Positions 1 through 64,000 of a stretch of DNA of 64,000 nt are shown one piece after another. The notes beneath the pieces were generated by a model. The model made no database searches and was not told the DNA's origin. It worked only from the letters and a program-made list of their open reading frames with translations. The DNA is from Pseudaminobacter soli (ex Zhang et al. 2022) (GTDB lineage Bacteria > Pseudomonadota > Alphaproteobacteria > Rhizobiales > Rhizobiaceae), in assembly GCF_014595955.1 (NCBI RefSeq), contig NZ_JABVCF010000009.1:62001-126000 (forward strand). Reading direction: 5' to 3'. The position numbers and the translations under genes are program-made. Within the stretch, counting starts at the first letter, position 1, and the number at the start of each line of letters is the position of its first letter.

Positions 1-1
1 G

Positions 2-1246
2 GCGCTCGAGGGCGAAATCGCCCGCACCATCCAGTCGATCAACGGGATCAAGGCGGCGCGCGTGCACCTCGTCCTGTCCGAGCGGGCAAGCTTCCGCCGC
101 GACGAACAGCAGCCTTCCGCCTCGGTCGTGATCCGCGCCGGCGAACTGGATGCCGCCAAGAGCGCAAGCGCGATCCGCTACCTCGTCGCAGCCGCGGTCC
201 CCGGCCTTGGCGTCGAGAAGGTAACGGTCCTCGACGCAAGCGGCACGCTGCTCGCCGCCGGTGACGATCCTGCGAATTCGACCGTCAGCCGCTCCCTCGG
301 CGTGGAGCGCAACGTCGAGATGCAGGTCGAGGACAATATCCGCCGCGCGCTGACCCCATATCTCGGGCCGGAGAACTTCCGAGCCAGCGTGAAGGCGGAC
401 GTCAATACCGACATGCGCCAGTCGGAAGAGATGATCTTCGATCCGGAATCGCGCGTCGAGCGCTCCGTCCAGGTCGTTCGCTCCAACGAGAACTCCAGCC
501 AGCAGTCGTCGGCAACGCCAACCTCGGTCGACCAGAACCTGCCGGAAACGCAGACACAGACGACACAGGGCCCCCAGTCTTCCGAGCAGGCCGAGCGTAA
601 GGAAGAAACGACCAACTACGAGATCAACTCCAAGCGCATCCAGACCACCAGCAACGGCTACACGCTGACGAAGCTGTCGATCGCAGTGGTGGTGAACCAG
701 CAGCGCCTGGCCGCCATTCTCGGCAAGGATGCCACGCCGGAGCAGATTGCCCAGCGCATCGAGGAGATTCAGAAGGTGGTCGCCTCGGCCGCTGGTCTCG
801 ATTACACGCGCGGCGATCGGCTGAACGTCTCGGCGGTAGAGTTCATCGACGGGCTCGACGGGACCGAGATCGCCACCCCCGGGATCGTGGATAGCATCGG
901 GCAGCATGCCGGCACCATGATCAACGCGGCGGCCTTCGTGCTGGTGGCCTTCCTGCTGGCCTTCTTCGGGCTGCGCCCGATGATCGCTTCGATGCAGAAG
1001 CCTGCCGATGTGCCAGCGCTGGCCGGGCCGTCCTTCGAGGAGGTCCAGCAGTCGCTGCCGAACCCGAACTTCGCCGGCCTGGCGAACGCTGCGCTGCCGG
1101 GCATGCCCGATGGATCGCAGATCGACGACCTGCGCCAGAAGTTCAAGCCGGCGCCCCAGGAGCGGCTGGCCCGCATGGTCGATCTCAACGAGGAGCGCAC
1201 CGCAACCATCCTGCGCAAGTGGGCGCATCCGGAACTGGCTAGCTGA
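2..1246 (+). CDS. fliF: Flagellar M-ring protein FliF, C-terminal part (5' end outside window)
   Basis: FliF forms the MS ring of the flagellar basal body in the inner membrane. The reading frame is open from base 2, so the N-terminal third is missing. The visible 414 residues begin in the ring-building domain (INGIKAARVHLVLSE), continue through a Gln/Ser/Thr-rich periplasmic linker, and reach a membrane segment near residues 300-320 of the fragment (AAAFVLVAFLLAFFGL). The cytoplasmic tail ends with the FliG-binding type of sequence (ERLARMVDLNEERTATILRKW). The stop overlaps the next start by one base (TGATG), which suggests translational coupling. Identification is firm. Confidence 0.95.
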   Translation, partial: ALEGEIARTIQSINGIKAARVHLVLSERASFRRDEQQPSASVVIRAGELDAAKSASAIRYLVAAAVPGLGVEKVTVLDASGTLLAAGDDPANSTVSRSLGVERNVEMQVEDNIRRALTPYLGPENFRASVKADVNTDMRQSEEMIFDPESRVERSVQVVRSNENSSQQSSATPTSVDQNLPETQTQTTQGPQSSEQAERKEETTNYEINSKRIQTTSNGYTLTKLSIAVVVNQQRLAAILGKDATPEQIAQRIEEIQKVVASAAGLDYTRGDRLNVSAVEFIDGLDGTEIATPGIVDSIGQHAGTMINAAAFVLVAFLLAFFGLRPMIASMQKPADVPALAGPSFEEVQQSLPNPNFAGLANAALPGMPDGSQIDDLRQKFKPAPQERLARMVDLNEERTATILRKWAHPELAS

Positions 1247-1872
1247 TGGCCGCCCTCAGGCTCATAGACGCGCTCCCCGACTTCGGAGCGCCCTCGCCGT
1301 CGGAGGGAGTGCATGACGCCGCGCCGGGCCCGGCCGTACCCAACGCTCTCGCGCCGTCCGGCCCGTCTACGGACGAACTCATACGTGCCGCGGTAGAACG
1401 GGCCGAGCAGGAAGTCGCTATGCGCCTGTCGGTCGAACACGAGGCCACGCTGCTCGCCGAGCGTCAGCGGCATGAAGCGGAGATCGCTCAGATGCAGGCG
1501 ACGCTGGGCGAGCAGGCCGGCGTAACGATATCCGCCCGGCTAGACGAGCTTGGTCGCGAGGCGAGCCAGCATGCTTCCGCGGCAGTCGCTCGTATCCTGA
1601 GCGGCGTCCTCAGCGAAAACCTCCTGGAGCGCTCGGTCGAAGCCCTGGGCCGCTCCGTCGCCGCTGCCATCCAGGACTCCGAGGCGATCCGCGTCGAAGT
1701 GCGGGCACCGCAATTCCTGTTTGAAGCGCTGAGCAAAGCCTTGGCCGGCCGGGCTGCCAATCTTCATCACATCGAATCGGAAGGGTTCGATCTCTCAGTT
1801 TCCCTTGATGGAACGGTCATGGAAACGAGGCTGTCCGAATGGTCGGCCACATTGTCCAGGATCCTTGAATGA
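1246..1872 (+). CDS. FliH-like flagellar export protein
   Basis: The 208-residue product has a Pro/Ala-rich N-terminus, a charged Glu/Ala/Arg coiled-coil stretch at about residues 45-90 (AEQEVAMRLSVEHEATLLAE), and a globular C-terminal part. That layout fits FliH, which holds the FliI export ATPase in check. It lies between fliF and motB, starts at the TGATG overlap with fliF, and ends with an ATGA overlap with motB. FliH proteins of rhizobia are very divergent and are usually annotated as hypothetical. The FliH name is therefore an inference from length, coiled coil and position, not from a signature motif. Confidence 0.6.
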   Translation: MAALRLIDALPDFGAPSPSEGVHDAAPGPAVPNALAPSGPSTDELIRAAVERAEQEVAMRLSVEHEATLLAERQRHEAEIAQMQATLGEQAGVTISARLDELGREASQHASAAVARILSGVLSENLLERSVEALGRSVAAAIQDSEAIRVEVRAPQFLFEALSKALAGRAANLHHIESEGFDLSVSLDGTVMETRLSEWSATLSRILE

Positions 1873-3092
1873 GCGCCGACACCCCCCACGAGATCGTCAT
1901 CGTCCGACGCGCGCACGGCGATCACGACGACGGCCATCATGGTGGCGTCTGGAAGATCGCCTTCGCCGATTTCATGACGGCGATGATGTGCTTTTTCCTC
2001 GTGATGTGGCTGATCAACGCTTCGAACGAGGAAACCAAGGCAGCGGTCGCCAGCTACTTCAATCCGGTCAAGCTGACCGATCGGACCGCCAGCCGCAAGA
2101 GCCTCGAGGAGATCGGCCAGGGTCCCGAGCAGGGTATGGATGCGCAGGAGCCGCAGCCAAAGGGCGGCGAGTCCGAGGCGGGTCCTTCCTCGTATGAGGG
2201 CACCGTCGAGAGTTCCGAGATCAAGAAGGAAGCCGACGAGCAGCTCTTTGCCGACCCCTATGCCGTTCTCGCCGAGATCGCCTCGGACACGGGCATCAGG
2301 CAAAACATCAGCGAACAGGGAGACGGTGGCGCGCAGCTTGCCGGGCCGGCGACGGGCGCCTCGGGCGGCGAGGCCTATCGCGATCCTTTCGCCCCCGACT
2401 TCTGGTCGCAGCAGGTGGCCCTGCCCAACGATGCCGAGGCGAGCGCCGAACCGCAGCGGACCGCACACACCGGTGACGGCGGAGACCTCGATGCCAAAGG
2501 TGAGGTCGAAGCCAAGCGCGACGCGGCCTCCGTCAGCGCCGAGTTCGAAGCGACGATGAAGGCGTTGGAGAAGCCCGAAGCGGAGCAGCACCCGGTCAAG
2601 GCGCCCGATGAGGGTGCCCCCTCCCCCGAAGCCAAGGAGGCCGCGGATCAGATCCGGCGCGAGCTCGCTGAAGCTTTGCTGCCCGGCGACAAGATGAAGG
2701 ACGGAATCTCGGTCGTGGCGACGGACAAGGGCGTCCAGGTATCGGTGACCGACCAACTGCAGTTCGGGATGTTCGAGATCGGATCGGCGGTGCCACGGCG
2801 CGAGTTGGTGCTTGCGATGGACAAGGTCGGCCACGCGATCGCGAAACAGAAGGGCACGGTAACCATCAGCGGCCATACAGATGCGCGACCCTATAGGGGA
2901 GAGGCGTATGACAATTGGCGGCTCTCTACCGCCCGCGCCCATTCGGCTCAGTACATGCTTGTGCGAGGGGGCCTCGATGAGGGACGTATCAAAGAGGTCG
3001 CCGGCTTCGCCGATCGCAAACCGAAGGATTCCTCAGATCCGCTCGCTGCCGTGAATCGGCGCATCGAGATCCTGCTCGAGATCGGCGGATGA
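1869..3092 (+). CDS. motB: Flagellar motor stator protein MotB
   Basis: MotB pairs with MotA as the proton-conducting stator and anchors it to peptidoglycan. The 407-residue product has a short His/Asp-rich N-terminus, one membrane helix (about residues 30-50) containing FADFMTAMM, where D34 is the expected proton-binding aspartate, then a long acidic periplasmic linker (about 60-260). An OmpA-like peptidoglycan-binding domain follows (TISGHTDARPY, then NRRIEILLEI near the end). The start overlaps the previous stop (ATGA), and the end overlaps motC by 4 bases. The long linker is typical of rhizobial MotB. motA is not in the window. Confidence 0.95.
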   Translation: MSADTPHEIVIVRRAHGDHDDGHHGGVWKIAFADFMTAMMCFFLVMWLINASNEETKAAVASYFNPVKLTDRTASRKSLEEIGQGPEQGMDAQEPQPKGGESEAGPSSYEGTVESSEIKKEADEQLFADPYAVLAEIASDTGIRQNISEQGDGGAQLAGPATGASGGEAYRDPFAPDFWSQQVALPNDAEASAEPQRTAHTGDGGDLDAKGEVEAKRDAASVSAEFEATMKALEKPEAEQHPVKAPDEGAPSPEAKEAADQIRRELAEALLPGDKMKDGISVVATDKGVQVSVTDQLQFGMFEIGSAVPRRELVLAMDKVGHAIAKQKGTVTISGHTDARPYRGEAYDNWRLSTARAHSAQYMLVRGGLDEGRIKEVAGFADRKPKDSSDPLAAVNRRIEILLEIGG

Positions 3093-4486
3093 GTTTGCCG
3101 TCACGCACTGCTGCGCTACTGCTTTCCGCGTGCCTGGCCGGCAGCATCGTGGGCCCTGCCCGCTCCGAGGGACGGGCCCCTGAACTGCAGCCCTACCAGA
3201 TGGTCCGCTCGTTGCAGCACGTCCAGGATCGCGTAGCCGCAGGCGATCACGCCGCCCTGCCCATCCAGCGGCGACTGCTCGAACTGGTCGACAAGCGCCT
3301 GCGCACCGCGACCGCCGCGGAATTGATGCAGCCGGCCAACCTGCAGTCGATGCTCGTCTATGCAATGAGCGGCGGAAATCCCGACACGTTGAAGTCAATC
3401 CTGATGAGGCTGCACCTCGGCCAGAAGGACAGCCTGATTGCTGCGGCGATCCTCGGCTACCTGAATGGAGCGACGCGCAACGCGGCCGCCGCGCTGAAGA
3501 CGATTGAGCCTATGCAGGAGGCTCGGGAGACCGGCGCATTCCTCGCCCTTCTGAAGGGCTCGCTGGTATCGCTTGAAGATCCCCGGAGCGCGCTGAAGCT
3601 CATGGACCAGGCCCGCCTTCTTGCCCCCGGCACCCTCGTAGAGGAGGCGGCGCTGCGAAGGTCGGTGGGTCTCGCCGCCACCATCGACGATCCCGACCGC
3701 TTCATCCTGGCATCGAAACAATACGCAATCGCCTATATCCGCTCGCCCTATGCGAGCCAGTTCGCCGATTCAGTCGTGTCGGGCGTGATCAAGCTCTACC
3801 CTAAGCTCGATATGGCGGCGCTCGACGGCGTGACCGCTCTGATGCGTTCCGAACAGCGCAAGGTGATCTACCTGCGCATCGCCAGGCGGGCGGCGATCGA
3901 GGGTCTGGTCGAACTTGCCAACCTTGCGGCCGAAAGAGCCAGAAAGCTCGAGGAAGCCGATCAGACGGGACAGGACCCGCGTCTTCTACTCTACACCGCC
4001 CTAACCGACGTCACGGCGGAATCGGGCGAGGCGCTCCGCTCGAAGCTCGCCGGGATCGACCAATCGAGCCTGTCTGCCGGCGATCGGAAGCTGATGGATG
4101 CCGTATTGGCAGTGGCAGACCAGATTTCCGGGAGTCCTGCGGCACCAGTTGCCGGACACTCCCGAGTCCGGCGCATGGAAGCCGCGAGCGATGATGGACC
4201 CGGGGCGGCTGCCGGGGAAACGCCTGATGCCGCCGACGAAGCCGAGTTGATTCCAGAGACGCCGGAAGTTGTTGAAGCGTTTGAGAAGAAGAGCGCCGAG
4301 ACGCGGCGTTCGCATCCTGAGAGCGATCGAACCGGGGCTCCACCAGTCCAGAAGGTCAAGGCCGCATCTGCGGCCCCCACTGTCCAACAGCGGCGGGAAA
4401 CTCCCGATCTCATCGACGACGCTGTCCTAGACGGACGACGGAGACTCGTCGAAATCGACGAACTGCTCGCCGGAGCCGCAAAGTGA
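3089..4486 (+). CDS. motC: Periplasmic motility protein MotC
   Basis: MotC is a periplasmic protein of rhizobial flagellar motors that is thought to act with MotB. The 465-residue product starts with a signal peptide (MSLPSRTAALLLSACLAGSI, probable cleavage near residues 24-26) and continues as a largely helical domain with TPR-like character to about residue 340. A Pro/Ala/Glu-rich low-complexity tail ends with RRRLVEIDELLAGAAK. It overlaps motB and fliK by 4 bases each, so these three genes are almost certainly one transcription unit. Family assignment rests on gene order plus the signal peptide and helical body. Confidence 0.88.
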   Translation: MSLPSRTAALLLSACLAGSIVGPARSEGRAPELQPYQMVRSLQHVQDRVAAGDHAALPIQRRLLELVDKRLRTATAAELMQPANLQSMLVYAMSGGNPDTLKSILMRLHLGQKDSLIAAAILGYLNGATRNAAAALKTIEPMQEARETGAFLALLKGSLVSLEDPRSALKLMDQARLLAPGTLVEEAALRRSVGLAATIDDPDRFILASKQYAIAYIRSPYASQFADSVVSGVIKLYPKLDMAALDGVTALMRSEQRKVIYLRIARRAAIEGLVELANLAAERARKLEEADQTGQDPRLLLYTALTDVTAESGEALRSKLAGIDQSSLSAGDRKLMDAVLAVADQISGSPAAPVAGHSRVRRMEAASDDGPGAAAGETPDAADEAELIPETPEVVEAFEKKSAETRRSHPESDRTGAPPVQKVKAASAAPTVQQRRETPDLIDDAVLDGRRRLVEIDELLAGAAK

Positions 4487-6033
4487 AAACACCTCAGCTC
4501 CCCAGTTTTGCATCAATGCCGGGAACGAGCCGGCAACCGAGCACCTCAACCTCCAGCAGTCATGGCGATGAATTTCGCCGCCTTGTCCGCAACGAGGATG
4601 CAGCAGGCCACCGCGACATTCGCTCGCCCATAGATGTGGGGCACTCACGCACGCCGGGCCACTCGACATCTGCGATCGAGGTCGAAGACCCTGATGCAGC
4701 TTCGCCGGACCGCGACGACGGCGAGGAAGGCGAATCCGAGGGCCAGGACGATACTGCTCAGTTCTCGGCAATCGCCGCGCTTATCATCGAGTCGCGGCAG
4801 TCCCATCGGCAGTGGTCCAATACGACCGGCAACAGCAAAGCTGAGGGCCGCACTGGCGAGGCCGGGCAGTCGCATCAAACGAATGAGTCGATGAGTAGCA
4901 CATCGCGCGTGGCAAAGGGTGCCGATGATGTCGGCCTCCTTACCGGAAACCACTCTGATGCAGCGATTACTCGCCAAAATAGGCCCAGCTCAGCGAGTGC
5001 TGTGAACGCGACCGTGGCTGGCGAGTCAGCTCAGGCTCACGCCATCGACGGCTCTGACGCGCCATCGAGTTCGAATCCACTGGCTCCGGAGCAGATACGA
5101 GGTTCATTAGGCGCCCAGCAGGTGTCCGCGCAAGGGAACATGCGGAGACCAAACGATGGCACGCTCGGTCCGGCGGGCCTCGCGGCCGCTCACCAGGCTC
5201 TTCTCGAGGACAGCGGTGGCACAGATACGTCGCTCGAGCCCCGGCTCCACGGACCTCTTTCCAACTCCCGCGGCAACGATGGCGTCGCTGGCGTGCCGGT
5301 AGACGAAGAGAGCGGGGCGACAGTTGGAGGCAAAGGTGCTCGGCCAGACATTCCGCGGGCCGGTGCCGCACTTTCCGCAGAAATCACACTGGCCGCGGCA
5401 AAGTATGGCGTGAAGACAGCCGAACGGAATGCAGCGCAGGCTGAACCTGCCGCCGTCATACTGCCGCGTGCGGAACTTCTGGCCCAAGAAAGGCCCGCTT
5501 CAACCCTGACACCCGCTGGCACGGTTGCTTCCGCAATGGGCTCGGAGCCGAGTTGGCGCCCTGCAGCTGTGGCGGCAATGTCACAGACACTATCCCAAGT
5601 CACTCAGACTGGCCCTGCCACCCTGCAGGTGCAACTCACACCCCATGATTTGGGAGTGGTCACGGCCCGCTTGATCCTGTCCGGCGGACAACTCGAAGTC
5701 GAGATCGAGGCCTCGAGCCCCGCCGCACACGAACATCTGAAGGGCGAGGAACACGTCATCGAAAAGGCGATTCGAAGCCTCGGCTACGAGGTCAGTCAGA
5801 TAAGAATTACTCAATCTCTCGTTGTATCCGCGCCTGTTGGTAAAGACGACTCCGCACTCCCGGGTTCAGCCACGTCAACGAGAGACCAGGCTTCCGGCAA
5901 CGCCATGTCGTCGGGCAGCGAAGGGCGGTCGAGTGGTCATCATGGAGGACGGAATGATGGCGAACGCTCGGGCGGCTTTGGGGATCGTGCGCCGCGCGAT
6001 GCTGATCGCAGTCGCCGCGGCATCTATATCTAG
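4483..6033 (+). CDS. fliK: Flagellar hook-length control protein FliK (rhizobial MotD)
   Basis: FliK measures hook length and switches the export apparatus from hook to filament substrates. Of its 516 residues, about the first 360 are low-complexity Ser/Gly/Asp/Ala-rich sequence. The conserved FliK C-terminal domain follows (TLQVQLTPHDLGVVTARLIL, then EHVIEKAIRSLGYEV). The tail is again Ser/Gly/Arg-rich. The start overlaps motC. The last 77 bases overlap the downstream transglycosylase in another frame. In Sinorhizobium this gene was first named motD and later recognised as fliK. Confidence 0.88.
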   Translation: MKTPQLPSFASMPGTSRQPSTSTSSSHGDEFRRLVRNEDAAGHRDIRSPIDVGHSRTPGHSTSAIEVEDPDAASPDRDDGEEGESEGQDDTAQFSAIAALIIESRQSHRQWSNTTGNSKAEGRTGEAGQSHQTNESMSSTSRVAKGADDVGLLTGNHSDAAITRQNRPSSASAVNATVAGESAQAHAIDGSDAPSSSNPLAPEQIRGSLGAQQVSAQGNMRRPNDGTLGPAGLAAAHQALLEDSGGTDTSLEPRLHGPLSNSRGNDGVAGVPVDEESGATVGGKGARPDIPRAGAALSAEITLAAAKYGVKTAERNAAQAEPAAVILPRAELLAQERPASTLTPAGTVASAMGSEPSWRPAAVAAMSQTLSQVTQTGPATLQVQLTPHDLGVVTARLILSGGQLEVEIEASSPAAHEHLKGEEHVIEKAIRSLGYEVSQIRITQSLVVSAPVGKDDSALPGSATSTRDQASGNAMSSGSEGRSSGHHGGRNDGERSGGFGDRAPRDADRSRRGIYI

Positions 6034-6556
6034 CGTTGCCGGCGGCTCGGCTGCCGCGGCAGGCAATGCCTGCGAGCCGGAGATCTTGAAAGCTGCTGAC
6101 AGGTATGGAGTTCCCGCCGGAATTCTCTACGCCGTCGGCCTCACCGAGACCGGGAAGAAGGGCAGCCTTCAGCCGAACGCGCTGAATATCGAAGGAAGAG
6201 CCGTATTTCCTTCCAGCCGGCGCCTGGCGATCCTGGAGGTGGAGAAGGCGCGAGCGGAAGGCGCCAAGCTGATCGATCTCGGCTGCATGCAGATCAACCA
6301 TCACTATCATCGCCAGCACTTTGCGAGCCTCGAGGAGATGCTCGACCCGCGCAGGAATGTCGACTATGCGGCGCGCTTCCTGGCCAGCCTGCACACGAGG
6401 CATGAGACCTGGTCGATGGCGGTGGCGCGCTATCATGCCGGGCCGGACAACGACCCGGCCCAGAAGCGCTATGTATGCCGCGTCATCGCCAACATGGTAG
6501 CGACTGGCTTCGGCAAGTGGACCCCGAACGCCAGCGCCTTCTGCAATCCTGGGTAG
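5957..6556 (+). CDS. Periplasmic lytic transglycosylase-like protein of the flagellar cluster
   Basis: The 199-residue product has a signal peptide (about residues 1-30, ending ...GGSAAAAG) and an SLT-type domain. The catalytic-type glutamate is in YAVGLTETG, followed by DLGCMQINHHYH and the AVARYHAG motif typical of goose-lysozyme-like transglycosylases. It probably opens peptidoglycan for the rod. The start at 5957 sits 8 bases after GGAGG (5944-5948); an in-frame ATG at 5954 is the alternative. It overlaps the 3' end of fliK by 77 bases in a different frame. In rhizobial flagellar clusters a gene of this type sits between fliK/motD and ftcR/rem. Confidence 0.85.
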   Translation: MANARAALGIVRRAMLIAVAAASISSVAGGSAAAAGNACEPEILKAADRYGVPAGILYAVGLTETGKKGSLQPNALNIEGRAVFPSSRRLAILEVEKARAEGAKLIDLGCMQINHHYHRQHFASLEEMLDPRRNVDYAARFLASLHTRHETWSMAVARYHAGPDNDPAQKRYVCRVIANMVATGFGKWTPNASAFCNPG

Positions 6557-6677
6557 CAGGTCGATAATGCTGATCGGGCATATCGCGGGCCCTCTTTTCG
6601 CCCGCGATTCGGGCAATCGGTTAGTCCTCACGCACGCTTTCTTCTCTCAGTCAACGCGGCTCTGAGTTGCGGAGACT

Positions 6678-6717
6678 CCCAAAAAAATATCCACAAGATT
6701 TGGCGGTTTTTTTGGGG
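6678..6717. promoter_or_regulatory. A7/T7 inverted repeat upstream of ftcR
   Basis: A 10-bp inverted repeat, CCCAAAAAAA (6678-6687) and TTTTTTTGGG (6707-6716), surrounds a 19-base centre. It lies about 60-100 bases upstream of the ftcR start, in the 221-base gap after the transglycosylase gene. It could be an operator for the upstream regulator of ftcR, or a weak terminator of the fliF-transglycosylase operon. The sequence alone does not decide between these. Confidence 0.4.
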
Positions 6718-6777
6718 TCCCGGTCACGATTACGCCTTCCAGAACAAACTGCTGCGAATGATTCGGAGGGCGGCCCG

Positions 6778-7443
6778 ATGATTGTGATTGTGGACGAGCG
6801 TGAGCTCGTCACCGAAGGCTATTGTTCGATGTTCGACCGGGAGGGCGTCGCCACGACCGGCTTCAAGTCGAACGAATTCGGGGAATGGGTATCGAGCGCC
6901 CCCGACGAGGACCTGAGTTCGGTTCGCGCCTTCCTCATCGGCGATTGCAGCGGCGAGGCGGTCTCGCCGCGCACGATCCGCGACCGGACCAAGGCGCCAG
7001 TGATTGCGCTCAGCGAACATACTACGCTCGAGAATACGCTCCGGCTCTTCGAGTCAGGCGTAGACGACGTGATCAAGAAGCCGGTGCACATCCGCGAGAT
7101 CCTGGCGCGCATCGCTGCCATCCAGCGGCGCGGCGCCGAGCAGAAGCCGGTGGCGGCGGGCCGCCTGCATGTTTTCATGGACGGTCGCGATCCGGAGGTC
7201 GACGGACAGCCCTTGCCGCTGCCGCGTCGCGAGCGCCGCATTCTCGAGTTCCTGGCGAGCAATAGCGGCCGTCGCGTCACCAAGACCCAGGTCTTCAACG
7301 CCATTTACGGGCTCTTCGACGAGGAGGTCGAGGAGAACGTCGTGGAAAGCCACATCAGCAAGCTTCGCAAGAAACTCCGCGAGCGGCTGGGTTTCGACCC
7401 AATCGATTCTAAGCGGTTCCTTGGATACCAGCTTGTCGTCTGA
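6778..7443 (+). CDS. ftcR: Flagellar transcriptional regulator FtcR (Rem family)
   Basis: FtcR in Brucella and Rem in Sinorhizobium are OmpR-like master regulators of mid-class flagellar and hook genes. The 221-residue product starts at [15 protein letters not shown], directly after GGAGGG (6764-6769). It has a receiver-like fold at residues 1-115, ending [15 protein letters not shown], but not the usual DD/D-x-MP phosphorylation pocket. A winged-helix DNA-binding domain follows (residues about 130-221, with [12 protein letters not shown] and [18 protein letters not shown]). The degenerate receiver fits the known phosphorylation-independent behaviour of this family. It precedes flgE by about 100 bases. 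Confidence 0.92.
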
Positions 7444-7451
7444 TCGCGTCA

Positions 7452-7476
7452 AAGCCGCCTCGCAGCAAAGCGGCTT
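7452..7476 (+). terminator. Possible weak terminator after ftcR
   Basis: AAGCCGC (7452-7458) pairs with GCGGCTT (7470-7476) across an 11-base loop, just after the ftcR stop codon. No clear T-run follows, so termination would be weak or partial before flgE. Confidence 0.3.
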
Positions 7477-7545
7477 CCCGCCAGCCTCGCGCAAGACAGG
7501 CAGGCTAATCTCTGCACCTGCGGCCTGTATCGAGGAGAGTTTTCG

Positions 7546-8808
7546 ATGAGCCTTTACGGAATGATGCGCACTGGCGTCTCAGGCATGAACGCCCAGGCCA
7601 ACCGCCTCTCCTCGGTGGCGGACAACATCGCCAATTCCAACACTACCGGTTACAAGCGGTCCACCACGGAATTCTCCTCGCTGGTGCTCCCCCAGACCGG
7701 GGGCAACTACACGTCGGGCGGCGTCACCACGACTGTCCGGAACTCGATCACGCAGCAGGGCGACCTCAGGTTCACCACCTCCGGTTACGACCTCGCCGTC
7801 AGCGGGGAAGGCTTCTTCGTCGTCCAGGACGCGGCGGGAAAGACCTTCATGACGCGCGCCGGAGCCTTCACGCCGGACGACCAGGGCAGGCTCGTCAACG
7901 CGGCCGGCTTTACGCTGATGGGCTATAGCTATGCGAACGGCGTTCCGAGCGCCAACGCGAACGGCTTTGGCGGGCTGGTGCCCGTGAACGTGAACCTGAA
8001 CGAGATCACCGCATCGCCAAGCCAGCAGGGCGTTTTCAGTGCCAACTTGCCCGCCGCTGCGACGCCCGTTCCAGCAGCGAATCTTCCGTCCACAAACGCG
8101 GCGACCGCCCAGTACACGTCGAAATCCAGCCTTCTTGCCTACGACAACCTCGGGCGTGAGGTTATCCTTGACGTCTACAGCACCAAGACCGCCGACGACA
8201 CCTGGCAGGTCACGATCTTCAATCAGGCCGATGCCGCGCCGGACACGTCATTCCCCTACGGGGCGCCAGCCTTGGCCACTCAGACGCTGACGTTCGATCC
8301 CGCCAACAAGGGCAAACTCGCCGGTGGCAGTGCCGACAGCGTCACGTTCACCGTCCCCGGAGGCCAGAGCCTCACTCTTGATCTGTCGGGAATGACGCAG
8401 TTGGGCAACACCTACTCGGTTGGCGCCGCAACGATAGACGGCTCGGGCCCGACCACGATCGAAAACATCGAAATCGCCAACGACGGCATAGTGTATGCCC
8501 AGTACGGCGATGGCTCAATTAAGGCGCTGTACCGCGTTCCGCTGGCTACCGTTCCCAGCCCGGACCAGCTTACCGTGCTGCCGGGGAACGTCTTCGCAGC
8601 CAGCGCGCTCTCCGGCGGTGCTCAGGTCGGCTTCCCGGGCGAAGGAAAGCTTGGCTCGATCATGTCGGGCGCATTGGAAAGCTCGAATGTCGACGTGGCG
8701 GAAGAGCTTACGAACATGATCGAGTCCCAGCGCGGATACACCGCCAATTCCAAGGTGTTCCAGACCGGCGCCGAACTCATGGACGTTCTCGTCAACCTGA
8801 AGAGGTAG
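7546..8808 (+). CDS. flgE: Flagellar hook protein FlgE
   Basis: FlgE is the structural subunit of the hook. The 420-residue product has the rod/hook N-terminal motif (GMNAQANRLSSVADNIANSN, then TTGYK), the internal SGEGFFVV and MTRAGAFTPDDQGRLV segments, and the conserved C-terminal helix (SNVDVAEELTNMIESQRGYTANSK, shown here only in part, ending ELMDVLVNLKR). It starts behind GAGAG. It is the first gene of the hook/junction run flgE-flgK-flgL, probably under FtcR control. Confidence 0.96.
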   Translation: MSLYGMMRTGVSGMNAQANRLSSVADNIANSNTTGYKRSTTEFSSLVLPQTGGNYTSGGVTTTVRNSITQQGDLRFTTSGYDLAVSGEGFFVVQDAAGKTFMTRAGAFTPDDQGRLVNAAGFTLMGYSYANGVPSANANGFGGLVPVNVNLNEITASPSQQGVFSANLPAAATPVPAANLPSTNAATAQYTSKSSLLAYDNLGREVILDVYSTKTADDTWQVTIFNQADAAPDTSFPYGAPALATQTLTFDPANKGKLAGGSADSVTFTVPGGQSLTLDLSGMTQLGNTYSVGAATIDGSGPTTIENIEIANDGIVYAQYGDGSIKALYRVPLATVPSPDQLTVLPGNVFAASALSGGAQVGFPGEGKLGSIMSGALESSNVDVAEELTNMIESQRGYTANSKVFQTGAELMDVLVNLKR

Positions 8809-8817
8809 CCTGACGAA

Positions 8818-8834
8818 GAGGGGCCGTTCCCCTC
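8818..8834 (+). other. Short stem-loop between flgE and flgK
   Basis: GAGGGG (8818-8823) and CCCCTC (8829-8834) form a 6-bp stem with a 5-base loop in the 56-base flgE-flgK gap. It may modulate read-through or RNA stability and so the ratio of hook to junction protein. No T-run follows. Confidence 0.35.
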
Positions 8835-8864
8835 GCCGCAGGCTGCTCCGGAGGTAAAGCAGGC

Positions 8865-10319
8865 ATGTCGCTATCAACCGCTCTCAACATTGCGCAGTCC
8901 TCTCTTCTCAATACGGGTCGCCAGACCAGCGTCGTCTCGCGCAACGTCCAGGAGAGCAACAATCCGGACTACACGCGGCGCATGGCCATGCTGGGGAGCC
9001 TGGCGCCTGGCTCGCGCGTCCTGGAGATCCAGCGGGCGACGAACGAGCAGCTTTTCCGCCAAAATCTGGCCGCGCTTTCCGCATGGAGCTCTCAACACGA
9101 ACTGTACGAAGGGCTGGAGCGGCTCGAAATTGCCGTCCACGGGATCGATAATCAGCAGTCTGCCGCCGCTGCGATCGGCAAGCTGCAGCAGGCACTGCAG
9201 ACCTATTCCGCCTCGCCCTCCGATGCCACCGTCGCCGAGGATGCCATCGACGCAGCGCGCCAGGTGGTCCGCACCCTGAATGCGGCCACCTACTCCATCC
9301 AGTCGTTTCGCGCCGAGATCGACTCGCAGGTCGCCGGGGCGACCGGCGAGCTCAACCAGTTGCTCGCTGCCTTCAAGGATGCCAATGACGCGGTTGTCAA
9401 AGGCACACGCGCCGGCACGGACGTGTCGGATGCGCTTGACCGACGCGACGGGCTGCTGAAGAAGATCGCGCAATATGTCCCCGTCTCGACGCTGTCGCGC
9501 CCCGGCAATGACCTGGTGCTCATGACCAAGGACGGCGTAACGCTCTTCGAGACGGTGCCGCGATCGGTGACGTTCCAGCCGACGTCCTCCTACACCCCGG
9601 GTCTGCCGGGGAACTCGATCTATATCGACGGTGTCCCGGTCGGGCTTGGAACCGGCGGCAACACCGACGCTTCGGGCAAGCTAGCGGGCCTGGTGCAATT
9701 GCGTGATGGCGTCGCGCCCAAGCTCCAGGGGCAGATGGACGAAATCGCACGCGGGCTGATCACGGCCTTCGCCGAAGAGAGCACGACTCTTCCGGACGCG
9801 CCTGGCCTCTTCACCTGGCCCGGCGCACCTGGCATGCCGCCCGCAGGCACGCTCGTGAACGGATTGGCAGGCTCGATCCGCCTCAATGCCGCTTTCGACT
9901 ACGGCGCTGGTGGAAATCCGGAGCTGTTGCGGGATGGGGGTGCCAACGGCGCGGCCTATGTGGCCAATACCACCGGTGTAGCCGGATACGCCGATCTCCT
10001 GATCGCCTATGGCGACCGGATAGCTGCACCGATGGCGTTCGACATCGCCGCTGGTCTGGCCACGACGCTAAGCCTCAGCGAGTTCTCGACGGCGTCCGTG
10101 GGTTGGTTCCAGTCGATCCGGAAGGATGCGTCGGCTGCGGCCCAGACCAAGGAGGCGCTGGCCGCGCGGACAGAAGAGGCACTTTCCAACGCTACGGGCG
10201 TGAATGTCGACACAGAGATGGCGCTGTTGCTCGAGCTTGAACGCTCCTACGAAGCGTCGGCCCGCCTCATCAAGGCGATCGACGAGATGCTGGGCGCCTT
10301 GTTAGCCGCGGTGAGGTGA
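8865..10319 (+). CDS. flgK: Hook-filament junction protein FlgK (HAP1)
   Basis: FlgK joins hook to filament. The 484-residue product has the FlgK N-terminus (SLSTALNIAQSSLLNTGRQ, SRNVQESNNPDYTRR), a central variable region, and the C-terminal helix (NVDTEMALLLELERSYEASA, then RLIKAIDEML). This resembles the axial-protein family signature, with LLLELERSYEAS in place of the common L..LQQAYQAS. The start follows GGAGGTAAAG. The stop sits just before the flgL start. Confidence 0.95.
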   Translation: MSLSTALNIAQSSLLNTGRQTSVVSRNVQESNNPDYTRRMAMLGSLAPGSRVLEIQRATNEQLFRQNLAALSAWSSQHELYEGLERLEIAVHGIDNQQSAAAAIGKLQQALQTYSASPSDATVAEDAIDAARQVVRTLNAATYSIQSFRAEIDSQVAGATGELNQLLAAFKDANDAVVKGTRAGTDVSDALDRRDGLLKKIAQYVPVSTLSRPGNDLVLMTKDGVTLFETVPRSVTFQPTSSYTPGLPGNSIYIDGVPVGLGTGGNTDASGKLAGLVQLRDGVAPKLQGQMDEIARGLITAFAEESTTLPDAPGLFTWPGAPGMPPAGTLVNGLAGSIRLNAAFDYGAGGNPELLRDGGANGAAYVANTTGVAGYADLLIAYGDRIAAPMAFDIAAGLATTLSLSEFSTASVGWFQSIRKDASAAAQTKEALAARTEEALSNATGVNVDTEMALLLELERSYEASARLIKAIDEMLGALLAAVR

Positions 10320-10321
10320 TC

Positions 10322-11371
10322 ATGAAGACCACATCCGTCTCGACGGCCGCACTATCACAAAGTCTCCGATATTCGCTGATGCGCTCGCAATCCGAGCTGA
10401 CGCGGAATCAGAAGGAACTGCAGACGGGATTGGTCGCAGATACAGGCCTGGCGCTCGGCGTCCGCACGGCTCAGACGGTTACTTTTTCCCGCGATTTCGA
10501 ACGCATGCAGGGGATCGTCAATTCCAACAACCTGATCTCCGGCCGCCTGGAGATGACCCAGGAGGCACTCAAGCGAATCCAGACAGCCGCGCAGACATTC
10601 CTCACGACGCTTACCGCGAGTTCCTCCGGCAGCGCCACGATTGAGGTGACCCGCGCGAGCGCAAGCACGATGCTGGAACAACTCACGGGCATACTGAACA
10701 CCAGCTTCAACGGAGAATATGTCTTCGCCGGTACCAACACCGACGTTAGGCCTTTGGACGATTTCACTGCTCCGGCATCGCCGTCCAAGGCAGCGTTCGA
10801 CGCTGCGTTCCTCGCTCATTTCGGGTTCACGCAGAGCGACCCCGCGACCGCGACGATCACCGCCAGCCAGATGGACATCTTCCTCTCGACCGCCGTCGAA
10901 CCGCAGTTCCTCGGCGCTGGCTGGTCGGCGAACTGGTCCGCCGCAACCGACCAGAGCATCATCAGCCGCATCACTTTGACGGAGACGACCAAGACCTCCG
11001 TCAGCGCCAACGATGACACCATGCGCAAGGTCGCGATGGCGTCCGCGACGTTATCCGAGCTCTTCACCGGCGATTTCGGGCCCGGCGCACGGAAGGTCCT
11101 GGTGGACAGGGCCATCACGCTGGTCGCGGAAACAGTCCTCTCCCTCGGAGACTTGCAGGCACGCACGGGCATTATCGAAAAGCGCGTCAGCGACGCCAGC
11201 GATCGGCTGAATGTGCAGATGGATCTTTTCGAGAAGCAGCTTGGCAACATGCTGATCGTCGATCCCTATGAGGCGCAGGTCCGCGTCAGCGAGTTGCTCA
11301 ACCACATCGAGTTGTCCTATGCTCTGACTTCGCGAATTCAGCAGCTCAGTCTGCTGCGCTTCATCAGCTAA
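10322..11371 (+). CDS. flgL: Hook-filament junction protein FlgL (HAP3)
   Basis: FlgL is the second junction protein between hook and flagellin filament. The 349-residue product has the flagellin-like N-terminal helix (MKTTSVSTAALSQSLRYSLM, with RSQSELTRNQKELQTGL), a central variable domain, and a flagellin-like C-terminus (LSYALTSRIQQLSLLRFIS). The ATG at 10322 is chosen because GAGGTGATC lies right before it; an in-frame GTG at 10316 is possible. It lies 2 bases after the flgK stop. Confidence 0.94.
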   Translation: MKTTSVSTAALSQSLRYSLMRSQSELTRNQKELQTGLVADTGLALGVRTAQTVTFSRDFERMQGIVNSNNLISGRLEMTQEALKRIQTAAQTFLTTLTASSSGSATIEVTRASASTMLEQLTGILNTSFNGEYVFAGTNTDVRPLDDFTAPASPSKAAFDAAFLAHFGFTQSDPATATITASQMDIFLSTAVEPQFLGAGWSANWSAATDQSIISRITLTETTKTSVSANDDTMRKVAMASATLSELFTGDFGPGARKVLVDRAITLVAETVLSLGDLQARTGIIEKRVSDASDRLNVQMDLFEKQLGNMLIVDPYEAQVRVSELLNHIELSYALTSRIQQLSLLRFIS

Positions 11372-11389
11372 TCATTGCTTCGGTCAAAC

Positions 11390-11737
11390 ATGTACCAATT
11401 CTCCTATGCCGACATCCAGGCCGACTCTGTAGCTGATGCCAGAGATCGGGAGCGCCAACTGCTCGACCGCTCGATCCTGCTTCTTACCGAAGCGCACCGA
11501 TCCGGGCCGCGCACGATGCAGGCGGTCGAAGCGCTCCACTTCACCAGCCGTCTCTGGTCGACGCTCATCGAGGACCTCGGCAGCGAGGACAATGCGCTGC
11601 CCAGTGAACTGCGGGCGAATCTGATTTCGATCGGTCTGTGGGTGCTCCGGGAGACCGAGGCTGTGCGACAGGGCCGCTCCAACAACTTCGAGGGCTTGAT
11701 CGAAGTGTCGCAGATCATCCGGGACGGAATCAGATGA
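11390..11737 (+). CDS. flaF: Flagellin synthesis regulator FlaF
   Basis: FlaF promotes flagellin translation and secretion in alphaproteobacteria and acts opposite FlbT. The 115-residue product begins MYQFSYADIQADSVADARDR and contains the conserved helical segments FTSRLWSTLIEDLGSEDN, LPSELRANLISIGLWVL and SQIIRDGIR. Its length is normal for the family. It is followed by flbT with a 4-base ATGA overlap, so the two antagonists are translationally coupled. Confidence 0.93.
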   Translation: MYQFSYADIQADSVADARDRERQLLDRSILLLTEAHRSGPRTMQAVEALHFTSRLWSTLIEDLGSEDNALPSELRANLISIGLWVLRETEAVRQGRSNNFEGLIEVSQIIRDGIR

Positions 11738-12177
11738 AGCCCACGCTGAAAATCTCTCTCAAGGCGAACGAGAAGATCTATCTCAACGGGGCGGTAATCA
11801 AGCCCGACCGGAAGGTGACGATCGAACTCCTGAACGACGTGCACTTCCTGCTGGAGAACCACGTTCTGCAGGCGTCGGACGCATCGACGCCGCTGCGCCA
11901 GCTCTATTTCATGGTGCAGGTGATGCTTATGGATCCGCGCGGCGCGGTGCAGGCCCGGGAGATGTTCCGCACTTCGCTTCCGCTGCTTCTTGCAAGCTTC
12001 AAGGATCCGCAGATCAGCGCCGCGCTGAAGCAGGTCGACGCGCTCGTCAGCCAGGGCAGCGTCTACGAGGCGCTGAAGACGATCCGCTCGCTCTACCACC
12101 TTGAGGCAAAGGCCCTCGGCCAGACCCACGACGTTTTGCCGGAGCGGCGCCCGATCGCGGTTGGGGAGGTGGCCTGA
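11734..12177 (+). CDS. flbT: Flagellin mRNA repressor FlbT
   Basis: FlbT binds the 5' leader of flagellin mRNA and destabilises it until the hook is complete. The 147-residue product shows the family core (KISLKANEKIYLNGAVIKPD, ELLNDVHFLLENHVLQ, LRQLYFMVQVMLMDP, then SQGSVYEALKTIRSLYHLE). It overlaps flaF (ATGA) and flgD (TGATG). No flagellin gene is in this window, so its target lies elsewhere. Confidence 0.95.
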   Translation: MKPTLKISLKANEKIYLNGAVIKPDRKVTIELLNDVHFLLENHVLQASDASTPLRQLYFMVQVMLMDPRGAVQAREMFRTSLPLLLASFKDPQISAALKQVDALVSQGSVYEALKTIRSLYHLEAKALGQTHDVLPERRPIAVGEVA

Positions 12178-12575
12178 TGGTTGGCTCTGTCACCTCCGTC
12201 CAGCCCGGCGCGACCACAGCGGCATCGGATGCCGCGTCCAAAACCGCCGTCGACTACCAGTCGTTCCTGAGACTGCTCGTCGCCGAGATGAAGAACCAGG
12301 ATCCGACCAAGCCGATGGATTCGACGCAGTTCGTGGCTCAGCTCGCCTCGTTCTCGCAGGTCGAGCAGTCGGTGCAGATCAACAATCGGCTCGATCAGCT
12401 TCTCCAGGCCTCGACGCTGGCGCAGGCCGACGCCATCATCGGCCGAACCATCACTTCGGCGGACGGCAAGATCTCCGGCAAGGTCGAGGAGGTGCGCCTG
12501 ACCTCCAGCGGTGCCGTTGCCGTGCTCGACACTGGCAAGGAGCTTCCAGTCGGTCCCGGCATCGTCATCTCCTGA
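12177..12575 (+). CDS. flgD: Hook assembly scaffolding protein FlgD (short form)
   Basis: FlgD caps the growing hook. The product is only 132 residues, well below the roughly 220 of enterobacterial FlgD, but this short form is usual in rhizobia. It keeps the conserved N-terminal core (YQSFLRLLVAEMKNQDPTKP, then MDSTQFVAQLASFSQVEQSV) and a short beta segment (IIGRTITSADGKISGKVEEV). It is coupled to flbT and followed 9 bases later by fliQ. Confidence 0.93.
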   Translation: MVGSVTSVQPGATTAASDAASKTAVDYQSFLRLLVAEMKNQDPTKPMDSTQFVAQLASFSQVEQSVQINNRLDQLLQASTLAQADAIIGRTITSADGKISGKVEEVRLTSSGAVAVLDTGKELPVGPGIVIS

Positions 12576-12584
12576 GGTCGGGCC

Positions 12585-12851
12585 ATGAACGAGGCTGATG
12601 CGCTCGACATCGTCCAGTTCGCCATCTGGACGGTGATCACCGCCTCGGGCCCCGCGGTCGGGGCGGCGATGCTCGTCGGCATCGGCATAGCGCTCGTCCA
12701 GGCGCTCACGCAGATCCAGGAGGTGACCCTCACCTTCGTTCCGAAAATCGTCGCGATCATGGTGGTCATCGCCTTCACCGGGCCCTTCATAGGCGGCCAG
12801 ATCTCCGCCTTCTCCAATGTGATATTCGAGCGCATCCAGACCGGCTTCTGA
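12585..12851 (+). CDS. fliQ: Flagellar export protein FliQ
   Basis: FliQ is a small inner-membrane subunit of the type III flagellar export gate. The 88-residue product has two hydrophobic helices, about residues 15-40 (AIWTVITASGPAVGAAMLVG) and 50-75 (TFVPKIVAIMVVIAFTGPF), and the conserved LVQALTQIQEVTLTFVPK loop. In related genomes flhA follows directly. Here the next export gene is 3.6 kb away, behind a two-component module. Confidence 0.95.
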   Translation: MNEADALDIVQFAIWTVITASGPAVGAAMLVGIGIALVQALTQIQEVTLTFVPKIVAIMVVIAFTGPFIGGQISAFSNVIFERIQTGF

Positions 12852-12902
12852 TCCGGCGAACTCCGTCAAACCGTTCCTCACCATGAGAGGTCTGGTGCCC
12901 TT

Positions 12903-12939
12903 TCGGACCTGAGTCCGACCTAGCCGGACTGCGGTCCGG
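12903..12939. promoter_or_regulatory. Tandem CGGAC-N4-GTCCG palindromes upstream of the secreted repeat protein
   Basis: Two palindromes lie in the 185-base gap after fliQ: TCGGAC-CTGA-GTCCGA (12903-12918) and CCGGAC-TGCG-GTCCGG (12924-12939). Each has perfect 6-bp arms and a 4-base centre. Their centres are 21 bp apart, two helical turns, as expected for a dimeric regulator binding in tandem. The same palindrome recurs at 13541 and at 16338. The local LuxR-type response regulator (14214-14876) is the obvious candidate to bind it, which is an inference. Confidence 0.6.
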
Positions 12940-13036
12940 GATTGGCCGCAATGGTCTCGGCCGGATCGTGTGGGGTATCCGTTCCACCTAACCTCCTCCT
13001 GTTCGCAAGACGCGAATCCTATTTGAGGAGGTACCC

Positions 13037-13504
13037 GTGACTGCAATCTCTCTACACCGCCGGCTGAAGGCGGCCGCGGCACTCGCCGCCCTTGCATTCG
13101 GATTCACTGCGGCTCCGGTTACGCTTGATCTGACCCGCTCGTTCCCCACCCTCGCCGACAATGCAGCCTACGCCCGCAAGGGCGCCGACGATCCGGTCGG
13201 GCACATCCGCAAGGGTCGCGGAAAGGATGACGCTCCCGGCCATATCCGCAAAGGCCGCGGACAGGACGACGCGCCTGGCCACGTCCGCGGTGGCGGCGGA
13301 AAAGATGACGCGCCTGGTGATGACCGCGGCGGCAGGCGGGGTCGCGGCGCCGACGATGGGCCGGGCGATGACCATGGTGGCAAGCATGGGCGTGGTGCCG
13401 ATGACGGTCCAGGCGACGATCATGGCCGAGGCCGCGGACACGATGCCGGCAATGACTCTGGGGACGATCACGGTGGTCGAGGTCGGGGTCGTGGCCGCGA
13501 CTAG
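13037..13504 (+). CDS. Secreted Asp/Gly/Arg-rich repeat protein
   Basis: The 155-residue product starts at GTG behind a strong GAGGAGG (13025-13031). It has a signal peptide with an Ala-rich core (AAAALAALAFGFTAAP) and probable cleavage near residues 40-45 (LADNAAYA). The mature part is almost entirely degenerate 12-16-residue repeats: KGRGKDDAPGHIR, KGRGQDDAPGHVR, GGGGKDDAPGDDR, RGADDGPGDDHGG (twice). It is rich in Asp, Gly, His and Arg with no Cys, so it is probably disordered. Acidic DD pairs could bind Ca2+ or other cations, as an inference. I know no named family for it. A palindromic operator pair lies upstream, which links it to the nearby two-component system. Confidence 0.75.
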   Translation: MTAISLHRRLKAAAALAALAFGFTAAPVTLDLTRSFPTLADNAAYARKGADDPVGHIRKGRGKDDAPGHIRKGRGQDDAPGHVRGGGGKDDAPGDDRGGRRGRGADDGPGDDHGGKHGRGADDGPGDDHGRGRGHDAGNDSGDDHGGRGRGRGRD

Positions 13505-13530
13505 TCAGACGATTTGCCCTGCTCAATCGC

Positions 13531-13566
13531 ATCGAGATCGTCGGACCTTGGTCCGGCGATCTCGAT
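13531..13566. promoter_or_regulatory. 36-bp palindrome containing the CGGAC-N4-GTCCG core
   Basis: The core TCGGAC-CTTG-GTCCGG (13541-13556) sits inside a larger inverted repeat whose 17-base arms (13531-13547 and 13550-13566) match at 16 of 17 positions. It begins 27 bases after the stop of the first secreted repeat protein and ends 25 bases before the start of the second. It may serve both as an operator for the second gene and, as RNA, as a stem-loop ending the first transcript. No T-run follows. Confidence 0.55.
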
Positions 13567-13591
13567 TGTGAGTGGATGTAAGACTTCGCCC

Positions 13592-14206
13592 ATGGAGAAC
13601 AGATTTGTCTTCGGTTGGAGTATCGGTGCGACCCTGACAGCCCGCCGGATGGTCATGCGATCGGCCGCCGTTCTGCTGCGGGTCGCGCTGTGCTCCGTTT
13701 CCTTGATTGGCACGTCGGCCCTCGCCTATTCCCTCCTCCCGCCGTCGATCGCAATTGCCAAGGATGGCGACAGCGGCGGCGGTGGCAACTCGGGCCGCGG
13801 CGGTGGCGGCGGTCATGACAGTGATGGCCGAGACCACGACAACGATGGCGACAGCAGCGGCCATGGCGGTGATGACGGCGGCGACAGCAGCGGCCGCGGC
13901 GGTGGGGGCGACGACCGCGACGACGGCAAGGATCGAGGAGACGACCGCTCCGGCCGTCGTGACGGCGAGAGAAGGGACAGGCGCGACGATAGGATCGTTG
14001 GGCGCTTCCTCGATTCGCTGAAAAGCCGCGGCCAAGTTGTCTGGTCTTCCAACACCAGGAGTTCGATCGAGGTGCGCTATGCGGACGGATGGAGCGAGCG
14101 TGTCAAAGGATCGACCTACTCGCTGACCGATCCCCGGCAAAGAAGCGTCGTCACCCGCCCCGCCCGCAAGTCTGATGTGGAGCGCCTGAAGGCAGCGATC
14201 GACTAA
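13592..14206 (+). CDS. Secreted Gly/Asp-rich protein with conserved C-terminal domain
   Basis: The 204-residue product has an N-terminal membrane or signal segment (VLLRVALCSVSLIGTSALAY, about residues 29-48). A Gly/Asp/Ser/Arg-rich low-complexity stretch runs from about 55 to 130 (GGGGNSGRGGGGGHDSDGRD). A compact C-terminal domain of about 70 residues follows, beginning near IVGRFLDSLKSRGQVVW and containing EVRYADGWSERVKGSTYSL. The start at 13592 lacks a good ribosome site, and in-frame ATGs near 13650 are alternatives. It resembles its upstream neighbour only in the low-complexity part. It is convergent with the response regulator 7 bases away. Function unknown; secretion is inferred. Confidence 0.65.
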   Translation: MENRFVFGWSIGATLTARRMVMRSAAVLLRVALCSVSLIGTSALAYSLLPPSIAIAKDGDSGGGGNSGRGGGGGHDSDGRDHDNDGDSSGHGGDDGGDSSGRGGGGDDRDDGKDRGDDRSGRRDGERRDRRDDRIVGRFLDSLKSRGQVVWSSNTRSSIEVRYADGWSERVKGSTYSLTDPRQRSVVTRPARKSDVERLKAAID

Positions 14207-14213
14207 GCGCGTT

Positions 14214-14876
14214 TTATGACGCCGACTGCTTCCAACTCTCCTTGGCGAGCACGGCGGCTTCCACGCGATTGCGAGCATTGAGCTTCTGCAGGATGCTGGT
14301 CATGTAGTGCTTGACCGTCTTCTCCTGCAGGTCGAGCTTGCGCCCGACTTCCTTGTTGCTCAGCCCCTGAGCGACCAGCTTGAGGATCTGCTCCTCGCGC
14401 GCTGTCAGCGTCGCCAGCGGCGTATTTGTCGGACGAGCCGCGCCAGCCGGGCCGGCTCGCATGCTGACCAGCAGGCGCGCAGCCAGGCCCGGCGACACAT
14501 AGGACTCGCCATTGGCTATGCCCGCCAGAATTCCCGCAAGTTCTTCAGCACTCACCCCCTTCAGAATGTAGCCCTTCGCGCCGGCCTGCAGAGCGCTCAT
14601 GATGTCGTCGTCCGCTTCGGATACCGTAAGCATGGCGATGTTCACGCTGGGCACCGACGCCACAATTTGCCGGGCGGCCTCTACGCCATTGCCTGGCATA
14701 GAGATGTCGAGCATCATCACGTCCGGCTTCAGTTCCCTCGCAAGCCGGACCGCGTCGTCCGCGTTCGATGCTTCCGCGACAACAGAGAAACGGCCATCGT
14801 CGGTCAGCGACTTGACCACCCCGCTGCGATAAAGCGGATGATCGTCGACGACGACCACGGTCTTCGGCTTACTCAT
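14214..14876 (-). CDS. LuxR-type two-component response regulator
   Basis: The 220-residue NarL/FixJ-type regulator has a receiver domain with acidic D11/D12, phosphoacceptor D57 (MMLDISMPG), and the conserved Lys in GYILKGVS. The LuxR HTH is near residues 150-212 (LTAREEQILKLVAQGLSNKE, TVKHYMTSILQKLNARNR). It overlaps the kinase gene by 8 bases on the same strand, so the pair is co-transcribed. It lies between fliQ and flhA, opposite two secreted-protein genes. The recurring palindromes around it are its likely binding sites. It is neither FtcR nor VisN/VisR. Confidence 0.93.
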   Translation of the reverse strand: MSKPKTVVVVDDHPLYRSGVVKSLTDDGRFSVVAEASNADDAVRLARELKPDVMMLDISMPGNGVEAARQIVASVPSVNIAMLTVSEADDDIMSALQAGAKGYILKGVSAEELAGILAGIANGESYVSPGLAARLLVSMRAGPAGAARPTNTPLATLTAREEQILKLVAQGLSNKEVGRKLDLQEKTVKHYMTSILQKLNARNRVEAAVLAKESWKQSAS

Positions 14877-16281
14877 CGTCCCCGTCCCTCAGGTACACCC
14901 GCATCGTCATCGTGACCTCCCCCCCCTCGGGCGCGTCGAAGGAAAATCTGCCGCCCAGGCTCTCGACCCGCTCGCGTAGCCCTGCCAGGCCGAGGCCTGT
15001 ACCGTTCCTCGACGTTTCCCCTCCGTTGGCCGGACCGTTCTGCAGAGAGACGGTCAGGATGTGGCCTTCTATGAACGCTTCGACGCGCTGGCCTACTCCC
15101 GAAGCATGTCGGAAGGCATTGCTCAGCCCTTCCTGGACGAAGCGGAAGACGCAGATCTTCAGCGCCTCGGAAACCGACGCCGTGCTGAGCTCGAGGTGGA
15201 CGGATACTGCGGTCGATGTCAGTCGTTCGTGCGCATGGACCAGCCCGGTGATGATCGTCTCCAGCGACTTGCTCTCGATCTCGGGCAGGGAGAGCCCACC
15301 GCAAATGTCCCGGATTTCGCGCATGGCGTCGTCAAGGGCGCCCTTCACGACCTGCGCCTCCGCCAGCCTCTCCGACTTGCGAGGGGCGCGGGCAATGCCG
15401 GACAGTTTCAGGGCCGCAAGGCTGATCAGTTGCGCCGGACCGTCGTGGAGGTCCGCGCCGACGCGCCGGAGGAAGCGCTCGTTGAGCTCAGCCGCCCGGC
15501 CTGCGGCGCGCTCGACGCGCACGCGCAGTTGCCGGTTCTGTTCCGAGGCTTGGACAGCCTCCACCATGCGATCTCTGAGCGCCTGCCGCTGGTCCTCGAT
15601 GACCCTGCTCGCCCGGTGCACGATCCCGAACAGGGCCGATCCGATCATCAGCATCAGGGCGGCGACCAGCAGCCATGCCTCCACGACCGCTCCCCGCAGC
15701 GTCCCGTGAAGCGCCGTGGCGTCCTCATAGAACTCGGCCACGGCGATGATGCGCCCGGTCCAGACTTCGCGGATCGGGCTATAGACTTCGAGGAGAGGCA
15801 GCCCGGATCTCCTTTCGCCGGCGCTTTCGTCCTCGTCCAGTTCATCCAGTTCCGAAACGATGCTGCCGGCGAACGCCTTCTCCAGACCCGCCGACACCGG
15901 AAAGCGGCGGCCGATCAGGTTCTCGTCTTCGGCATAGGCGATCAGCCCGCCCGGCTTCCAGAGCTTCACGGATATGACGCGCTGGCCGAAGGCGCTGCCT
16001 TCGAGCAATTCCTCCATGGCACGTGTCGGTCCGATCGACAGGACGTCGGCCGTGTCGAGTTCCTGGGCAAGGGGCCCGATGAAACTGTCCATGAAGAGCG
16101 CGGTGGCGCCGGCCGTGTTCGACACCACGCCGCGCGAGATCACGTTCGTCAGCCAATAGCCCGTGACCACCGCCGCAACGATCATCACCACGCTGCCGGT
16201 GAGGGCAAACCGCGTTGAAAGGCTGAGCGAGTCGAGCCGAGCCGATCGTGTCCTGAGGTAATCGGTGAGCGCGATGCCCAT
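14869..16281 (-). CDS. Sensor histidine kinase, NarX/DegS (HisKA_3) type
   Basis: The 470-residue membrane sensor has a first helix near residues 26-48 (FALTGSVVMIVAAVVTGYWL), then a periplasmic domain of about 150 residues. A second helix follows near 201-226 (WLLVAALMLMIGSALFGIVH) and a short coiled coil. The HisKA_3 phosphoacceptor motif is GADLHDGPAQLISLAALKL. The ATPase domain has an N-box (EGLSNAFRHASG) and G-box (GTGLGLAGLRERVESLGG). It overlaps the response regulator. The ligand is unknown; the periplasmic part looks PAS/Cache-like, as an inference. It is divergent from flhA across 160 bases that carry two palindromes. Confidence 0.92.
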   Translation of the reverse strand: MGIALTDYLRTRSARLDSLSLSTRFALTGSVVMIVAAVVTGYWLTNVISRGVVSNTAGATALFMDSFIGPLAQELDTADVLSIGPTRAMEELLEGSAFGQRVISVKLWKPGGLIAYAEDENLIGRRFPVSAGLEKAFAGSIVSELDELDEDESAGERRSGLPLLEVYSPIREVWTGRIIAVAEFYEDATALHGTLRGAVVEAWLLVAALMLMIGSALFGIVHRASRVIEDQRQALRDRMVEAVQASEQNRQLRVRVERAAGRAAELNERFLRRVGADLHDGPAQLISLAALKLSGIARAPRKSERLAEAQVVKGALDDAMREIRDICGGLSLPEIESKSLETIITGLVHAHERLTSTAVSVHLELSTASVSEALKICVFRFVQEGLSNAFRHASGVGQRVEAFIEGHILTVSLQNGPANGGETSRNGTGLGLAGLRERVESLGGRFSFDAPEGGEVTMTMRVYLRDGDDE

Positions 16282-16317
16282 GTTCAGCGCTTACCGACAT
16301 TCGCTGAAACTGACAAT

Positions 16318-16353
16318 TGGACAAGGGTCGGCTGCCATCGGACCAAGGTCCGT
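16318..16353. promoter_or_regulatory. Tandem palindromes between the histidine kinase and flhA
   Basis: A good site, TCGGAC-CAAG-GTCCGT (16338-16353), is preceded by a degenerate one, TGGAC-AAGG-GTCGG (16318-16331). Their centres are again 21 bp apart. They lie 37-72 bases upstream of the kinase start on one side and 89-124 bases upstream of flhA on the other. They could serve autoregulation of the two-component operon, control of flhA, or both. Confidence 0.55.
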
Positions 16354-16441
16354 CTCTCTGCGTTGGCCGGGGATGCCACCCTCGCACAAGCTTGTCCGAC
16401 TAGGCTCCCGGCCCAAAGCGTAGAGCAGGTCGGACCGGCCA

Positions 16442-18529
16442 ATGGCGATTACAGAAACGATATCCCCGAGCACCCCCGCCCGACACAGCCGGGACGTGTT
16501 CTTCGCCCTTGGCATCGTTGTCATCCTGGCGGTGCTGTTCCTGCCGATCCCGGCCTTCATGATCGACCTCGGGCTGGCGATCTCCATCGCCCTGTCTGTG
16601 CTGATCCTGATGGTTGCGCTCTGGATCCAGCGGCCGCTCGACTTCTCTTCCTTCCCGACGATCCTCCTCATCGCCACAATGCTGCGACTGTCGCTGAACA
16701 TCGCGACGACCCGCATGATCCTGTCGCATGGTAGCGAAGGCACGACCGCGGCTGGCTACATCATCAGCGGCTTCTCCCAGTTGGTGATGAGCGGCGACTT
16801 CGTGATCGGCCTGATTGTCTTCCTGATCCTGATCATCGTGAACTTCATCGTGATCACCAAGGGCGCCACCCGTATCGCCGAGGTCGGCGCGCGCTTCACC
16901 CTCGACGCCATCCCCGGCAAGCAGATGTCGATCGACGCCGACCTGTCGGCGGGCGTGATCGACGACAAGACGGCGCAGCTCCGCCGGCGCGAACTGGAGG
17001 AGGAAAGCTCCTTCTTCGGCTCGATGGACGGCGCCTCCAAATTCGTGCGCGGCGATGCCATCGCCGGCCTGATCATCACCGCGATCAACATCATCGGCGG
17101 CATCGCCATCGGCTATTTCCGCCATGGCATGGCCATGGGCGAATCCGCCGACGTCTTCATCAAGCTGTCGGTCGGCGATGGCCTGGTGACACAGATCCCG
17201 GCGCTCATCGTCTCTCTCGCCGCCGGCCTGCTGGTGTCCAAGGGCGGCACGCGGGGCTCCGCCGACCAGGCGGTGTTCGGCCAGCTCGGCGCCTATCCGC
17301 GCGCCCTCTATGTCGCGGCGGGACTGCTGATCCTGCTCGGGCTGATGCCCGGCCTGCCGATGTTCCCCTTCGTCGCTCTGGCCGGCTCGATGGCAGCAAT
17401 CGGCTATGTCATCCCGCTCCGCCGCAAGCAGATGATGGAAGAACAGGCCGAACTCGCCCGCCAGCAGAGCGCCACCAAGGAGGACGAGGAGAAGAATTCG
17501 GTCAAGGCGTCGCTGAAGACCGCCGAGATCGAACTCCTGATCGGCAAGCAGCTGTCGACCAGGCTGCTCGTCTCGCACCAGGAACTTGCCTTCCGCATGG
17601 CGAAAATGCGCAAGAAATTCGCTACGCAGTACGGCTTCGTCGTGCCTGAGGTGAAGCTCACTGACGAGCTCTCGCTGCAGAGCAAAAGCTACCAGATCAA
17701 GATCCACGGTACCGTCGTCGCTGAATATCAGATGCGGGTCGGCGACCTCATGGTACTGCTCGGCCAGCGCGAGCCTCCCGAAATCCCCGGCGCGGAGGTC
17801 CGCGAGCCGGCGTTCGGCATGCGCGCCTACTCCGTCCCGGAAATGTTCGCCGAGGATCTGAAGCGCGAGCAGTTTACCTACGCCGACAACATGTCGGTCC
17901 TGCTCACCCATCTTTCAGAGGTGATCCGCAACAACCTGCCGCAGTTGCTCTCCTACAAGGACATGAAGGCACTGCTGGAACGCCAGGATCCCGAATACCG
18001 GAAGCTGGCGGACGATATCTGCACGGCGCACATCTCCTACCCAGGCCTGCAGGCCGTGCTTAAGCTGCTGCTTGCCGAACGCGTCTCCATCCGCAACCTG
18101 CACCTTATCATCGAGGCCATTGCAGAGATCGCGCCGCATGTGCGCCGCACCGAGCAGATTGTCGAGCATGTGCGGGTCCGCATGGCCCAGCAGATCTGCG
18201 GCGACCTGTCGGAGAGCGGCGTGCTCAAGGTGCTCAGGCTCGGCAACCGCTGGGATCTCGCCTTCCACCAGAGCCTCAAGCGCGATGCCAAGGGAGAGAT
18301 CCGCGAATTCGACATCGACCCGCGCCAGCTCGAGGAATTCGGCCAGGAAGCGACCACCGCGATCCGTGCGCATATGGAAGCCGGCGAGCGCTTCGTGATT
18401 GTCACCGCACCCGATGCCCGGCCCTATGTCCGGATGATCGTGGAACGCCTGTTCCCCACCCTGCCGGTCCTTTCGCATGTCGAAATCGCCAAGGGCGTCG
18501 AGATCCGGATCCTCGGCACGATCTCGTGA
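16442..18529 (+). CDS. flhA: Flagellar export gate protein FlhA
   Basis: FlhA is the large inner-membrane subunit of the flagellar type III export gate. The 695-residue product has about eight membrane helices in residues 20-310, with the FHIPEP-type conserved cytoplasmic loop ([17 protein letters not shown]). Its cytoplasmic domain docks chaperone-substrate complexes (about 340-695). Length and motifs are normal. It overlaps fliR (GTGA). It is separated from fliQ by the two-component module and so needs its own promoter in the 160-base gap shared with the kinase. Confidence 0.96.
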
Positions 18530-19278
18530 GCGCATTCACCGACACGGTGGTGATTGCGGCATTCCTCGCCTTCTGCCGCATCGGCGCCTGCTTCATGCTG
18601 ATGCCGGGCCTCTCCAGCGCCCGTGTGCCGATGCAGGTCCGGCTCTTCGTCGCGATCGCCGCGACGGGAGCACTGCTGGCCCATCTCTGGGACCAGCTGA
18701 TGCCCTTCGCCAGCCGCGACCCCGCCCTCCTTGGTCCAATGATCGTGTCGGAACTGCTGACCGGCAGCCTCATCGGGCTGCTGGCACGCCTTTACATGCT
18801 GGCGCTCGCGTTCATAGGCTCGGCGATCGCCATGCTGGTCGGATATGGCGGCATGGCCGGGCCGGGCATCGAGAACGGCGAGCCGCAGGCGCCACTCGGC
18901 GAGATCATATCCTTCTCGGCGCTGATGCTGCTCTTTGTGTTCGACTTTCATCACCAGATCGTCGAGGCACTGGTCCGCTCCTATGAATTTGCGCCGGTGA
19001 ACGTGTTCTTCAATCCACGCGGGGCGCTGGTGAATGTCGGCGACACGATCGGCGATTCATTCCTCATCGCGCTGCGGCTCGGCAGCCCGTTCGTCGCCTA
19101 CGCCATTCTGGTCAACCTGACGGTCGGCTTCGTGAACAAGCTGACCCCACAGATCCCGGTCTATTTCATCTCGCTGCCGATGGTGATCGCCGGTGGCCTG
19201 ATCCTCTTCTACTTCGCCATCGCGACCATGCTCAGCCTGTTTGCCGATGGATTCGCGGCAGCGACGCTGGGAGGCTGA
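18526..19278 (+). CDS. fliR: Flagellar export protein FliR
   Basis: FliR is an inner-membrane component of the export gate, normally with FliP and FliQ. The 250-residue product is hydrophobic with about six helices, including [20 protein letters not shown] near the start and [19 protein letters not shown] near the end. The start is a GTG overlapping the flhA stop (GTGA). The next gene begins 2 bases after its stop. fliP is not in the window. Confidence 0.94.
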
Positions 19279-19280
19279 AA

Positions 19281-19664
19281 GTGCAGGATCGAAGAGAACG
19301 GCTTCGCAAGCTAGTGGTCGTCCAGGAGAAGTTGCAGCGTCTGCACGAGACGCGCCACGCCGGATATGTCGCGGCTGCCGCCAAGGAGCGGGCCGAAGCA
19401 AACGAACTCGCCAACAGCTTCGACGCGGAAGGGTCAATGGCGAGCCTGTTCCCGGAACTCTACCACAGCCGGATATCGGCTGCGCTTGCCAAGGAGCAGG
19501 CGAACCTGCGGCTTGCCGAAGTCGAGGCGCAACACGTCGCCACCGCAACCGCTCGCACCAACATGGTCGAGCGGGCCTGGAAGGATGCCGCGCGCGAGGA
19601 CGAGCGGGCAAAGGCGGAGCGCGATCGGCTGGAGTTGCTCGGCCGCAAGCCAAGCGCTGAGTAA
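19281..19664 (+). CDS. FliJ-like coiled-coil flagellar protein
   Basis: The 127-residue, highly charged, almost wholly helical product (RERLRKLVVVQEKLQRLHET, AKEQANLRLAEVEAQHVA, AREDERAKAERDRLELLG) starts at GTG behind GGAGG, in the end of fliR. Size, coiled-coil pattern and position among export genes fit FliJ, the general chaperone that links the FliI ATPase to FlhA. No diagnostic motif exists for the family, so the name is an inference. Confidence 0.55.
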   Translation: MQDRRERLRKLVVVQEKLQRLHETRHAGYVAAAAKERAEANELANSFDAEGSMASLFPELYHSRISAALAKEQANLRLAEVEAQHVATATARTNMVERAWKDAAREDERAKAERDRLELLGRKPSAE

Positions 19665-19720
19665 GGCTCCCACAAGCTTACCGCGTCACATTGCTGACAT
19701 CTGAATCGGAGCGGCTATTC

Positions 19721-20287
19721 GTGGCGATCTCACCTCCAAGCGACATTGTCCTCGACGTCGCTCGCGCGGTCGAGCCGGAGGGCGTTCAGGCGGCACGGGC
19801 CGCTTTGGCGCAGCGCAGCGGCGCACCGGCGCCGGCGAGCTCCGACGCCGCATTCTCCGTCAATGTCGCGAACCAGACCGCAGCGCCGGGTCTTTCCCGC
19901 AGCGCCGAACCTGCCGGGCGGGCCGACGCCTACAAGCGCTTCGAGGCGGTCGTGCTCCAAACCTTCGTCCGCTCGATGCTGCCGAAGGAGGCGGAGCAGG
20001 TCTACGGAAAGGGCATGGCCGGCGACATGTGGAAGTCGATGATGGCCGAAAGGCTAGCCGACGTGATTGCGGATCGCGGCGGCATCGGCATCGCCTCGCG
20101 GCTGCTCGCCGGCCACTATGTCGAGGGCGAGAAGAAAGTCTCGATCGGGCCCATCTCTCGCGGCACCGAGAACACCGAGGCCGACATGCAGTCGTCCCTC
20201 TCCACCGCACTGCTTCATGAACTTCAACGCAAGGCTGCCCAGTCCCTCCGCGGCATCGCCACAACCTCAGACAAAAGCGACACCTAG
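19721..20287 (+). CDS. flgJ: Rod-binding protein FlgJ (rod-cap domain only)
   Basis: The product carries the FlgJ N-terminal rod-binding domain (YKRFEAVVLQTFVRSMLPKE, MAGDMWKSMMAERLADVIAD, GIGIASRLL) without the muramidase half found in enterobacteria. That is usual in alphaproteobacteria, where a separate transglycosylase (here 5957-6556) opens the wall. The GTG at 19721 is chosen because GGAG lies 9 bases upstream, giving 188 residues; a TTG at 19691 is less likely. Confidence 0.88.
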   Translation: MAISPPSDIVLDVARAVEPEGVQAARAALAQRSGAPAPASSDAAFSVNVANQTAAPGLSRSAEPAGRADAYKRFEAVVLQTFVRSMLPKEAEQVYGKGMAGDMWKSMMAERLADVIADRGGIGIASRLLAGHYVEGEKKVSIGPISRGTENTEADMQSSLSTALLHELQRKAAQSLRGIATTSDKSDT

Positions 20288-20299
20288 GATCGACCTATC

Positions 20300-20710
20300 A
20301 TGAGCGACCAGTTCACTCCCATGTACAAGGCGCCGGCTGCGAACGATCCAGCTGCTCTCGGCCGGCCAGCGAGCCTTTCCATCATCATCGGCCGCATCGA
20401 GGAGGCCGTCGAGGCCGAGACGCACGGGCTGAAGACCGAGCGCAACTTCGACCTGTCGTCGTCGAACGCACGCAAGAGCCGCTATCTCTATGAGTTGACA
20501 CGCGCCATGAAGGGCGTGACGGAAGCCGAATTCCTGGAGGAACACCGCGACAGCCTGACCCGCTTGCGTGGCACGCTGGCCCGCAACGAGGCGGCCATTC
20601 GCGCCCACCTCGATGCCGTCAGCGAAGTCGCCGAACTGATGCGTGACGCCATTCGGCGCGCCGAGGCGGACGGCACCTACTCCGCCGGCGAGTTCGGGTG
20701 GGGAACGTGA
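20300..20710 (+). CDS. FlgN-like flagellar export chaperone candidate
   Basis: The 136-residue soluble helical protein has heptad-like segments (IIGRIEEAVEAETHGLKTER, RKSRYLYELTRAMKGV, LRGTLARNEAAIRAHLDAVS). The layout matches the FlgN family, which chaperones FlgK and FlgL to the export gate. The gene follows flgJ by 12 bases and overlaps the next gene by 4 bases. Assignment is by pattern and context. Confidence 0.6.
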   Translation: MSDQFTPMYKAPAANDPAALGRPASLSIIIGRIEEAVEAETHGLKTERNFDLSSSNARKSRYLYELTRAMKGVTEAEFLEEHRDSLTRLRGTLARNEAAIRAHLDAVSEVAELMRDAIRRAEADGTYSAGEFGWGT

Positions 20711-21258
20711 TCAAGTTCGTCCTGGCCGCGGTCTGGATCTGCGTCGCAACCTTGGGCGCGGTCTTCTACGCTTTCCAGTCGGTGGAGTCGAAGTCGACTG
20801 CGGATGAGACCGGTCCCCTGACGATGATGGGCGGCCTGGACTATGTGAAGACGGAAGTGATCTCCGTCCCGGTGATCCGCGACGCCGCCGTGGAAGGCTA
20901 TTTCCTTACAAGACTGGTCTACACTGTGGACCCGCGCGAGATGAAGAAGCTGAAGGTTCCTGCCGAAGCGGTCATAACGGACGTGGTCTATTCCTTCGTG
21001 TACTCCAGCCCCAGCCTAGATTTCCGCAAGGTGAAGACGCTGGACCCTGACCGGCTGCGCAACGGCATCCGGGAGGGCATCAATACGCGCATAGGGCAGC
21101 AACTGATCCAGGACGTTTTGATCGAGCAGATCGATTACCTCTCGAAGGAGGAAGTCCGCGACAACGCGCTGAAGCGTCGCAAGAGCAGCGCCAAGGTCGT
21201 CACTTTCGGCCAGCAGACTGCGGAGCAGCCCGCGGAGGGAGCCGGCCCGGCCCATTGA
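20707..21258 (+). CDS. FliL-like membrane-anchored flagellar protein
   Basis: The 183-residue product has one N-terminal membrane helix (IKFVLAAVWICVATLGAVFY) and a periplasmic domain. Its end (LRNGIREGINTRIGQQLIQD, followed by a short charged tail) recalls the C-terminal helix of FliL/stomatin-like stator proteins. The start is the GTG overlapping the previous stop (GTGA) with GGTGGGG before it; a GTG at 20698 is the alternative. It is the last gene of the flagellar run. Role in stator stabilisation is an inference. Confidence 0.5.
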   Translation: MIKFVLAAVWICVATLGAVFYAFQSVESKSTADETGPLTMMGGLDYVKTEVISVPVIRDAAVEGYFLTRLVYTVDPREMKKLKVPAEAVITDVVYSFVYSSPSLDFRKVKTLDPDRLRNGIREGINTRIGQQLIQDVLIEQIDYLSKEEVRDNALKRRKSSAKVVTFGQQTAEQPAEGAGPAH

Positions 21259-21394
21259 GCGTACGCCATCCGGCCTGTTGACCTCAAAGTCTCAGTTGAC
21301 GTAACCGACGTCGGCATTGTGTGCCATCGCCGCTTGCGATCGCCACTCTAGATGAGCAACCATCGCCGTCGGGCCTGCAATGGAGAAGATTAAG

Positions 21395-21679
21395 ATGGGC
21401 GTGAAGGAAATTGCGGACCGTTTGCGTCCAAATGTCGAATCCGCTGGTTTTCAGCACTCGGCCAAGTTCGACACGGGACCGGACGGCGTCGTCGTTATCG
21501 ACGGGAACACCATCTCCACCGAAGACGCGCCGACCGATTGCACCATTTCGCTGTCGCTCGCGGATCTGGAGGCCCTGATCGCAGGGGACCTCAGCCCGAC
21601 CATGGCGTTCATGACCGGGAAGATAAAGGTCGAAGGCGACATGTCCGTCGCGATGGCGCTCGGTCAGATGGTGGGCTGA
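21395..21679 (+). CDS. SCP2 sterol-transfer domain protein
   Basis: The 94-residue product is essentially one SCP2 fold (AKFDTGPDGVVVIDGNTIST, CTISLSLADLEALIAGDLSP, MAFMTGKIKVEGDMSVAM). Such small bacterial proteins bind lipids in a hydrophobic tunnel; the ligand is unknown. The ATG at 21395 is preferred because GGAGAAG lies 6 bases upstream; the ATG at 21380 would sit before that ribosome site. It stands alone between the flagellar genes and a convergent acetyltransferase. Confidence 0.88.
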   Translation: MGVKEIADRLRPNVESAGFQHSAKFDTGPDGVVVIDGNTISTEDAPTDCTISLSLADLEALIAGDLSPTMAFMTGKIKVEGDMSVAMALGQMVG

Positions 21680-21708
21680 GCGGCAGCCGACACGAAGTTG
21701 CGCGCATA

Positions 21709-21735
21709 CTCCTCCCAGGCCGGACCTGGGAGGAG
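21709..21735. terminator. Bidirectional terminator-like hairpin between SCP2 and acetyltransferase genes
   Basis: CTCCTCCCAGG (21709-21719) and CCTGGGAGGAG (21725-21735) form a perfect 11-bp stem with a 5-base loop between two convergent genes. No T-run follows on either strand, but the stem is strong and the position is right for termination in both directions. Confidence 0.55.
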
Positions 21736-21810
21736 AAGCCGAATTCAAACTGCCTTGGGAGCCTTGCTGCTTTCGCCGCCTCTTCCGTCGAGGCTACGCG
21801 CCGCAGAACC

Positions 21811-22446
21811 TTACGCCGCCCGCTTCAGGCCGGCAGCCGACCTCTTCGGAAGCTTCCGGCCGGTGGCCTTCAGCACCCCTTCCGCGCCATCCAACGCGCC
21901 TTCCGTCAGCTCGAGCGCCAGGAAGCGGTGCCGCTCATACGGCCCCGGCATGGCAAGCGACGCGGTCTTTTCAGCCGAGAAGCCGAAGCGCGCATAATAG
22001 GGCGCGTCGCCAACAAGCAGGATCGCACGGTGGCCGAGCCGCCTTGCTTCGGCAATAGCGTGGCGCATCAGCGCAGAGCCGATGCCAAAGCCCTTCGCAT
22101 CTGGATCGACGGCAAGCGGCCCGAGGAGAAGCACGTCCCCCTCCGGAAGGGACTTTGCCCTAACCGCCACATCCCACAGCCGCACCGTCCCGACGACCCG
22201 CCCCTTGGGATCGCGCGCGACGAACGCCAGCCCTTTGGAGGGTATGCGCCCGCGACGGAGTTTTTCCGACGACTTGCGCGTGCGGCCAAGCCCCATGGCG
22301 CGGTCGAGCAATGCTTCGCGGGCGGCAATGTCGGCGTCAGATTCGGGAGTGATGGTGAAGGCATAGCCACTGCCGATCTCCCCCCTTGTGGGGGAGATCA
22401 GCCGGCCGCCGATGCCGGCGCCAGCGAAATTGCTGAGAGAATTCAT
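21811..22446 (-). CDS. GNAT-family N-acetyltransferase with repeat-derived N-terminus
   Basis: The 211-residue product has a GNAT core with acetyl-CoA-binding motif A (LGPLAVDPDAKGFGIGSALM) and the later segment VGDAPYYARFGFSAEKT. It resembles the YhbS type of small acetyltransferase. Substrate unknown. The ATG at 22446 follows GAGGGATAGTGG. Residues about 14-25 (GRLISPTRGEIG) are encoded by a palindrome (22375-22399) of a kind common in Mesorhizobium intergenic DNA, so the N-terminus looks acquired. No in-frame ATG exists between that repeat and the start of the conserved fold (FTITPESDADIAAREALLDR). The gene runs in the same direction as ornithine decarboxylase, 95 bases downstream of it. 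Confidence 0.82.
   Translation of the reverse strand: MNSLSNFAGAGIGGRLISPTRGEIGSGYAFTITPESDADIAAREALLDRAMGLGRTRKSSEKLRRGRIPSKGLAFVARDPKGRVVGTVRLWDVAVRAKSLPEGDVLLLGPLAVDPDAKGFGIGSALMRHAIAEARRLGHRAILLVGDAPYYARFGFSAEKTASLAMPGPYERHRFLALELTEGALDGAEGVLKATGRKLPKRSAAGLKRAA
22375..22399. repeat. GATCTCCCCC palindromic repeat inside the acetyltransferase gene
   Basis: GATCTCCCCC (22375-22384) and GGGGGAGATC (22390-22399) are perfect 10-bp arms with a 5-base loop. The word ctcccccttgtgggggag is familiar from short dispersed repeats in Mesorhizobium genomes, recalled rather than searched. On the minus strand it is read in frame as ISPTRGEIG-type sequence. Confidence 0.6.
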
Positions 22447-22541
22447 TCCACTATCCCTCACAAGCGGAGATCTGTTTCCACGAGCGAACCCGCCGCCGGC
22501 TGGACGGCCGGCGACAGGAGAGACGCTGACGGCGCGAGCCG

Positions 22542-23675
22542 TCAGATCACGTAGGATCGGAGCGGTTCGAAGCCGTTGAAGGCGACCGAGGCGTAGGTCG
22601 TCGTGTAGGCGCCCGTGCCCTCGATCAGCACCTCGTCGCCGATGGTCAGCGACAGCGGCAGCGGATAGGGCGACTTCTCGTAGAGCACGTCGGCCGAGTC
22701 GCAGGTCGGCCCGGCGAGCACGCAAGGCGCCTTGGCGTCTCCGTCACGTGGGGTCACGATCGGGTAGCGGATTGCCTCGTCCATCGTCTCCGCGAGCCCG
22801 CCGAACTTGCCGATGTCGAGATAGACCCAGCGCACATTGTCGTTGTCGGCCTTCTTGGAGATCAGCACGACTTCCGATTTGATAACGCCGGCATTGCCGA
22901 CCATGCCGCGGCCCGGCTCGATGATGGTCTCCGGGAGACGGTTGCCAAAATGCTTTGAAAGCGCCTCGAAGATCGCCTGGCCGTAGGCCTGCGCCGCCGG
23001 CACGTCCTTGAGGTAGCGGGTCGGGAAGCCGCCGCCCATATTGACCATCCTCAGCACGATGCCCTCATCGGCCAGCGTGGCAAAAACCCGCTTGGCGTCG
23101 CCGAGTGCACGATCCCAGGCCGTCAGGTCGCACTGCTGCGAGCCAACGTGGAACGACACGCCGTAGGCATCGAGCCCGAGCATCTTGGCATGACGCAGCA
23201 CGTCGACAGCCATGGCAGGCACGCAGCCGAACTTGCGCGACAGCGGCCATTCGGCGCCCTCGCCGTCGGTCAGGACGCGGCAGAACACCCTGGATCCTGG
23301 AGCAGCGCGCGCCACCTTCTCCACCTCCTCGACGCAGTCGACGGCGAAGAGGCGGATGCCGAACTCATAGGCGCGAGCGATATCGCGCTCCTTCTTGATC
23401 GTGTTGCCGAAAGAGATGCGCTCCGCCGGCGCACCGGCATCCATTGCCATCTCGATTTCGGCGACCGAAGCGGTGTCGAAGGACGAGCCGAGGCCGGCAA
23501 GCAGGCGCAGGATCTCCGGCGCCGGGTTTGCCTTCACCGCGTAGTAGATCTTGGATTCGGGGAGCGCCTTCTCGAAGGCGCGGTAGTTGTCGCGCACGAC
23601 ATCGAGGTCGATGACGAGGCAGGGGCCCTCCGGTCGTCGGGTGGCGAGGAAGTCGAGGATACGCTGGGTCGCCAT
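22542..23675 (-). CDS. odc: Ornithine decarboxylase, PLP fold III
   Basis: This enzyme makes putrescine from ornithine in the cytosol. The 377-residue product is the eukaryote-like fold-III decarboxylase: PLP lysine in YYAVKANPAPEILRLLAGLG, SFDTASVAEIEMAMDAGA, VSFHVGSQQ, the glycine loop NMGGGFPTRY, EPGRGMVGNAG, and the catalytic Cys in GPTCDSADVLYE. The start at 23675 is where homology begins; the frame is open further upstream but that stretch is leader. With homospermidine synthase at 56948-58393 it supplies homospermidine. A roughly 530-base non-coding leader precedes it, which fits RNA-level control. Ornithine/arginine-type substrate cannot be fully separated by eye, but ornithine is usual here. 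Confidence 0.92.
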   Translation of the reverse strand: MATQRILDFLATRRPEGPCLVIDLDVVRDNYRAFEKALPESKIYYAVKANPAPEILRLLAGLGSSFDTASVAEIEMAMDAGAPAERISFGNTIKKERDIARAYEFGIRLFAVDCVEEVEKVARAAPGSRVFCRVLTDGEGAEWPLSRKFGCVPAMAVDVLRHAKMLGLDAYGVSFHVGSQQCDLTAWDRALGDAKRVFATLADEGIVLRMVNMGGGFPTRYLKDVPAAQAYGQAIFEALSKHFGNRLPETIIEPGRGMVGNAGVIKSEVVLISKKADNDNVRWVYLDIGKFGGLAETMDEAIRYPIVTPRDGDAKAPCVLAGPTCDSADVLYEKSPYPLPLSLTIGDEVLIEGTGAYTTTYASVAFNGFEPLRSYVI

Positions 23676-24212
23676 GGTCGCTCCATTCGCGCCTTTCCGG
23701 CGCGCGCAAGGGCTCGGGCGCTGCGGAGGCTCGTTCCGCGAACGCTCGGTTGGACAAAGGCGGGACGAAAATCCAATGGGACCAGCCGGTGGAGACCCCG
23801 GAACCATCGAATGCCGTCTCGCGGCGATGAGCTTGAGCCTTGCCGGGCTCCTGCTCGCTTTGTCTGCCTTGGCTTGGAGGGATGTCCCACCGCACTGCCG
23901 GCAATGAAGGTGTGCCTCTTCAGTAACCCCGGTCTTTGGACAACCGGAAGAGAACCAGAAAGGCCCGCACCGTCGTTGCTTCAAGGCGTCCTCGGACTGT
24001 GCGGTTGGCCGCTCATCCGACCGGGTTCGTTACTCCCCGGGTACCGTCCCGGTTGCCTCGCCATTCCGAGGACCGGGGGACGCCCACAGGCACGTGCGAC
24101 TTTGGGCAGCCGCGGATTTAATGATTCGACCTGTCACAATCAATTGGAAATTGATCTCAGGGCGCAAAAAATTGGAGCGGCGATTTCTTGAGCGCTGGGC
24201 CGCGCTTTCGGC
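23676..24212 (-). ncRNA. Candidate speF-type leader RNA upstream of ornithine decarboxylase
   Basis: This 537-base stretch has no convincing gene on either strand. On the minus strand it is GC-rich and full of short pairing arms such as CCGGGACGGTACCCGG (around 24031-24050). A TTGTGACAGG/TTAAAT stretch (about 24115-24137) could be the promoter. Established knowledge: the Rfam speF element is a long structured leader in front of ornithine decarboxylase genes of Rhizobiales. Position and gene match that case exactly; I could not score the covariance model, so the class is inferred. Confidence 0.5.
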
Positions 24213-24992
24213 TCAGTTCGTGGCGATGTTCCGCGCGGCAGCCCTTGCCTTCGCCAACAGCGCGTCATCCCGCGAAACGCCAGAGCGTTCGCAATAACGG
24301 CCCAGGCGCCGGACACCCTCGTCTTCCCTGGCGAGCGCGATCAGGAGCAGGCCCCAAGCCAAGTCCGTCTGAACATAATTTTCAAGGGAGAAGCGTTCGA
24401 ATTGCATTGCGGCCCGTTGTTCGAACGCCGAAAGGACACCCTGGAGAGAATTCAGCTTGGCAAGATCCACGCCGGCTACTCTGAGAGATGCCCGTGCGAC
24501 GGTCCCGATGCGGCGATCATCGTCGTTGTAGAAGAACGAACACCATTTGGAATTCGAGCCCTTCTTGTCGATGGGATCGATGCACAAGTCCATTCGTGCC
24601 GACTTCGACGTTCGCTTCCATGCAAGGCGCCCCCGATTGGCGATTGGCACAAAGTCCAACGACACGCCCCAGCAAGCCGAATAGGTGGCGCCCTTTATCG
24701 CCTTGAACTCAAAGATATGGCGAAATTGATCTTCGCGGTGGTGGACCCACCGCAGGTCAGCGACTCTCTCGAGATTTCCGTTTGAGTCTTGGTCGGCTAT
24801 GACAGCCGATATCACGTCGCCAATCTCGCCGGCCGTACGAGCCGGTTTTCCAGCGTCGAAGCGCCTGCCAAATATCCGTGACAAATCGAAGAGCAAATCG
24901 AACTCTGAGCTGCAGGATACATCTTCCCAAACACCACTTGCTGTTCGAGTTCGAGTCAACAACAAACTTGCAAATCGCGTCCGGTCGAACAA
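24213..24992 (-). CDS. Orphan hypothetical protein, lower-GC region
   Basis: The product is about 259 residues if started at TTG 24992; no ATG or good ribosome site is visible, and the frame stays open further upstream into the divergent amidase gene. It has segments EFDLLFDLSRIFGRRFDAGK, WGVSLDFVPIANRGRLAWKR, SKWCSFFYNDDDRRIGTVAR and a helical C-terminus (AWGLLLIALAREDEGVRRLG). The middle part vaguely recalls DUF4304-type proteins, but I would not name it. Base composition is visibly less GC-rich than its neighbours, which suggests recent acquisition. It sits between the ODC leader and the amidase. Function unknown. Confidence 0.55.
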   Translation of the reverse strand: MFDRTRFASLLLTRTRTASGVWEDVSCSSEFDLLFDLSRIFGRRFDAGKPARTAGEIGDVISAVIADQDSNGNLERVADLRWVHHREDQFRHIFEFKAIKGATYSACWGVSLDFVPIANRGRLAWKRTSKSARMDLCIDPIDKKGSNSKWCSFFYNDDDRRIGTVARASLRVAGVDLAKLNSLQGVLSAFEQRAAMQFERFSLENYVQTDLAWGLLLIALAREDEGVRRLGRYCERSGVSRDDALLAKARAAARNIATN

Positions 24993-25023
24993 TGGTGCCC
25001 CTGACCACTCCGGGAAGTGAACG

Positions 25024-26205
25024 ATGCCGTCCGTCCAAGATCCCCTGAACGCCTTCGTCGAAACAGACCAAATCACTGTTGCGAATGCGGAATCCGGCCC
25101 GCTCGCTGGCCTGTCGCTCGGCATCAAGGACATCTTCGACGTCGCCGGCCTGCGCACCGGCTGCGGCAATCCTCAGAAGCTCGCCGAAGCGTCGCCGGCA
25201 GAGCGCAGCGCCTCCTGCGTGCAGCGCCTGCTTGATGCGGGCGCGCGATTCGCGGGCAAGACCGTCACCGACGAACTCGCCTTCTCCCTGTTCGGCCAGA
25301 ACGTGCATTTTCCTTTTCCCATCAATCCCCGCGCGCCCGAGCGCTACACGGGTGGCTCTTCCTGCGGCTCCGCTGCCGCAGTGGCGGGCGGGTTGGTCGA
25401 CATCGCGCTCGGCTCCGACACCGGCGGCTCAGTGCGCGCACCAGCGAGCTTCTGCGGCCTCGTCGGGCTTAGAACCACGCACGGCCGCATCCCGATCGAT
25501 CGCACGATGCCGCTTGCGCCATCGCTCGACACGGGCGGCTGGTTCGCCCGCGACATCGATGTCTACGAAGCGGTCGGCCGGGTACTGCTGGGCGAAGACA
25601 GCCACACTGGACAGCTGACCCGCGCAATCACGCTGGATACGATGGATGAACTCGTGTTCGGCAGCGAAGAGGCAGCCGAGTACGAGCGAATGCGCAGACT
25701 CGTCGGCCTGCCGATCACGAGCCGCTCCGCATGGCCGTTCTCGTCCTCTCCCGACGAGCTCTACACCTGCTTCCGACTGATCCAGGCGGCGGAAGCCTGG
25801 GCAGCGCACGGAGCCTGGATCGGCAAGCACGAGGCATCGCTCGGCCCTGGCACACGCGAGCGCTTCCTGTTCGGCTCGACGCTCGACGGGGAAACGGTAG
25901 CAGTGCAAAGGACACGCCGCGAAAAATTCCGCTCCGAAATGCTCGACCTGCTCGGGGACGGCAACGTGCTGGTGCTTCCAACCGTGCCGGGCGCCTCGCC
26001 GCTGAAGACCGAAACAGCCGAGGCGCTGCAGTCCTATCGCGAGCGGGCGCTGCATCTGCTTTGCCTGTCAGGACTTTCCGGCTGCCCGCAGATCACCCTG
26101 CCCCTCGGTTCGGTGCATGGCGCGCCGTTCGGCCTCTCCGTCGTCGGACCGCACGGCAGTGACATGGCGCTGATCGGGATGGGGCGACGGCTGATGGGCG
26201 CGTGA
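25024..26205 (+). CDS. Amidase-signature family amidase
   Basis: This 393-residue hydrolase has the Ser-cisSer-Lys triad of the amidase signature family: Lys in LGIKDIFDVAG, cis-Ser in YTGGSSCGSAAAVAGG, nucleophile Ser in GSDTGGSVRAPAS. A glycine-rich C-terminus (SGLSGCPQITLPLG) follows. It resembles the plant AMI1/indole-acetamide hydrolase type, but the substrate cannot be told from sequence. The ATG follows GGGAAGTGA. It precedes a LysR regulator across a repeat-filled gap. Confidence 0.9.
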   Translation: MPSVQDPLNAFVETDQITVANAESGPLAGLSLGIKDIFDVAGLRTGCGNPQKLAEASPAERSASCVQRLLDAGARFAGKTVTDELAFSLFGQNVHFPFPINPRAPERYTGGSSCGSAAAVAGGLVDIALGSDTGGSVRAPASFCGLVGLRTTHGRIPIDRTMPLAPSLDTGGWFARDIDVYEAVGRVLLGEDSHTGQLTRAITLDTMDELVFGSEEAAEYERMRRLVGLPITSRSAWPFSSSPDELYTCFRLIQAAEAWAAHGAWIGKHEASLGPGTRERFLFGSTLDGETVAVQRTRREKFRSEMLDLLGDGNVLVLPTVPGASPLKTETAEALQSYRERALHLLCLSGLSGCPQITLPLGSVHGAPFGLSVVGPHGSDMALIGMGRRLMGA

Positions 26206-26208
26206 TCG

Positions 26209-26285
26209 GTGCGTCCTTCGAGGCTCGCCCGCAAATGTATTCGCGAGTTCCCGGACACCGTGCGGGCTCGCACCTCAGGATGAGG
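26209..26285 (+). repeat. Rhizobial intergenic palindromic repeat, copy 1
   Basis: The unit begins GTGCGTCCTTCGAGGCTCGC and ends CTCGCACCTCAGGATGAGG, with a partly palindromic middle (GCCCGC / GCGGGC). It starts 3 bases after the amidase stop. This word pair is a dispersed repeat familiar from many Rhizobiales genomes (RIME-like), as recalled knowledge. It may work as a terminator or RNA-processing site. Confidence 0.7.
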
Positions 26286-26383
26286 GAGTTCGAGCCTGAA
26301 CCGCTGGCCGCCGATGTTTTCGCGGCCTTTGATCGGGTTCAAACAACGCAACCGCCGGCGATTGGGGTTGCTGGTACCACGTT

Positions 26384-26459
26384 CCTCATCCTGAGGTGCG
26401 ACCCTGAGCGCGAGCGACTTGGTCGCGAGCAGTCGAAGGGGTGCCTCGAAGGACGCACC
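26384..26459 (-). repeat. Rhizobial intergenic palindromic repeat, copy 2 (inverted)
   Basis: The same unit in opposite orientation: it begins CCTCATCCTGAGGTGCGA and ends GTGCCTCGAAGGACGCACC. It stops 16 bases before the LysR start. With copy 1 it forms an inverted pair around about 100 bases of unique DNA. Confidence 0.7.
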
Positions 26460-26475
26460 CGGAGCTAACATCGAA

Positions 26476-27375
26476 ATGGACACCCTCACCCGCATGCGCG
26501 CCTTCATCGAAGTGGTCGAGGCCGAGGGCTTTTCGGCGGCGGCGCGCAAGATCGGCCGCTCCAAGGCGCTGCTGTCGAAATATGTGCGCGAACTCGAGGA
26601 CGAGCTTGGCGCGCTGCTGCTCAACCGCACGACCCGCCAGTTCTCGCTGACCGAAGCCGGCCACACCTATTACCGGCGCGCTTCCGAGATCGTGCGCGAG
26701 ATCGACAGTCTGGCCGACAACGTGCGCGATTCCTCAGGCGACGTGCGCGGCCGGATCAAGCTGTCGGCGTCGCGCACCTTCGCCGATGCTCCGATCGGGC
26801 AATCGCTGATCGACTTCGCCAAGGAGCATCCCGACATCGTCCTGGAGATCCGACTCGATGACCGTTTCGTCGACCTCGTGGAAGAAGGTTTCGATCTCGC
26901 CATCCGCATCACCAGGCTGGAGAGTTCCTCGCTCATCGCACGCCGCCTCGCCCCGTTCGGACTGCGGCTCTGCGCCTCGCCAGACATCGTCGAGAGGCAC
27001 GGCATGCCCGAACGCCCCCAGGACCTCGCCGGCAAGCCGTGCGTGGTCGACACCAACGGAAGGTGGCTGTCCAACTGGCCGTTCCTGGGTGAAGGCAATC
27101 AGATCACGACCGTCTCGGTGAGCGGACCGATCGAGGTGAACAGCCCGATCGTCGCGCGCGCTGCCGCGGTATCGGGGCTGGGTTGGGCAATCCTGCCCGA
27201 CTTCATCGCCCAGCCGGACATCGAGGCCGGCCGCCTCGTGCCGGCGCTCGACAACCGCCTGCCAGACGGCGCCGGCATTTTCGCCGTCTATCCGCACCGC
27301 CGTTATCTCCCGGCCAAGGTCCGGGTGTTCGTCGATTTCATGGCGCAGTGGTTCCGCAAGTACAGCGCCGGATAG
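26476..27375 (+). CDS. LysR-family transcriptional regulator
   Basis: The 299-residue product has an N-terminal winged HTH (residues 1-60: MDTLTRMRAFIEVVEAEGFS, AAARKIGRSKALLSKYVREL) and a LysR effector domain (about 90-295: VRGRIKLSASRTFADAPIGQ, ... LGWAILPDFIAQPDIEAGRL). The ATG at 26476 is chosen as the family's usual start. It lies on the same strand after the amidase, so divergent LysR control of that gene is not the case here. The target is unknown. Confidence 0.92.
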   Translation: MDTLTRMRAFIEVVEAEGFSAAARKIGRSKALLSKYVRELEDELGALLLNRTTRQFSLTEAGHTYYRRASEIVREIDSLADNVRDSSGDVRGRIKLSASRTFADAPIGQSLIDFAKEHPDIVLEIRLDDRFVDLVEEGFDLAIRITRLESSSLIARRLAPFGLRLCASPDIVERHGMPERPQDLAGKPCVVDTNGRWLSNWPFLGEGNQITTVSVSGPIEVNSPIVARAAAVSGLGWAILPDFIAQPDIEAGRLVPALDNRLPDGAGIFAVYPHRRYLPAKVRVFVDFMAQWFRKYSAG

Positions 27376-27531
27376 AGCGCCACCATCTATTAACCTGTAG
27401 AAACATTGTCGATCAACTATCGGCGCAATCCAGGTGTCAACTCGCCTGTCAAGAGTATAATTCGTATCCTTCCTGATCGCAGAACCGGGATCGTCTCGTA
27501 CGGGCGAGTTCCCTGTTCGAGGAGCACTAGC

Positions 27532-29769
27532 ATGGAGCGCCGGCTGGCCGCGGTCCTTGCCTTCGACATGGTTGGGTACTCCCGCCTCATGGGCGCGGAC
27601 GAGGAGGTTACGCTCGCCGCCCACCGTCGTCATCGCCGGGTCTTGTTCGCACCCCGTGCCACCCAATACCGGGGCCGCATCATCAAGTTCACCGGCGATG
27701 GTGCCCTGATGGAGTTTGCAAGTGTCGTGGATTCACTGTGCTTCTCGGTCGAGATACAGCTTGCACTCCGCGACGAGAACGAAGGCGTGCCTGAAGAATC
27801 GCAGTTCCGCTACAGGATAGGGATCAACATCGGCGACATCATCCCTGAAGACGGCGATATTTTCGGCGACGGCGTAAATGTAGCCGCGCGCCTGCAGGAG
27901 ATCGCCGACCCGGGGGGAATATGCCTTTCGGGCGCCGCCTACCACCAGGTCAGGAGCAAGCTCGACCTGACATTTGAGCACCGCCCCCAAAGGCGCCTCA
28001 AGAACATCGCCGAGCCGGTGCAGATCTACAGCGTTCGGCTCGACGAAAAGGCCGAACGCCTCTCTACCCCACCTCCTCCTGCAGCGTCGACGGAGCCTCT
28101 GCCGCCACGGCGGAGAGGTTTGGCGTTCCGTATGTCGGCAGTGCTGCTGCTGGCGGCAGCGGCCGGGCTAGCTTGGTGGCAGCCCTGGACGCGCTTCATG
28201 CCTTCGGCGCCATTCGAGCGCATTGCCTACCCCCTCCCGGACAGGCCCTCGGTCGCCGTTCTTCCGTTCATCAATGTTAGCGGGGACAAGGAACAAGATC
28301 ATCTCGCTGAAGGGCTTACCGACGACCTGATCACGGACCTGTCCAAAGTTTCCGGGCTGTTCGTGATCGCGCGACACTCGGTCCTGGCGATCCGCGAAAC
28401 AGCCGCCACGATTCAGGACGTCGCGACAGAACTGGGTGTTCACTACGTCCTGGAGGGAACGCTTCAACGATCGGCAGACAGGCTTCGGATCAATGTGAAG
28501 CTGATCGACGCCCTAAGTGGGCTTTCGCTTTGGGCAGAACGCTACGACCGGCAGTACAGGGACCTGTTTGCCGTCCAGGACGACGTGATCGGAAAGATAA
28601 TTTCCGCGCTCGAGATCAGGCTGAGCCAAGGCGAGCGCGACCGGCTGGCGCGGATCCCAACCGACAACCTGGAAGCCTACGACTACTACATGCGCGCCGA
28701 GCAGGAGGGCTTTTTCTACAGCGACGTCGACACCTATCGCCGGACATTGTCCTACTATCAGCAGGCGATCGACCTCGATCCCAACTTCGCCAATGCTCAT
28801 GCCGGGATTGCCCGGGTGGCCGTGGACGTCTGGCGCAACGACTACAATTTCCTCTGGTCCGCCGCCGTGGCGCGAAAGATCGCCTACGATGCTGCCGGCG
28901 AAGCCCTGAGGCTCGACCCCAGCAATGCGCGTGCCCACACCGTCCTTGCCCTCTTGCAACTCGTCGACGGTCGCGCGGCCGAGGCACGCAATTCGGCGAG
29001 GCAGGCGGTGGGAGCCCAGCCCAACGACGCGGAAGCTGTCGGAAGCCTTGCCCTCATTCTCGCGCAAACGGGAAGCCGCGCTGAGGCGGTCCGCGAGATG
29101 GAGCGCGCGCTGCGCCTCGATCCCACGCCGGCTCCAAGCTTCCAACTCCTCGCCGGCATCGTGTTCTATCTGGCGCACGACAATGAGCGCGCGATCCCGC
29201 TCATCGAAGCCGCACGCGACGCCCTGCCCAAAGCCGAACCCGCACGCGAATATCTAAGCGCCGCCTACATGCACGACGGCAATCGCACCGTCGCGTCCGC
29301 CGAACGGGCCAACCTGCTGAAGCTGTTCCCGGACAGCAATTTGACCTACTACAGCTATCTGTATGACTATTGGCGTGAAGATGACCTCGCCTATCATCTC
29401 GACGGCTTACGCCATGCGGGCCTGCCTCAATGGCCCTTCGGCTTCGAGGGAAAGGCGACCGACCAACTCCGCGAAGCGGACTTGCGCAGGCTCGTCGACA
29501 ACAAGACCTGGAAAGGCCGGCACAAGAACGGGACGGAGTTCTTCCAATATTTCGATAAGGCAGGCAACACCGCCTATCGCAGCGCCAATACCAACATCAC
29601 GGGGCTGGTGGAGATCGAGGATGACCGCATCTGCGAGTTGTTCGCCGGTTATTTCAGGAACCGTAGTGTGTGCGGCTTTGTGTACCGAAACACGTCGCCG
29701 GACGAGCCGGGCGCGCAATACGTCCACGTCACGCCTCAGGCGCTTACTTTCTTTTCGATTGAGCAATAA
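27532..29769 (+). CDS. Class III adenylate/guanylate cyclase with TolB-like and TPR regions
   Basis: The 745-residue product has an N-terminal cyclase homology domain (residues 1-170: metal-binding LAFDMVGYSRLMGADEE, then GRIIKFTGDGALMEF and FGDGVNVAARLQEIA). One membrane helix lies near 197-215 (FRMSAVLLLAAAAGLAWW). A TolB-N-like domain follows (SVAVLPFINVSGDKEQDHLA), then several TPRs (about 390-600). The C-terminal 100 residues are less typical. Multi-copy cyclases with this order are common in rhizobia. Start at 27532 after GAGGAG. It likely makes cAMP, with the extracytoplasmic TPR part sensing or docking. Confidence 0.9.
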   Translation: MERRLAAVLAFDMVGYSRLMGADEEVTLAAHRRHRRVLFAPRATQYRGRIIKFTGDGALMEFASVVDSLCFSVEIQLALRDENEGVPEESQFRYRIGINIGDIIPEDGDIFGDGVNVAARLQEIADPGGICLSGAAYHQVRSKLDLTFEHRPQRRLKNIAEPVQIYSVRLDEKAERLSTPPPPAASTEPLPPRRRGLAFRMSAVLLLAAAAGLAWWQPWTRFMPSAPFERIAYPLPDRPSVAVLPFINVSGDKEQDHLAEGLTDDLITDLSKVSGLFVIARHSVLAIRETAATIQDVATELGVHYVLEGTLQRSADRLRINVKLIDALSGLSLWAERYDRQYRDLFAVQDDVIGKIISALEIRLSQGERDRLARIPTDNLEAYDYYMRAEQEGFFYSDVDTYRRTLSYYQQAIDLDPNFANAHAGIARVAVDVWRNDYNFLWSAAVARKIAYDAAGEALRLDPSNARAHTVLALLQLVDGRAAEARNSARQAVGAQPNDAEAVGSLALILAQTGSRAEAVREMERALRLDPTPAPSFQLLAGIVFYLAHDNERAIPLIEAARDALPKAEPAREYLSAAYMHDGNRTVASAERANLLKLFPDSNLTYYSYLYDYWREDDLAYHLDGLRHAGLPQWPFGFEGKATDQLREADLRRLVDNKTWKGRHKNGTEFFQYFDKAGNTAYRSANTNITGLVEIEDDRICELFAGYFRNRSVCGFVYRNTSPDEPGAQYVHVTPQALTFFSIEQ

Positions 29770-29853
29770 CCCAAGCAGAGCCCCCGCCACGCGAGGCAAG
29801 TGGGGTGATCGGGGTTCACTGCCACCGCTTCGGGCGGATTCGACCAGCACGTC

Positions 29854-30375
29854 CTAATTGCCAGTGTGCCGCCAATCCTTCTGGTCCTTTTCCAAGAGCA
29901 GCGTCTGCTCGACCTCGGACCAGTGCTTTCGGGATTCGGCCAGCTTGGTGGGGCTCTTCTGAAATCCATCGGCAGTGCCCGGATCGTAGCTCAGGTAAAG
30001 CTTGCCATCGATGATCCGCCACGCCTTCGGATCGATATTGGTGGTTACCGTCCCGAAGGAGACACCATCGGCGCAATAGCCCCCATACTGGGGCGCATAC
30101 TTTGCCGGGTCGGCCTTGAAGAGGTCACGGTTCTCCGCGCTGGCGAACACCCATGTCGCCCCAAGCCATCTGTAGGTGTATTGCTGCGAACCCTGAACGG
30201 CAGCATTGTCGGTGAAATATGCTACGGGGTCATAGCCCTTGATCGCCACGTCCCCGAAATAACCTGTGTTCACGAATTCCTCGGCAGCGGCAGGCACGAC
30301 CGATGCCCCGATGATGGTCACGGCTGCGAACAGCGCCGCAGTGCGAAGACTGCACTTCCTATGTTGGTCAGACAC
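29854..30375 (-). CDS. Secreted YHS-domain protein
   Basis: The 173-residue product starts at GTG with GGAGG before it. It has a signal peptide (about 1-30, ending VVPAAAEE) and one YHS domain with the family pattern AIKGYDPVAYFTDN, FASAENRDLFKADPAKYAPQ and YGGYCADGVSFG. YHS domains are often metal-associated. It is downstream of the ankyrin gene on the same strand (41-base gap), so the two probably form an operon. Confidence 0.85.
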   Translation of the reverse strand: MSDQHRKCSLRTAALFAAVTIIGASVVPAAAEEFVNTGYFGDVAIKGYDPVAYFTDNAAVQGSQQYTYRWLGATWVFASAENRDLFKADPAKYAPQYGGYCADGVSFGTVTTNIDPKAWRIIDGKLYLSYDPGTADGFQKSPTKLAESRKHWSEVEQTLLLEKDQKDWRHTGN

Positions 30376-30416
30376 GACGAACCTCCATCCTTGGTCGGAG
30401 CACCGTCCGGCAGTTG

Positions 30417-31007
30417 TCACTGCCGCTTGGTGCATTCCTGGAAGAGCCGATCGCCCACCAAGTCGGCCTTTTGACAGACTGCACCCGCCTTGATCAGCGG
30501 AACTGCAGTGTCCCAATGATCGCGCCAGCCTGCCTGACTGAGCGGCGTGTATCCGTTTCGTTCCTTCGCCTCCACTTCTGCCTTGTTCGCCAGCAGGAAC
30601 ACCACCACGTCGGTGTGTCCCTCCTCGGCCGCCGCGTGGAGCGGCGACATGTGATAGAAGTTCATCTGATCGTTCACAGCGGCGCCCTTGGCGACCAGCA
30701 ACTTCGTTACCTCGAGGTTGCCGGCGTATGCGGCAGCGTGAAGCGCGGTGAGGCCGCCCTTGTTACGAACTGCTATGTCTGCCCCTTGTGAGAGCAGATA
30801 GGCGACCACGTCCGCATGGCCAGCGAGCGCGGCAAGGACAAGTGGAGGATCCCCGGCCCGATCCGGCGCGGAGAGGTCAGAACCCTGGCCGACCAGTTGC
30901 TGTACCGCCTGGAGATCGCCCGCTTTTGCAGCATCGTGAAGGGGATCGGCAACAGCACTGGCAACGCCGAACGTCAGTCCGATCGCGAAGGCGAATGCAA
31001 ACCGCAT
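30417..31007 (-). CDS. Secreted ankyrin-repeat protein
   Basis: The 196-residue product has a signal peptide (MRFAFAFAIGLTFGVASAVA) and four or five ankyrin repeats (DPPLVLAALAGHADVVAYLL, GLTALHAAAYAGNLEVTKLL, MSPLHAAAEEGHTDVVVFLL, GYTPLSQAGWRDHWDTAVPL). It is presumably periplasmic and binds a protein partner, perhaps in the envelope stress context seen for periplasmic ankyrins beside catalases elsewhere; nothing local confirms that. It is first gene of a two-gene operon with the YHS protein. Confidence 0.88.
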   Translation of the reverse strand: MRFAFAFAIGLTFGVASAVADPLHDAAKAGDLQAVQQLVGQGSDLSAPDRAGDPPLVLAALAGHADVVAYLLSQGADIAVRNKGGLTALHAAAYAGNLEVTKLLVAKGAAVNDQMNFYHMSPLHAAAEEGHTDVVVFLLANKAEVEAKERNGYTPLSQAGWRDHWDTAVPLIKAGAVCQKADLVGDRLFQECTKRQ

Positions 31008-31196
31008 GATTTCTCTCCGCCCCCGCCGTCTGTTCCTGGGCGGACTTCACCAGTACTTAACTCTACCATGAACGTTGCTAGGATCAAGAACGCACAGGCG
31101 TTAGAGGCGTCCATTACGGCTCAAACGGGATAATCTGCCGTCCCACTTTCGCCCGGTTTCTGATAATCCTCACCGCGCAAATCACCCGGGATTCGA

Positions 31197-31862
31197 ATGC
31201 GCCTCTTCAACCACACCGCGAGGATCGCGACCACGGCTGCGCTGCTTGCTGCTTCTCCGACGCCCGCGCTAGTGCACCCGCACGTTTTCGCCGAGGCCAG
31301 GCTCGAAGTCATGGTCAATCCCGATCGCACGGTGAAGTCGCTTCGCCACCTCTGGCGCTTCGACGACGTCTTCTCCTCGACCGTGCTGATGGAGTTCGAC
31401 CAGAATGCCGACTTGAAGCTCGACGACGCCGAGTTGCAGGAGGTCGCCAACACGGTCCACTCGTCGATTGCCGAATACAAGTTCTTCCAGATGGTGACGG
31501 CCGATGGGAAGGACGTTGAGATGGTGCCGCCACCCGGCCTCATTGTGAACTTTGAGGACGGCCAGTTCATCATCCTCTTCGAATCGACCCCGAAGGAGCC
31601 GCTCAAGCTCGCCGGCAAGATCAATTTCGCTGTCTACGACCCGACCTTCTATACCGCGATCGAATTCACCGACGACGACAGGATGGCTGTGGCGTCCATG
31701 CCCGACGATTGCGGCAGGAAGGTTATCCGCCCTGACCCGGACGAGGCGCTGGCGCAGAACCAGGCAACGCTCACCGAAGCCTTCTTCAACGACCCGGCCG
31801 GCACGGACATGAGCAAGATTTTTGCGACAAAGCTGGAGTTGACCTGCAAGGCCAGCGGATGA
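31197..31862 (+). CDS. DUF1007 periplasmic protein associated with metal transport
   Basis: The 221-residue product has a signal peptide ending near SPTPALVHPHV, followed by the DUF1007 core (HPHVFAEARLEVMVNPDRTV, LRHLWRFDDVFSSTVLMEFD, TFYTAIEF). In rhizobia and other proteobacteria this family sits directly upstream of NicO-type transporters and is thought to be a substrate-binding partner. Here it lies 13 bases before such a gene, which supports that role. Confidence 0.88.
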   Translation: MRLFNHTARIATTAALLAASPTPALVHPHVFAEARLEVMVNPDRTVKSLRHLWRFDDVFSSTVLMEFDQNADLKLDDAELQEVANTVHSSIAEYKFFQMVTADGKDVEMVPPPGLIVNFEDGQFIILFESTPKEPLKLAGKINFAVYDPTFYTAIEFTDDDRMAVASMPDDCGRKVIRPDPDEALAQNQATLTEAFFNDPAGTDMSKIFATKLELTCKASG

Positions 31863-31875
31863 GCGAGAGAGGACC

Positions 31876-32961
31876 ATGAAGAAATGGATCGTGCGGGCGG
31901 TCCTCGCCCTGATCGCCCTTTCCTTTATCGCCAGCGACTTCGTGGCTTATGCCTACGCCCAGAGCTCACTCGGCATCGGCACCAATGAGGCCGCCGTTCC
32001 CTCCACCGGCTTGTTTGCCGGCCTGATGAACTGGATCAACGTCCAACAGCAGGGCTTTTACAGGTCGTTGACGGGCGCGCTGAAGGCGATGCGGCAGGAC
32101 GGCGGCAAGCTCTGGGTCCTGGTCGGCCTTTCCTTCGCCTACGGTGTGTTCCATGCGGCGGGCCCTGGACACGGGAAGGCGGTCATCTCCTCCTACATGC
32201 TCGCCAACGAGGTCGCGCTCAGGCGCGGCGTCGTGCTGTCCTTCGTCTCGGCCTTCCTCCAGGCTCTGACAGCCATCGTCGTCATCGGGCTGGTGTACCT
32301 CTTCCTGCGCGGCACGACGGTGTCGATGACCGACGCGACATGGTTCCTCGAGGTGGCCAGTTACGGGCTCATCTCCCTGTTCGGAGCCTGGTTGCTGTGG
32401 AAGAAGGCGGGGCCTCGGATCGCTGGCCTGTTCGGCGCCCATCCCGCGGTGAGCCTCTCGGCCGCCCACGCGCATTCGCACCGCCATGCGCATCATGACC
32501 ATGCGCATTGCGGCCACGACCACGCGATGGCCCCTTCGCAAGGACGTCACCATGACCACGCCGCGCATCATGCGCACGGCGAGGTCTGCACGACCTGCGG
32601 CCATGCCCACGCGCCGGACCCGGCGATGATCTCGGGCGATCGCTTCGACTGGCGCACCGCCTGGTCGGCCGTCGCAGCGGTGGGCCTGCGGCCCTGCTCC
32701 GGCGCATTGATCGTGCTGTCCTTTGCCCTTTTGAACGGGCTTTGGGTCGGCGGCATCGCCTCGGTCCTGGCGATGGCGCTCGGCACCGCCATAACCGTCT
32801 CGCTGCTCGCTACACTGGCGGTGACGGCGAAGAACTGGGCGGTCGCCTTCGCCGGCGACGGTCGTACAGGAAACCGCATCCACGCCGCCATCGAGATCGG
32901 CGGCGCGGCGATGGTCCTCCTGCTCGGCCTGACGCTGCTCAGCGCAAGCCTCAGCGCGTAA
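31876..32961 (+). CDS. NicO-family nickel/cobalt transporter with His-rich loop
   Basis: This 361-residue inner-membrane transporter has about seven helices and the family motif FHAAGPGHGKAVISSYMLAN. A second conserved motif lies late (GLRPCSGALIVLSFALLNGL). Between the halves, about residues 195-252, is a cytosol- or periplasm-facing His-rich loop (AHAHSHRHAHHDHAHCGHDH and more, ending CTTCGHAHAPD) likely to bind Ni2+, Co2+ or Zn2+. RcnA-like proteins of this family act in efflux; others import. Direction is not settled by sequence. It is co-transcribed with the DUF1007 gene. Confidence 0.9.
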   Translation: MKKWIVRAVLALIALSFIASDFVAYAYAQSSLGIGTNEAAVPSTGLFAGLMNWINVQQQGFYRSLTGALKAMRQDGGKLWVLVGLSFAYGVFHAAGPGHGKAVISSYMLANEVALRRGVVLSFVSAFLQALTAIVVIGLVYLFLRGTTVSMTDATWFLEVASYGLISLFGAWLLWKKAGPRIAGLFGAHPAVSLSAAHAHSHRHAHHDHAHCGHDHAMAPSQGRHHDHAAHHAHGEVCTTCGHAHAPDPAMISGDRFDWRTAWSAVAAVGLRPCSGALIVLSFALLNGLWVGGIASVLAMALGTAITVSLLATLAVTAKNWAVAFAGDGRTGNRIHAAIEIGGAAMVLLLGLTLLSASLSA

Positions 32962-32969
32962 AGCCGCGG

Positions 32970-33173
32970 CTACCCGTCCCGCCGCTGCCGACGGCCTCTC
33001 AGCCAGAACACCAGGAAGAAAGCGGCGACGAACAGGACCGCCACGATGCCGGCGAACAGCGGCGACACCTTGCCCAGCGCGAGCATGATGGTCGGCATGA
33101 AGTAGGCGCCAAGCCCGAAGGCCAGCAGGATCACCAGGGCGGCAATAGCGGCGTTCTTGCTGTCGCGGTCCAT
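32970..33173 (-). CDS. Small two-helix membrane protein
   Basis: The 67-residue product has two hydrophobic helices (AAIAALVILLAFGLGAYFMP and FAGIVAVLFVAAFFLVFWLR) and a basic tail (RGRRQRRDG). Its ATG overlaps the stop of the upstream SDR gene by one base (TGATG), which supports real, coupled translation. No family recognised. It is convergent with the NicO transporter. Confidence 0.65.
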   Translation of the reverse strand: MDRDSKNAAIAALVILLAFGLGAYFMPTIMLALGKVSPLFAGIVAVLFVAAFFLVFWLRGRRQRRDG

Positions 33174-33931
33174 CACAGCGAGAACCCGCCGTCCACCGCC
33201 ATGACCGTCCCGGTGGTGAACGCCGCTTCGTCGGACGCAAGATAAACCGCGATGGGCGCGATCTCGGCGGCGTCGGCCACCCGCCCCGTCGGCTGGCGCT
33301 GCACGAACATCTCCAGCGCCTTTTCCTTGCTGCCCCATTCCTTGCCGAGCGTCTCGACGCGCTCTTCCCAGGAGGGCGACTTGAAGGTGCCCGGCGCCAC
33401 CGCGTTGCAGCGGATGCCGTCGCGGATGAAGTCGGCCGCGACTGACTTGGTGAGACCGATCACCGCCGCCTTGCTGGCGCCGTAGGCGTAGCGGTTCGGA
33501 ATGCCGCGGATCGACGAGGCCCCTGACGAGATGTTCACGATCGAGCAGGTCTTGCCGGTCTCCTTCGCCCGCTCGAGCATCCCGGGCAGGAATGCCTTGA
33601 TCGTGCGGTGCATGGACTTGACGTTGAGGTCGAAGGAGAAGTCCCAGTCCTTGTCGCTGGTGCTTAGCACGGTGCCGTGGTGTACAAAGCCGGCGACATT
33701 GACCAGTATGTCGATGTGCCCGGTGTCGCGCGCATAGGCCTCCACCGCGTCGGTGGACAACACGTCCAGCCTTGCAGCCCGAGCGCCTTGCAGATCAGCC
33801 AGCTTGTCGAGGTCGATGTCGGAGGCGTAGACGACGGCCCCCTCGGCCAGGAACTGCTCGGCGATCGCCCGCCCGATCCCCTGCCCCGCGGCAGTCACCA
33901 CCGCGATCTTGTCCTTGAGCCTGCCTGCCAT
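33173..33931 (-). CDS. SDR-family dehydrogenase, DHRS6/2-keto-3-deoxyfuconate dehydrogenase-like
   Basis: The 252-residue NAD(P)-dependent SDR has a nucleotide motif VVTAAGQGIGRAIAEQFLAE, NVAGFVHHGTVL, catalytic Ser in NISSGASSI, and Tyr/Lys in RYAYGASKAAVIGLTKSVAA. The stretch NVAGFVHHGTVLSTSDKDWD matches, from memory, the DHRS6 group (R-3-hydroxybutyrate or 4-oxoproline type) and the bacterial 2-keto-3-deoxy-L-fuconate dehydrogenases. Substrate uncertain. Starts behind GAGGGAAC. Its stop overlaps the next gene. Confidence 0.88.
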   Translation of the reverse strand: MAGRLKDKIAVVTAAGQGIGRAIAEQFLAEGAVVYASDIDLDKLADLQGARAARLDVLSTDAVEAYARDTGHIDILVNVAGFVHHGTVLSTSDKDWDFSFDLNVKSMHRTIKAFLPGMLERAKETGKTCSIVNISSGASSIRGIPNRYAYGASKAAVIGLTKSVAADFIRDGIRCNAVAPGTFKSPSWEERVETLGKEWGSKEKALEMFVQRQPTGRVADAAEIAPIAVYLASDEAAFTTGTVMAVDGGFSL

Positions 33932-33960
33932 TGTTCCCTCTGAAGCTGCGTGATCCGACG

Positions 33961-34971
33961 CTAGTGCAAGTGTTCGCTTCGCCTGTCGGCGCACTGGCCG
34001 TATTCGGGCTCAACGGTCGCGTGCTCGATGGCGTGCTCTGTCGCCAGACGCGCCTTGATCGCGGCGACGGCGCCATGCGGGTCGGTTCCCTCGACGAGGC
34101 AGGCGTGCAGCGTCGCTATGGTCCTTGTTCCGTCGATGGACCAGACGTGCATGTGATGGATCTCGCGAACCCCGGTGACGGAATTCTGCAGATCGTGAGC
34201 TATGCGGTCCCGATCATGCTTGCCGGGAACGCCCTCGAGGAGGACGTGCGCGGCTTCCTTCATCAGAGCCCAGGCGGTCGACAGGATCAACACCGCGACC
34301 AGTACCGAGAGGATCGGGTCGATCGGAGTCCACCCGGTTGCGATAATAACAATGGCGGCCACGATCGCTGCCGCGGAGCCCAGCATGTCGCCGAGGACGT
34401 GCAGGATGGCGCCGCGCATATTGAGGCTGGTGCGGTCGCCGCCGTGCAGGACGAAGAAGGCCGCGATGTTGACGAGCAACCCGGCGATCGCCACCACGAG
34501 CATCGGACCGCCGAGCACCGGCGGCGGGTCCATGAAGCGCACGATGGCCTCGTAGACGATCCAGAGCGCGATGGCGAAGATGGTGATGCCGTTGGTGTAG
34601 GCGACGAGCGTCTTCACCCGCCCGAAGCCGTAGGTCATGCGCTGCGTCGCCGGCCTGCCGCCGAGCCGGAACGCATACCAGGCGAGCCACAAGGCGATGG
34701 AGTCGGTGAGCATGTGCCCCGCATCCGCCACCAGCGCCAGCGAGCCGGTGATCCAGCCTCCGATCGCTTCGGCGAACATGAAGCCGCCGGTGAGCAGCGC
34801 GGCGATCAGCACCCGCTTCTGATCGGCTTTCCCGTGGACGTGTCCGTCCGGACCGTGGCCATGACCATGGGCGTGCCCGTGAGCATGCGAATGCGTCCCA
34901 TGATCGTGCGCACGCGCGTGCGAATGATCGTGCTTCCGATCATGCCCATGTCCGCCATGTGATTGCGCCAT
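33961..34971 (-). CDS. Cation diffusion facilitator (CzcD/DmeF-like) metal efflux protein
   Basis: The 336-residue transporter begins with a His/Gly-rich segment (residues 1-48, HSHAHGHAHGHGHG) and has six helices. The zinc-site motifs are present in helices 2 and 5 (DAGHMLTD and HVLGDMLGS), as is the C-terminal cytosolic domain (HHMHVWSIDGTRTIATLHAC). It exports divalent cations (Zn2+, Co2+ or Ni2+) by proton antiport. Two His-rich metal transporters within 3 kb suggest a shared metal-stress function, although they lie on opposite strands. Confidence 0.93.
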   Translation of the reverse strand: MAQSHGGHGHDRKHDHSHARAHDHGTHSHAHGHAHGHGHGPDGHVHGKADQKRVLIAALLTGGFMFAEAIGGWITGSLALVADAGHMLTDSIALWLAWYAFRLGGRPATQRMTYGFGRVKTLVAYTNGITIFAIALWIVYEAIVRFMDPPPVLGGPMLVVAIAGLLVNIAAFFVLHGGDRTSLNMRGAILHVLGDMLGSAAAIVAAIVIIATGWTPIDPILSVLVAVLILSTAWALMKEAAHVLLEGVPGKHDRDRIAHDLQNSVTGVREIHHMHVWSIDGTRTIATLHACLVEGTDPHGAVAAIKARLATEHAIEHATVEPEYGQCADRRSEHLH

Positions 34972-34983
34972 GTGATGCTCGTT

Positions 34984-35664
34984 CTAAGCGGCGGCGGATC
35001 GAAACTCCTCGAGCCGCTTCTTCTGCCTGCCATCGGCGTCGAAGTTCGCCGGGTCCAGCCAGTCCATATAGGCTTGCCGGAGCGAATGCCACTCCTTGTC
35101 GATAATGGAGTACCAGGCCGTATCGCGATTTTCACCCTTGATCACCATGTGCTGGCGGAACACGCCCTCGAAGCTAAAGCCGAAACGCTCCGCCGCCCGC
35201 TTGGACGGCACGTTGAGGTTGTTGCACTTCCATTCCCAGCGTCGATAACCGAGATCGTCGAAGATGTGGCGCATGAAGAGGAAATGCGCCTCGGTGGCCA
35301 CCGGCGTGCGCGAGATCGACGGACCCCAGTAGATGTGGCCGATCTCCGCCACCCCGTTCGCCGGGTCGATGCGCAGAAAGGTCTGGCGACCCCCGACCTT
35401 GCCCGTCCTCTTGTCGATTACTGCGAAATAAAGCGGATCCTCGCTGGCCTCGGCCTTGTCCAGCCAGGACTGGAAGGCCGCGCGGGAAACAGGCGGATGT
35501 TCGCCGAGATAGCGGAAGCGCGCCTCCGCGTCCGGCACCGTGGAAGCCTCGAACAGTTCATCCCCGTGGCTAGCCGCATTGAGCGGCTCCAGCCGCACAT
35601 AGCGCCCTTCCATCACCTTACGCTCGGGTCGCGGGCGGAGCGTCCAGTTGGAAAGGTCGGTCAT
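34984..35664 (-). CDS. GNAT-family acetyltransferase (RimJ/RimL type)
   Basis: The 226-residue product has the RimJ-type layout: GRYVRLEPLNAASHGDELFE near the start, then a GNAT core with IGHIYWGPSISRTPVATEAH and YRRWEWKCNNLNVPSKRAAE, RFGFSFEGVFRQHMVIKG. It probably acetylates a protein or small amine. The ATG at 35664 starts a normal-length protein. It is 12 bases downstream of the CDF gene's start on the same strand. Confidence 0.88.
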   Translation of the reverse strand: MTDLSNWTLRPRPERKVMEGRYVRLEPLNAASHGDELFEASTVPDAEARFRYLGEHPPVSRAAFQSWLDKAEASEDPLYFAVIDKRTGKVGGRQTFLRIDPANGVAEIGHIYWGPSISRTPVATEAHFLFMRHIFDDLGYRRWEWKCNNLNVPSKRAAERFGFSFEGVFRQHMVIKGENRDTAWYSIIDKEWHSLRQAYMDWLDPANFDADGRQKKRLEEFRSAAA

Positions 35665-35747
35665 GAAAGACACTCTCGACTTTGGGTTGGACAGCGTGGC
35701 AGCATATGTTTCCACTATATGCCGAAACGATCCGCAGGATTGAGCCA

Positions 35748-36023
35748 GTGGCCATCACGATCCGGAACAAGACGACCGAGGACCTGATCCGCCAGATTGG
35801 CCGTCGCACTGGTGAGGAACCTGGCGCGGTTATCGAGCGGCTTGTGAAAGCTGAGGCCGGTCGCGATAGAATTGACGAAGTACCAGAAGAGAAGGTTCGT
35901 CGCCGGATGGCCGTCTTCGAGGAACTCGATCGGAAATATCCCTACCGCGGTCCAAAGCTGAGTTGGGAGGAAATCAAAGCTGAGATGGACTCCATCTTCG
36001 AAGACGAACTGAATCAGCGATGA
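35748..36023 (+). CDS. vapB: VapB-type antitoxin
   Basis: The 91-residue product starts at GTG 35748 (AITIRNKTTEDLIRQIGRRT) with AGGA upstream. The N-terminal beta-strand and helices match the Rv0623-like VapB family. The C-terminal part (LSWEEIKAEMDSIFEDELNQ) would wrap the toxin. It overlaps the vapC start (ATGA). The partner toxin gene is frameshifted, so this antitoxin may be a remnant or neutralise related toxins elsewhere. Confidence 0.85.
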   Translation: MAITIRNKTTEDLIRQIGRRTGEEPGAVIERLVKAEAGRDRIDEVPEEKVRRRMAVFEELDRKYPYRGPKLSWEEIKAEMDSIFEDELNQR

Positions 36024-36426
36024 CGGAAATCGTCGTCGACACTTCCGCTTTCGTCGCCATCTTCAAGCGCGAGCCCGAGGCGCCATCCCTGCGAGAACGG
36101 CTCAATTCGGCGGGCACCGTTCTCGTCCCGGCATGCTGCCTGGTGGAACTTGCGCTGTTGCGCCGGCTGCACCCCCAACTTCTCGACTGGGCGCAGGAGC
36201 TTTGTCTCAAGGCCTCATATAGTCTGATCGAGCTCACGCTCGAGGAAGCCCAACTCGCGGTCAAAGCTGCCAAGAATACGGCAAGGGCTCAAGGCACCCA
36301 GCACAGCTCAATTTCGGCGACTGCCTCGTCTATGCCGCGGCGAAGTACCGGGAGGTGCCCCTGCTCTTCGTCGGCACCGATTTTTCCAGAACCGACATAG
36401 CAAACGCACTTCTGCAGGAAGATTGA
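36020..36426 (+). pseudogene. vapC: VapC-type PIN-domain toxin, frameshifted
   Basis: The 5' part encodes a normal PIN domain: catalytic Asp in MTEIVVDTSAFVAIFKREPE, and Glu in PACCLVELALL. Near 36276-36282 the frame breaks. The +1-shifted frame then gives the expected VapC end, including the second acidic site ([40 protein letters not shown]) and stops at 36424-36426. The span is 407 bases, one short of a whole number of codons, so a single-base deletion explains it. As it stands, translation ends at 36400 with an unrelated tail and lacks the second half of the active site. A sequencing error is possible. Confidence 0.8.
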
Positions 36427-36427
36427 A

Positions 36428-37612
36428 ATGCTCCACACAGTGCCTGCCTTCGACCGTCTCGGCGAGGAAAATGCCTTCGCCGTGCTCGCCCGCGCCACCG
36501 CGCTGGCGGCACAAGGACGCGACATCATCAACTTCGGCATCGGCCAGCCGGACTTCAAAACGCCGCCGCACATTGTCGAGGCCGCCATCAAGGCGCTGCG
36601 CGACGGACACCACGGCTATACGCCCGCCACCGGCCTGCTCGCCACGCGCGAGGCGGTGGTGCGCCGCACGCTCGCTCTCACCGGCGTCGAGGTCTCGCCC
36701 GAGAACGTGATGATCCTGCCGGGCGGCAAGCCGACCATGTATGCGGCGATCGTCATGTTCGGGGAGCCGGGCGCGGAGATCCTATACCCCGACCCAGGCT
36801 TCCCGATCTATCGCTCCATGATCGAGTTCACCGGCGCAAAGCCGGTGCCCGTGCCGATCCGCGAGGAGAACGGTTTTGCTTTCTCCGCCGAGGAAACGTT
36901 GGCTCTGATCACGCCGAAGACGCGCCTCATCATCCTCAACTCCCCCGCCAATCCGACCGGCGGCGTCACCCCGCGCGCCGAGATCGAGAAGCTGGTGAAG
37001 GGCCTCGAGCGCCACCCGGATGTCGCCATCCTCTCGGACGAGATCTACGACGTCATGACCTATGACGGCGAGAAGCACGTGTCGCTGCTCACCTTCCCCG
37101 AGATCCGCGATCGCCTGATCGTGCTGAACGGCTGGTCGAAGACCTGGGCCATGACCGGCTGGCGCATGGGGTGGTCGATCTGGCCGAACGGGCCGGAGAG
37201 CGCCAACCTCTACGACAAGGTCAGGAAGCTCGCGGTGAACTGCTGGTCATGTGTCAATGCGCCCAGCCAGTTCGCCGGCATCGCGGCGATCGACGGGCCG
37301 CAGGATGAGGTCGAGAAGATGATGGCCGCCTTCGACCGCCGCCGGAAGATCGTGGTGGAGGGTCTCAACACGCTGCCCGGCGTCTCCTGCATTACGCCGA
37401 AGGGGGCCTTCTATGCCTTTCCGAACGTGAAGAAGACCGGCTGGAAGGCCAAGGAACTGGCCTCGGCCCTGCTCGACCAGGCCGGCGTAGCGCTGATCGG
37501 CGGTCCCGATTTCGGCGTGCTGGGTGAAGGCTATATCCGGCTTTCCTATGCGAACTCGGAAGAGAATATACTGAGGGCGCTGGAAAGGATGGAGAGGTTT
37601 TTGACGCGTTAG
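36428..37612 (+). CDS. PLP-dependent class I/II aminotransferase
   Basis: The 394-residue fold-I aminotransferase has FGIGQPDFKTPPHIVEAAIK, LILNSPANPTGG-type segment (IILNSPANPTGGVTPRAEIE), AILSDEIYDVMTYDGEKHVS, and the PLP lysine in LNGWSKTWAMTGWRMGW. It belongs to the aspartate/aromatic group; exact substrate is not clear. It starts 1 base after the vapC remnant and is followed after 25 bases by an AroE-like dehydrogenase, so the two may share a pathway. Confidence 0.9.
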   Translation: MLHTVPAFDRLGEENAFAVLARATALAAQGRDIINFGIGQPDFKTPPHIVEAAIKALRDGHHGYTPATGLLATREAVVRRTLALTGVEVSPENVMILPGGKPTMYAAIVMFGEPGAEILYPDPGFPIYRSMIEFTGAKPVPVPIREENGFAFSAEETLALITPKTRLIILNSPANPTGGVTPRAEIEKLVKGLERHPDVAILSDEIYDVMTYDGEKHVSLLTFPEIRDRLIVLNGWSKTWAMTGWRMGWSIWPNGPESANLYDKVRKLAVNCWSCVNAPSQFAGIAAIDGPQDEVEKMMAAFDRRRKIVVEGLNTLPGVSCITPKGAFYAFPNVKKTGWKAKELASALLDQAGVALIGGPDFGVLGEGYIRLSYANSEENILRALERMERFLTR

Positions 37613-37637
37613 CGCACCCGGCGCGGACGGAGGAACC

Positions 37638-38483
37638 ATGAACTTCCTGAGCAAGATCACCGGATGCTTCGCCATGCCTGCGGCGGAGAACCCGACTGTC
37701 GCGATGATGGATGCTGCCTACGCGCACCACGGCATAAATGCCCGTTACATCAACTGCGAAGTCGCGCCGGAGAAGCTGGGCGATGCGGTGCGCGGCGCTC
37801 GCGCCATGGGCTGGGCCGGCTTCAACTGCTCGCTGCCGCACAAGGTGGCGGTGATCGAGCACCTCGACGGCCTTGGCGAATCCGCAGCGATCATGGAGGC
37901 CGTCAACTGCGCCGTGCTGCGCGACGGCAAGCTGATCGGCGAGAACACCGACGGCAAGGGCTTTCTGAAATCTCTCCGAGAACTCACCGATCCGCGCGGC
38001 AAGAACATCGTGGTGCTGGGCGCTGGCGGCGCCTCGCGGGCGATCTGCGTCGAACTGGCGCTCGTGGGGGCGAAGTCGCTGACGGTGGTGAACCGCGGCC
38101 GCGACCGGGGTGAGGAACTCGTCCGATTGATCTGCGACCAGACTCCGGTGCAGGCGGACTTTGCGCCCTGGGAAGGCTCATACGCGCTGCCGGCCGATAC
38201 CGACATTCTTGTCAACGCCACCTCGATCGGCCTCTACCCCGACCTGGACGCCCGGCCGGATCTCGATCTCACAAGTCTTCTTCCCGGCATGATCGTCGCC
38301 GACATCATCCCCAACCCACCCCGGACGAAACTGCTGCAAGAGGCGCAGTCGAGAGGCTGCGCGGTGCTCGACGGTCTCGGCATGCTGGTCAACCAAGGCG
38401 TGATTAACATCAAGTATTGGACCGGGGTCGACGCCGACGGCAGCATCATGCGCAAGCGTCTGGAGGAGATTTTTTCCGCCTGA
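37638..38483 (+). CDS. Shikimate/quinate dehydrogenase-family protein (AroE-like)
   Basis: The 281-residue product has the AroE fold: catalytic Lys in FNCSLPHKVAVIEHLD, Asp in GENTDGKGFLKSL, NAD(P) motif VVLGAGGASRAICVELAL, and LVNATSIGLYPD. The usual N-terminal substrate motif (S-x-SP..HN) is absent; the matching place reads CFAMPAAENPTVAMMDAAY. The serines that hold the shikimate carboxylate are thus missing. It may act on a different but related substrate. It follows an aminotransferase. I would not call it the housekeeping aroE. Confidence 0.85.
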   Translation: MNFLSKITGCFAMPAAENPTVAMMDAAYAHHGINARYINCEVAPEKLGDAVRGARAMGWAGFNCSLPHKVAVIEHLDGLGESAAIMEAVNCAVLRDGKLIGENTDGKGFLKSLRELTDPRGKNIVVLGAGGASRAICVELALVGAKSLTVVNRGRDRGEELVRLICDQTPVQADFAPWEGSYALPADTDILVNATSIGLYPDLDARPDLDLTSLLPGMIVADIIPNPPRTKLLQEAQSRGCAVLDGLGMLVNQGVINIKYWTGVDADGSIMRKRLEEIFSA

Positions 38484-38525
38484 CCGCGCCGGCTAGTCTC
38501 CGCCGCTTGATTGCTGGGCGGCCTC

Positions 38526-39410
38526 TCACACCGCCTTCTCGAACCAGAAGTGCGCATAGGGATTGTCGTTGTAGCGCTCGGTCTCGCGATAGCCGAGCTT
38601 GCGGTACAGCGCATGCGCTTCCGTCAGCACCCGGTTGGTATCCAGCTTCAGCGTCGTAAAGCCCGCGTTGCGTGCGACACACTCCAGCCTGCCCATAATC
38701 CGTTCGGCGAGGCCGAGGCCGCGGACCTTCGGTGACACCCACACCCGCTTGATCTCGCCGGTCCGCACATCCAGCCGCTTTAGCGCGCCGCAACCGACCG
38801 CCTCGCCTTGCAGCCGCGCCAGCACGAACCAGCCCGAGGGCGGAATGGCGTCGCCCGGATCGAACGGGTTGCCGCCATCAAGTGCGAACCCACCCTCGAA
38901 CCGCCGATCGATCTCGGCATAGTAGGCTTCGAGGCACTCGCGAGAGTCGGCACTGTCGGCCGGCTCTACGCCGATCTCGATGTTTGCCGCGCGAACGAGG
39001 CGCTCGATCTCGGCCATCGCTGCGAGCAGACGACTGCGTTGGCTCACCGTCAGCGGCTCCAGAAGTGAAGACGCAAGCTGGTCGGAGCGTTCGTCATACT
39101 GCCGCCAGGCGGCACGGCCCGCATCGGTGAGGCCGATGCGGCGGACCCTCTTATCCTCAGGCGCCGGACGAACTTCGACCAGCCCCTGCGCTTCGAGCGA
39201 GCGGACCAGCCTGCTGAGATAGCCAGAGTCGAGTCCGAGGCGGCCGCGCAGGTCCCGCAAGTCCGACCCGTCCGCCAGTCCCAGTTCGAAGATCAGGCGC
39301 GCCTCGCCGAGCGGCCGGCCGAGCGCAAGATAGCTCCCCTCCAGCGCGCCGATGCGCTGAGAAACGGTGCGGTTGAACCGGCGAACCTGCGCGATCTCTT
39401 GATCCACCAT
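38526..39410 (-). CDS. MarR-GNAT fusion regulator/acetyltransferase
   Basis: The 294-residue product joins an N-terminal MarR winged-helix domain (residues 1-140: LRDLRGRLGLDSGYLSRLVR, SLEAQGLVEVRPAPEDKRVR) to a C-terminal GNAT domain (145-294: RVWVSPKVRGLGLAERIMGR, EAHALYRKLGYRETERYNDN). Such fusions are widespread. The start codon sits at the edge of a perfect palindrome (39410-39431), so autorepression is likely. Confidence 0.92.
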   Translation of the reverse strand: MVDQEIAQVRRFNRTVSQRIGALEGSYLALGRPLGEARLIFELGLADGSDLRDLRGRLGLDSGYLSRLVRSLEAQGLVEVRPAPEDKRVRRIGLTDAGRAAWRQYDERSDQLASSLLEPLTVSQRSRLLAAMAEIERLVRAANIEIGVEPADSADSRECLEAYYAEIDRRFEGGFALDGGNPFDPGDAIPPSGWFVLARLQGEAVGCGALKRLDVRTGEIKRVWVSPKVRGLGLAERIMGRLECVARNAGFTTLKLDTNRVLTEAHALYRKLGYRETERYNDNPYAHFWFEKAV

Positions 39411-39431
39411 TATCTGACATTAGTCAGATAA
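39410..39431. promoter_or_regulatory. Palindromic operator over the MarR-GNAT start codon
   Basis: TTATCTGAC (39410-39418) and GTCAGATAA (39423-39431) are perfect 9-bp arms around ATTA. The palindrome touches the first base of the MarR-GNAT start codon and replaces any usual ribosome site. A MarR dimer bound here would block its own gene. Confidence 0.7.
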
Positions 39432-39522
39432 ATAGGCGACTGCAATAGTGGAGACAGTCGCGAGAGCTCGGAGAATTAGCCGTCCCGAGGAGAACTCGCC
39501 GCGACGGCTCATTCTGCGACGG

Positions 39523-40119
39523 TCAGTGCCCATCCACCATCTTCGTCGGCATCTCCAGCAGGGAGAACTCGTAGTCCTTGCATGTGACGTCCGGGTGGGT
39601 TGGGCTGAACATGCCGTTGGGATTGTCCTTGAACACCCAGGCGTGCAGATCATAGTGGTGGAAGCCTTGCGGGATGAGAGGTTCGTGCCCTTCCATCGGC
39701 CCCTGGAATTCCTGCCCGAATAGCTTAGGCCGCTCCTTCGCGGCAGCTAGAGGCATAAGCCATTCAGCCGCCACCAGTTGCAGCTTGCCGTCCACAGGCT
39801 CGTAGATCAGCACGTTGGGTTTCGTCGGGTCGGGCGGCCCCTGCACGGTCAGGTTGACGAAGTGGACGCCCATGCCGCCCTTCGGGTATTCCATGTGGCC
39901 TTCCATCTTCGAGCCGTCGTAATGGACGCAACCGACTGTCGAGAGATAGAGGTCGCGTACGGCAACGTAGGGATCCTTGTATTTGGCGAGCGCCCCGCGC
40001 AACGATTCGATCTCGGCGCTCGTAGCCTCTTCGGCGCTCGCAGTCAGGGCGCCCGCGCCGAAAGCGAACAATACAACAGCGGCCGCGGCGCAAAGACGAG
40101 CGATATTGCTGACAGGCAT
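39523..40119 (-). CDS. Secreted protein of unknown function
   Basis: The 198-residue product has a signal peptide (ARLCAAAAVVLFAFGAGALT, cleavage near TASAEE) and a mature domain with VRDLYLSTVGCVHYDGSKME, GGMGVHFVNLTVQGPPDPTK, VLIYEPVDGKLQLVAAEWLM and a His-rich end (GFHHYDLHAWVFKDNPNGMF, SPTHPDVTC). Two cysteines could form a disulfide. The His/Asp content hints at a metal site, as an inference. The ATG follows AGGAGGAAG. I recognise similar unnamed proteins but no function. Confidence 0.75.
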   Translation of the reverse strand: MPVSNIARLCAAAAVVLFAFGAGALTASAEEATSAEIESLRGALAKYKDPYVAVRDLYLSTVGCVHYDGSKMEGHMEYPKGGMGVHFVNLTVQGPPDPTKPNVLIYEPVDGKLQLVAAEWLMPLAAAKERPKLFGQEFQGPMEGHEPLIPQGFHHYDLHAWVFKDNPNGMFSPTHPDVTCKDYEFSLLEMPTKMVDGH

Positions 40120-40690
40120 CGTGCTTCCTCCTTGGGTTAGACTGGGCGCAGATGCGGATGGATCTCCGGCAAGCCGGTTCGGCATGCGCACGGATAGGAC
40201 AGCCGCGAGAGAACTGAGGCAGCGAAGAAATGATCCCAGCTCTCTGGCGCCGTATATGTTTCCTCAAGAAAGTATACCCCCATTCCGTGCGCACCCCGCT
40301 CCCGCAATAAAGTCTCCTCCAGAATAGATTCTCGATCCATCTTCCTAGATTGAGATGAGATCAGGCTGCTCTCAATCGAGATCAATTGCAAGCGCGACCA
40401 TTTGCCAGCCTTTTTACAATGCGATTACATAGACCTCATCTAAGCCTATCATCGAAGCCGCAAGCGATTTCAGACCGGCCGTCGAGTTTCAATTATGGCC
40501 AAGCGGCTATAGCCGCACTCGCATCAATGTCGGGGCAAGATAAGACTTGCGGGATTGCCGACGGCATGTTCAATCGGCCCAAGCACGGTTCAGCCAAGCA
40601 GCCTCCATTGCGCGAGCAGCGGGAGTGGCCCCACGCCGGTACGGCACTGCCTGGTCATGACTCGGCCCACTCCCAAGGAGAAATTCATCG
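40120..40690. other. 570-base intergenic region, no gene seen
   Basis: The region between the secreted protein and the MHS transporter has short AT-rich patches (around 40250-40400) unlike its neighbours, and a small inverted repeat GATTGAGA / TCTCAATC near 40350-40380. Short open frames in it lack ribosome sites and family-like sequence. It must hold the promoters of both divergent genes. I see nothing else. Confidence 0.6.
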
Positions 40691-42043
40691 ATGGCAACAA
40701 TAGATGGGGCAAGGCCCAGCGAAGTCGCGCCCGCAAATCCCCGCTCCCGCGTCATCCTTGCGAGCCTGGTCGGCACCACCATCGAGTTCTATGACTTCTA
40801 CGTCTATGCGACGGCAGCGGTGCTGGTCTTCCCGCACCTCTTCTTCCCCGCCGGCAACGAAACGACGGCGCTCTTGGCCTCGTTTGCCGTCTTCGGCGCA
40901 GCGATGATCGCGCGCCCGCTCGGCGCGATCTTCTTCGGTCACCTCGGCGACCGGCGGGGCCGAAAGGTAACGTTGGTCGGCGCCCTCCTCACCATGGGCA
41001 TCGCCACCTTCCTCATCGGCCTGCTGCCGACCTATGCGACAGCCGGCTGGATAGCACCCTTTCTGCTGGTGCTGCTAAGGCTCGCCCAGGGCTTCGCGCT
41101 TGGCGGAGAATGGAGCGGCGCCGCACTTGTCGCGACGGAGAACGCGCCGCCCGGCAAACGCGCAGTCTTCGGCACTTTTCCGCAACTCGGCGCACCGATC
41201 GGCTTCATCATCGCCAACGGCCTGTTCCTCATTATCGCGGCCATGCTGCCGTCGGACGACCCGTCGCGGCCTTCCTCTGCCTTCCTCGACTGGGGCTGGC
41301 GCATCCCGTTCCTGTTCTCGTTCGTCATGGTTGCGGTGGGGCTCTGGGTCCGACTGAACCTCGTCGAAAGCTCCGCCTTCGAAAAGACGGTCTCCCGGGG
41401 CAAGGTCCAGAAGCTGCCGCTGGCGGCAGCGTTCAAGACGCATTGGAAGGAAATTGTCCTCGGCACCTTCTACATGCTCGCGACCTACGTGCTCTTCTAC
41501 CTGATGACGACGTTCTCGCTTAGCTACGGGCGCGCGGCGACGACCGCCCCTGTGCCTGGCCTCGGCTACGACTACACGACCTTCGTCTTGATGATGATCG
41601 TCGGCGTCGTCTTCTTCGGCGTGTTCACGCTCGCGTCTGGCCCTTGGGCGGACCGCTGGGGCCGGCGGCGCACCCTGATCTGGGTCACGCTCGGCATCGC
41701 AGCCTTCGGCCTGATCTGGGTGCCGATGCTGGCCGGCGGCCCGGTGGGCGTGATGGCATGGCTGATCCTGGGGTTCAGCCTGATGGGCATGACTTTTGGA
41801 CCGATGGGCGCCCTGCTACCAGAACTCTTCCCCGCCAACGTCCGCTATACGGGCTCGGGGATAGCCTACAACGTCTCGTCGATCCTGGGTGCGGCCGTGG
41901 CCCCGTTCATCGCGGTGGCGCTTTGGAGTGCCGGCCAGGGCAGCCCGTTCTGGGTCGGCATCTATCTCTCTATCATGGCCATGCTGACGCTGGCGGCGCT
42001 TCTTGCCGGCAAGGAGACCAAGGAAGTGGACATGGACGCCTAA
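40691..42043 (+). CDS. MFS transporter, metabolite:H+ symporter (MHS) family
   Basis: The 450-residue 12-helix transporter has the MHS marks: N-terminal ASLVGTTIEFYDFYVYATAA, RPLGAIFFGHLGDRRGRKVT between helices 2 and 3, LRLAQGFALGGEWSGAALVA, and RGKVQKLPLAAAFKTHWKEI in the central loop. The family imports substrates such as citrate, proline/betaine, shikimate or alpha-ketoglutarate with protons. Substrate not deducible. AAGGAG lies upstream of the ATG. An AroE-like enzyme is 2 kb away, but no link is shown. Confidence 0.93.
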   Translation: MATIDGARPSEVAPANPRSRVILASLVGTTIEFYDFYVYATAAVLVFPHLFFPAGNETTALLASFAVFGAAMIARPLGAIFFGHLGDRRGRKVTLVGALLTMGIATFLIGLLPTYATAGWIAPFLLVLLRLAQGFALGGEWSGAALVATENAPPGKRAVFGTFPQLGAPIGFIIANGLFLIIAAMLPSDDPSRPSSAFLDWGWRIPFLFSFVMVAVGLWVRLNLVESSAFEKTVSRGKVQKLPLAAAFKTHWKEIVLGTFYMLATYVLFYLMTTFSLSYGRAATTAPVPGLGYDYTTFVLMMIVGVVFFGVFTLASGPWADRWGRRRTLIWVTLGIAAFGLIWVPMLAGGPVGVMAWLILGFSLMGMTFGPMGALLPELFPANVRYTGSGIAYNVSSILGAAVAPFIAVALWSAGQGSPFWVGIYLSIMAMLTLAALLAGKETKEVDMDA

Positions 42044-42046
42044 TCA

Positions 42047-42095
42047 GGAGCGGGCTGGCTCCGGGGCAGGGTTTTCTCGTCGGAGTGCCCGCTCC
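42047..42095. terminator. Stem-loop between convergent MHS transporter and SDR genes
   Basis: Outer arms GGAGCGGGC (42047-42055) and GCCCGCTCC (42087-42095) enclose an inner stem CTCCG (42059-42063) / CGGAG (42081-42085) with a T-containing loop. It sits between two convergent stop codons and probably ends both transcripts. Confidence 0.5.
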
Positions 42096-42105
42096 GCAGC
42101 GTGCC

Positions 42106-42861
42106 CTACCCCCTGCCCACGAACGGCATCTTCGTCGCCATTACGGTCATGAACAGCACATTGGCCTCGAGCGGCAGGCTGGCCATGTGAAGGACGGCGT
42201 CGGCCACGTGCTGCGGGTCCATGGTGGCCTCGGCCCTGATCGAGCCGTCCGCCTGCGGCACGCCGAGAGTCATGGCATGGGCCATGTCGGTAAGCGCATT
42301 GCCGATGTCGATCTGCCCGCAAGCGATGTCGAACGGCCGACCGTCCAGCGCCAGCGACTTGGTGAGCCCGGTGATGGCGTGCTTGGTGGCCGTGTAGGGC
42401 GCCGACCCCGGGCGCGGGGCGTGGGCCGACACCGAGCCGTTGTTGATGATGCGCCCCCCCTGCGGGCTCTGCTGCCGCATCTGGCGGAAGGCGGCGCGCG
42501 CGCACAGGAACGAGCCGGTCAGGTTGACGTTGACGATATCGGTCCAGACCTCGACCGGGATCTCGTCGACGGTGGCCGCCTTGAAGCCCAGCCCGGCATT
42601 GTTGAAGAGCAGGTCCACCCGGCCGAAGGTTTTTGCCGCGGTCTCGACCATGGAATCGACCTCGTCTGCCTTGGTGACGTCGCAGGGGATGGCAAGCGCC
42701 TTGGCACCGGTGTTGCCCGCTTCGGCGGCCGCGGCCTCGAGCAGCGCCTGGCGGCGACCGACAAGGACCGTGTTCCAGCCGTTGTTCAGCATGGTCAAGG
42801 CCACCGCCTTGCCGATGCCGGTACCCGCTCCTGTGACGATCGCCGTCTTTTCCGCTGCCAT
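42106..42861 (-). CDS. SDR-family oxidoreductase
   Basis: The 251-residue product has NAD(P) motif IVTGAGTGIGKAVALTMLNN, LLFNNAGLGFKAATVDEIPV, Ser in NNGSVSAHAPRPGSAPY, and catalytic Tyr/Lys in PYTATKHAITGLTKSLALDG. The C-terminus (MASLPLEANVLFMTVMATKM) is typical of 3-ketoacyl reductase-like SDRs. Substrate unknown. A triple TTAA box with 11-bp spacing lies 157-182 bases upstream, which suggests CtrA control. Confidence 0.88.
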   Translation of the reverse strand: MAAEKTAIVTGAGTGIGKAVALTMLNNGWNTVLVGRRQALLEAAAAEAGNTGAKALAIPCDVTKADEVDSMVETAAKTFGRVDLLFNNAGLGFKAATVDEIPVEVWTDIVNVNLTGSFLCARAAFRQMRQQSPQGGRIINNGSVSAHAPRPGSAPYTATKHAITGLTKSLALDGRPFDIACGQIDIGNALTDMAHAMTLGVPQADGSIRAEATMDPQHVADAVLHMASLPLEANVLFMTVMATKMPFVGRG

Positions 42862-43017
42862 GATAAGCCTCCCACAAGCATGATCCGCAGGCACGAAATC
42901 GCACAGGACGCGGCGGCCTGCCAGCAAAAAGGGCGGCCATTTGCGACCGCCCCAATCAGAATCGCGCTTGGGAGGAGGAGAAGGCGATTCGAATAGAAAA
43001 ATGATGCGCTTCAAGAG

Positions 43018-43043
43018 TTAACGGAAGGTTAATAGAATATTAA
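43018..43043. promoter_or_regulatory. Triple TTAA-N7-TTAA (CtrA-like) box
   Basis: Three TTAA words start at 43018, 43029 and 43040, each separated by exactly 7 bases, so two complete TTAA-N7-TTAA sites overlap. TTAA-N7-TTAA is the consensus of the alphaproteobacterial cell-cycle regulator CtrA. The box lies upstream of the SDR gene (start 42861) and just after the end of the membrane-protein operon. Confidence 0.6.
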
Positions 43044-43058
43044 CACCACGAAGCGGTT

Positions 43059-43907
43059 TCATCCGACTCCGGGAAGGAAGGCCCGCCCGGCAAGCGCCTC
43101 GGCGAAGACCCAGACCACGAAGGCGATATAGCCGAGCGCGAACAGCCGTACCGGCAAACGCACCGCAGGCCCCCAGAGCGCCACCGAAGCAAGCCCGAAG
43201 GCCGGGATGAAATGCATCGCATGCGTGGCGAAGAAGTGGGCGACCCGGAGATCGCCGCCATCGCGCAACCATCCCATCACGGGGAACGTTCCGCCAGCGA
43301 CCCCCGAGCCGCCGACGCCATGCGCGCCCATCTGGCTCATCATACCGGCCGTGAGCAGCGTGAGCGGCAGGGTCAGCGCCAGCCCGGTCACCAGCGCCTC
43401 CTTGAGCGCGGGAGCAAGCCCGGTCGTCGGGTTCCGCGCAATCAGCCAGGCATAGACAGGGGTCGCAGATGTCAGCAGCAGGGCGCCGATGCCTGCGAAG
43501 CTGTAGAAGATCTCACCTTCCGGCGACGGATTGAAGTGCGACGCCGTACCGAGGGCGGCCGCGCCGCAGATCCACACCATCTCGAACGCGATCGCCGCCA
43601 CGACCGAGGCGCTGTAGATGCGGTACCATCGCCTTTGCGCCGTCCCCCGCGGAAGCCAGCGCGCATAGAAGGCAAGCGTGAGCAGATAGACCGAGAGCGC
43701 TACCTCGAACTTCAGCGGCTTGATCCAGTTGTCCTCGCCCTGGAAGCTGCGCCCGTCCACGAAGGCGGCGAACAGGGTCGGAGCCGCCAGCAGCGCGAGA
43801 AGGATGCCGGCCTCGAAGAAGCGCGGTTCGTGCTGACGTAGAGAACTCCGGAGGCGCACCGCGCCGAAGCTGGGCTGCCGGACAGGAGCGGCAACGATCG
43901 CAGTCAT
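43059..43907 (-). CDS. Polytopic membrane protein of unknown function
   Basis: The 282-residue product has about seven hydrophobic helices, with conserved-looking segments VDGRSFQGEDNWIKPLKFEV, MMSQMGAHGVGGSGVAGGTF and VAHFFATHAMHFIPAFGLAS. Several His residues lie next to helices, which could bind a cofactor, as an inference. It overlaps the upstream DUF4281 gene (ATGA), so the two are one operon facing away from a TetR gene. No family name recalled. Confidence 0.8.
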   Translation of the reverse strand: MTAIVAAPVRQPSFGAVRLRSSLRQHEPRFFEAGILLALLAAPTLFAAFVDGRSFQGEDNWIKPLKFEVALSVYLLTLAFYARWLPRGTAQRRWYRIYSASVVAAIAFEMVWICGAAALGTASHFNPSPEGEIFYSFAGIGALLLTSATPVYAWLIARNPTTGLAPALKEALVTGLALTLPLTLLTAGMMSQMGAHGVGGSGVAGGTFPVMGWLRDGGDLRVAHFFATHAMHFIPAFGLASVALWGPAVRLPVRLFALGYIAFVVWVFAEALAGRAFLPGVG

Positions 43908-44359
43908 GATGCGTCTCCTTTGAGGTGTGCCGCCGCAACACGGCCGGTGCGCGCGGCGCGGATGGAAGTGAAGGCGAGAAAGCCGGCGGGGCCGAACAGG
44001 AAGGTGAGCGCAAGGCACGGCACCACGAGATAGAACGGGACGGCCTCGGCGCGGGCGGTCCGAACGATCCACGCCCCGACGAAAAGGTCGAAGGCGAGAT
44101 AGTGGATCCAGCCGGCAAGCAGCAGTTCCCGGATCTGGAACAGCTGGGCGACTTCGCCGAGGCTTCCGAAACCGCCTTCACCGCTTGACCAGAAGGCGAG
44201 GATCAATCCGGCATAGGCGACCGATAGCAGCAGCGGAATGGCCAGCCCGGCGATCCGGTCAGCGCCGGCAGGGAAAAGAGGACTGCCGAGCAGCACCAGC
44301 CAGCCGATCAGCGCGCCGGTGTTCGCGACCTGGAATAGGAAGTCCGCCGACATCCGCAT
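43904..44359 (-). CDS. DUF4281 (ABA4-like) membrane protein
   Basis: The 151-residue product has four helices and the ABA4-like pattern (WIHYLAFDLFVGAWIVRTAR, YLVVPCLALTFLFGPAGFLA). The plant relative takes part in neoxanthin synthesis; bacterial roles are unknown. First gene of a two-gene operon, starting 34 bases from a dyad that is probably the operator of the divergent TetR regulator. Confidence 0.85.
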   Translation of the reverse strand: MRMSADFLFQVANTGALIGWLVLLGSPLFPAGADRIAGLAIPLLLSVAYAGLILAFWSSGEGGFGSLGEVAQLFQIRELLLAGWIHYLAFDLFVGAWIVRTARAEAVPFYLVVPCLALTFLFGPAGFLAFTSIRAARTGRVAAAHLKGDAS

Positions 44360-44393
44360 CTTCCTTCTAATGTTGACATTGGAAAGATACCTG

Positions 44394-44436
44394 CAATCTT
44401 GACGCTGTCAACTTGAATCTGACACCGTCAAGATTG
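44394..44436. promoter_or_regulatory. TetR-type operator between DUF4281 operon and tetR
   Basis: CAATCTTGACGCTGTCA (44394-44410) and TGACACCGTCAAGATTG (44420-44436) are inverted at 16 of 17 positions around 9 bases. Each arm itself contains a TTGAC-N3-GTCA half-palindrome, so two dimers could bind. It lies between the divergent starts at 44359 and 44495. Confidence 0.75.
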
Positions 44437-44494
44437 TACCGACACGGCGCGGCTGCTAAGCACGGCGGAGCAGGCGAGGAAGGCGAGCGGACAG

Positions 44495-45121
44495 GTGGCG
44501 ACCGGAAGGCCGAAGAAGCGGTATCATCACGGCGGGCTGCGCGAGGCATTGATCGAGGCGGCCGAGCAGGAATTGGCGGAAAAGGGCATCGAAGGGTTCA
44601 CGCTACGCGGCGTAGCCAAGCGCGCCGGTGTCTCGCATGCCGCTCCGGCCCACCACTTCCGGGATACCGGAGAATTGCTCACCGCCCTTGCGGCGGTCGG
44701 AGCGCAGCGGTTTTTGTCGGGCATGACGGAGCGCGAGGCCGCGGCGGGCGACGATCCGCGGGGCCGCTTCGTTGCCACCGGGCGCGCCTATATCGAGTTC
44801 GCGCTCGCCAATCCGGCCCTGTTCGAACTGATGTTCGGCTCGAAGCGGCCCGATTTCGACGAGCCGATTTATACTACTCCGGCATCACAGTCGTTTCGCG
44901 TGCTGGTGGACGGAATCGCCGCGCTTCGCGGAGACGATCCCCTAACCTCGCGGGAGGGCCGGGCCGCCGTGATGTCGGCCTGGTCGCTCGTCCACGGCTT
45001 CGCCAGCCTGGTCATTGCCGGACGGGTCCGCTTCATCCGCGAGGATTTCGAGGCCGACCCGACCGGTACGATCGAGCGCCTGATCGCGCCGGTTGTGCCC
45101 CGTCCTGAAGAAAAGCGCTGA
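44495..45121 (+). CDS. TetR/AcrR-family repressor
   Basis: The 208-residue product starts at GTG 44495. It has the HTH near residues 10-60 (REALIEAAEQELAEKGIEGF, TLRGVAKRAGVSHAAPAHHF) and a C-terminal ligand domain of the TetR_C WHG type (RAAVMSAWSLVHGFASLVIA). It is divergent from the DUF4281 membrane operon and likely represses it and itself through the dyad at 44394-44436. Confidence 0.92.
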   Translation: MATGRPKKRYHHGGLREALIEAAEQELAEKGIEGFTLRGVAKRAGVSHAAPAHHFRDTGELLTALAAVGAQRFLSGMTEREAAAGDDPRGRFVATGRAYIEFALANPALFELMFGSKRPDFDEPIYTTPASQSFRVLVDGIAALRGDDPLTSREGRAAVMSAWSLVHGFASLVIAGRVRFIREDFEADPTGTIERLIAPVVPRPEEKR

Positions 45122-45124
45122 TCG

Positions 45125-45892
45125 CTACCAGCGCGGATTGACGTTGGGGTTCGCTGCCGGCGCCACTTCGGCGCCCTGCCCCGTCTGTGCGGCCGGCGTC
45201 GTTTTCGCCGCGGTCACGGTCGCCTCGACATGCTCGACCAGTTCATCGGGCAGATTGAGCCGCCCGGCCAGCAGGTCGAGATAGCCGCGCTCGGCCCGGG
45301 AGTCGGGATCGATGGTAAGGCGCGACGCGGTGTAAAGCTCGACTTTCTGCTCCTCGGTCTTCGCTTCGGCAACGATGGCGCCCAGATCGAGCGGCGCGGC
45401 CATCTCGTCCAGCAGGAACTTCTCGGCATCTTCGTCCAGTCCCAACGGAGCGAGCCTGTCGCCGATCTTGCGGCGCTCCTCTTCGTCGATACGACCGTCG
45501 GCCTTGGCCGCCGCGATCATCGCGCGAACCAGCGTCAGGGCGAACTCGGCCTCGCCCTGCGGCGCGCCGGACGGGTGGAAGCCGCTGTCGGCCGGCGGAG
45601 GCAACACCTCCGTCTCGGTCTTCGCCGCTTCGGGCGCGCTGCCAGACTCGAAGTTCTTGTAGGCCTGGTAGGCAAGGCCGGCAATCGCCGCCAGTCCGCC
45701 CAGTTGCGCGGCCCGCCCGGTCAGTTGCCGGCCCTGCCGTGTGCCCATCAGCACCGCGGTGATCGCTGCGGTCACACCGGGATTGTCCTGAGCCATCTGG
45801 ATGGCCCGGTCCGCCTTGTCGCGAATTGTGTCCTGCGTCCCGGGAACCTTGGTGCCGAGCAGGTCGTCGAGCAGTTTCTTGGGATCGAACAT
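45125..45892 (-). CDS. DUF533/TerB-like membrane-associated protein
   Basis: The 255-residue product starts MFDPKKLLDDLLGTKVPGTQ, has a hydrophobic Gly/Ala stretch near 60-80 (LGGLAAIAGLAYQAYKNFES), and a TerB-like helical domain (about 110-225: LTLVRAMIAAAKADGRIDEE, ERGYLDLLAGRLNLPDELVE). Despite the TerB name no tellurite genes are nearby. It is convergent with tetR, 3 bases apart. Role unknown. Confidence 0.88.
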   Translation of the reverse strand: MFDPKKLLDDLLGTKVPGTQDTIRDKADRAIQMAQDNPGVTAAITAVLMGTRQGRQLTGRAAQLGGLAAIAGLAYQAYKNFESGSAPEAAKTETEVLPPPADSGFHPSGAPQGEAEFALTLVRAMIAAAKADGRIDEEERRKIGDRLAPLGLDEDAEKFLLDEMAAPLDLGAIVAEAKTEEQKVELYTASRLTIDPDSRAERGYLDLLAGRLNLPDELVEHVEATVTAAKTTPAAQTGQGAEVAPAANPNVNPRW

Positions 45893-45974
45893 ATTTGCCT
45901 CCCAACGGTGAAACAGGACCTACAAGGTAGGCCCCGCCCGCCAAAAGGCAAAGCTGGCCATTAGCTCTAGACCG

Positions 45975-46910
45975 CTACGATCCGCTTCCGAGCGGGATCG
46001 GCTGTCCGCGATGCAGCGCTTCTTCGACCTGCCGCTGGCGTTCGGCATAGCGGCGGCGGTCGTCTTCCGTGCGTTCGTCGAGGCAGCGCTCGCAGGAAAT
46101 GCCCTCCTGGTACTTCGGCGACAGCTTCTCCTCGGGCGTCACCGGCATTCGGCAGGCGCGGCAAAGCTCCGCCTCCCCCTCAGCCAAGCCATGCTTCACC
46201 GCCACCCGCTCGTCGAAGACGAAGCACTCGCCCCGCCACAGGCTCTGCTCTTCCGGCACTTCCTCCAGATATTTGAGGATCCCGCCCTTCAGATGGAAAA
46301 CTTCGTCGATGCCGAGCGACTTCACGAAGGCCGTGGCCTTCTCGCAGCGTATGCCGCCGGTGCAGAACATCGCCACCTTTCGGCCGGCGAGTGCTTCCCG
46401 GTTCTCCTCGGCCCACGCCGGAAAATCTCGAAAACTGCGTGTGCCCGGGTCGATGGCGCCGGAGAAGGTACCGAGCCGCACCTCATAGTCATTGCGGGTG
46501 TCGACGACGATCGTGCCGGGGTCGGAGATCAGGCCGTTCCAGTCGGCCGGCTCGACATAAGTTCCGACGCTGGCGAGAGGATCGACGCCTTCCACGCCCA
46601 TCGTGACGATCTCGCGCTTCAGCCGCACCTTCATGCGGTAGAACGGCATCTCCTCGGCGGAACTGTATTTCACGTCGAGGCCTGCCAGTTCCGGCACCTC
46701 TTCCAATCGAGCGACCAGGGCGGCAACCGCCTCCGGCCTGCCGGCGACTGTGCCGTTGATACCTTCCGGCGCCAGAAGCAAGGTGCCCTTGATCCCGCGG
46801 CCGCAGCAGAACGCAGCGAGCGGCGCGCGCAGGCTCTCGTGGTCGCGTAGGCGACAAAACCGGTAGAGGGCAGCCACCCGGTACTGCCCGTGGGATGGGG
46901 AGGAATTCAT
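45975..46910 (-). CDS. trhO: tRNA uridine(34) hydroxylase TrhO (rhodanese family)
   Basis: TrhO uses oxygen to make 5-hydroxyuridine at tRNA position 34. The 311-residue product has the N-terminal domain ([20 protein letters not shown]), the rhodanese domain with active-site Cys in [20 protein letters not shown], and a Cys-rich zinc-ribbon-like tail ([27 protein letters not shown]). Length and motifs are normal. Confidence 0.93.
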
Positions 46911-47064
46911 TCCCCGCCGCGTACCGCTTCCGGTCCTTCATTTCAAGCACGCGCCGCCTGACTCACTTACCACCGCGCGTGGACTTGGGCGGTGGACCGC
47001 GCTAAATCGGTTGAAGCTCGGCGGCAACATCCGCCCCCTCTCTCCAATCGTCGGATCATCCCCC

Positions 47065-47706
47065 ATGTCGCAGAAGACCGAAAAGCTGTTGTCGCTCCTC
47101 GACGGCCAGCCCGTTATTCCCGTGCTGAAGATCGAGAATGTCGAGGATGCCGTGCCGCTGGCCCGTGCCTTGGCGCGCGGCGGACTGAAGGTGATCGAGA
47201 TCACGCTGCGCACCAAGACCGCGCTGGAATCCATCCGCCGCGCGGCTGCGGAAGTGCCGGAAGCGGTCGTCGGCGCGGGGACAATCCTCGACGCCAGGCA
47301 GTTCGACGAAGCGGCCAAGGCGGGCTCGCGCTTCATCGTCAGCCCCGGCCTCAGCCGTGAACTGCTCTCCGCCGCTGCCGGCAGCGAGGTGCCGCTGCTT
47401 CCGGGGGCGATCACACCCTCCGAACTCATGACCGCACGCGAGGCAGGGCTCGACTTCCTGAAATTCTTCCCGGCGGAACAGGCAGGTGGCGCCGCGTTCC
47501 TCAAGGCGCTCGCATCGCCGTTCGCCGGCATTCGCTTCTGCCCGACCGGCGGCGTCTCGGCGAGGAACGCGAAGGACTATCTCGACCTTTCCAATGTGAT
47601 CTGCGTCGGCGGCTCCTGGGTCGCGCCGGACGATCTGGTCAAGGCCCAGGACTGGGCGGGCATCGAAGCGCTGGCGCGCGATGCAGCCGGTCTGGCGAAA
47701 CACTGA
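47065..47706 (+). CDS. eda: KDPG/KHG aldolase
   Basis: Eda cleaves 2-keto-3-deoxy-6-phosphogluconate to pyruvate and glyceraldehyde-3-phosphate in the Entner-Doudoroff pathway. The 213-residue TIM-barrel protein has the catalytic Glu in KVIEITLRTKTALESIRRAA, AVVGAGTILDARQF, Schiff-base Lys in DFLKFFPAEQAGG, and CPTGGVSARNAKDYLDLSNV. Other ED genes are not in the window. A strong hairpin follows. Confidence 0.94.
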   Translation: MSQKTEKLLSLLDGQPVIPVLKIENVEDAVPLARALARGGLKVIEITLRTKTALESIRRAAAEVPEAVVGAGTILDARQFDEAAKAGSRFIVSPGLSRELLSAAAGSEVPLLPGAITPSELMTAREAGLDFLKFFPAEQAGGAAFLKALASPFAGIRFCPTGGVSARNAKDYLDLSNVICVGGSWVAPDDLVKAQDWAGIEALARDAAGLAKH

Positions 47707-47743
47707 GACTTCGCAAAACTCTGAGACCGACCTGAAAGCAAAA

Positions 47744-47764
47744 GAGGCGCCGTGTGGGCGCCTC
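47744..47764. terminator. Bidirectional terminator between eda and the DUF882 gene
   Basis: GAGGCGCC (47744-47751) and GGCGCCTC (47757-47764) form a perfect 8-bp stem with a 5-base loop. On the minus strand it is followed by TTTTGCTTTC; on the plus strand only by TGGTTT. It thus best terminates the DUF882 gene and probably also eda. Confidence 0.75.
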
Positions 47765-47791
47765 TGGTTTCCTCAGTCGAGCGGACCCGCT

Positions 47792-49705
47792 CTATTCGAA
47801 CCGGGTGACCGGCATAAAGGTCACCGCCTTGCCGCTGAAGCGGTTGGCGTTGGCGACACCCTCGTCGCCCTTCATGAAGCCCGCGGTGTAGACTTCGCGC
47901 GGGGCGGTCACAACCACGTTGTAGGCGAAGGACGGGGCCGTCGTGTTCTGGCTGGCGTTCAGCACATAATCCTTGTTGATCACCCAGCGCGCGGCTTGCG
48001 GCTCGGCTGCCTTCACCCGTGTCTTGCGGTCCGGCTTGGCGTCCTGAGCGGTCGGCCGCGCCAGCTTCGGCGTCGTGCGCACGCCGAGTGCGGCGACGGC
48101 CTGCGGATCAAGGCCATCAGCGATGGCGCGCTTGGGCGAAGCGGCCGAGATCGAGGCCAGCGCCGCGACGCGCTCCTCGCTGGCTTTCACCGCAGCCGCC
48201 AAGGCGACCCGGTCGTCTTCGTTTTGCACTGCCGGCACCTCGGGACGCGGCGCGGGAGAAATCATGGACTGGAGCACGTCGTCGTGTTCCGGGCGCGGAG
48301 CCGGCATCGGCACGGCTTGCGCATCGCTGGCAGTCAGCGGATCGCGTTCCGCGGCCGCGAGAGCGAGAAGCACTTCGTCCTGCGGGCCCGGATCTACGTC
48401 CTGCGCGGCTCGGATGAGGTCCGGTCGCGGCGTCGGCAGCGGAACGCCGGCCGCGACCTGAAGAGGCTGGTTGGCGGCGCCATTGGGGTCAGCCGCTGCC
48501 ATATCGGCTGGAGGCTCCTGGGCCATGCCGAAGGGAATGTTGTCCGGAGTTGGCTCGTTGGAAGCCACTTGGGTCGCCCCGGCATTCGGTTGCTGCTCAA
48601 AGCCTACATCGGCCTGGGGACGCGGCGCCATCATCGGCAGCGGAACCTCCCGGGCCGGCAATGCCGCTATGATCGTCTCCGGCGCTGCAGCTTCTTCCGC
48701 GGCAGGCAGGTCGACTCTCTGCGCCTGTTCAGGCGGGACGACCTGGATGCCGGGCAGCCTGGCGTCGGCCTTGGGCTCGGCTTTCGCGACGACTGCCCCA
48801 GTCTGCGGCGCAGCCCTTGCCGGGGCTTGCTGCACGACCTGCGGCTGCGGTGCGACGAATCCTTCCTCGTCCTCGTCTTCGCCATTGCCGAACAATGCCG
48901 CAAGCAGGCCCTTCGAGGGCTTCTTGGCACCCGCTGATGCTAGTGCAAGCGCAGTCCCGCCGTTCTTCTTGCGCGCTTCATAGGAGGCCAGCGCCTGCTC
49001 GAAGCCAGGCAACGGCTTGCCGTCAGTGGGGACGTGCAGCGTCTTTCCGTCAGGGAAGAGCGCAACCAGTTCCCTGCGGCTCATGCGCGGCCAGTGCCGC
49101 ACGTTGCCGACGTCCATATGCACGAAGGGCGAGCCCGAGTTGGGATAGTAGCCGACCCCGCCGACCTCCATCTTCATGCCGGCCGCGCGCAGTTGCTTCA
49201 GGCTGACGCCGGGGATGTAGAAGTCCATCGCCTTGCCAAGCATGTGCTGGCTGCTCTTGGCCACGCCCTTGCTGCGGCTGCGCAGCATGGAATTGGTGGC
49301 CGGCGAACGGTAGGCAGACACCACATGGACGTAGTCTGTCGCACCGACTGACCGGTAAACCGCCCAGAGGAGGTCAAGCAGTCGCGGATCCATCTTGGTC
49401 GGCTCGTTGCGCCGCCAGTCGCGCAGGAACTGATTGATCTTCTGCAGCCCGGCCTGATCGTAGCGCCCGTTGCGCTTGAAGGTGATCTCGGCCCGTTCCT
49501 TGGTGTGGACGAAATAAAGCTTCAGCGTCCGTGTCTCGGCGCTTGCCATTGAGGTTCCGGTCCCGGCCGCGCATAACGCGACGACCAGCCCCGCAAACCA
49601 TTGTTTCCAGCGGCGATAGGCTCGCCGGGACTCTTCCTGCTCGACTCGTGTCAAATCAAATGGCCTTGTGGCTGCCGTTTGTCCCCGGATTTGAACACCG
49701 GACAC
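47792..49705 (-). CDS. DUF882 (YcbK-like, M15 peptidase fold) protein with long Ala/Pro tail
   Basis: The 637-residue product starts at GTG 49705 and has an Arg-rich, Tat-like signal (RRAYRRWKQWFAGLVVALCA). The zinc-peptidase-like domain lies at about residues 60-240, with ligand motifs SSQHMLGKAMDFYIPGVSLK and GSPFVHMDVGNVRHWPR. A 400-residue low-complexity tail rich in Ala, Pro and Gln follows. It likely trims or binds peptidoglycan in the periplasm. A near-CtrA sequence (TTAA-N7-TTAT, 49738-49752) lies 33 bases upstream of the start. Confidence 0.87.
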   Translation of the reverse strand: MSGVQIRGQTAATRPFDLTRVEQEESRRAYRRWKQWFAGLVVALCAAGTGTSMASAETRTLKLYFVHTKERAEITFKRNGRYDQAGLQKINQFLRDWRRNEPTKMDPRLLDLLWAVYRSVGATDYVHVVSAYRSPATNSMLRSRSKGVAKSSQHMLGKAMDFYIPGVSLKQLRAAGMKMEVGGVGYYPNSGSPFVHMDVGNVRHWPRMSRRELVALFPDGKTLHVPTDGKPLPGFEQALASYEARKKNGGTALALASAGAKKPSKGLLAALFGNGEDEDEEGFVAPQPQVVQQAPARAAPQTGAVVAKAEPKADARLPGIQVVPPEQAQRVDLPAAEEAAAPETIIAALPAREVPLPMMAPRPQADVGFEQQPNAGATQVASNEPTPDNIPFGMAQEPPADMAAADPNGAANQPLQVAAGVPLPTPRPDLIRAAQDVDPGPQDEVLLALAAAERDPLTASDAQAVPMPAPRPEHDDVLQSMISPAPRPEVPAVQNEDDRVALAAAVKASEERVAALASISAASPKRAIADGLDPQAVAALGVRTTPKLARPTAQDAKPDRKTRVKAAEPQAARWVINKDYVLNASQNTTAPSFAYNVVVTAPREVYTAGFMKGDEGVANANRFSGKAVTFMPVTRFE

Positions 49706-49902
49706 GCCCTCACGCGTCCGAATATCGACCCTAATGGTTAATCACAGCTTATTGAAGCCTAAATGCGGTGAGAGCGTGGCGGAACGGCTACAAACGTTCC
49801 CTCATCCACGGCATGGTTAACTACCGGTTCTGGGGTACGAGCCTTACGCGACGATGGTGTGACGGAGGTCGCTTGGGAGGCTTAGACGCGGGGCGCCGCT
49901 TT

Positions 49903-51453
49903 CTACGACGCGATCCTGTCGGAGCGGCCCGTCTCGGGATCGATCCCGTATTCCTTGAGCTTCCTGTAGAGCGTGGAGCGCCCGATGCCGAGACGCCGTG
50001 CGACCTCGCTCATCTGGCCGCTGTAATGCTCGATGGCCATGAGGATCATGTCGTACTCGACTTCCGAGAGGGGCCGGACCTCCCCTTGCTCGTCCAGGGC
50101 TCTGAGCGTTCCGCCAGATGAAGGCTCGACCGTGTTCGCCGGGAATTGCGCATTGGCGAACTGCGTTTCCTGCTCGTCCTCTGGCGAGAACTCCCGCGCG
50201 AAATCGGCTTCCGTTGCACCAGGCTCATAGCGGTTGAAGGCGGCCCGGTCCAGATCCACTGTCCCTTCTACCTGCGCCCTGATCTGTGGAAACTCGTCTT
50301 CGGTGAGGGTATTTCCTTCGCAAAGCACGACGGCGCGAAAGAGGGCGTTTTCGAGCTGGCGGATGTTGCCGGGCCAGTCGTAGGCCTCCAGCATCGCCAG
50401 CGCACGCGGCGAAATACCCTTCACCCGCCCCTTGGTCTCGGAGGCGGAGAAGCGGGAAAGAAAGTGCCGGACCAGCGGCTCGATGTCCTCCCGGCGATTG
50501 CGCAGGGGCGGCACGATGATCGGGTAGACGCTAAGCCTGTAGAACAGGTCCTCGCGGAAGAGGCCATCCCTGACCCGCTGCAGGAGATCGCGATGGGTCG
50601 CCGAGATAAGGCGGATATCGACCTTGACCGTCGACCGTCCGCCGACCGGATCGACCTCGCCGTTCTGCACGGCGCGCAGGAGTTTCACCTGCACGTCGGG
50701 CGCGAGATCGCCCACCTCGTCGAGGAAGAGCGTACCGCCATTCGCCTCCACGAACTTGCCTGCGTGCTTCTCGGTCGCCCCGGTGAATGAGCCCTTCTCG
50801 TGCCCGAACAGGATGGATTCGACCAGGTTCTCCGGGATGGCGCCGCAGTTGACCGTCACGAACGGTTTTGAGGCGCGCTCGCCGCTGCCCTGGATGGCGC
50901 GGGCGACCATCTCCTTGCCCACCCCCGATTCGCCCTCGACGAGGATGGGGATGTTCGAGGCGGTCGCCTTGCGGGCCAGAGAGAGCGTCCGCTCCATCGC
51001 CGCGCTGCGCGTGATGATGTCGCGGAAGCCGAGCGGGCCGGCGGCCTGTCGCACCGTGCGCCGGGCTTCACCGCCCCGGGATTCTACCTTCAGCGCATTC
51101 GCGATCGCGGTCTTCAGCCGCTCCGGCGAGGCCGGCTTGACGACGAAATCGAACGCGCCGGCCCGCATGGCCGCCACCACGGTGTCGATGCCGCCCTGGG
51201 AGGTCTGCACGATGACCGGCAGCTCCAGCCCGCGCTCGGCCATGCCCTTCAGCACGCCCAAACCGTCCACACCCGGCATGACGAGGTCGAGGATGACCAG
51301 CGAGATGTCGCCCCCTTCGGGACCGTCCAGCACCGCTAGTGCAGTTGCCCCGTCGTGGGCAGCGACTGGATCGTAGCCGAAGCGCCGTACGGCCGCGTCG
51401 AGAAGCCGCCGCTGGACCGGATCATCGTCGACAAGGAGGATGCGCGCCGCCAT
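49903..51453 (-). CDS. Sigma-54-dependent response regulator (NtrC family)
   Basis: The 516-residue product has a receiver domain (DDD at 9-11, phosphoacceptor D56 in LVILDLVMPG). The AAA+ domain has Walker A GESGVGKEMVARAIQGSGER, sigma-54 contact loop GSFTGATEKHAGKF, and Walker B GGTLFLDEVGDLAP. A Fis-type HTH closes it (EVARRLGIGRSTLYRKLKEY). The contact loop reads GSFTGA rather than the usual GAFTGA, a known tolerated variant. No kinase gene adjoins it. A long linker of about 80 residues separates the AAA+ domain from the HTH. Confidence 0.94.
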   Translation of the reverse strand: MAARILLVDDDPVQRRLLDAAVRRFGYDPVAAHDGATALAVLDGPEGGDISLVILDLVMPGVDGLGVLKGMAERGLELPVIVQTSQGGIDTVVAAMRAGAFDFVVKPASPERLKTAIANALKVESRGGEARRTVRQAAGPLGFRDIITRSAAMERTLSLARKATASNIPILVEGESGVGKEMVARAIQGSGERASKPFVTVNCGAIPENLVESILFGHEKGSFTGATEKHAGKFVEANGGTLFLDEVGDLAPDVQVKLLRAVQNGEVDPVGGRSTVKVDIRLISATHRDLLQRVRDGLFREDLFYRLSVYPIIVPPLRNRREDIEPLVRHFLSRFSASETKGRVKGISPRALAMLEAYDWPGNIRQLENALFRAVVLCEGNTLTEDEFPQIRAQVEGTVDLDRAAFNRYEPGATEADFAREFSPEDEQETQFANAQFPANTVEPSSGGTLRALDEQGEVRPLSEVEYDMILMAIEHYSGQMSEVARRLGIGRSTLYRKLKEYGIDPETGRSDRIAS

Positions 51454-51637
51454 GGCCGTTTGACAAACCCCGGGACCCTTCTGGCCATGAATGCCGTGTG
51501 GATGATAGTGGCAGCGGACCTAAATAAGCGTTTAAGTGCGTGGTCCAATTTTCGCGGACTGCCGCGATTGCATGCAAGGATTGGGCGGCGCAGGAACCCG
51601 CCATCCTGGCGCCAGCGTTGAATGGAAAGGAAGTGCG

Positions 51638-53476
51638 ATGGGATCGTTTCCAGGAGGGACTGCCCATGCGGCAGTTGCTGCGGCCGCCGGTTCGGCGCCG
51701 AGCGGCGAACTGCCGGAGTGGGACCTCACCGATCTCTATTCCGACATGGACAGTCCCGAGCTTAAGCGGGATCTCGCGCTTGCCGCCGAACAGGCGATCG
51801 CGTTCGAGAAGCGCTGGAAGGGAACCCTGGCATCGGAGGCTGCGGCCGGATCAGCCAGCCGGCTCGGCGAGGCCCTGCAGGACTACGAGGCGCTCGAGGA
51901 ACTGATGGGGCGCATCGCGTCCTATGCCGGCCTGCTCTATTCCGGCAACACCGCCGATCCGCAGCGCGCAAAACTCTATGGCGACGTGCAGGAGAAGATC
52001 ACTGACGCCAGTTCGCACCTTCTCTTCTTCGCGCTGGAACTGAACCATATCGACGACGAACTGGTCGCCTCCGCGCTCGAAGCTGACCTCGCCTTCGGCC
52101 ACTATCGGCCCTGGGTGCTCGATCTCAGGAAGGACAAGCCCTACCAACTGGAGGACCGGATCGAGCAGCTATTCCACGAAAAATCGGTTACCGGCCGCGG
52201 CGCCTGGAACAGGCTCTTCGACGAGACGATGACCTCGCTGCGGTACAAGGTCGACGGCGAGGAACTGACGCTCGAGCCTACTCTCAACAGGCTGCAGGAC
52301 CCCGACCCAAATGTGCGGCAGACCGCAGCCGAGGCACTGGCCGCGACCTTCAAGGACAACCTGCGCACCTTCACGCTGATCACCAACACGCTCGCCAAGG
52401 ACAAGGAGATCTCCGACCGCTGGCGCGGTTTCCAGGACATCGCCGACTCGCGCCATCTCGCCAACCGGGTCGAGCGCGAAGTAGTGGACGCGCTCGCCGC
52501 CGCGGTACACGACGCCTATCCGCGCCTGTCGCATCGCTATTATGCGATGAAGGCCCGATGGCTCGGCATGGAGCGCATGAACCATTGGGATCGCAACGCG
52601 CCCCTGCCGGAAACGCCGCAGGCGACCATCGGGTGGGACGAGGCGAAGCGAACCGTGCTGTCCGCCTACAATAGTTTCTCGCCTGACATGGCCGACATCG
52701 CCCGGACCTTCTTCGACCGCAGGTGGATCGACGCGCCGGTCAGGCCCGGTAAGGCGCCGGGCGCCTTCGCGCATCCGACGGTGCCGTCGGCCCATCCTTA
52801 CGTGCTGCTGAACTACATGGGCAAGCCGCGCGACGTGATGACTCTGGCGCATGAGCTCGGTCATGGTGTGCATCAGGTGCTGGCCGCATCGCAGGGCGCG
52901 CTGATGGCCTCGACGCCCCTCACTCTGGCGGAGACGGCATCGGTCTTCGGCGAGATGCTCACCTTCCGCTCGATGCTCGACCAGACCACCGACCCGCGCG
53001 AACGCAAGGCGATGCTCGCCCAGAAGGTGGAGGACATGATCAATACGGTCGTCCGCCAGATCGCCTTCTACGAGTTCGAGCGGAAGGTGCACACCGAGCG
53101 CCGCAACGGCGAGCTGACAGCCGACCGGCTCGGCCAGTTCTGGCTCGAAGTCCAGAAGGAGAGCCTTGGCGACGCGATCGTGCTGCGCGAGGGATACGAG
53201 ACGTTCTGGACCTATATCCCTCACTTCATCCATTCGCCCTTCTACGTTTACGCCTACGCCTTCGGCGACTGTCTGGTGAACTCGCTGTTTGCCGTGTATC
53301 AGGGCGCCGAAACGGGCTTTCAGGAAAAGTACTTCGACATGCTGCGGGCAGGCGGGACAAAGCATCATTCGGAACTTCTTGCGCCTTTCGGCCTGGATGC
53401 GTCGGACCCAGCCTTCTGGCAGAAGGGACTCTCGGTCATCTCCGGTCTGATCGACGAACTCGAAAGTCTCGACTGA
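51638..53476 (+). CDS. pepF: M3-family oligoendopeptidase F
   Basis: The 612-residue cytosolic zinc peptidase digests short peptides. The start at 51638 follows GGAAAGGAAG. The active site is VMTLAHELGHGVHQVLAASQ, with the third ligand Glu in STPLTLAETASVFGEMLTFR. The C-terminal region (YVYAYAFGDCLVNSLFAVYQ) is typical of the family. It is divergent from the sigma-54 regulator. Confidence 0.93.
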   Translation: MGSFPGGTAHAAVAAAAGSAPSGELPEWDLTDLYSDMDSPELKRDLALAAEQAIAFEKRWKGTLASEAAAGSASRLGEALQDYEALEELMGRIASYAGLLYSGNTADPQRAKLYGDVQEKITDASSHLLFFALELNHIDDELVASALEADLAFGHYRPWVLDLRKDKPYQLEDRIEQLFHEKSVTGRGAWNRLFDETMTSLRYKVDGEELTLEPTLNRLQDPDPNVRQTAAEALAATFKDNLRTFTLITNTLAKDKEISDRWRGFQDIADSRHLANRVEREVVDALAAAVHDAYPRLSHRYYAMKARWLGMERMNHWDRNAPLPETPQATIGWDEAKRTVLSAYNSFSPDMADIARTFFDRRWIDAPVRPGKAPGAFAHPTVPSAHPYVLLNYMGKPRDVMTLAHELGHGVHQVLAASQGALMASTPLTLAETASVFGEMLTFRSMLDQTTDPRERKAMLAQKVEDMINTVVRQIAFYEFERKVHTERRNGELTADRLGQFWLEVQKESLGDAIVLREGYETFWTYIPHFIHSPFYVYAYAFGDCLVNSLFAVYQGAETGFQEKYFDMLRAGGTKHHSELLAPFGLDASDPAFWQKGLSVISGLIDELESLD

Positions 53477-53521
53477 CCAACTTTTGGCTGACGGCAACAG
53501 ATTGCAGCCGCGTGTACTGAC

Positions 53522-54670
53522 GTGACCTCAGATCCATTCGTCCTCTTCCGCGACGATCCCGCGGGCCGTGACGTGCTGTTCGAACGGCCGAGCGAGATCA
53601 TCGCGGCCGAGACGGCGCCTGACTTCGCTGCGGCTCTCGAACGAGCGGAGATTGCGCGTCGGCGCGGCAAATGGCTGGCCGGCTATCTCTCCTACGAGGC
53701 CGGCTACCTGCTCGAGCCGAAGCTAGCCCCGATCATGCCGGAGGGGCGGCGCGCCCCTTTGATCTGTCTCGGCGTGTTCGATGCTCCTTCGGACCGGCTG
53801 CCGGAACGCGCGCTTGCAACGCCTACCAACGGCCCGATCTTCGACGCGCGCGCCGCCTGGAGATTCGAGGACTACGCGCCGCGGTTCGAGCGGCTGCATG
53901 GGCATCTTCGTGCAGGCGACTGCTATCAGGGTAACCTGACCTTTCCCATCCATGCGCATTGGTCCGGTGACCCGCTCGCCGCCTTCGAGGCGCTCACCGC
54001 CCGCCAGCCGGTGAAATACGGGGCACTGGTTCAACTCAGCCAGCCGGTGGTGCTGTCGCGTTCGCCCGAACTCTTCTTCCAGGTCGACCAGGAGGGCTGG
54101 ATCGAGACCCATCCAATGAAAGGGACAGCGCGGCGCGGCTCCACCGAGGCCGAGGATCGCCAACTCAGAGAGGAACTGCGCAACGATCCCAAGAACCAGG
54201 CCGAAAACCGCATGATCGTCGACCTGCTGCGCAACGACATCTCGCTGATCAGCGAGGTCGGCACCCTCGACGTGCCCGAACTGTTCAGGATCGAGACGTA
54301 TCCCACCGTGCATCAGATGGTGAGCCGGGTCCGGGCCAAGCTCCTGCCTGACCGGACGATCCGCGACATCTTCGCGGCGCTGTTCCCTTGCGGCTCGATC
54401 ACCGGCGCGCCGAAGATCCGCGCGATGGAGATCCTGCGGGAACTGGAAGGCACGCCGCGCGACGTCTATTGCGGCGCGATCGGATGGATCTCGCCCGGCG
54501 GGCCGATGCGGTTCTCGGTGGCGATCCGCACCATCTCGCTCTTCCCGAATGGCGAAGCCGTCTACAATGTCGGCGGCGGGATTGTGTTCGATTCCAATGT
54601 CGAGGCGGAATATCAGGAATGTCTTCTCAAGGCTCGCTTCGCGACGGGGACGGTCCCGGCTTCGGACTGA
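53522..54670 (+). CDS. pabB: Aminodeoxychorismate synthase component I
   Basis: PabB makes 4-amino-4-deoxychorismate for folate synthesis. The 382-residue product starts at GTG. It shows the chorismate-binding family motifs: THPMKGTARRGSTEAEDRQL, NRMIVDLLRNDISLI, TVHQMVSRVRAKL, FPCGSITGAPKIRAMEILRE and YNVGGGIVFDSNVEAEYQEC. It overlaps pabC by 52 bases in another frame. The glutaminase subunit gene is not in the window. Confidence 0.93.
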   Translation: MTSDPFVLFRDDPAGRDVLFERPSEIIAAETAPDFAAALERAEIARRRGKWLAGYLSYEAGYLLEPKLAPIMPEGRRAPLICLGVFDAPSDRLPERALATPTNGPIFDARAAWRFEDYAPRFERLHGHLRAGDCYQGNLTFPIHAHWSGDPLAAFEALTARQPVKYGALVQLSQPVVLSRSPELFFQVDQEGWIETHPMKGTARRGSTEAEDRQLREELRNDPKNQAENRMIVDLLRNDISLISEVGTLDVPELFRIETYPTVHQMVSRVRAKLLPDRTIRDIFAALFPCGSITGAPKIRAMEILRELEGTPRDVYCGAIGWISPGGPMRFSVAIRTISLFPNGEAVYNVGGGIVFDSNVEAEYQECLLKARFATGTVPASD

Positions 54671-55284
54671 TCGAGACCATGCGGTGGGAACCCGAGCAGG
54701 GTTTCATCCGCTTGCCCCGGCACCTTGGCCGCCTTGCCCAATCGGCGGCCGAACTCGGGCTCCGCTGCGATCTTGCCAAAGTCGAACGCGAACTGGCGAA
54801 GGTATCAGGCGCATTGCCCTTGCGGGTGCGCCTCGTACTCTCCCCCGATGGCCTTCCCTCCGTGACCACCCAGCCATTCCAGCCGCTTCCGGAGGGCGTG
54901 GTGTGGCGCCTTGGGATAGCGAACGCGCGCCTCAACTCCGCCGACCCGCTGCTGAGGCACAAGACCACTCGTCGCGACACGTATCAGCAGGCGCGTTCGG
55001 AGTTCACGCCGGCCGAGGCGGATGAGGTCATCCTGCTCAACGAGCGGGATGAAGTCTGCGAAGGCACCATCACCAACGTTTTCGTCGATCCCGGCGACGG
55101 CGGACCGCTGCTCACCCCGGCTCTCTCTTGCGGCCTGCTGGCGGGTGTGCTGCGTGGCGAGCTTCTCGACGAAAGCGCCGCGCGCGAGGCCACTCTCTTT
55201 CTCGCCGACCTCGAAGGCGCCAAGGCGATCTTCGTCGGCAATTCCTTGCGAGGGCTGATCCCCGCCGAACTCGCACCTCATTGA
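54619..55284 (+). CDS. pabC: Aminodeoxychorismate lyase-like class IV aminotransferase
   Basis: PabC releases pyruvate from aminodeoxychorismate to give p-aminobenzoate. The 221-residue fold-IV PLP protein has LLRHKTTRRDTYQQARSE (PLP Lys), EVILLNERDEVCEGTITNVF and SCGLLAGVLRGELLD. Its ATG lies inside the pabB end, and GGAATATCAGGA is the likely ribosome site. The overlap and order make the PabB/PabC pairing very likely. Confidence 0.9.
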   Translation: MSSQGSLRDGDGPGFGLIETMRWEPEQGFIRLPRHLGRLAQSAAELGLRCDLAKVERELAKVSGALPLRVRLVLSPDGLPSVTTQPFQPLPEGVVWRLGIANARLNSADPLLRHKTTRRDTYQQARSEFTPAEADEVILLNERDEVCEGTITNVFVDPGDGGPLLTPALSCGLLAGVLRGELLDESAAREATLFLADLEGAKAIFVGNSLRGLIPAELAPH

Positions 55285-55335
55285 CCCCGGGCGCGTCCCC
55301 TCATACCTTCTGGTAAAGCTGTATGGGACGTCCTG

Positions 55336-55622
55336 ATGGCAGCCAGCGAAACATTGACGGTGACCATCCCCTCCGAGACTAGGCGGGAGTTGGAGGAGTA
55401 CGCGCGACAGACCCAGCAATCCAGCGCCTCGGTGATCCAGGAAGCGATCGAGGCGCATCTGGCCGACCGCCGCGCCTTGCGGCGATCGAGGAGGCAGTGG
55501 AAGAGGCCGATAGAACAGGTGAGTTCGTTTCATGGGAGGCCGTCAAGGAGTGGATGAACTCCTGGGGGACCAAGGACGAGATTCCAGTTCCCCAGCCTGA
55601 CATCTTCACCAAGCGCGGATGA
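55336..55622 (+). pseudogene. RHH-type antitoxin, frameshifted
   Basis: The 5' part reads as a ribbon-helix-helix antitoxin (LTVTIPSETRRELEEYARQT, ASVIQEAIEAHLADRRAL). At about 55477-55483 the frame breaks. The shifted frame gives the expected acidic toxin-binding tail (AIEEAVEEADRTGEFVSWEA, VKEWMNSWGTKDEIPVPQPD), stopping at 55620-55622 with the usual ATGA overlap to the toxin. The 287-base span is one base short of whole codons. As read it ends at 55557 with an unrelated basic tail. Confidence 0.8.
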
Positions 55623-55906
55623 AAGTACGGCTTCTGAGGGCGGCGCTGCGCGACCTTCAGGAAGTGCAGGCGTATATCGCGGCAGAGGATCCTGAGGCCG
55701 CGTCTAGAGTGATTGAAAAAATTCAGAAGGCAGTCGATCTGATCGCTGAACGGCCCCAGATTGGCAGACCGGCCTCGCCAGGTAAAATTCGCGAGTGGTC
55801 TGTTCCGCGATTGCCGTACGTCATACCTTACCGCATCTCTGGTGAGTTCGTCTAAATCATCCGAATCTGGCACACTAGCCGTAACCGACCCAAAGAATGG
55901 CAATAG
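55619..55906 (+). pseudogene. parE: ParE/RelE-type toxin, truncated by a nonsense codon
   Basis: The frame encodes a ParE fold (VRLLRAALRDLQEVQAYIAA, RPQIGRPASPGKIREWSVPR, LPYVIPYRISGEFV) and stops at TAA 55853-55855 after 78 residues. Reading on in the same frame gives the normal family end, IIRIWHTSRNRPKEWQ, and a stop at 55904-55906. The intact toxin would be 95 residues. The lost C-terminal strand carries residues usually needed for toxicity. With its frameshifted antitoxin the whole module is decayed. Confidence 0.78.
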
Positions 55907-56841
55907 CAGCACCCCTCCATACGCCCTACGACGGCTCCTCCAAACTCTTCGCAATCGGACTGAAGCCCCTCGACCCAGACACCTGGATCGAGGTCGACCG
56001 TCATTTTGAAAGCTATATCGCCGAAAAGAAGCGGCTCTATGCGGAGATTCCCGAGCGGATCTGCGTCGAGGAGCCGGACACCATCGATGGTCAGCGCGAG
56101 GTGCTGTCCCTCATCGAAAAGCACCTTCAGACGCATGGGGCGCATCTCTTCGGCAGCCCGGACAGACTCACGCATGCCCTTGCGACAACGGAGACTCACG
56201 ATACGAAATCCCCGCTCCGAAAAGCCTCGCTGCTCGTCCAGGAGGATCTCGTCCTGATGCGCAAGGGCGAAGGCGGCTGGCGCCTTGCCGCAGCCTCGCT
56301 GTGCTTCCCCTCCTCGTGGTCGCTGCTGGAGAAATTCGGCAAGCCGCTGCAGGACATTCATCAGCCTGTCCCGGGCTTCGGCCCCGGAACTCGGATGGCC
56401 GAACTGATCAACCGCATGTTCGACAGCCTCAAGGTGGAACAGCCGGTTGAGCGGTGGAACTGGTCGCTTCAGGCCGGCAACGATCTTTACCTACCGCTAT
56501 CCGATGACGAGCGCACTGATCGAGCCCTTACCCGGCCCTCGAAATTCCCGGATGGCGACATGGTGGCCCGCGCCTTCATGCGCCTGGAGCGACAGACGCT
56601 GCGCAAGCTTCCGGTTTCGGGGGACATTCTGTTCACGATCAGGATTCATCTCGATCCGCTGTCTACGCTTTCACGCCATCCCGACTGCGCAAAAATCGCC
56701 GAATCCTTTGTCGCCCAGCTTGCTGTGCTTGACGAGGCGCAGCTTGACTACAAGGGACTTACCGCCGACCGCGACCTGCTGATTTCCATCCTGCAGGACA
56801 TGGCCGGCAAGGCGAACGCGCCAAGGGAAATGGCGATATAG
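55897..56841 (+). CDS. DUF3445 heme-dependent oxidative demethylase-like protein
   Basis: The 314-residue product matches DUF3445: WIEVDRHFESYIAEKKRLYA, LVQEDLVLMRKGEGGWRLAA, ASLCFPSSWSLLEKFGKPLQ, IHQPVPGFG, RWNWSLQAGNDLYLP. Members related to HODM oxidase alpha subunit demethylate amines using heme; the substrate here is unknown. The start overlaps the lost end of the toxin gene. Confidence 0.88.
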   Translation: MAIAAPLHTPYDGSSKLFAIGLKPLDPDTWIEVDRHFESYIAEKKRLYAEIPERICVEEPDTIDGQREVLSLIEKHLQTHGAHLFGSPDRLTHALATTETHDTKSPLRKASLLVQEDLVLMRKGEGGWRLAAASLCFPSSWSLLEKFGKPLQDIHQPVPGFGPGTRMAELINRMFDSLKVEQPVERWNWSLQAGNDLYLPLSDDERTDRALTRPSKFPDGDMVARAFMRLERQTLRKLPVSGDILFTIRIHLDPLSTLSRHPDCAKIAESFVAQLAVLDEAQLDYKGLTADRDLLISILQDMAGKANAPREMAI

Positions 56842-56947
56842 GGTCGCCGTCGCCCGATTCAGCTTTATTTCGGTTCTGTTCTGTGATGTTGCACGCGGGC
56901 TCGATCGCTGACGACGAGTTCATGCCTAACGGAGGGACCGATAGAAA

Positions 56948-58393
56948 ATGGTGAGCGGACGATGGCCTGTCCATGGTGAGATAACCGGCCCTGTGGTGAT
57001 GATCGGCTTCGGCTCGATCGGCCGCGGGACCCTTCCCCTGATCGAACGGCATTTCAAGTTCGACAAGTCGCGCATGGTGGTCATTGACCCAAGCGATGCC
57101 GACCGTAAGCTCGTCGACGAGCGCGGCATCAAATTCATGCAAGACGCGATAACCAAGGACAATTATCGGGAACTGCTCACGCCGCTTCTGACGGCCGGCG
57201 GTGGGCAGGGCTTCTGCGTCAATCTTTCGGTCGACACCTCCTCTCTCGATCTGATGAAGCTCTGCCGCGAGCTTGGCGTGCTCTACGTCGACACGGTGGT
57301 CGAACCCTGGCTCGGCTTCTATTTCGACAATGCGGCCGGCAACGAGGCGCGCACCAACTACGCCTTGCGCAGCACGGTTCGCGAAGAAGTCCGCAGGAAT
57401 CCGGGCGGCACCACCGCCGTCAACTGCTGCGGCGCTAATCCGGGCATGGTGTCCTGGTTCGTCAAACGCGCCCTGGTCAATATCGCAACCGACATGGGCT
57501 TGAATTTCGAAGAGCCGATTGCGTCGGACCGCGAAGGCTGGGCCCGGCTGATGCAGCGGGTCGGTGTCAAGGGCATCCACATCGCCGAGCGCGATACGCA
57601 GCGCACCAAGAAGCCGAAGCCGTTCAACGTGTTCTGGAACACCTGGTCGGTCGAAGGTTTCATCGCCGAGGGCCTGCAGCCCGCCGAACTTGGCTGGGGC
57701 ACGCATGAGACCTGGATGCCCGCCAACGCCAAGACACATGAGAAGGGTACCCAGGCTGCGATCTATCTGGAGCAGCCGGGCGCCAACACACGCGTCCGCT
57801 CATGGTGTCCGACACCCGGCCCGCAATACGGGTTCCTGGTCACGCACAACGAGTCCATCTCGATCGCCGACTTCTTCACGGTGCGCGGCAAGGATGGCAA
57901 GGTCGAATACCGTCCGACCTGCCACTACGCCTATCACCCCTGCAACGACGCCGTGCTCTCGCTGCACGAGATGTTCGGCGCCGAGGGCAAGGCCCAGCCC
58001 GTCCAGCACGTCCTTGACGAGAACGAGTTGGTCGACGGCGTCGACGAACTTGGCGTCCTGCTCTACGGCCACAGCAAGAACGCCTACTGGTATGGCTCCC
58101 AACTGTCGCTGGAGGAGGCGCGCCGGCTGGCGCCCTACCAGAACGCCACTGGCCTGCAGGTGACCTCGGCAGTGCTCGCCGGGATGGTCTGGGCGCTGGA
58201 CAATCCGGAGGCAGGCATAGTCGAGACCGACGAGATGGACTACCGGCGCTGCCTTGAGGTGCAGATGCCCTATCTCGGCCCGGTCCACGGCTACTATACG
58301 GAGTGGACGCCGCTCCACGATCGCCCTGGCCTGTTCCCGGAGGACATCGACCAGAACGACCCCTGGCAATTCCGCAACATCCTCGTTCGGTAA
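56948..58393 (+). CDS. hss: Homospermidine synthase
   Basis: HSS makes sym-homospermidine from two putrescines with NAD+ as a prosthetic group. The 481-residue product has the N-terminal Rossmann motif VVMIGFGSIGRGTLPLIERH, VDTVVEPWLGFYFDN, VNCCGANPGMVSWFVKRALV, FNVFWNTWSVEGFIAEGLQP and RPTCHYAYHPCNDAVLSLHE. Putrescine would come from the ornithine decarboxylase at 22542-23675. GGAGGG lies 11 bases before the ATG. Confidence 0.95.
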   Translation: MVSGRWPVHGEITGPVVMIGFGSIGRGTLPLIERHFKFDKSRMVVIDPSDADRKLVDERGIKFMQDAITKDNYRELLTPLLTAGGGQGFCVNLSVDTSSLDLMKLCRELGVLYVDTVVEPWLGFYFDNAAGNEARTNYALRSTVREEVRRNPGGTTAVNCCGANPGMVSWFVKRALVNIATDMGLNFEEPIASDREGWARLMQRVGVKGIHIAERDTQRTKKPKPFNVFWNTWSVEGFIAEGLQPAELGWGTHETWMPANAKTHEKGTQAAIYLEQPGANTRVRSWCPTPGPQYGFLVTHNESISIADFFTVRGKDGKVEYRPTCHYAYHPCNDAVLSLHEMFGAEGKAQPVQHVLDENELVDGVDELGVLLYGHSKNAYWYGSQLSLEEARRLAPYQNATGLQVTSAVLAGMVWALDNPEAGIVETDEMDYRRCLEVQMPYLGPVHGYYTEWTPLHDRPGLFPEDIDQNDPWQFRNILVR

Positions 58394-58415
58394 GCGTTGC
58401 CTTTGACGCAGCCGG

Positions 58416-58448
58416 CTTGCAATCGCCAGGGTTTCAGGCGATTGCAAG
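58416..58448. terminator. Stem-loop between homospermidine synthase and omp10
   Basis: CTTGCAATCGCC (58416-58427) and GGCGATTGCAAG (58437-58448) form a perfect 12-bp stem with a 9-base loop. It lies 22 bases after the hss stop and 29 bases before the omp10 ATG. There is no T-run, so it may end hss or fold in the omp10 leader. Confidence 0.5.
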
Positions 58449-58477
58449 CTGGGCGGACCAAGGAGAGGGATCTGCAC

Positions 58478-58879
58478 ATGGCAAATACGATCAGGCCGTT
58501 GATTTCTGGCACCGTGGTCCTGCTGGCCGCGGCACTTGCGGGCTGCGTCAGCGGCGGGCCTTCCGGCGGTGGCAGGCCGGTGGCGGCGGCGCCAAGCGGC
58601 GTCGAGGGCACATGGATGGATTCGACTGGGGGCGTTTCTACCTTGTCGGGCGGAGTCTTCCAGACAGTCGCCTCCGATACCGGTGAGAAACTCTCAGAAG
58701 GCTCTTACGCGCAGACCTCTGCTAATGCGGTTAGCATAAAGGGGATTTCACTCGCGCGGCAGCGTCGGAACCTGCCGGCCGAAGTTGCATTCAACTGCCT
58801 GCTGGTGGACCCGAACCAACTTAACTGCACGACGTCATCGGGTCAGAACTTGGTACTGAGGCGGCGCGGCGCGGCCTGA
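58478..58879 (+). CDS. omp10: Outer-membrane lipoprotein, Omp10 family
   Basis: The 133-residue product has a lipoprotein signal (VVLLAAALAGC, lipobox LAGC near residue 23). A small beta domain follows (GVEGTWMDSTGGVSTLSGGV, DTGEKLSEGSYAQTSANAVS, VAFNCLLVDPNQLNCTTSSG). The pattern closely matches Brucella Omp10 from memory (EGSW..P.G, FNGGIFET, NEKLAEGNY, LVSPTQLNCTSSAG). AGGAGAGG lies upstream of the ATG. Confidence 0.88.
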   Translation: MANTIRPLISGTVVLLAAALAGCVSGGPSGGGRPVAAAPSGVEGTWMDSTGGVSTLSGGVFQTVASDTGEKLSEGSYAQTSANAVSIKGISLARQRRNLPAEVAFNCLLVDPNQLNCTTSSGQNLVLRRRGAA

Positions 58880-59027
58880 CCGCAGTTCCGGAAGCCATCG
58901 GCACATCTACCCGGCTCCGCGATTCCGCTTGCATCCCGCAAGGCGGCGATGGAACATGCGCGAATGTAAGAAGCGGTCAGGGCGATGCGCGAGAAGCGCA
59001 GGAGAGGGCCGCAGAGGGGAGAAATCC

Positions 59028-60971
59028 ATGAAGAAGTTTGCAGCCATAGTCGCGCTGTCGGCATCGTCGCTTGCAATCTCGGCGGGTGCCTCCTTCGCCG
59101 ACTACTCCTTGACCATCCTGCACATCAACGACTGGCACAGCCGCATCGAATCCAACAACAAGTACGAATCGACCTGCTCGGCCGAGGAGGAGACCAAAGG
59201 CGAGTGCATCGGCGGCGCGGCGCGCCTTGTCACCGCGATCAATGACCGCCGCAAGTCGCTCGAGGGGCAGAACGTTATTCTCCTGAACGGCGGCGACAAC
59301 TTCCAGGGCTCGCTCTTCTACACGACCTACAAGGGCGCGGCGGAAGCCGAATTCCTGAACCTGATGAAGTTCGACGCGATGACCGTCGGCAACCACGAGT
59401 TCGACGACGTCGAGGACGCGCTGGCGCCGTTCCTGGACGTGATCAAGTTCCCGGTCCTCAGCGCCAACGTGCAGGCGAGCGCGGCCGCCAAGGTGGGCGA
59501 CCGCATCAAGCCGTCGGTGGTGCTCGTCATCGGCGGCCAGAAGATCGGCATCATCGGCGCGGTCACGAACGACACGCCCGAAATCGCCTCGCCCGGTCCG
59601 AACATCACGATCGAGGACGACATCAAGACCATCACCGCCGAGGTCGAGAAACTGAAGGGCCAGGGCGTCAACAAGATCATCGCTCTGACCCATGTCGGCT
59701 ATCCGCGCGACAAGGAGTTGATCGCCAAGATCCCCGGCGTGGACGTCGTAGTCGGCGGCCACTCGCATTCGCTGCTCTCGAACACCGACGCCAAGGCCGA
59801 AGGCCCATATCCGACGATGATCGACAATCCGGAGGGCTACCAGGTTCCGGTCACGCAGGCGGCGTCCTATTCGAAGTATCTCGGCGAGTTCACGGTCAGC
59901 TTCGACGACAACGGCGTGGTGAAGGAAGCCAAGGGCGATCCGCTCTATCTCGACAACTCGATCAAACCGGACGAGGCCGTGCTGGCGCGCATCAAGGAGC
60001 TCGGCGCCCCGATCGAGGAATTGAAGAACAAGGAAGTTTCCGAGACCACGAAGGAGATCGACGGCAGCCGCGAGAGTTGCCGCGCGCGCGAATGCGAGAT
60101 GGGCAACATGGTCGCGGATGCGATCCTGGATCGCGTAAAGGGCCAGGGCGTCGAGATCGTCTTCCAGAACGGTGGCGGCCTGCGCGCTTCGATCGACCAG
60201 GGCGTCGTCACGATGGGCGAGGTGCTGACGGTGCTACCGTTCCAGAACACGCTCGCGACCTTCGAGCTCAGCGGCAAGGACGTCGTCGCCTCGCTCGAGG
60301 CCGGCGTAAGCGAGGTCGAGGAAGGCAAGGGCAAGTTCCCCCAGGTCGCCGGGCTGAAATACGCCTTCGACGCCTCGGTGAAGCCGAACGAGGGCCGGAT
60401 CAAGTCGGTCGAGGTCATGGAAAACGGCGCCTGGAAGCCGATCGACGAGGCCAAGACCTATAAAGTCGCGACCAACAACTATGTTCGCCAAGGCGGCGAT
60501 GGCTATGCGCTTTTCGCCAGCAATGCGAAGAACGCATACGACTACGGTCCGAGCCTGGAACAGGTTGTCGCGGACTATCTCGCGAATAACCGTCCGTACA
60601 CGCCGAAGCTGGACGGCCGCATCGTGGAGGTGGCGCAGGCGCAGCCTGCCGCCCCCGAGGCCGCACCTTCCCAGCCTGCACCAGTTCCGACCGAACCGGC
60701 GCCGGCTGCCCCGAAAGTGTCAGAGCCTGCCGCCGCCGAAACCACAGCGCCCGCGGCCGCTCCCGCCGAGACGCCGGCTGCTGGCGAAGCGGCAAAGCCG
60801 GCCGCGCAGACCCCCAGCTCCTACGTGGTGGCGGCCGGCGACAACTATTGGGACATCGCCGAGAAGCTTTATAATCATGGGTCCAAGTGGAAGCTGATCG
60901 CGGACGCCAATCACTACCGGCCGCGCTTCCTGCCTGTGGGCGCGAATCTGACTATACCTCATGCGAAATGA
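59028..60971 (+). CDS. Periplasmic 5'-nucleotidase with C-terminal LysM domain
   Basis: The 647-residue product has a signal peptide (VALSASSLAISAGASFADYS) and a metallophosphatase domain of UshA type (LTILHINDWHSRIESNNKYE, LLNGGDNFQGSLFYTTYKG, MTVGNHEFDDVEDALAPFLD, VVVGGHSHSLL). The 5'-nucleotidase C-terminal domain follows (VFQNGGGLRASIDQGVVTMG). A Pro/Ala-rich linker leads to a LysM domain at the end (YVVAAGDNYWDIAEKLYNHG). It likely cleaves nucleotides while held on peptidoglycan. AGAGGGGAG before the ATG. Confidence 0.92.
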   Translation: MKKFAAIVALSASSLAISAGASFADYSLTILHINDWHSRIESNNKYESTCSAEEETKGECIGGAARLVTAINDRRKSLEGQNVILLNGGDNFQGSLFYTTYKGAAEAEFLNLMKFDAMTVGNHEFDDVEDALAPFLDVIKFPVLSANVQASAAAKVGDRIKPSVVLVIGGQKIGIIGAVTNDTPEIASPGPNITIEDDIKTITAEVEKLKGQGVNKIIALTHVGYPRDKELIAKIPGVDVVVGGHSHSLLSNTDAKAEGPYPTMIDNPEGYQVPVTQAASYSKYLGEFTVSFDDNGVVKEAKGDPLYLDNSIKPDEAVLARIKELGAPIEELKNKEVSETTKEIDGSRESCRARECEMGNMVADAILDRVKGQGVEIVFQNGGGLRASIDQGVVTMGEVLTVLPFQNTLATFELSGKDVVASLEAGVSEVEEGKGKFPQVAGLKYAFDASVKPNEGRIKSVEVMENGAWKPIDEAKTYKVATNNYVRQGGDGYALFASNAKNAYDYGPSLEQVVADYLANNRPYTPKLDGRIVEVAQAQPAAPEAAPSQPAPVPTEPAPAAPKVSEPAAAETTAPAAAPAETPAAGEAAKPAAQTPSSYVVAAGDNYWDIAEKLYNHGSKWKLIADANHYRPRFLPVGANLTIPHAK

Positions 60972-61153
60972 CCGTTTGATTTGCGGGCGCGCCCGCATCG
61001 GATGCGGCCAGAGGCTGCATTGAAAAGCAAAGCGTGGTGAATACCTATACGGCGGCGCGGAAATCCCTTCCGTGCCGTCGGCGCTTGTCGCGCTGCCCGC
61101 CTTGATCATCAGCCGGCTCGAGAGCCGCCTGCTCCGCTCCGGAGAGAAGCCGA

Positions 61154-62215
61154 ATGGACGCAACAACGCCCGTTGCCATTGCGAGGCCAGGAACGGGGCC
61201 GCAGCCTCAAGGCCATCCACCGCTGGAGGCGCGTCGGGTCGGCGTTCTGCTGCTCAACCTCGGCACACCGGATGCGACGGACTTCGCCTCGATGTGGCGC
61301 TACCTGCGTGAGTTCCTCTCCGACCGACGCGTCATCGAGACGCCGCGTTGGAAGTGGTATCCGATCCTTTACGGTATCGTCCTCAACACGCGTCCGCGTT
61401 CGTCCGGCGCGAACTACGATAAGATCTGGGACCGAGAGCGGAACGAGTCCCCGCTCCGCACCATCACGCGCTCGCAGGCGGAGAAACTGCAGCAGGCGTT
61501 TGCGGGCGACGAGCGCATCCTGGTCGACTGGGCGATGCGCTACGGCAATCCCTCGACCGAAAGCGTAATGCAGCGCATGCTTGCACAAGGCTGCGACCGC
61601 ATTCTGGCCGTGCCCCTCTATCCGCAATACTCCGCCAGCACGACGGCCACCGCGAATGACCAGGTGTTCAGCGCGCTGATGAAGATGCGCAACGCGCCCG
61701 CCGTGCGCACTCTTCCGCCCTATTATGACGAGCCAGCCTACATCGAGGCCCTCGCCCACTCAATCGAGCGCTTCCTCGGCACTCTCGACTTCCAGCCGGA
61801 GATGGTGCTGGCCTCCTACCACGGCCTGCCGGTGAGCTATTTCCAGAAGGGCGACCCCTATTACTGTCACTGCCAGAAGACGACCCGGCTCCTGCGCGAG
61901 CGCCTCGGCTGGCCTGCCGAGCGGCTGCTGACCACCTTCCAGTCCCGTTTCGGCAAGGAGGAATGGCTGCAGCCCTATACGGACAAGACGGTCGAGAGGC
62001 TCGCGGGCGAAGGAGTGAAGTCGATGGCGGTGATAACCCCCGGCTTCTCGGCCGACTGCGTCGAAACGCTGGAGGAAATCGCCGACGAGGTCGCGGAGGT
62101 TTTCCGCCATGCCGGCGGCGTCAACTTCGCCCACATACCCTGCCTGAACGACACCGCCGAAGGCATGAGCGTGATCGAGACGGTCGTGCGCCGCGAACTC
62201 GCAGGCTGGATCTGA
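61154..62215 (+). CDS. hemH: Ferrochelatase
   Basis: HemH inserts Fe2+ into protoporphyrin IX as the last step of heme synthesis, at the inner membrane. The 353-residue product has GVLLLNLGTPDATDFASMWR, AVPLYPQYSASTTATANDQV, catalytic His in VLASYHGLPVSYFQKGDPYY, and ITPGFSADCVETLEEIADEV. Brucella also has omp10 close to hemH, as recalled. Confidence 0.95.
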   Translation: MDATTPVAIARPGTGPQPQGHPPLEARRVGVLLLNLGTPDATDFASMWRYLREFLSDRRVIETPRWKWYPILYGIVLNTRPRSSGANYDKIWDRERNESPLRTITRSQAEKLQQAFAGDERILVDWAMRYGNPSTESVMQRMLAQGCDRILAVPLYPQYSASTTATANDQVFSALMKMRNAPAVRTLPPYYDEPAYIEALAHSIERFLGTLDFQPEMVLASYHGLPVSYFQKGDPYYCHCQKTTRLLRERLGWPAERLLTTFQSRFGKEEWLQPYTDKTVERLAGEGVKSMAVITPGFSADCVETLEEIADEVAEVFRHAGGVNFAHIPCLNDTAEGMSVIETVVRRELAGWI

Positions 62216-62310
62216 GCACCAGGGCGGAGCCTACATCACGCGTCGTTCCGGTGACCGGGGAGACCTGTCATTGCATAGTCTCGCCAACCAGTTAGACTGA
62301 TTCCCGGCCG

Positions 62311-62334
62311 CTTCCCGGTGGGCTTGGCGGGAAG
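62311..62334 (+). terminator. Terminator-like hairpin after hemH
   Basis: CTTCCCG (62311-62317) pairs with CGGGAAG (62328-62334) across a 10-base loop, in the 142-base gap between hemH and the SPFH gene. There is no clear T-run. Confidence 0.35.
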
Positions 62335-62357
62335 ATGCAACGTTCAAGGGGGGAAGA

Positions 62358-63311
62358 ATGCCGTTCACCGGTTTTGATGTCGTCATACTGGTCCTGGTCG
62401 TCCTGGTCCTGCTTGTCCTGTTCATGGGCATCAAGACGGTCGGACAGGGCTACAACTACACGGTCGAACGGTTCGGTCGGTACACCAGGACACTGACGCC
62501 CGGACTCAACCTGATCATCCCCTTCATCGATCGCATCGGCGCCAAGATGAACATGATGGAGCAGGTGCTCGACGTCCCCACCCAGGAGGTGATCACCCGC
62601 GACAACGCTACCGTCGCCGTGGACGCCGTCGCCTTCTACCAAGTGCTCAATGCCGCCCAGGCCGCCTATCAGGTCGCCAACCTGCAGGTCGCGATCCTGA
62701 ACCTCACCATGACCAACATCCGCTCGGTGATGGGCTCGATGGATCTGGACGAACTCCTGTCCAACCGCGACGCCATCAACGACCGGCTGCTGCACATCGT
62801 CGACGAAGCCGCAAATGTCTGGGGCCTCAAGGTCACGCGGGTCGAGATCAAGGACATCAATCCTCCCGCCAATCTGGTGGAGTCGATGGCCCGCCAGATG
62901 ATGGCGGAGCGCAACAAGCGCGCGCAGATCCTCGAAGCCGAAGGCCTGAAGCAGGCGCAAGTGCTGGAGGCCGAAGGCCGCAGGGAGGCCGCCTTCCGCG
63001 ACGCCGAGGCACGCGAACGCGCGGCCGAGGCGGAGGCACGCGCGACCCAGGTGGTGTCAGATGCAATCGCCAACGGCGACGTCCAGGCGATCAACTACTT
63101 CGTCGCGCAGAAATACACCGAGGCACTCGGGAAGATCGCTTCCGCCGGCAACAGCAAGATCATATTGATGCCGTTCGAGGCCTCGTCCCTGATCGGAACG
63201 CTGGGCGGCATCGGTTCGATCGCTCGCGACATGTTCGGCAACGACGGAGGGTCTCCCGCACCCCGCTCGCCAGCCCGGCCGCCGCTGACGCGCCCGCCTG
63301 AGCAGAGGTAG
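62358..63311 (+). CDS. SPFH/band-7 membrane protein (QmcA-like)
   Basis: The 317-residue product has an N-terminal helix ([20 protein letters not shown]), an SPFH domain ([60 protein letters not shown]), and a long Ala/Glu coiled coil (about 185-240). It forms membrane microdomain scaffolds and often controls proteases. It is followed after 5 bases by its usual partner, an NfeD protein. Confidence 0.93.
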
Positions 63312-63316
63312 GGAGA

Positions 63317-63778
63317 GTGCAAGTGCTGGAGTGGATGCTTGTCCAACTCGGGCCCTGGAACTGGATGGTTCTGGGGCTGGTGCTGCTGGCGCTCGAAATT
63401 CTCGTTCCGGGCGTCTTCCTGCTATGGATCGGCATCGCCGCCCTGGTGGTCGGCGCGATCTCGCTCATGCCCTGGCAGGCGGAAATATGGGTCTGGCAGG
63501 TGCAGGTCCTGGTGTTCCTGGTGCTTGCGCTGATCTCGGCCTATGTGGGGCGCAAGATCACCGCCGCGCAAACCACCACCGATCAGCCGCTGCTCAACCG
63601 ACGCGGCGAGCAACTCATCGGCCGCACCGCGACCCTGACGGAGCCGATCCTCGAGGGCCGCGGACGCATCAAGCTCGGCGACACCCTATGGCGGGTTTCC
63701 GGGCCCGACCTACCGGTCGGCACCCGGGTTATCGTCATCGCAGTCAATGATCTGGAACTGGTGGTGGCGCAAACCTGA
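63317..63778 (+). CDS. NfeD-like membrane protein
   Basis: The 153-residue product starts at GTG with GGGAG before it. It has three helices (WMVLGLVLLALEILVPGVFL, IGIAALVVGAISLMP, VLVFLVLALISAYVGRKITA) and a C-terminal OB fold (GRTATLTEPILEGRGRIKLG, DTLWRVSGPDLPVGTRVIVI). NfeD partners SPFH proteins; the spacing supports an operon. Confidence 0.92.
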   Translation: MQVLEWMLVQLGPWNWMVLGLVLLALEILVPGVFLLWIGIAALVVGAISLMPWQAEIWVWQVQVLVFLVLALISAYVGRKITAAQTTTDQPLLNRRGEQLIGRTATLTEPILEGRGRIKLGDTLWRVSGPDLPVGTRVIVIAVNDLELVVAQT

Positions 63779-63799
63779 CCTGCGCGCTGGCCCGGATCG

Positions 63800-64000
63800 T
63801 CAGGCCGCGCCGACCTTGAGCAGATCGTGAAGATGCACGATCCCGACGACCTCGCGGTCCTCGACGACCACGAGCGCGGAAATGGATGCATTCTGGATCA
63901 TCTGAAGCGCCGAGGCCGCGAGCATATTGGGCTCAACGGTCTTCGGCTTGTGCGTCATCACCTGATCGACGGTCTTCGACGGCAGGTCCTGGTCGAACTG
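63800..64000 (-). CDS. kdsD: Arabinose-5-phosphate isomerase KdsD/KpsF-like, C-terminal CBS end (5' part outside window)
   Basis: Only the last 66 residues are present: the end of a second CBS domain (VDQVMTHKPKTVEPNMLAAS, ALVVVEDREVVGIVHLHDLL, KVGAA). The HLHDLL ending is the signature of KdsD/KpsF, which makes D-arabinose-5-phosphate for Kdo synthesis. Other CBS proteins cannot be excluded from so little sequence. Confidence 0.75.
   Translation of the reverse strand, partial: QFDQDLPSKTVDQVMTHKPKTVEPNMLAASALQMIQNASISALVVVEDREVVGIVHLHDLLKVGAA

Follow-up and report, generated by a model that had tools for sequence, protein, structure and literature searches.

A putative self-regulated two-component cassette with exported partner proteins between fliQ and flhA in Pseudaminobacter soli

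Results

The DNA that separates fliQ from flhA in the window, by which we mean the whole 64-kb stretch that was analysed, is best read as a self-regulated accessory cassette inserted where two flagellar transcription units meet, just ahead of the promoter of flhA itself, and we put the probability of this reading at roughly two in three. The interval carries two plus-strand genes for exported proteins, named here SEC1 and SEC2, a regulator gene and a kinase gene on the minus strand that are convergent with them, and four palindromes (Table 1). A four-gene module of about 3.5 kb had been proposed between fliQ and flhA in the preliminary description and every part of it was found, as open reading frames, Pfam matches and palindromes. 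The last 51 nucleotides of fliQ align at 86% with those of G003, a genome of the same genus. The segment 12852-16372 has a G+C content of 64.8%, the 64-kb window as a whole 63.7%, and because the two are so close the base composition gives no sign of recent foreign origin. The two ends, 12852-13036 and 16282-16381, have no 8-mer in common, either direct or inverted.

Table 1. Features between and around fliQ and flhA (positions in the window)
Feature	Position	Strand	Basis or remark
fliQ, left boundary of the seam	12585-12851	+	Pfam Bac_export_3, E 4.7e-25
Palindrome CGGAC-N4-GTCCG, predicted regulator site 1 before SEC1	12904-12917		Pattern search
Palindrome CGGAC-N4-GTCCG, predicted regulator site 2 before SEC1	12925-12938		Pattern search
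SEC1, exported Asp/Gly/Arg-rich repeat protein, low-complexity, 155 aa	13037-13504	+	No Pfam match
Palindrome with GACCTTGGTC core, predicted regulator site before SEC2	13542-13555		Pattern and relatives
SEC2, exported Gly/Asp/Ser-rich protein with conserved C-terminal domain, 204 aa	13592-14206	+	Low-complexity
SEC2-C, conserved C-terminal domain, 57 residues	14021-14191	+	Conservation and structure prediction
NarL/LuxR-type response regulator	14214-14876	-	Response_reg E 2.7e-24, GerE E 1.1e-20
Membrane histidine kinase, HisKA_3 type	14869-16281	-	HisKA_3 E 8.6e-07; predicted PDC/Cache periplasmic sensor
Palindrome with GACCAAGGTC core, predicted autoregulatory site	16339-16352		57 bp before the kinase start codon
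flhA promoter-like block, CTCGCACAAGCTT-N6-CTAG	16381-16403	+	13-base part upstream of flhA in 33/33 genomes
flhA, right boundary of the seam	16442-18529	+	Pfam FHIPEP, E 1.1e-233

The two-component pair

The regulator scores 85.9 bits for the receiver domain and 73.4 bits for GerE, both above the Pfam gathering cut-offs, and 183.4 bits for the nitrate regulator NarL equivalog of NCBIfam (NF007935), which is under the 250-bit cut-off of that model. Its recognition helix, EKTVKHY, is like that of DevR (EKTVKN), and EKT[VI]K occurs in 43 of 49 regulators. The kinase scores 29.9 bits for HisKA_3, where the cut-off is 24, and 22.5 bits (E 1.6e-4) for HATPase_c, where it is 26.4. With the NCBIfam equivalogs UhpB and MctS it reaches 64.6 bits (cut-off 408) and 49.5 bits (cut-off 700), respectively, short of both, and no GAF match is listed for it in Pfam at E <= 0.1. 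Its periplasmic domain was modelled at pLDDT 94 and is predicted to have a PDC/Cache-type fold; Foldseek gave 26 matches to the model at E <= 0.001, with WalK first and CitA, DcuS and SpoKinD also present (TMt up to 0.73). At the level of sequence, sCache_3_2 was matched by 2 of 44 members, at best with E 0.003. A relative of the kinase is present in 186 plasmid records, and in the two records that were read the annotation names only a sensor kinase, a regulator, and a hypothetical protein.

The exported proteins

SEC1 starts at a GTG that follows GAGGAGG and has an N-terminus resembling a signal peptide; a simple gene caller ranked an antisense open reading frame higher than SEC1. Comparison of its internal repeats with one another gave 71 codon pairs, with 15, 11, and 42 differences at first, second, and third positions, respectively, and because of this third-position bias we take SEC1 to be coding in the stated frame. 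The length of SEC2 is counted from an ATG, the mechanical open reading frame beginning at TTG 13514. Among SEC2 proteins the linkers differ in length and composition (Gly/Asp/Ser, Gly/Asn) and SEC2-C is the only conserved part. That SEC1 and SEC2 might be chance open reading frames was rejected on the conservation of SEC2-C together with the bias in SEC1.

The modelled stretch that contains SEC2-C (13988-14203) is predicted as a helix, five strands and a helix with pLDDT 91. In the window protein SEC2-C has no Pfam match, to PepSY or any other family, above cut-off, and 25 members gave scattered weak hits to 7 Pfam families with a best E of 0.0069; the commonest of these families, ULD_2, had hits in 5 members, none better than E 0.12. 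The best Foldseek match had E 0.06, and the top rows of VIA-align had Z of about 5 and rmsd of 3.6-3.8 over 58 residues, most matches being polo-box domains. These scores are within the range of common arrangements and amount to no significant fold match, and we read the likeness to the polo-box as such an arrangement and not as a known fold of SEC2-C.

Co-conservation of the cassette

Among 46 non-redundant kinase loci, the regulator is present in 45 and SEC2-C in 25, with SEC2 missing from the other 21, some of which, L011 for example, stop at the regulator. Left out of these counts as duplicates were L002, L044, L047, and L061 (of L075, L006, L012, and L018, respectively). When three loci were added, 46 of 49 had the regulator no more than 600 bp away on the kinase strand, and SEC2 was convergent with the regulator within 600 bp in 27 of the 28 kinase loci having it. 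By genome, SEC2-C occurs in 15 of 121. Each of the 15 belongs to the 24 genomes in which the best kinase match scores 200 bits or more, and the genome studied here has two copies, both of them next to a kinase of this type. Carriers of the cassette include Rhizobium albus NBRC 110149 (L006) and Rhizobium tubonense CCBAU 85046 (L008). In a wider sample of the class SEC2-C was matched at E <= 0.001 in 4 of 289 genomes, strongly only in this genome and G273, the other two matches having E 6e-4 and 8e-4. In the kinase tree one clade of 30 rows (support 100/99) takes in the SEC2-linked kinases, 24 of its rows having SEC2, and the SEC2 label changes 4 times on the tree, which 0 of 500 shuffles reached. 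Neither the tree nor alignment A2 includes L018, in which the kinase is split in two frames, and A2 also lacks L078.

A SEC1-like gene stands at the equivalent place in only two relatives, L004 and L045, and in these, the nearest kin of the cassette, the full four-gene set recurs away from the fliQ/flhA seam. The expectation that the four genes would be co-conserved elsewhere therefore held for kinase, regulator and SEC2, while SEC1 is common to just these two relatives. Since the three genes are co-conserved and the four-gene set recurs, the module was not refuted for lack of co-conservation. On the evidence of sequence comparison, kinase, regulator and SEC2 form an old, widespread cassette.

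In a mirror-tree comparison of 27 loci SEC2-C gave correlations of 0.58 with the sensor, 0.49 with the catalytic part, and 0.60 with the regulator, and the partial correlation with the sensor, given the catalytic part, was 0.37 (0 of 1000 permutations as high). Because SEC2-C correlates with the regulator as well as with the sensor, this comparison was set aside as support.

Palindromes as predicted operators

The four CGGAC-N4-GTCCG palindromes of the 64-kb window are all inside the fliQ-flhA interval, and 30 simulated sequences of the same dinucleotide make-up had 0 to 2 each, 10 in total. Across the 6.1 Mb genome the palindrome has 19 sites per strand and a control pattern 34, so the palindrome is not enriched genome-wide, and 4 of these 19 sites fall within this 3.5 kb. 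Shared palindromes in front of the secreted genes and the kinase, as first described, are present and they recur before kinase and SEC2 genes elsewhere. The core GACYWWRGTC was found upstream of 24 of 49 kinase genes (3.4% of random windows) and of 12 of 31 SEC2 genes (3.8% of random windows), and was missing from the windows examined upstream of the other 25 and 19, respectively. It precedes kinase genes that are 33-49% identical in protein sequence. The two SEC1 sites match GACYNNRGTC and not the WW core. Upstream of the three SEC2 genes that are unlinked to this kinase GACYNNRGTC was present in all three and the WW core in two. The GACYWWRGTC core resembles the DosR/DevR box, published as TTSGGGACTWWAGTCCCSAA (PMC2275270), a box of the GGGACT-WW-AGTCCC type.

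Genome-wide, GGACYWWRGTCC has 7 sites, hardly above the 5 of its control, and 3 of the 7 are at the genome's two cassettes; of the four others, one is within an open reading frame call (L086) and three are outside the frames called there. A general regulon in this genome was rejected on these counts, and no common theme was seen among the sites outside the cassettes.

The fliQ/flhA seam in relatives

As the preliminary description had it for Brucella and Sinorhizobium, fliQ is commonly followed directly by flhA, the gap being 74-209 bp in 19 of 32 relatives; it is at least 1 kb in 10 and its maximum is several kb. The genes that occupy the seam differ between genomes. Within the genus, G003 has an empty gap, G002 has an Xre-type antitoxin gene, and G001 has a RES toxin gene as well. 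The kinase was not found between fliQ and flhA in any of the 120 relatives, 96 of which have an FlhA match, and the two cassette loci that share a contig with flhA, L045 (G024) and L058 (G070), are about 38 kb and 14 kb away from it, respectively. Thus fliQ/flhA is, as far as these genomes tell, a permissive seam where unrelated genes are often inserted.

The flhA promoter-like block was found in 33 of 33 genomes and 0 times in 128,414 bp of control sequence, the block having been defined on the same sequences that were used for its count. In this genome it is before flhA and fliF only. Here it lies between the insertion and flhA, is intact and resembles the block of 32 relatives that have no cassette at the seam.

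Discussion

In the circuit that we propose, the kinase would sense a periplasmic signal through its predicted PDC/Cache-type domain and would phosphorylate the NarL-type regulator, which, going by the conservation of the DosR-like boxes before the kinase, SEC1 and SEC2 and by its recognition helix, probably binds them and would thereby raise its own expression and that of both exported proteins. SEC2 would be exported, with a long variable linker bearing one conserved folded domain as the working part, and may act in the envelope near the kinase as the output of the circuit and possibly, as a guess, as a feedback partner. flhA would be transcribed from its own conserved promoter, and its neighbourhood would be an accident of insertion. 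A closed circuit running from signal through kinase and regulator to secreted proteins had been suggested earlier, and it gains credit from co-conservation, from the recurring palindrome and from the GACYNNRGTC site of the SEC2 copies unlinked to the kinase.

SEC1 and SEC2 could be structural, disordered acidic or Asn/Gly-rich chains of an envelope or extracellular matrix anchored by SEC2-C, with no feedback on the kinase. This is compatible with the circuit and is a rival solely on the role of the exported proteins; the variable linkers beside a conserved SEC2-C, the SEC2 copies away from this kinase, and the alginate-export-family gene that adjoins SEC2 in L003 all fit it, but an ordinary structural output would not need SEC2 to be convergent and within 600 bp of the regulator so regularly, and we hold it as a tentative alternative of somewhat less than even odds. 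A more ambitious proposal is that SEC2-C is an undescribed exported family of feedback partners of Cache-sensor NarL-type kinases with a DosR-like box, in Rhizobiaceae and related Alphaproteobacteria, and that in addition the envelope circuit is newly and weakly wired onto flhA, divergent from the autoregulated promoter; taken together, this is unlikely. Control of flagellar export by the circuit, with the palindrome at 16339 serving the divergent kinase and flhA promoters so that envelope state tunes flhA, we consider quite improbable. A gap of 28 bp separates this palindrome from the flhA block downstream of it, which is within the regulator's reach, and two other cassette loci lie on the same contig as flhA, but the distance of the site from the kinase start is as in kinase genes that have no flhA neighbour, GACYNNRGTC is within 250 bp before flhA in just 1 of 32 relatives, and no palindrome stands on other flagellar genes in the 64-kb window. 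With no seam kinase in the relatives, varied seam genes and an intact flhA block besides, the earlier idea that the module is tied to flagellar export is not borne out, and the proximity of the cassette to flagellar genes looks accidental.

The self-regulated accessory cassette also has to be weighed against two accounts of its origin and its repeats. A cassette ancestral to the seam and lost in other lineages would fit a base composition like that of the window; however, its absence from the seam in all 120 relatives, the different contents of the three same-genus seams and the location of the nearest kin away from this seam make it very unlikely. Least probable of all, and hardly credible to us, is that the palindromes are mobile or REP-like repeats rather than operators: there are four similar ones, and a single insertion has three of these close to its edges, but the core precedes distantly related kinase genes and kinase-unlinked SEC2 genes, and the two ends compared share no 8-mer.

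Among the matches listed in the open-licence literature, searched by titles and starts of abstracts, there was no description of the cassette, the seam or the promoter block. Many rhizobial and agrobacterial replicons carry this two-component family, for which there is now a predicted operator, a predicted sensor fold and an exported domain that is co-conserved with it, and its regulon can therefore be searched for and tested. The fliQ/flhA seam with the promoter-like block of flhA and fliF is a clean case of insertion-tolerant points in a conserved gene cluster. Accessory insertions in other flagellar clusters likewise place extra genes between core flagellar genes; what differs here is a single seam with unlike genes, placed between fliQ and a conserved flhA promoter-like block.

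Like NarL/FixJ-type systems (NarL, DevR/DosR, VraR), the cassette has a receiver and GerE regulator, a HisKA_3 kinase and a palindromic operator, the last predicted, and unlike them it has a predicted periplasmic PDC/Cache sensor and an exported partner family without a Pfam match, while its regulator and kinase are under the NCBIfam cut-offs shown for full-length models. DevR/DosR appears closest in recognition helix and GGAC-type box, a likeness of motif only. The DosR/DevR dormancy system has a GAF-type heme sensor kinase, whereas the cassette kinase has no listed GAF match and its sensor is predicted to be PDC/Cache. With CitA, DcuS, and WalK the cassette kinase shares the predicted sensor fold but it is of the HisKA_3 class. 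In the Cpx system the periplasmic feedback protein CpxP binds and inhibits the sensor domain of the kinase, and the regulator is of the OmpR type. The cassette too has a small exported protein that is apparently induced by its own two-component system, although its regulator is of the NarL type and not of the OmpR type.

The interval between fliQ and flhA

Between fliQ (Pfam Bac_export_3) and flhA (FHIPEP) lie, from the fliQ side to the flhA side, SEC1 and SEC2 and then the regulator and kinase genes, the two pairs being convergent. The Pfam search found Response_reg and GerE in the regulator and HisKA_3 in the kinase, and assigned SEC1 and SEC2 to no family. SEC1 and SEC2 both carry Gly/Asp-rich repeats and have N-termini that, judged by eye, are signal-peptide-like; several SEC2 homologues begin with SRR-type twin-arginine signals, also by eye. 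By sequence, the sensor part of the kinase gives almost no Pfam signal. Its model (219 residues, mean pLDDT 94) shows a mixed alpha/beta domain enclosed by two long helices and gave 26 Foldseek matches at E <= 0.001, with WalK on top and the sensor domains of SpoKinD, CitA, DctB and DcuS also among them; the predicted fold is PDC/Cache.

Four CGGAC-N4-GTCCG palindromes are present in the interval, two 5' of SEC1, one 5' of SEC2 and one 5' of the kinase gene, and none elsewhere in the 64-kb window, as against 0-2 per sequence in 30 simulations. In the whole genome this string occurs 19 times and a control pattern 34 times; thus the string itself is not rare and it is the clustering that is.

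Coordinates of the features discussed
Feature	Location	Strand	Remark
fliQ	12585-12851	+	
fliQ-flhA interval	12852-16441		
Palindromes	12904, 12925, 13542, 16339		
SEC1	13037-13504	+	
SEC2	13592-14206	+	
Regulator	14214-14876	-	
Kinase	14869-16281	-	
flhA block	16381-16403		YTCRCRYAAGYTW-N6-CTAG, 5' of flhA
flhA	16442-18529	+	
Second 13-base pattern site	G000:C51:61557		locus L104, upstream of the window start; 42 bp 5' of fliF (YscJ_FliF 4e-53)
YQARWLL mini-protein	L075:5762-5854		own genome, contig C1
Second FlhA-family protein	G000:C1:169341-171365		own genome
SEC2 copy	L095:6015-6695		genome G050
VTC-domain genes	L003:11638-13063, L017:10265-11718, L098:621-2092		
DUF1236 proteins	L095:4103-4546, L097:4592-5050, L013:6292-6792		
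Cytochrome genes	L012:3518-4438, L014:773-1540, L016:1125-2645		

Conservation of the cassette

One scan of species genomes yielded 20 further kinase loci. Fifty kinase loci were examined, and counts were made on the 46 that were not duplicates. A regulator is in 45 of these and SEC2-C, the conserved C-terminal domain of SEC2, in 25, while 21 have no SEC2. With three added loci, the regulator is within 600 bp and on the same strand as the kinase in 46 of 49; SEC2 is convergent with the regulator and within 600 bp in 27 of the 28 loci having it, the exception being L057, where SEC2 is at the opposite flank of the kinase. The genome itself has a second kinase copy (44% identity), beside which a regulator and a low-complexity exported protein are again encoded.

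Despite unlike linkers, SEC2 and its counterparts have a common C-terminal stretch, about 57 residues long (consensus VRxxDGxxExIxxGRYxMxDxxGRTIxxRxATxxDxxRL). Two annotated records label the SEC2 gene 'hypothetical protein'. The SEC2-C model (mean pLDDT 91) is helix, five strands, helix, with no Pfam family in the Pfam search and no significant PDB match in the structure search. SEC2-C occurs in 15 of 121 genomes (this one and 120 relatives), all of which belong to the 24 genomes where the top kinase match reaches 200 bits or more. In the kinase tree, whose bootstrap had not converged, the SEC2-linked kinases fall within one clade of 30 rows (support 100/99), 24 with SEC2, and the SEC2 label changes four times against a shuffled mean of 15.2.

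Nearest to the window kinase are those of L004 and L045 (84/90), the two of ten SEC2-bearing loci compared in which another exported repeat protein is encoded immediately 5' of SEC2, giving the full four-gene set. Judged by eye, the ORFs next to these two cassettes are non-flagellar. Kinase, regulator and SEC2 are thus widely found together in other genomes; SEC1 has a counterpart in only two relatives.

Several other genes were seen near these loci. A SEC2 copy in L095, without this cassette's kinase, adjoins the gene of a LuxR-type regulator whose helix reads EKTVKNH. A mini-protein of 30 residues (M[DE]xS[VI]YQARWLLAP...), which probably spans the membrane once, lies near SEC2 in L075, L058, L097 and L102, in all four with a GACYNNRGTC site 114-139 bp 5' of the YQARWLL motif; it was not found in the window cassette. 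Three loci have VTC-domain (polyphosphate polymerase type) genes, accompanied by DUF4956 genes (confirmed by Pfam in L003 and L098, judged by eye in L017). DUF1236 proteins are encoded near or divergent from SEC2 or the kinase in three loci, with the palindrome in between or before the DUF1236 gene, and are possible further regulon members. Cytochrome c or cytochrome b561 genes adjoin three SEC2-less kinase loci, a hint of a redox-linked signal.

The seam in relatives and the promoter-like block of flhA

The fliQ-flhA interval was fetched for 32 of the 96 relatives having an FlhA match. The gap was 74-209 bp in 19, 370-627 bp in three and at least 1 kb in ten; in a relative of the same genus (G003) the gap, 87 bp long, is empty. 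In three of the long gaps (G054, G067 and G070) fliQ was absent from the first 4 kb; it lies at about 5.5 kb in G054 and about 10.6 kb in G067, and none was found within 21 kb in G070, where rearrangement and insertion are equally likely. The genes at the seam include an Xre/ParS antitoxin with a RES toxin (G001), an antitoxin (G002), a sigma factor with a YCII protein (G011), an HxlR regulator with an acyl-CoA dehydrogenase (G041), a DUF1176 protein (G035), a beta-lactamase-family hydrolase (G071), one ORF without a Pfam match (G024) and, occupying a 627 bp gap, a GNAT acetyltransferase (G010).

The YTCRCRYAAGYTW block is 49-123 bp 5' of flhA in 33 of 33 genomes, the same set from which the pattern was derived, and does not occur in control upstreams totalling 128,414 bp; CTAG or similar follows after 6 bases in the upstreams inspected by eye. 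In the 30 genomes with both ends measured, the fliQ-to-block distance varies from 14 to 3529 bp and the block-to-flhA distance stays at 49-123 bp, which places the extra genes between fliQ and the block. In this genome the 13-base pattern has exactly two sites, 5' of flhA and 5' of fliF. Same-strand pairs 11.8-16.8 kb apart, one member being the flhA block, were found in at least 12 of 41 genomes, this one included; the check on which gene follows the second member covered this genome. We take the block to be a flagellar promoter and a candidate dedicated element. A tie to Rem, described in PMC9812332 as an activator of class II flagellar genes, would be a guess. A second, distant FlhA-family protein in this genome (34% identity) is likely to be an export gate for type III secretion.

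For the flagellar neighbourhood of the cassette, the preferred reading is that the cassette was inserted into a permissive seam. The preliminary description had proposed that the cassette may tie envelope or cation state to flagellar export; a flagellar tie is not supported, because the kinase is at the seam in none of the 120 relatives and unlike genes are found there. Against an accidental neighbourhood count two other cassettes on contigs that carry flhA, about 38 kb from it in L045 (G024) and about 14 kb in L058 (G070); matches to genes in the window's first 22 kb begin 29 kb from the cassette in G024 and stop 10.5 kb before it in G070. Since 28 bp lie between the end of the palindrome at 16339 and the flhA block, cassette and flhA may cross-talk to some degree.

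The predicted operator and its relation to DevR

Loci of other genomes also have the palindrome core 5' of the kinase gene. The count is 22 of 46, with positions between -8 and -237 relative to the estimated start, nine of the 22 being at -47 to -70. Sites were counted in the 300 bp 5' of the kinase and the 350 bp before the SEC2 signal-peptide core, with random windows from the same loci as background. GACYWWRGTC was found in 24 of 49 kinase upstreams (background 3.4%) and 12 of 31 SEC2 upstreams (3.8%), and GACYNNRGTC in 26 of 49 (5.0%) and 13 of 31 (5.5%). Three of three SEC2 copies without an adjoining cassette kinase (L095, L096 and L097) have a site, L096 just the looser form. Of seven GGACYWWRGTCC sites in this genome three are at its two cassettes, and the one at the second cassette is 342 bp 5' of the SEC2 ORF.

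Around what is directly observed (gene order, co-conservation, palindrome recurrence and an intact flhA block) a likely circuit can be drawn in which the kinase would pass phosphate to the regulator, which would bind the palindromes and activate SEC1, SEC2 and the kinase gene; SEC1 and SEC2 would be exported, and SEC2-C would be the envelope output or a feedback partner. Three findings count against this circuit: half of the kinase upstreams have no site at the GACYWWRGTC stringency, 21 of 46 kinase loci are without SEC2, and SEC1 has counterparts in only two relatives.

The best PDB relatives of the regulator are NarL and DevR. Its recognition helix reads EKTVKHY, compared with EKTVKNY in DevR, and EKT[VI]K is conserved in 43 of 49 regulators. 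In DevR, these residues of the recognition helix would touch the box. The core of the DosR motif TTSGGGACTWWAGTCCCSAA, as given in PMC2275270, matches the core of the cassette palindrome. OsdR, a relative of DevR, has a different palindrome, AGGGCCGATCGGCCCT, described in PMC5069765 as conforming to the DevR consensus.
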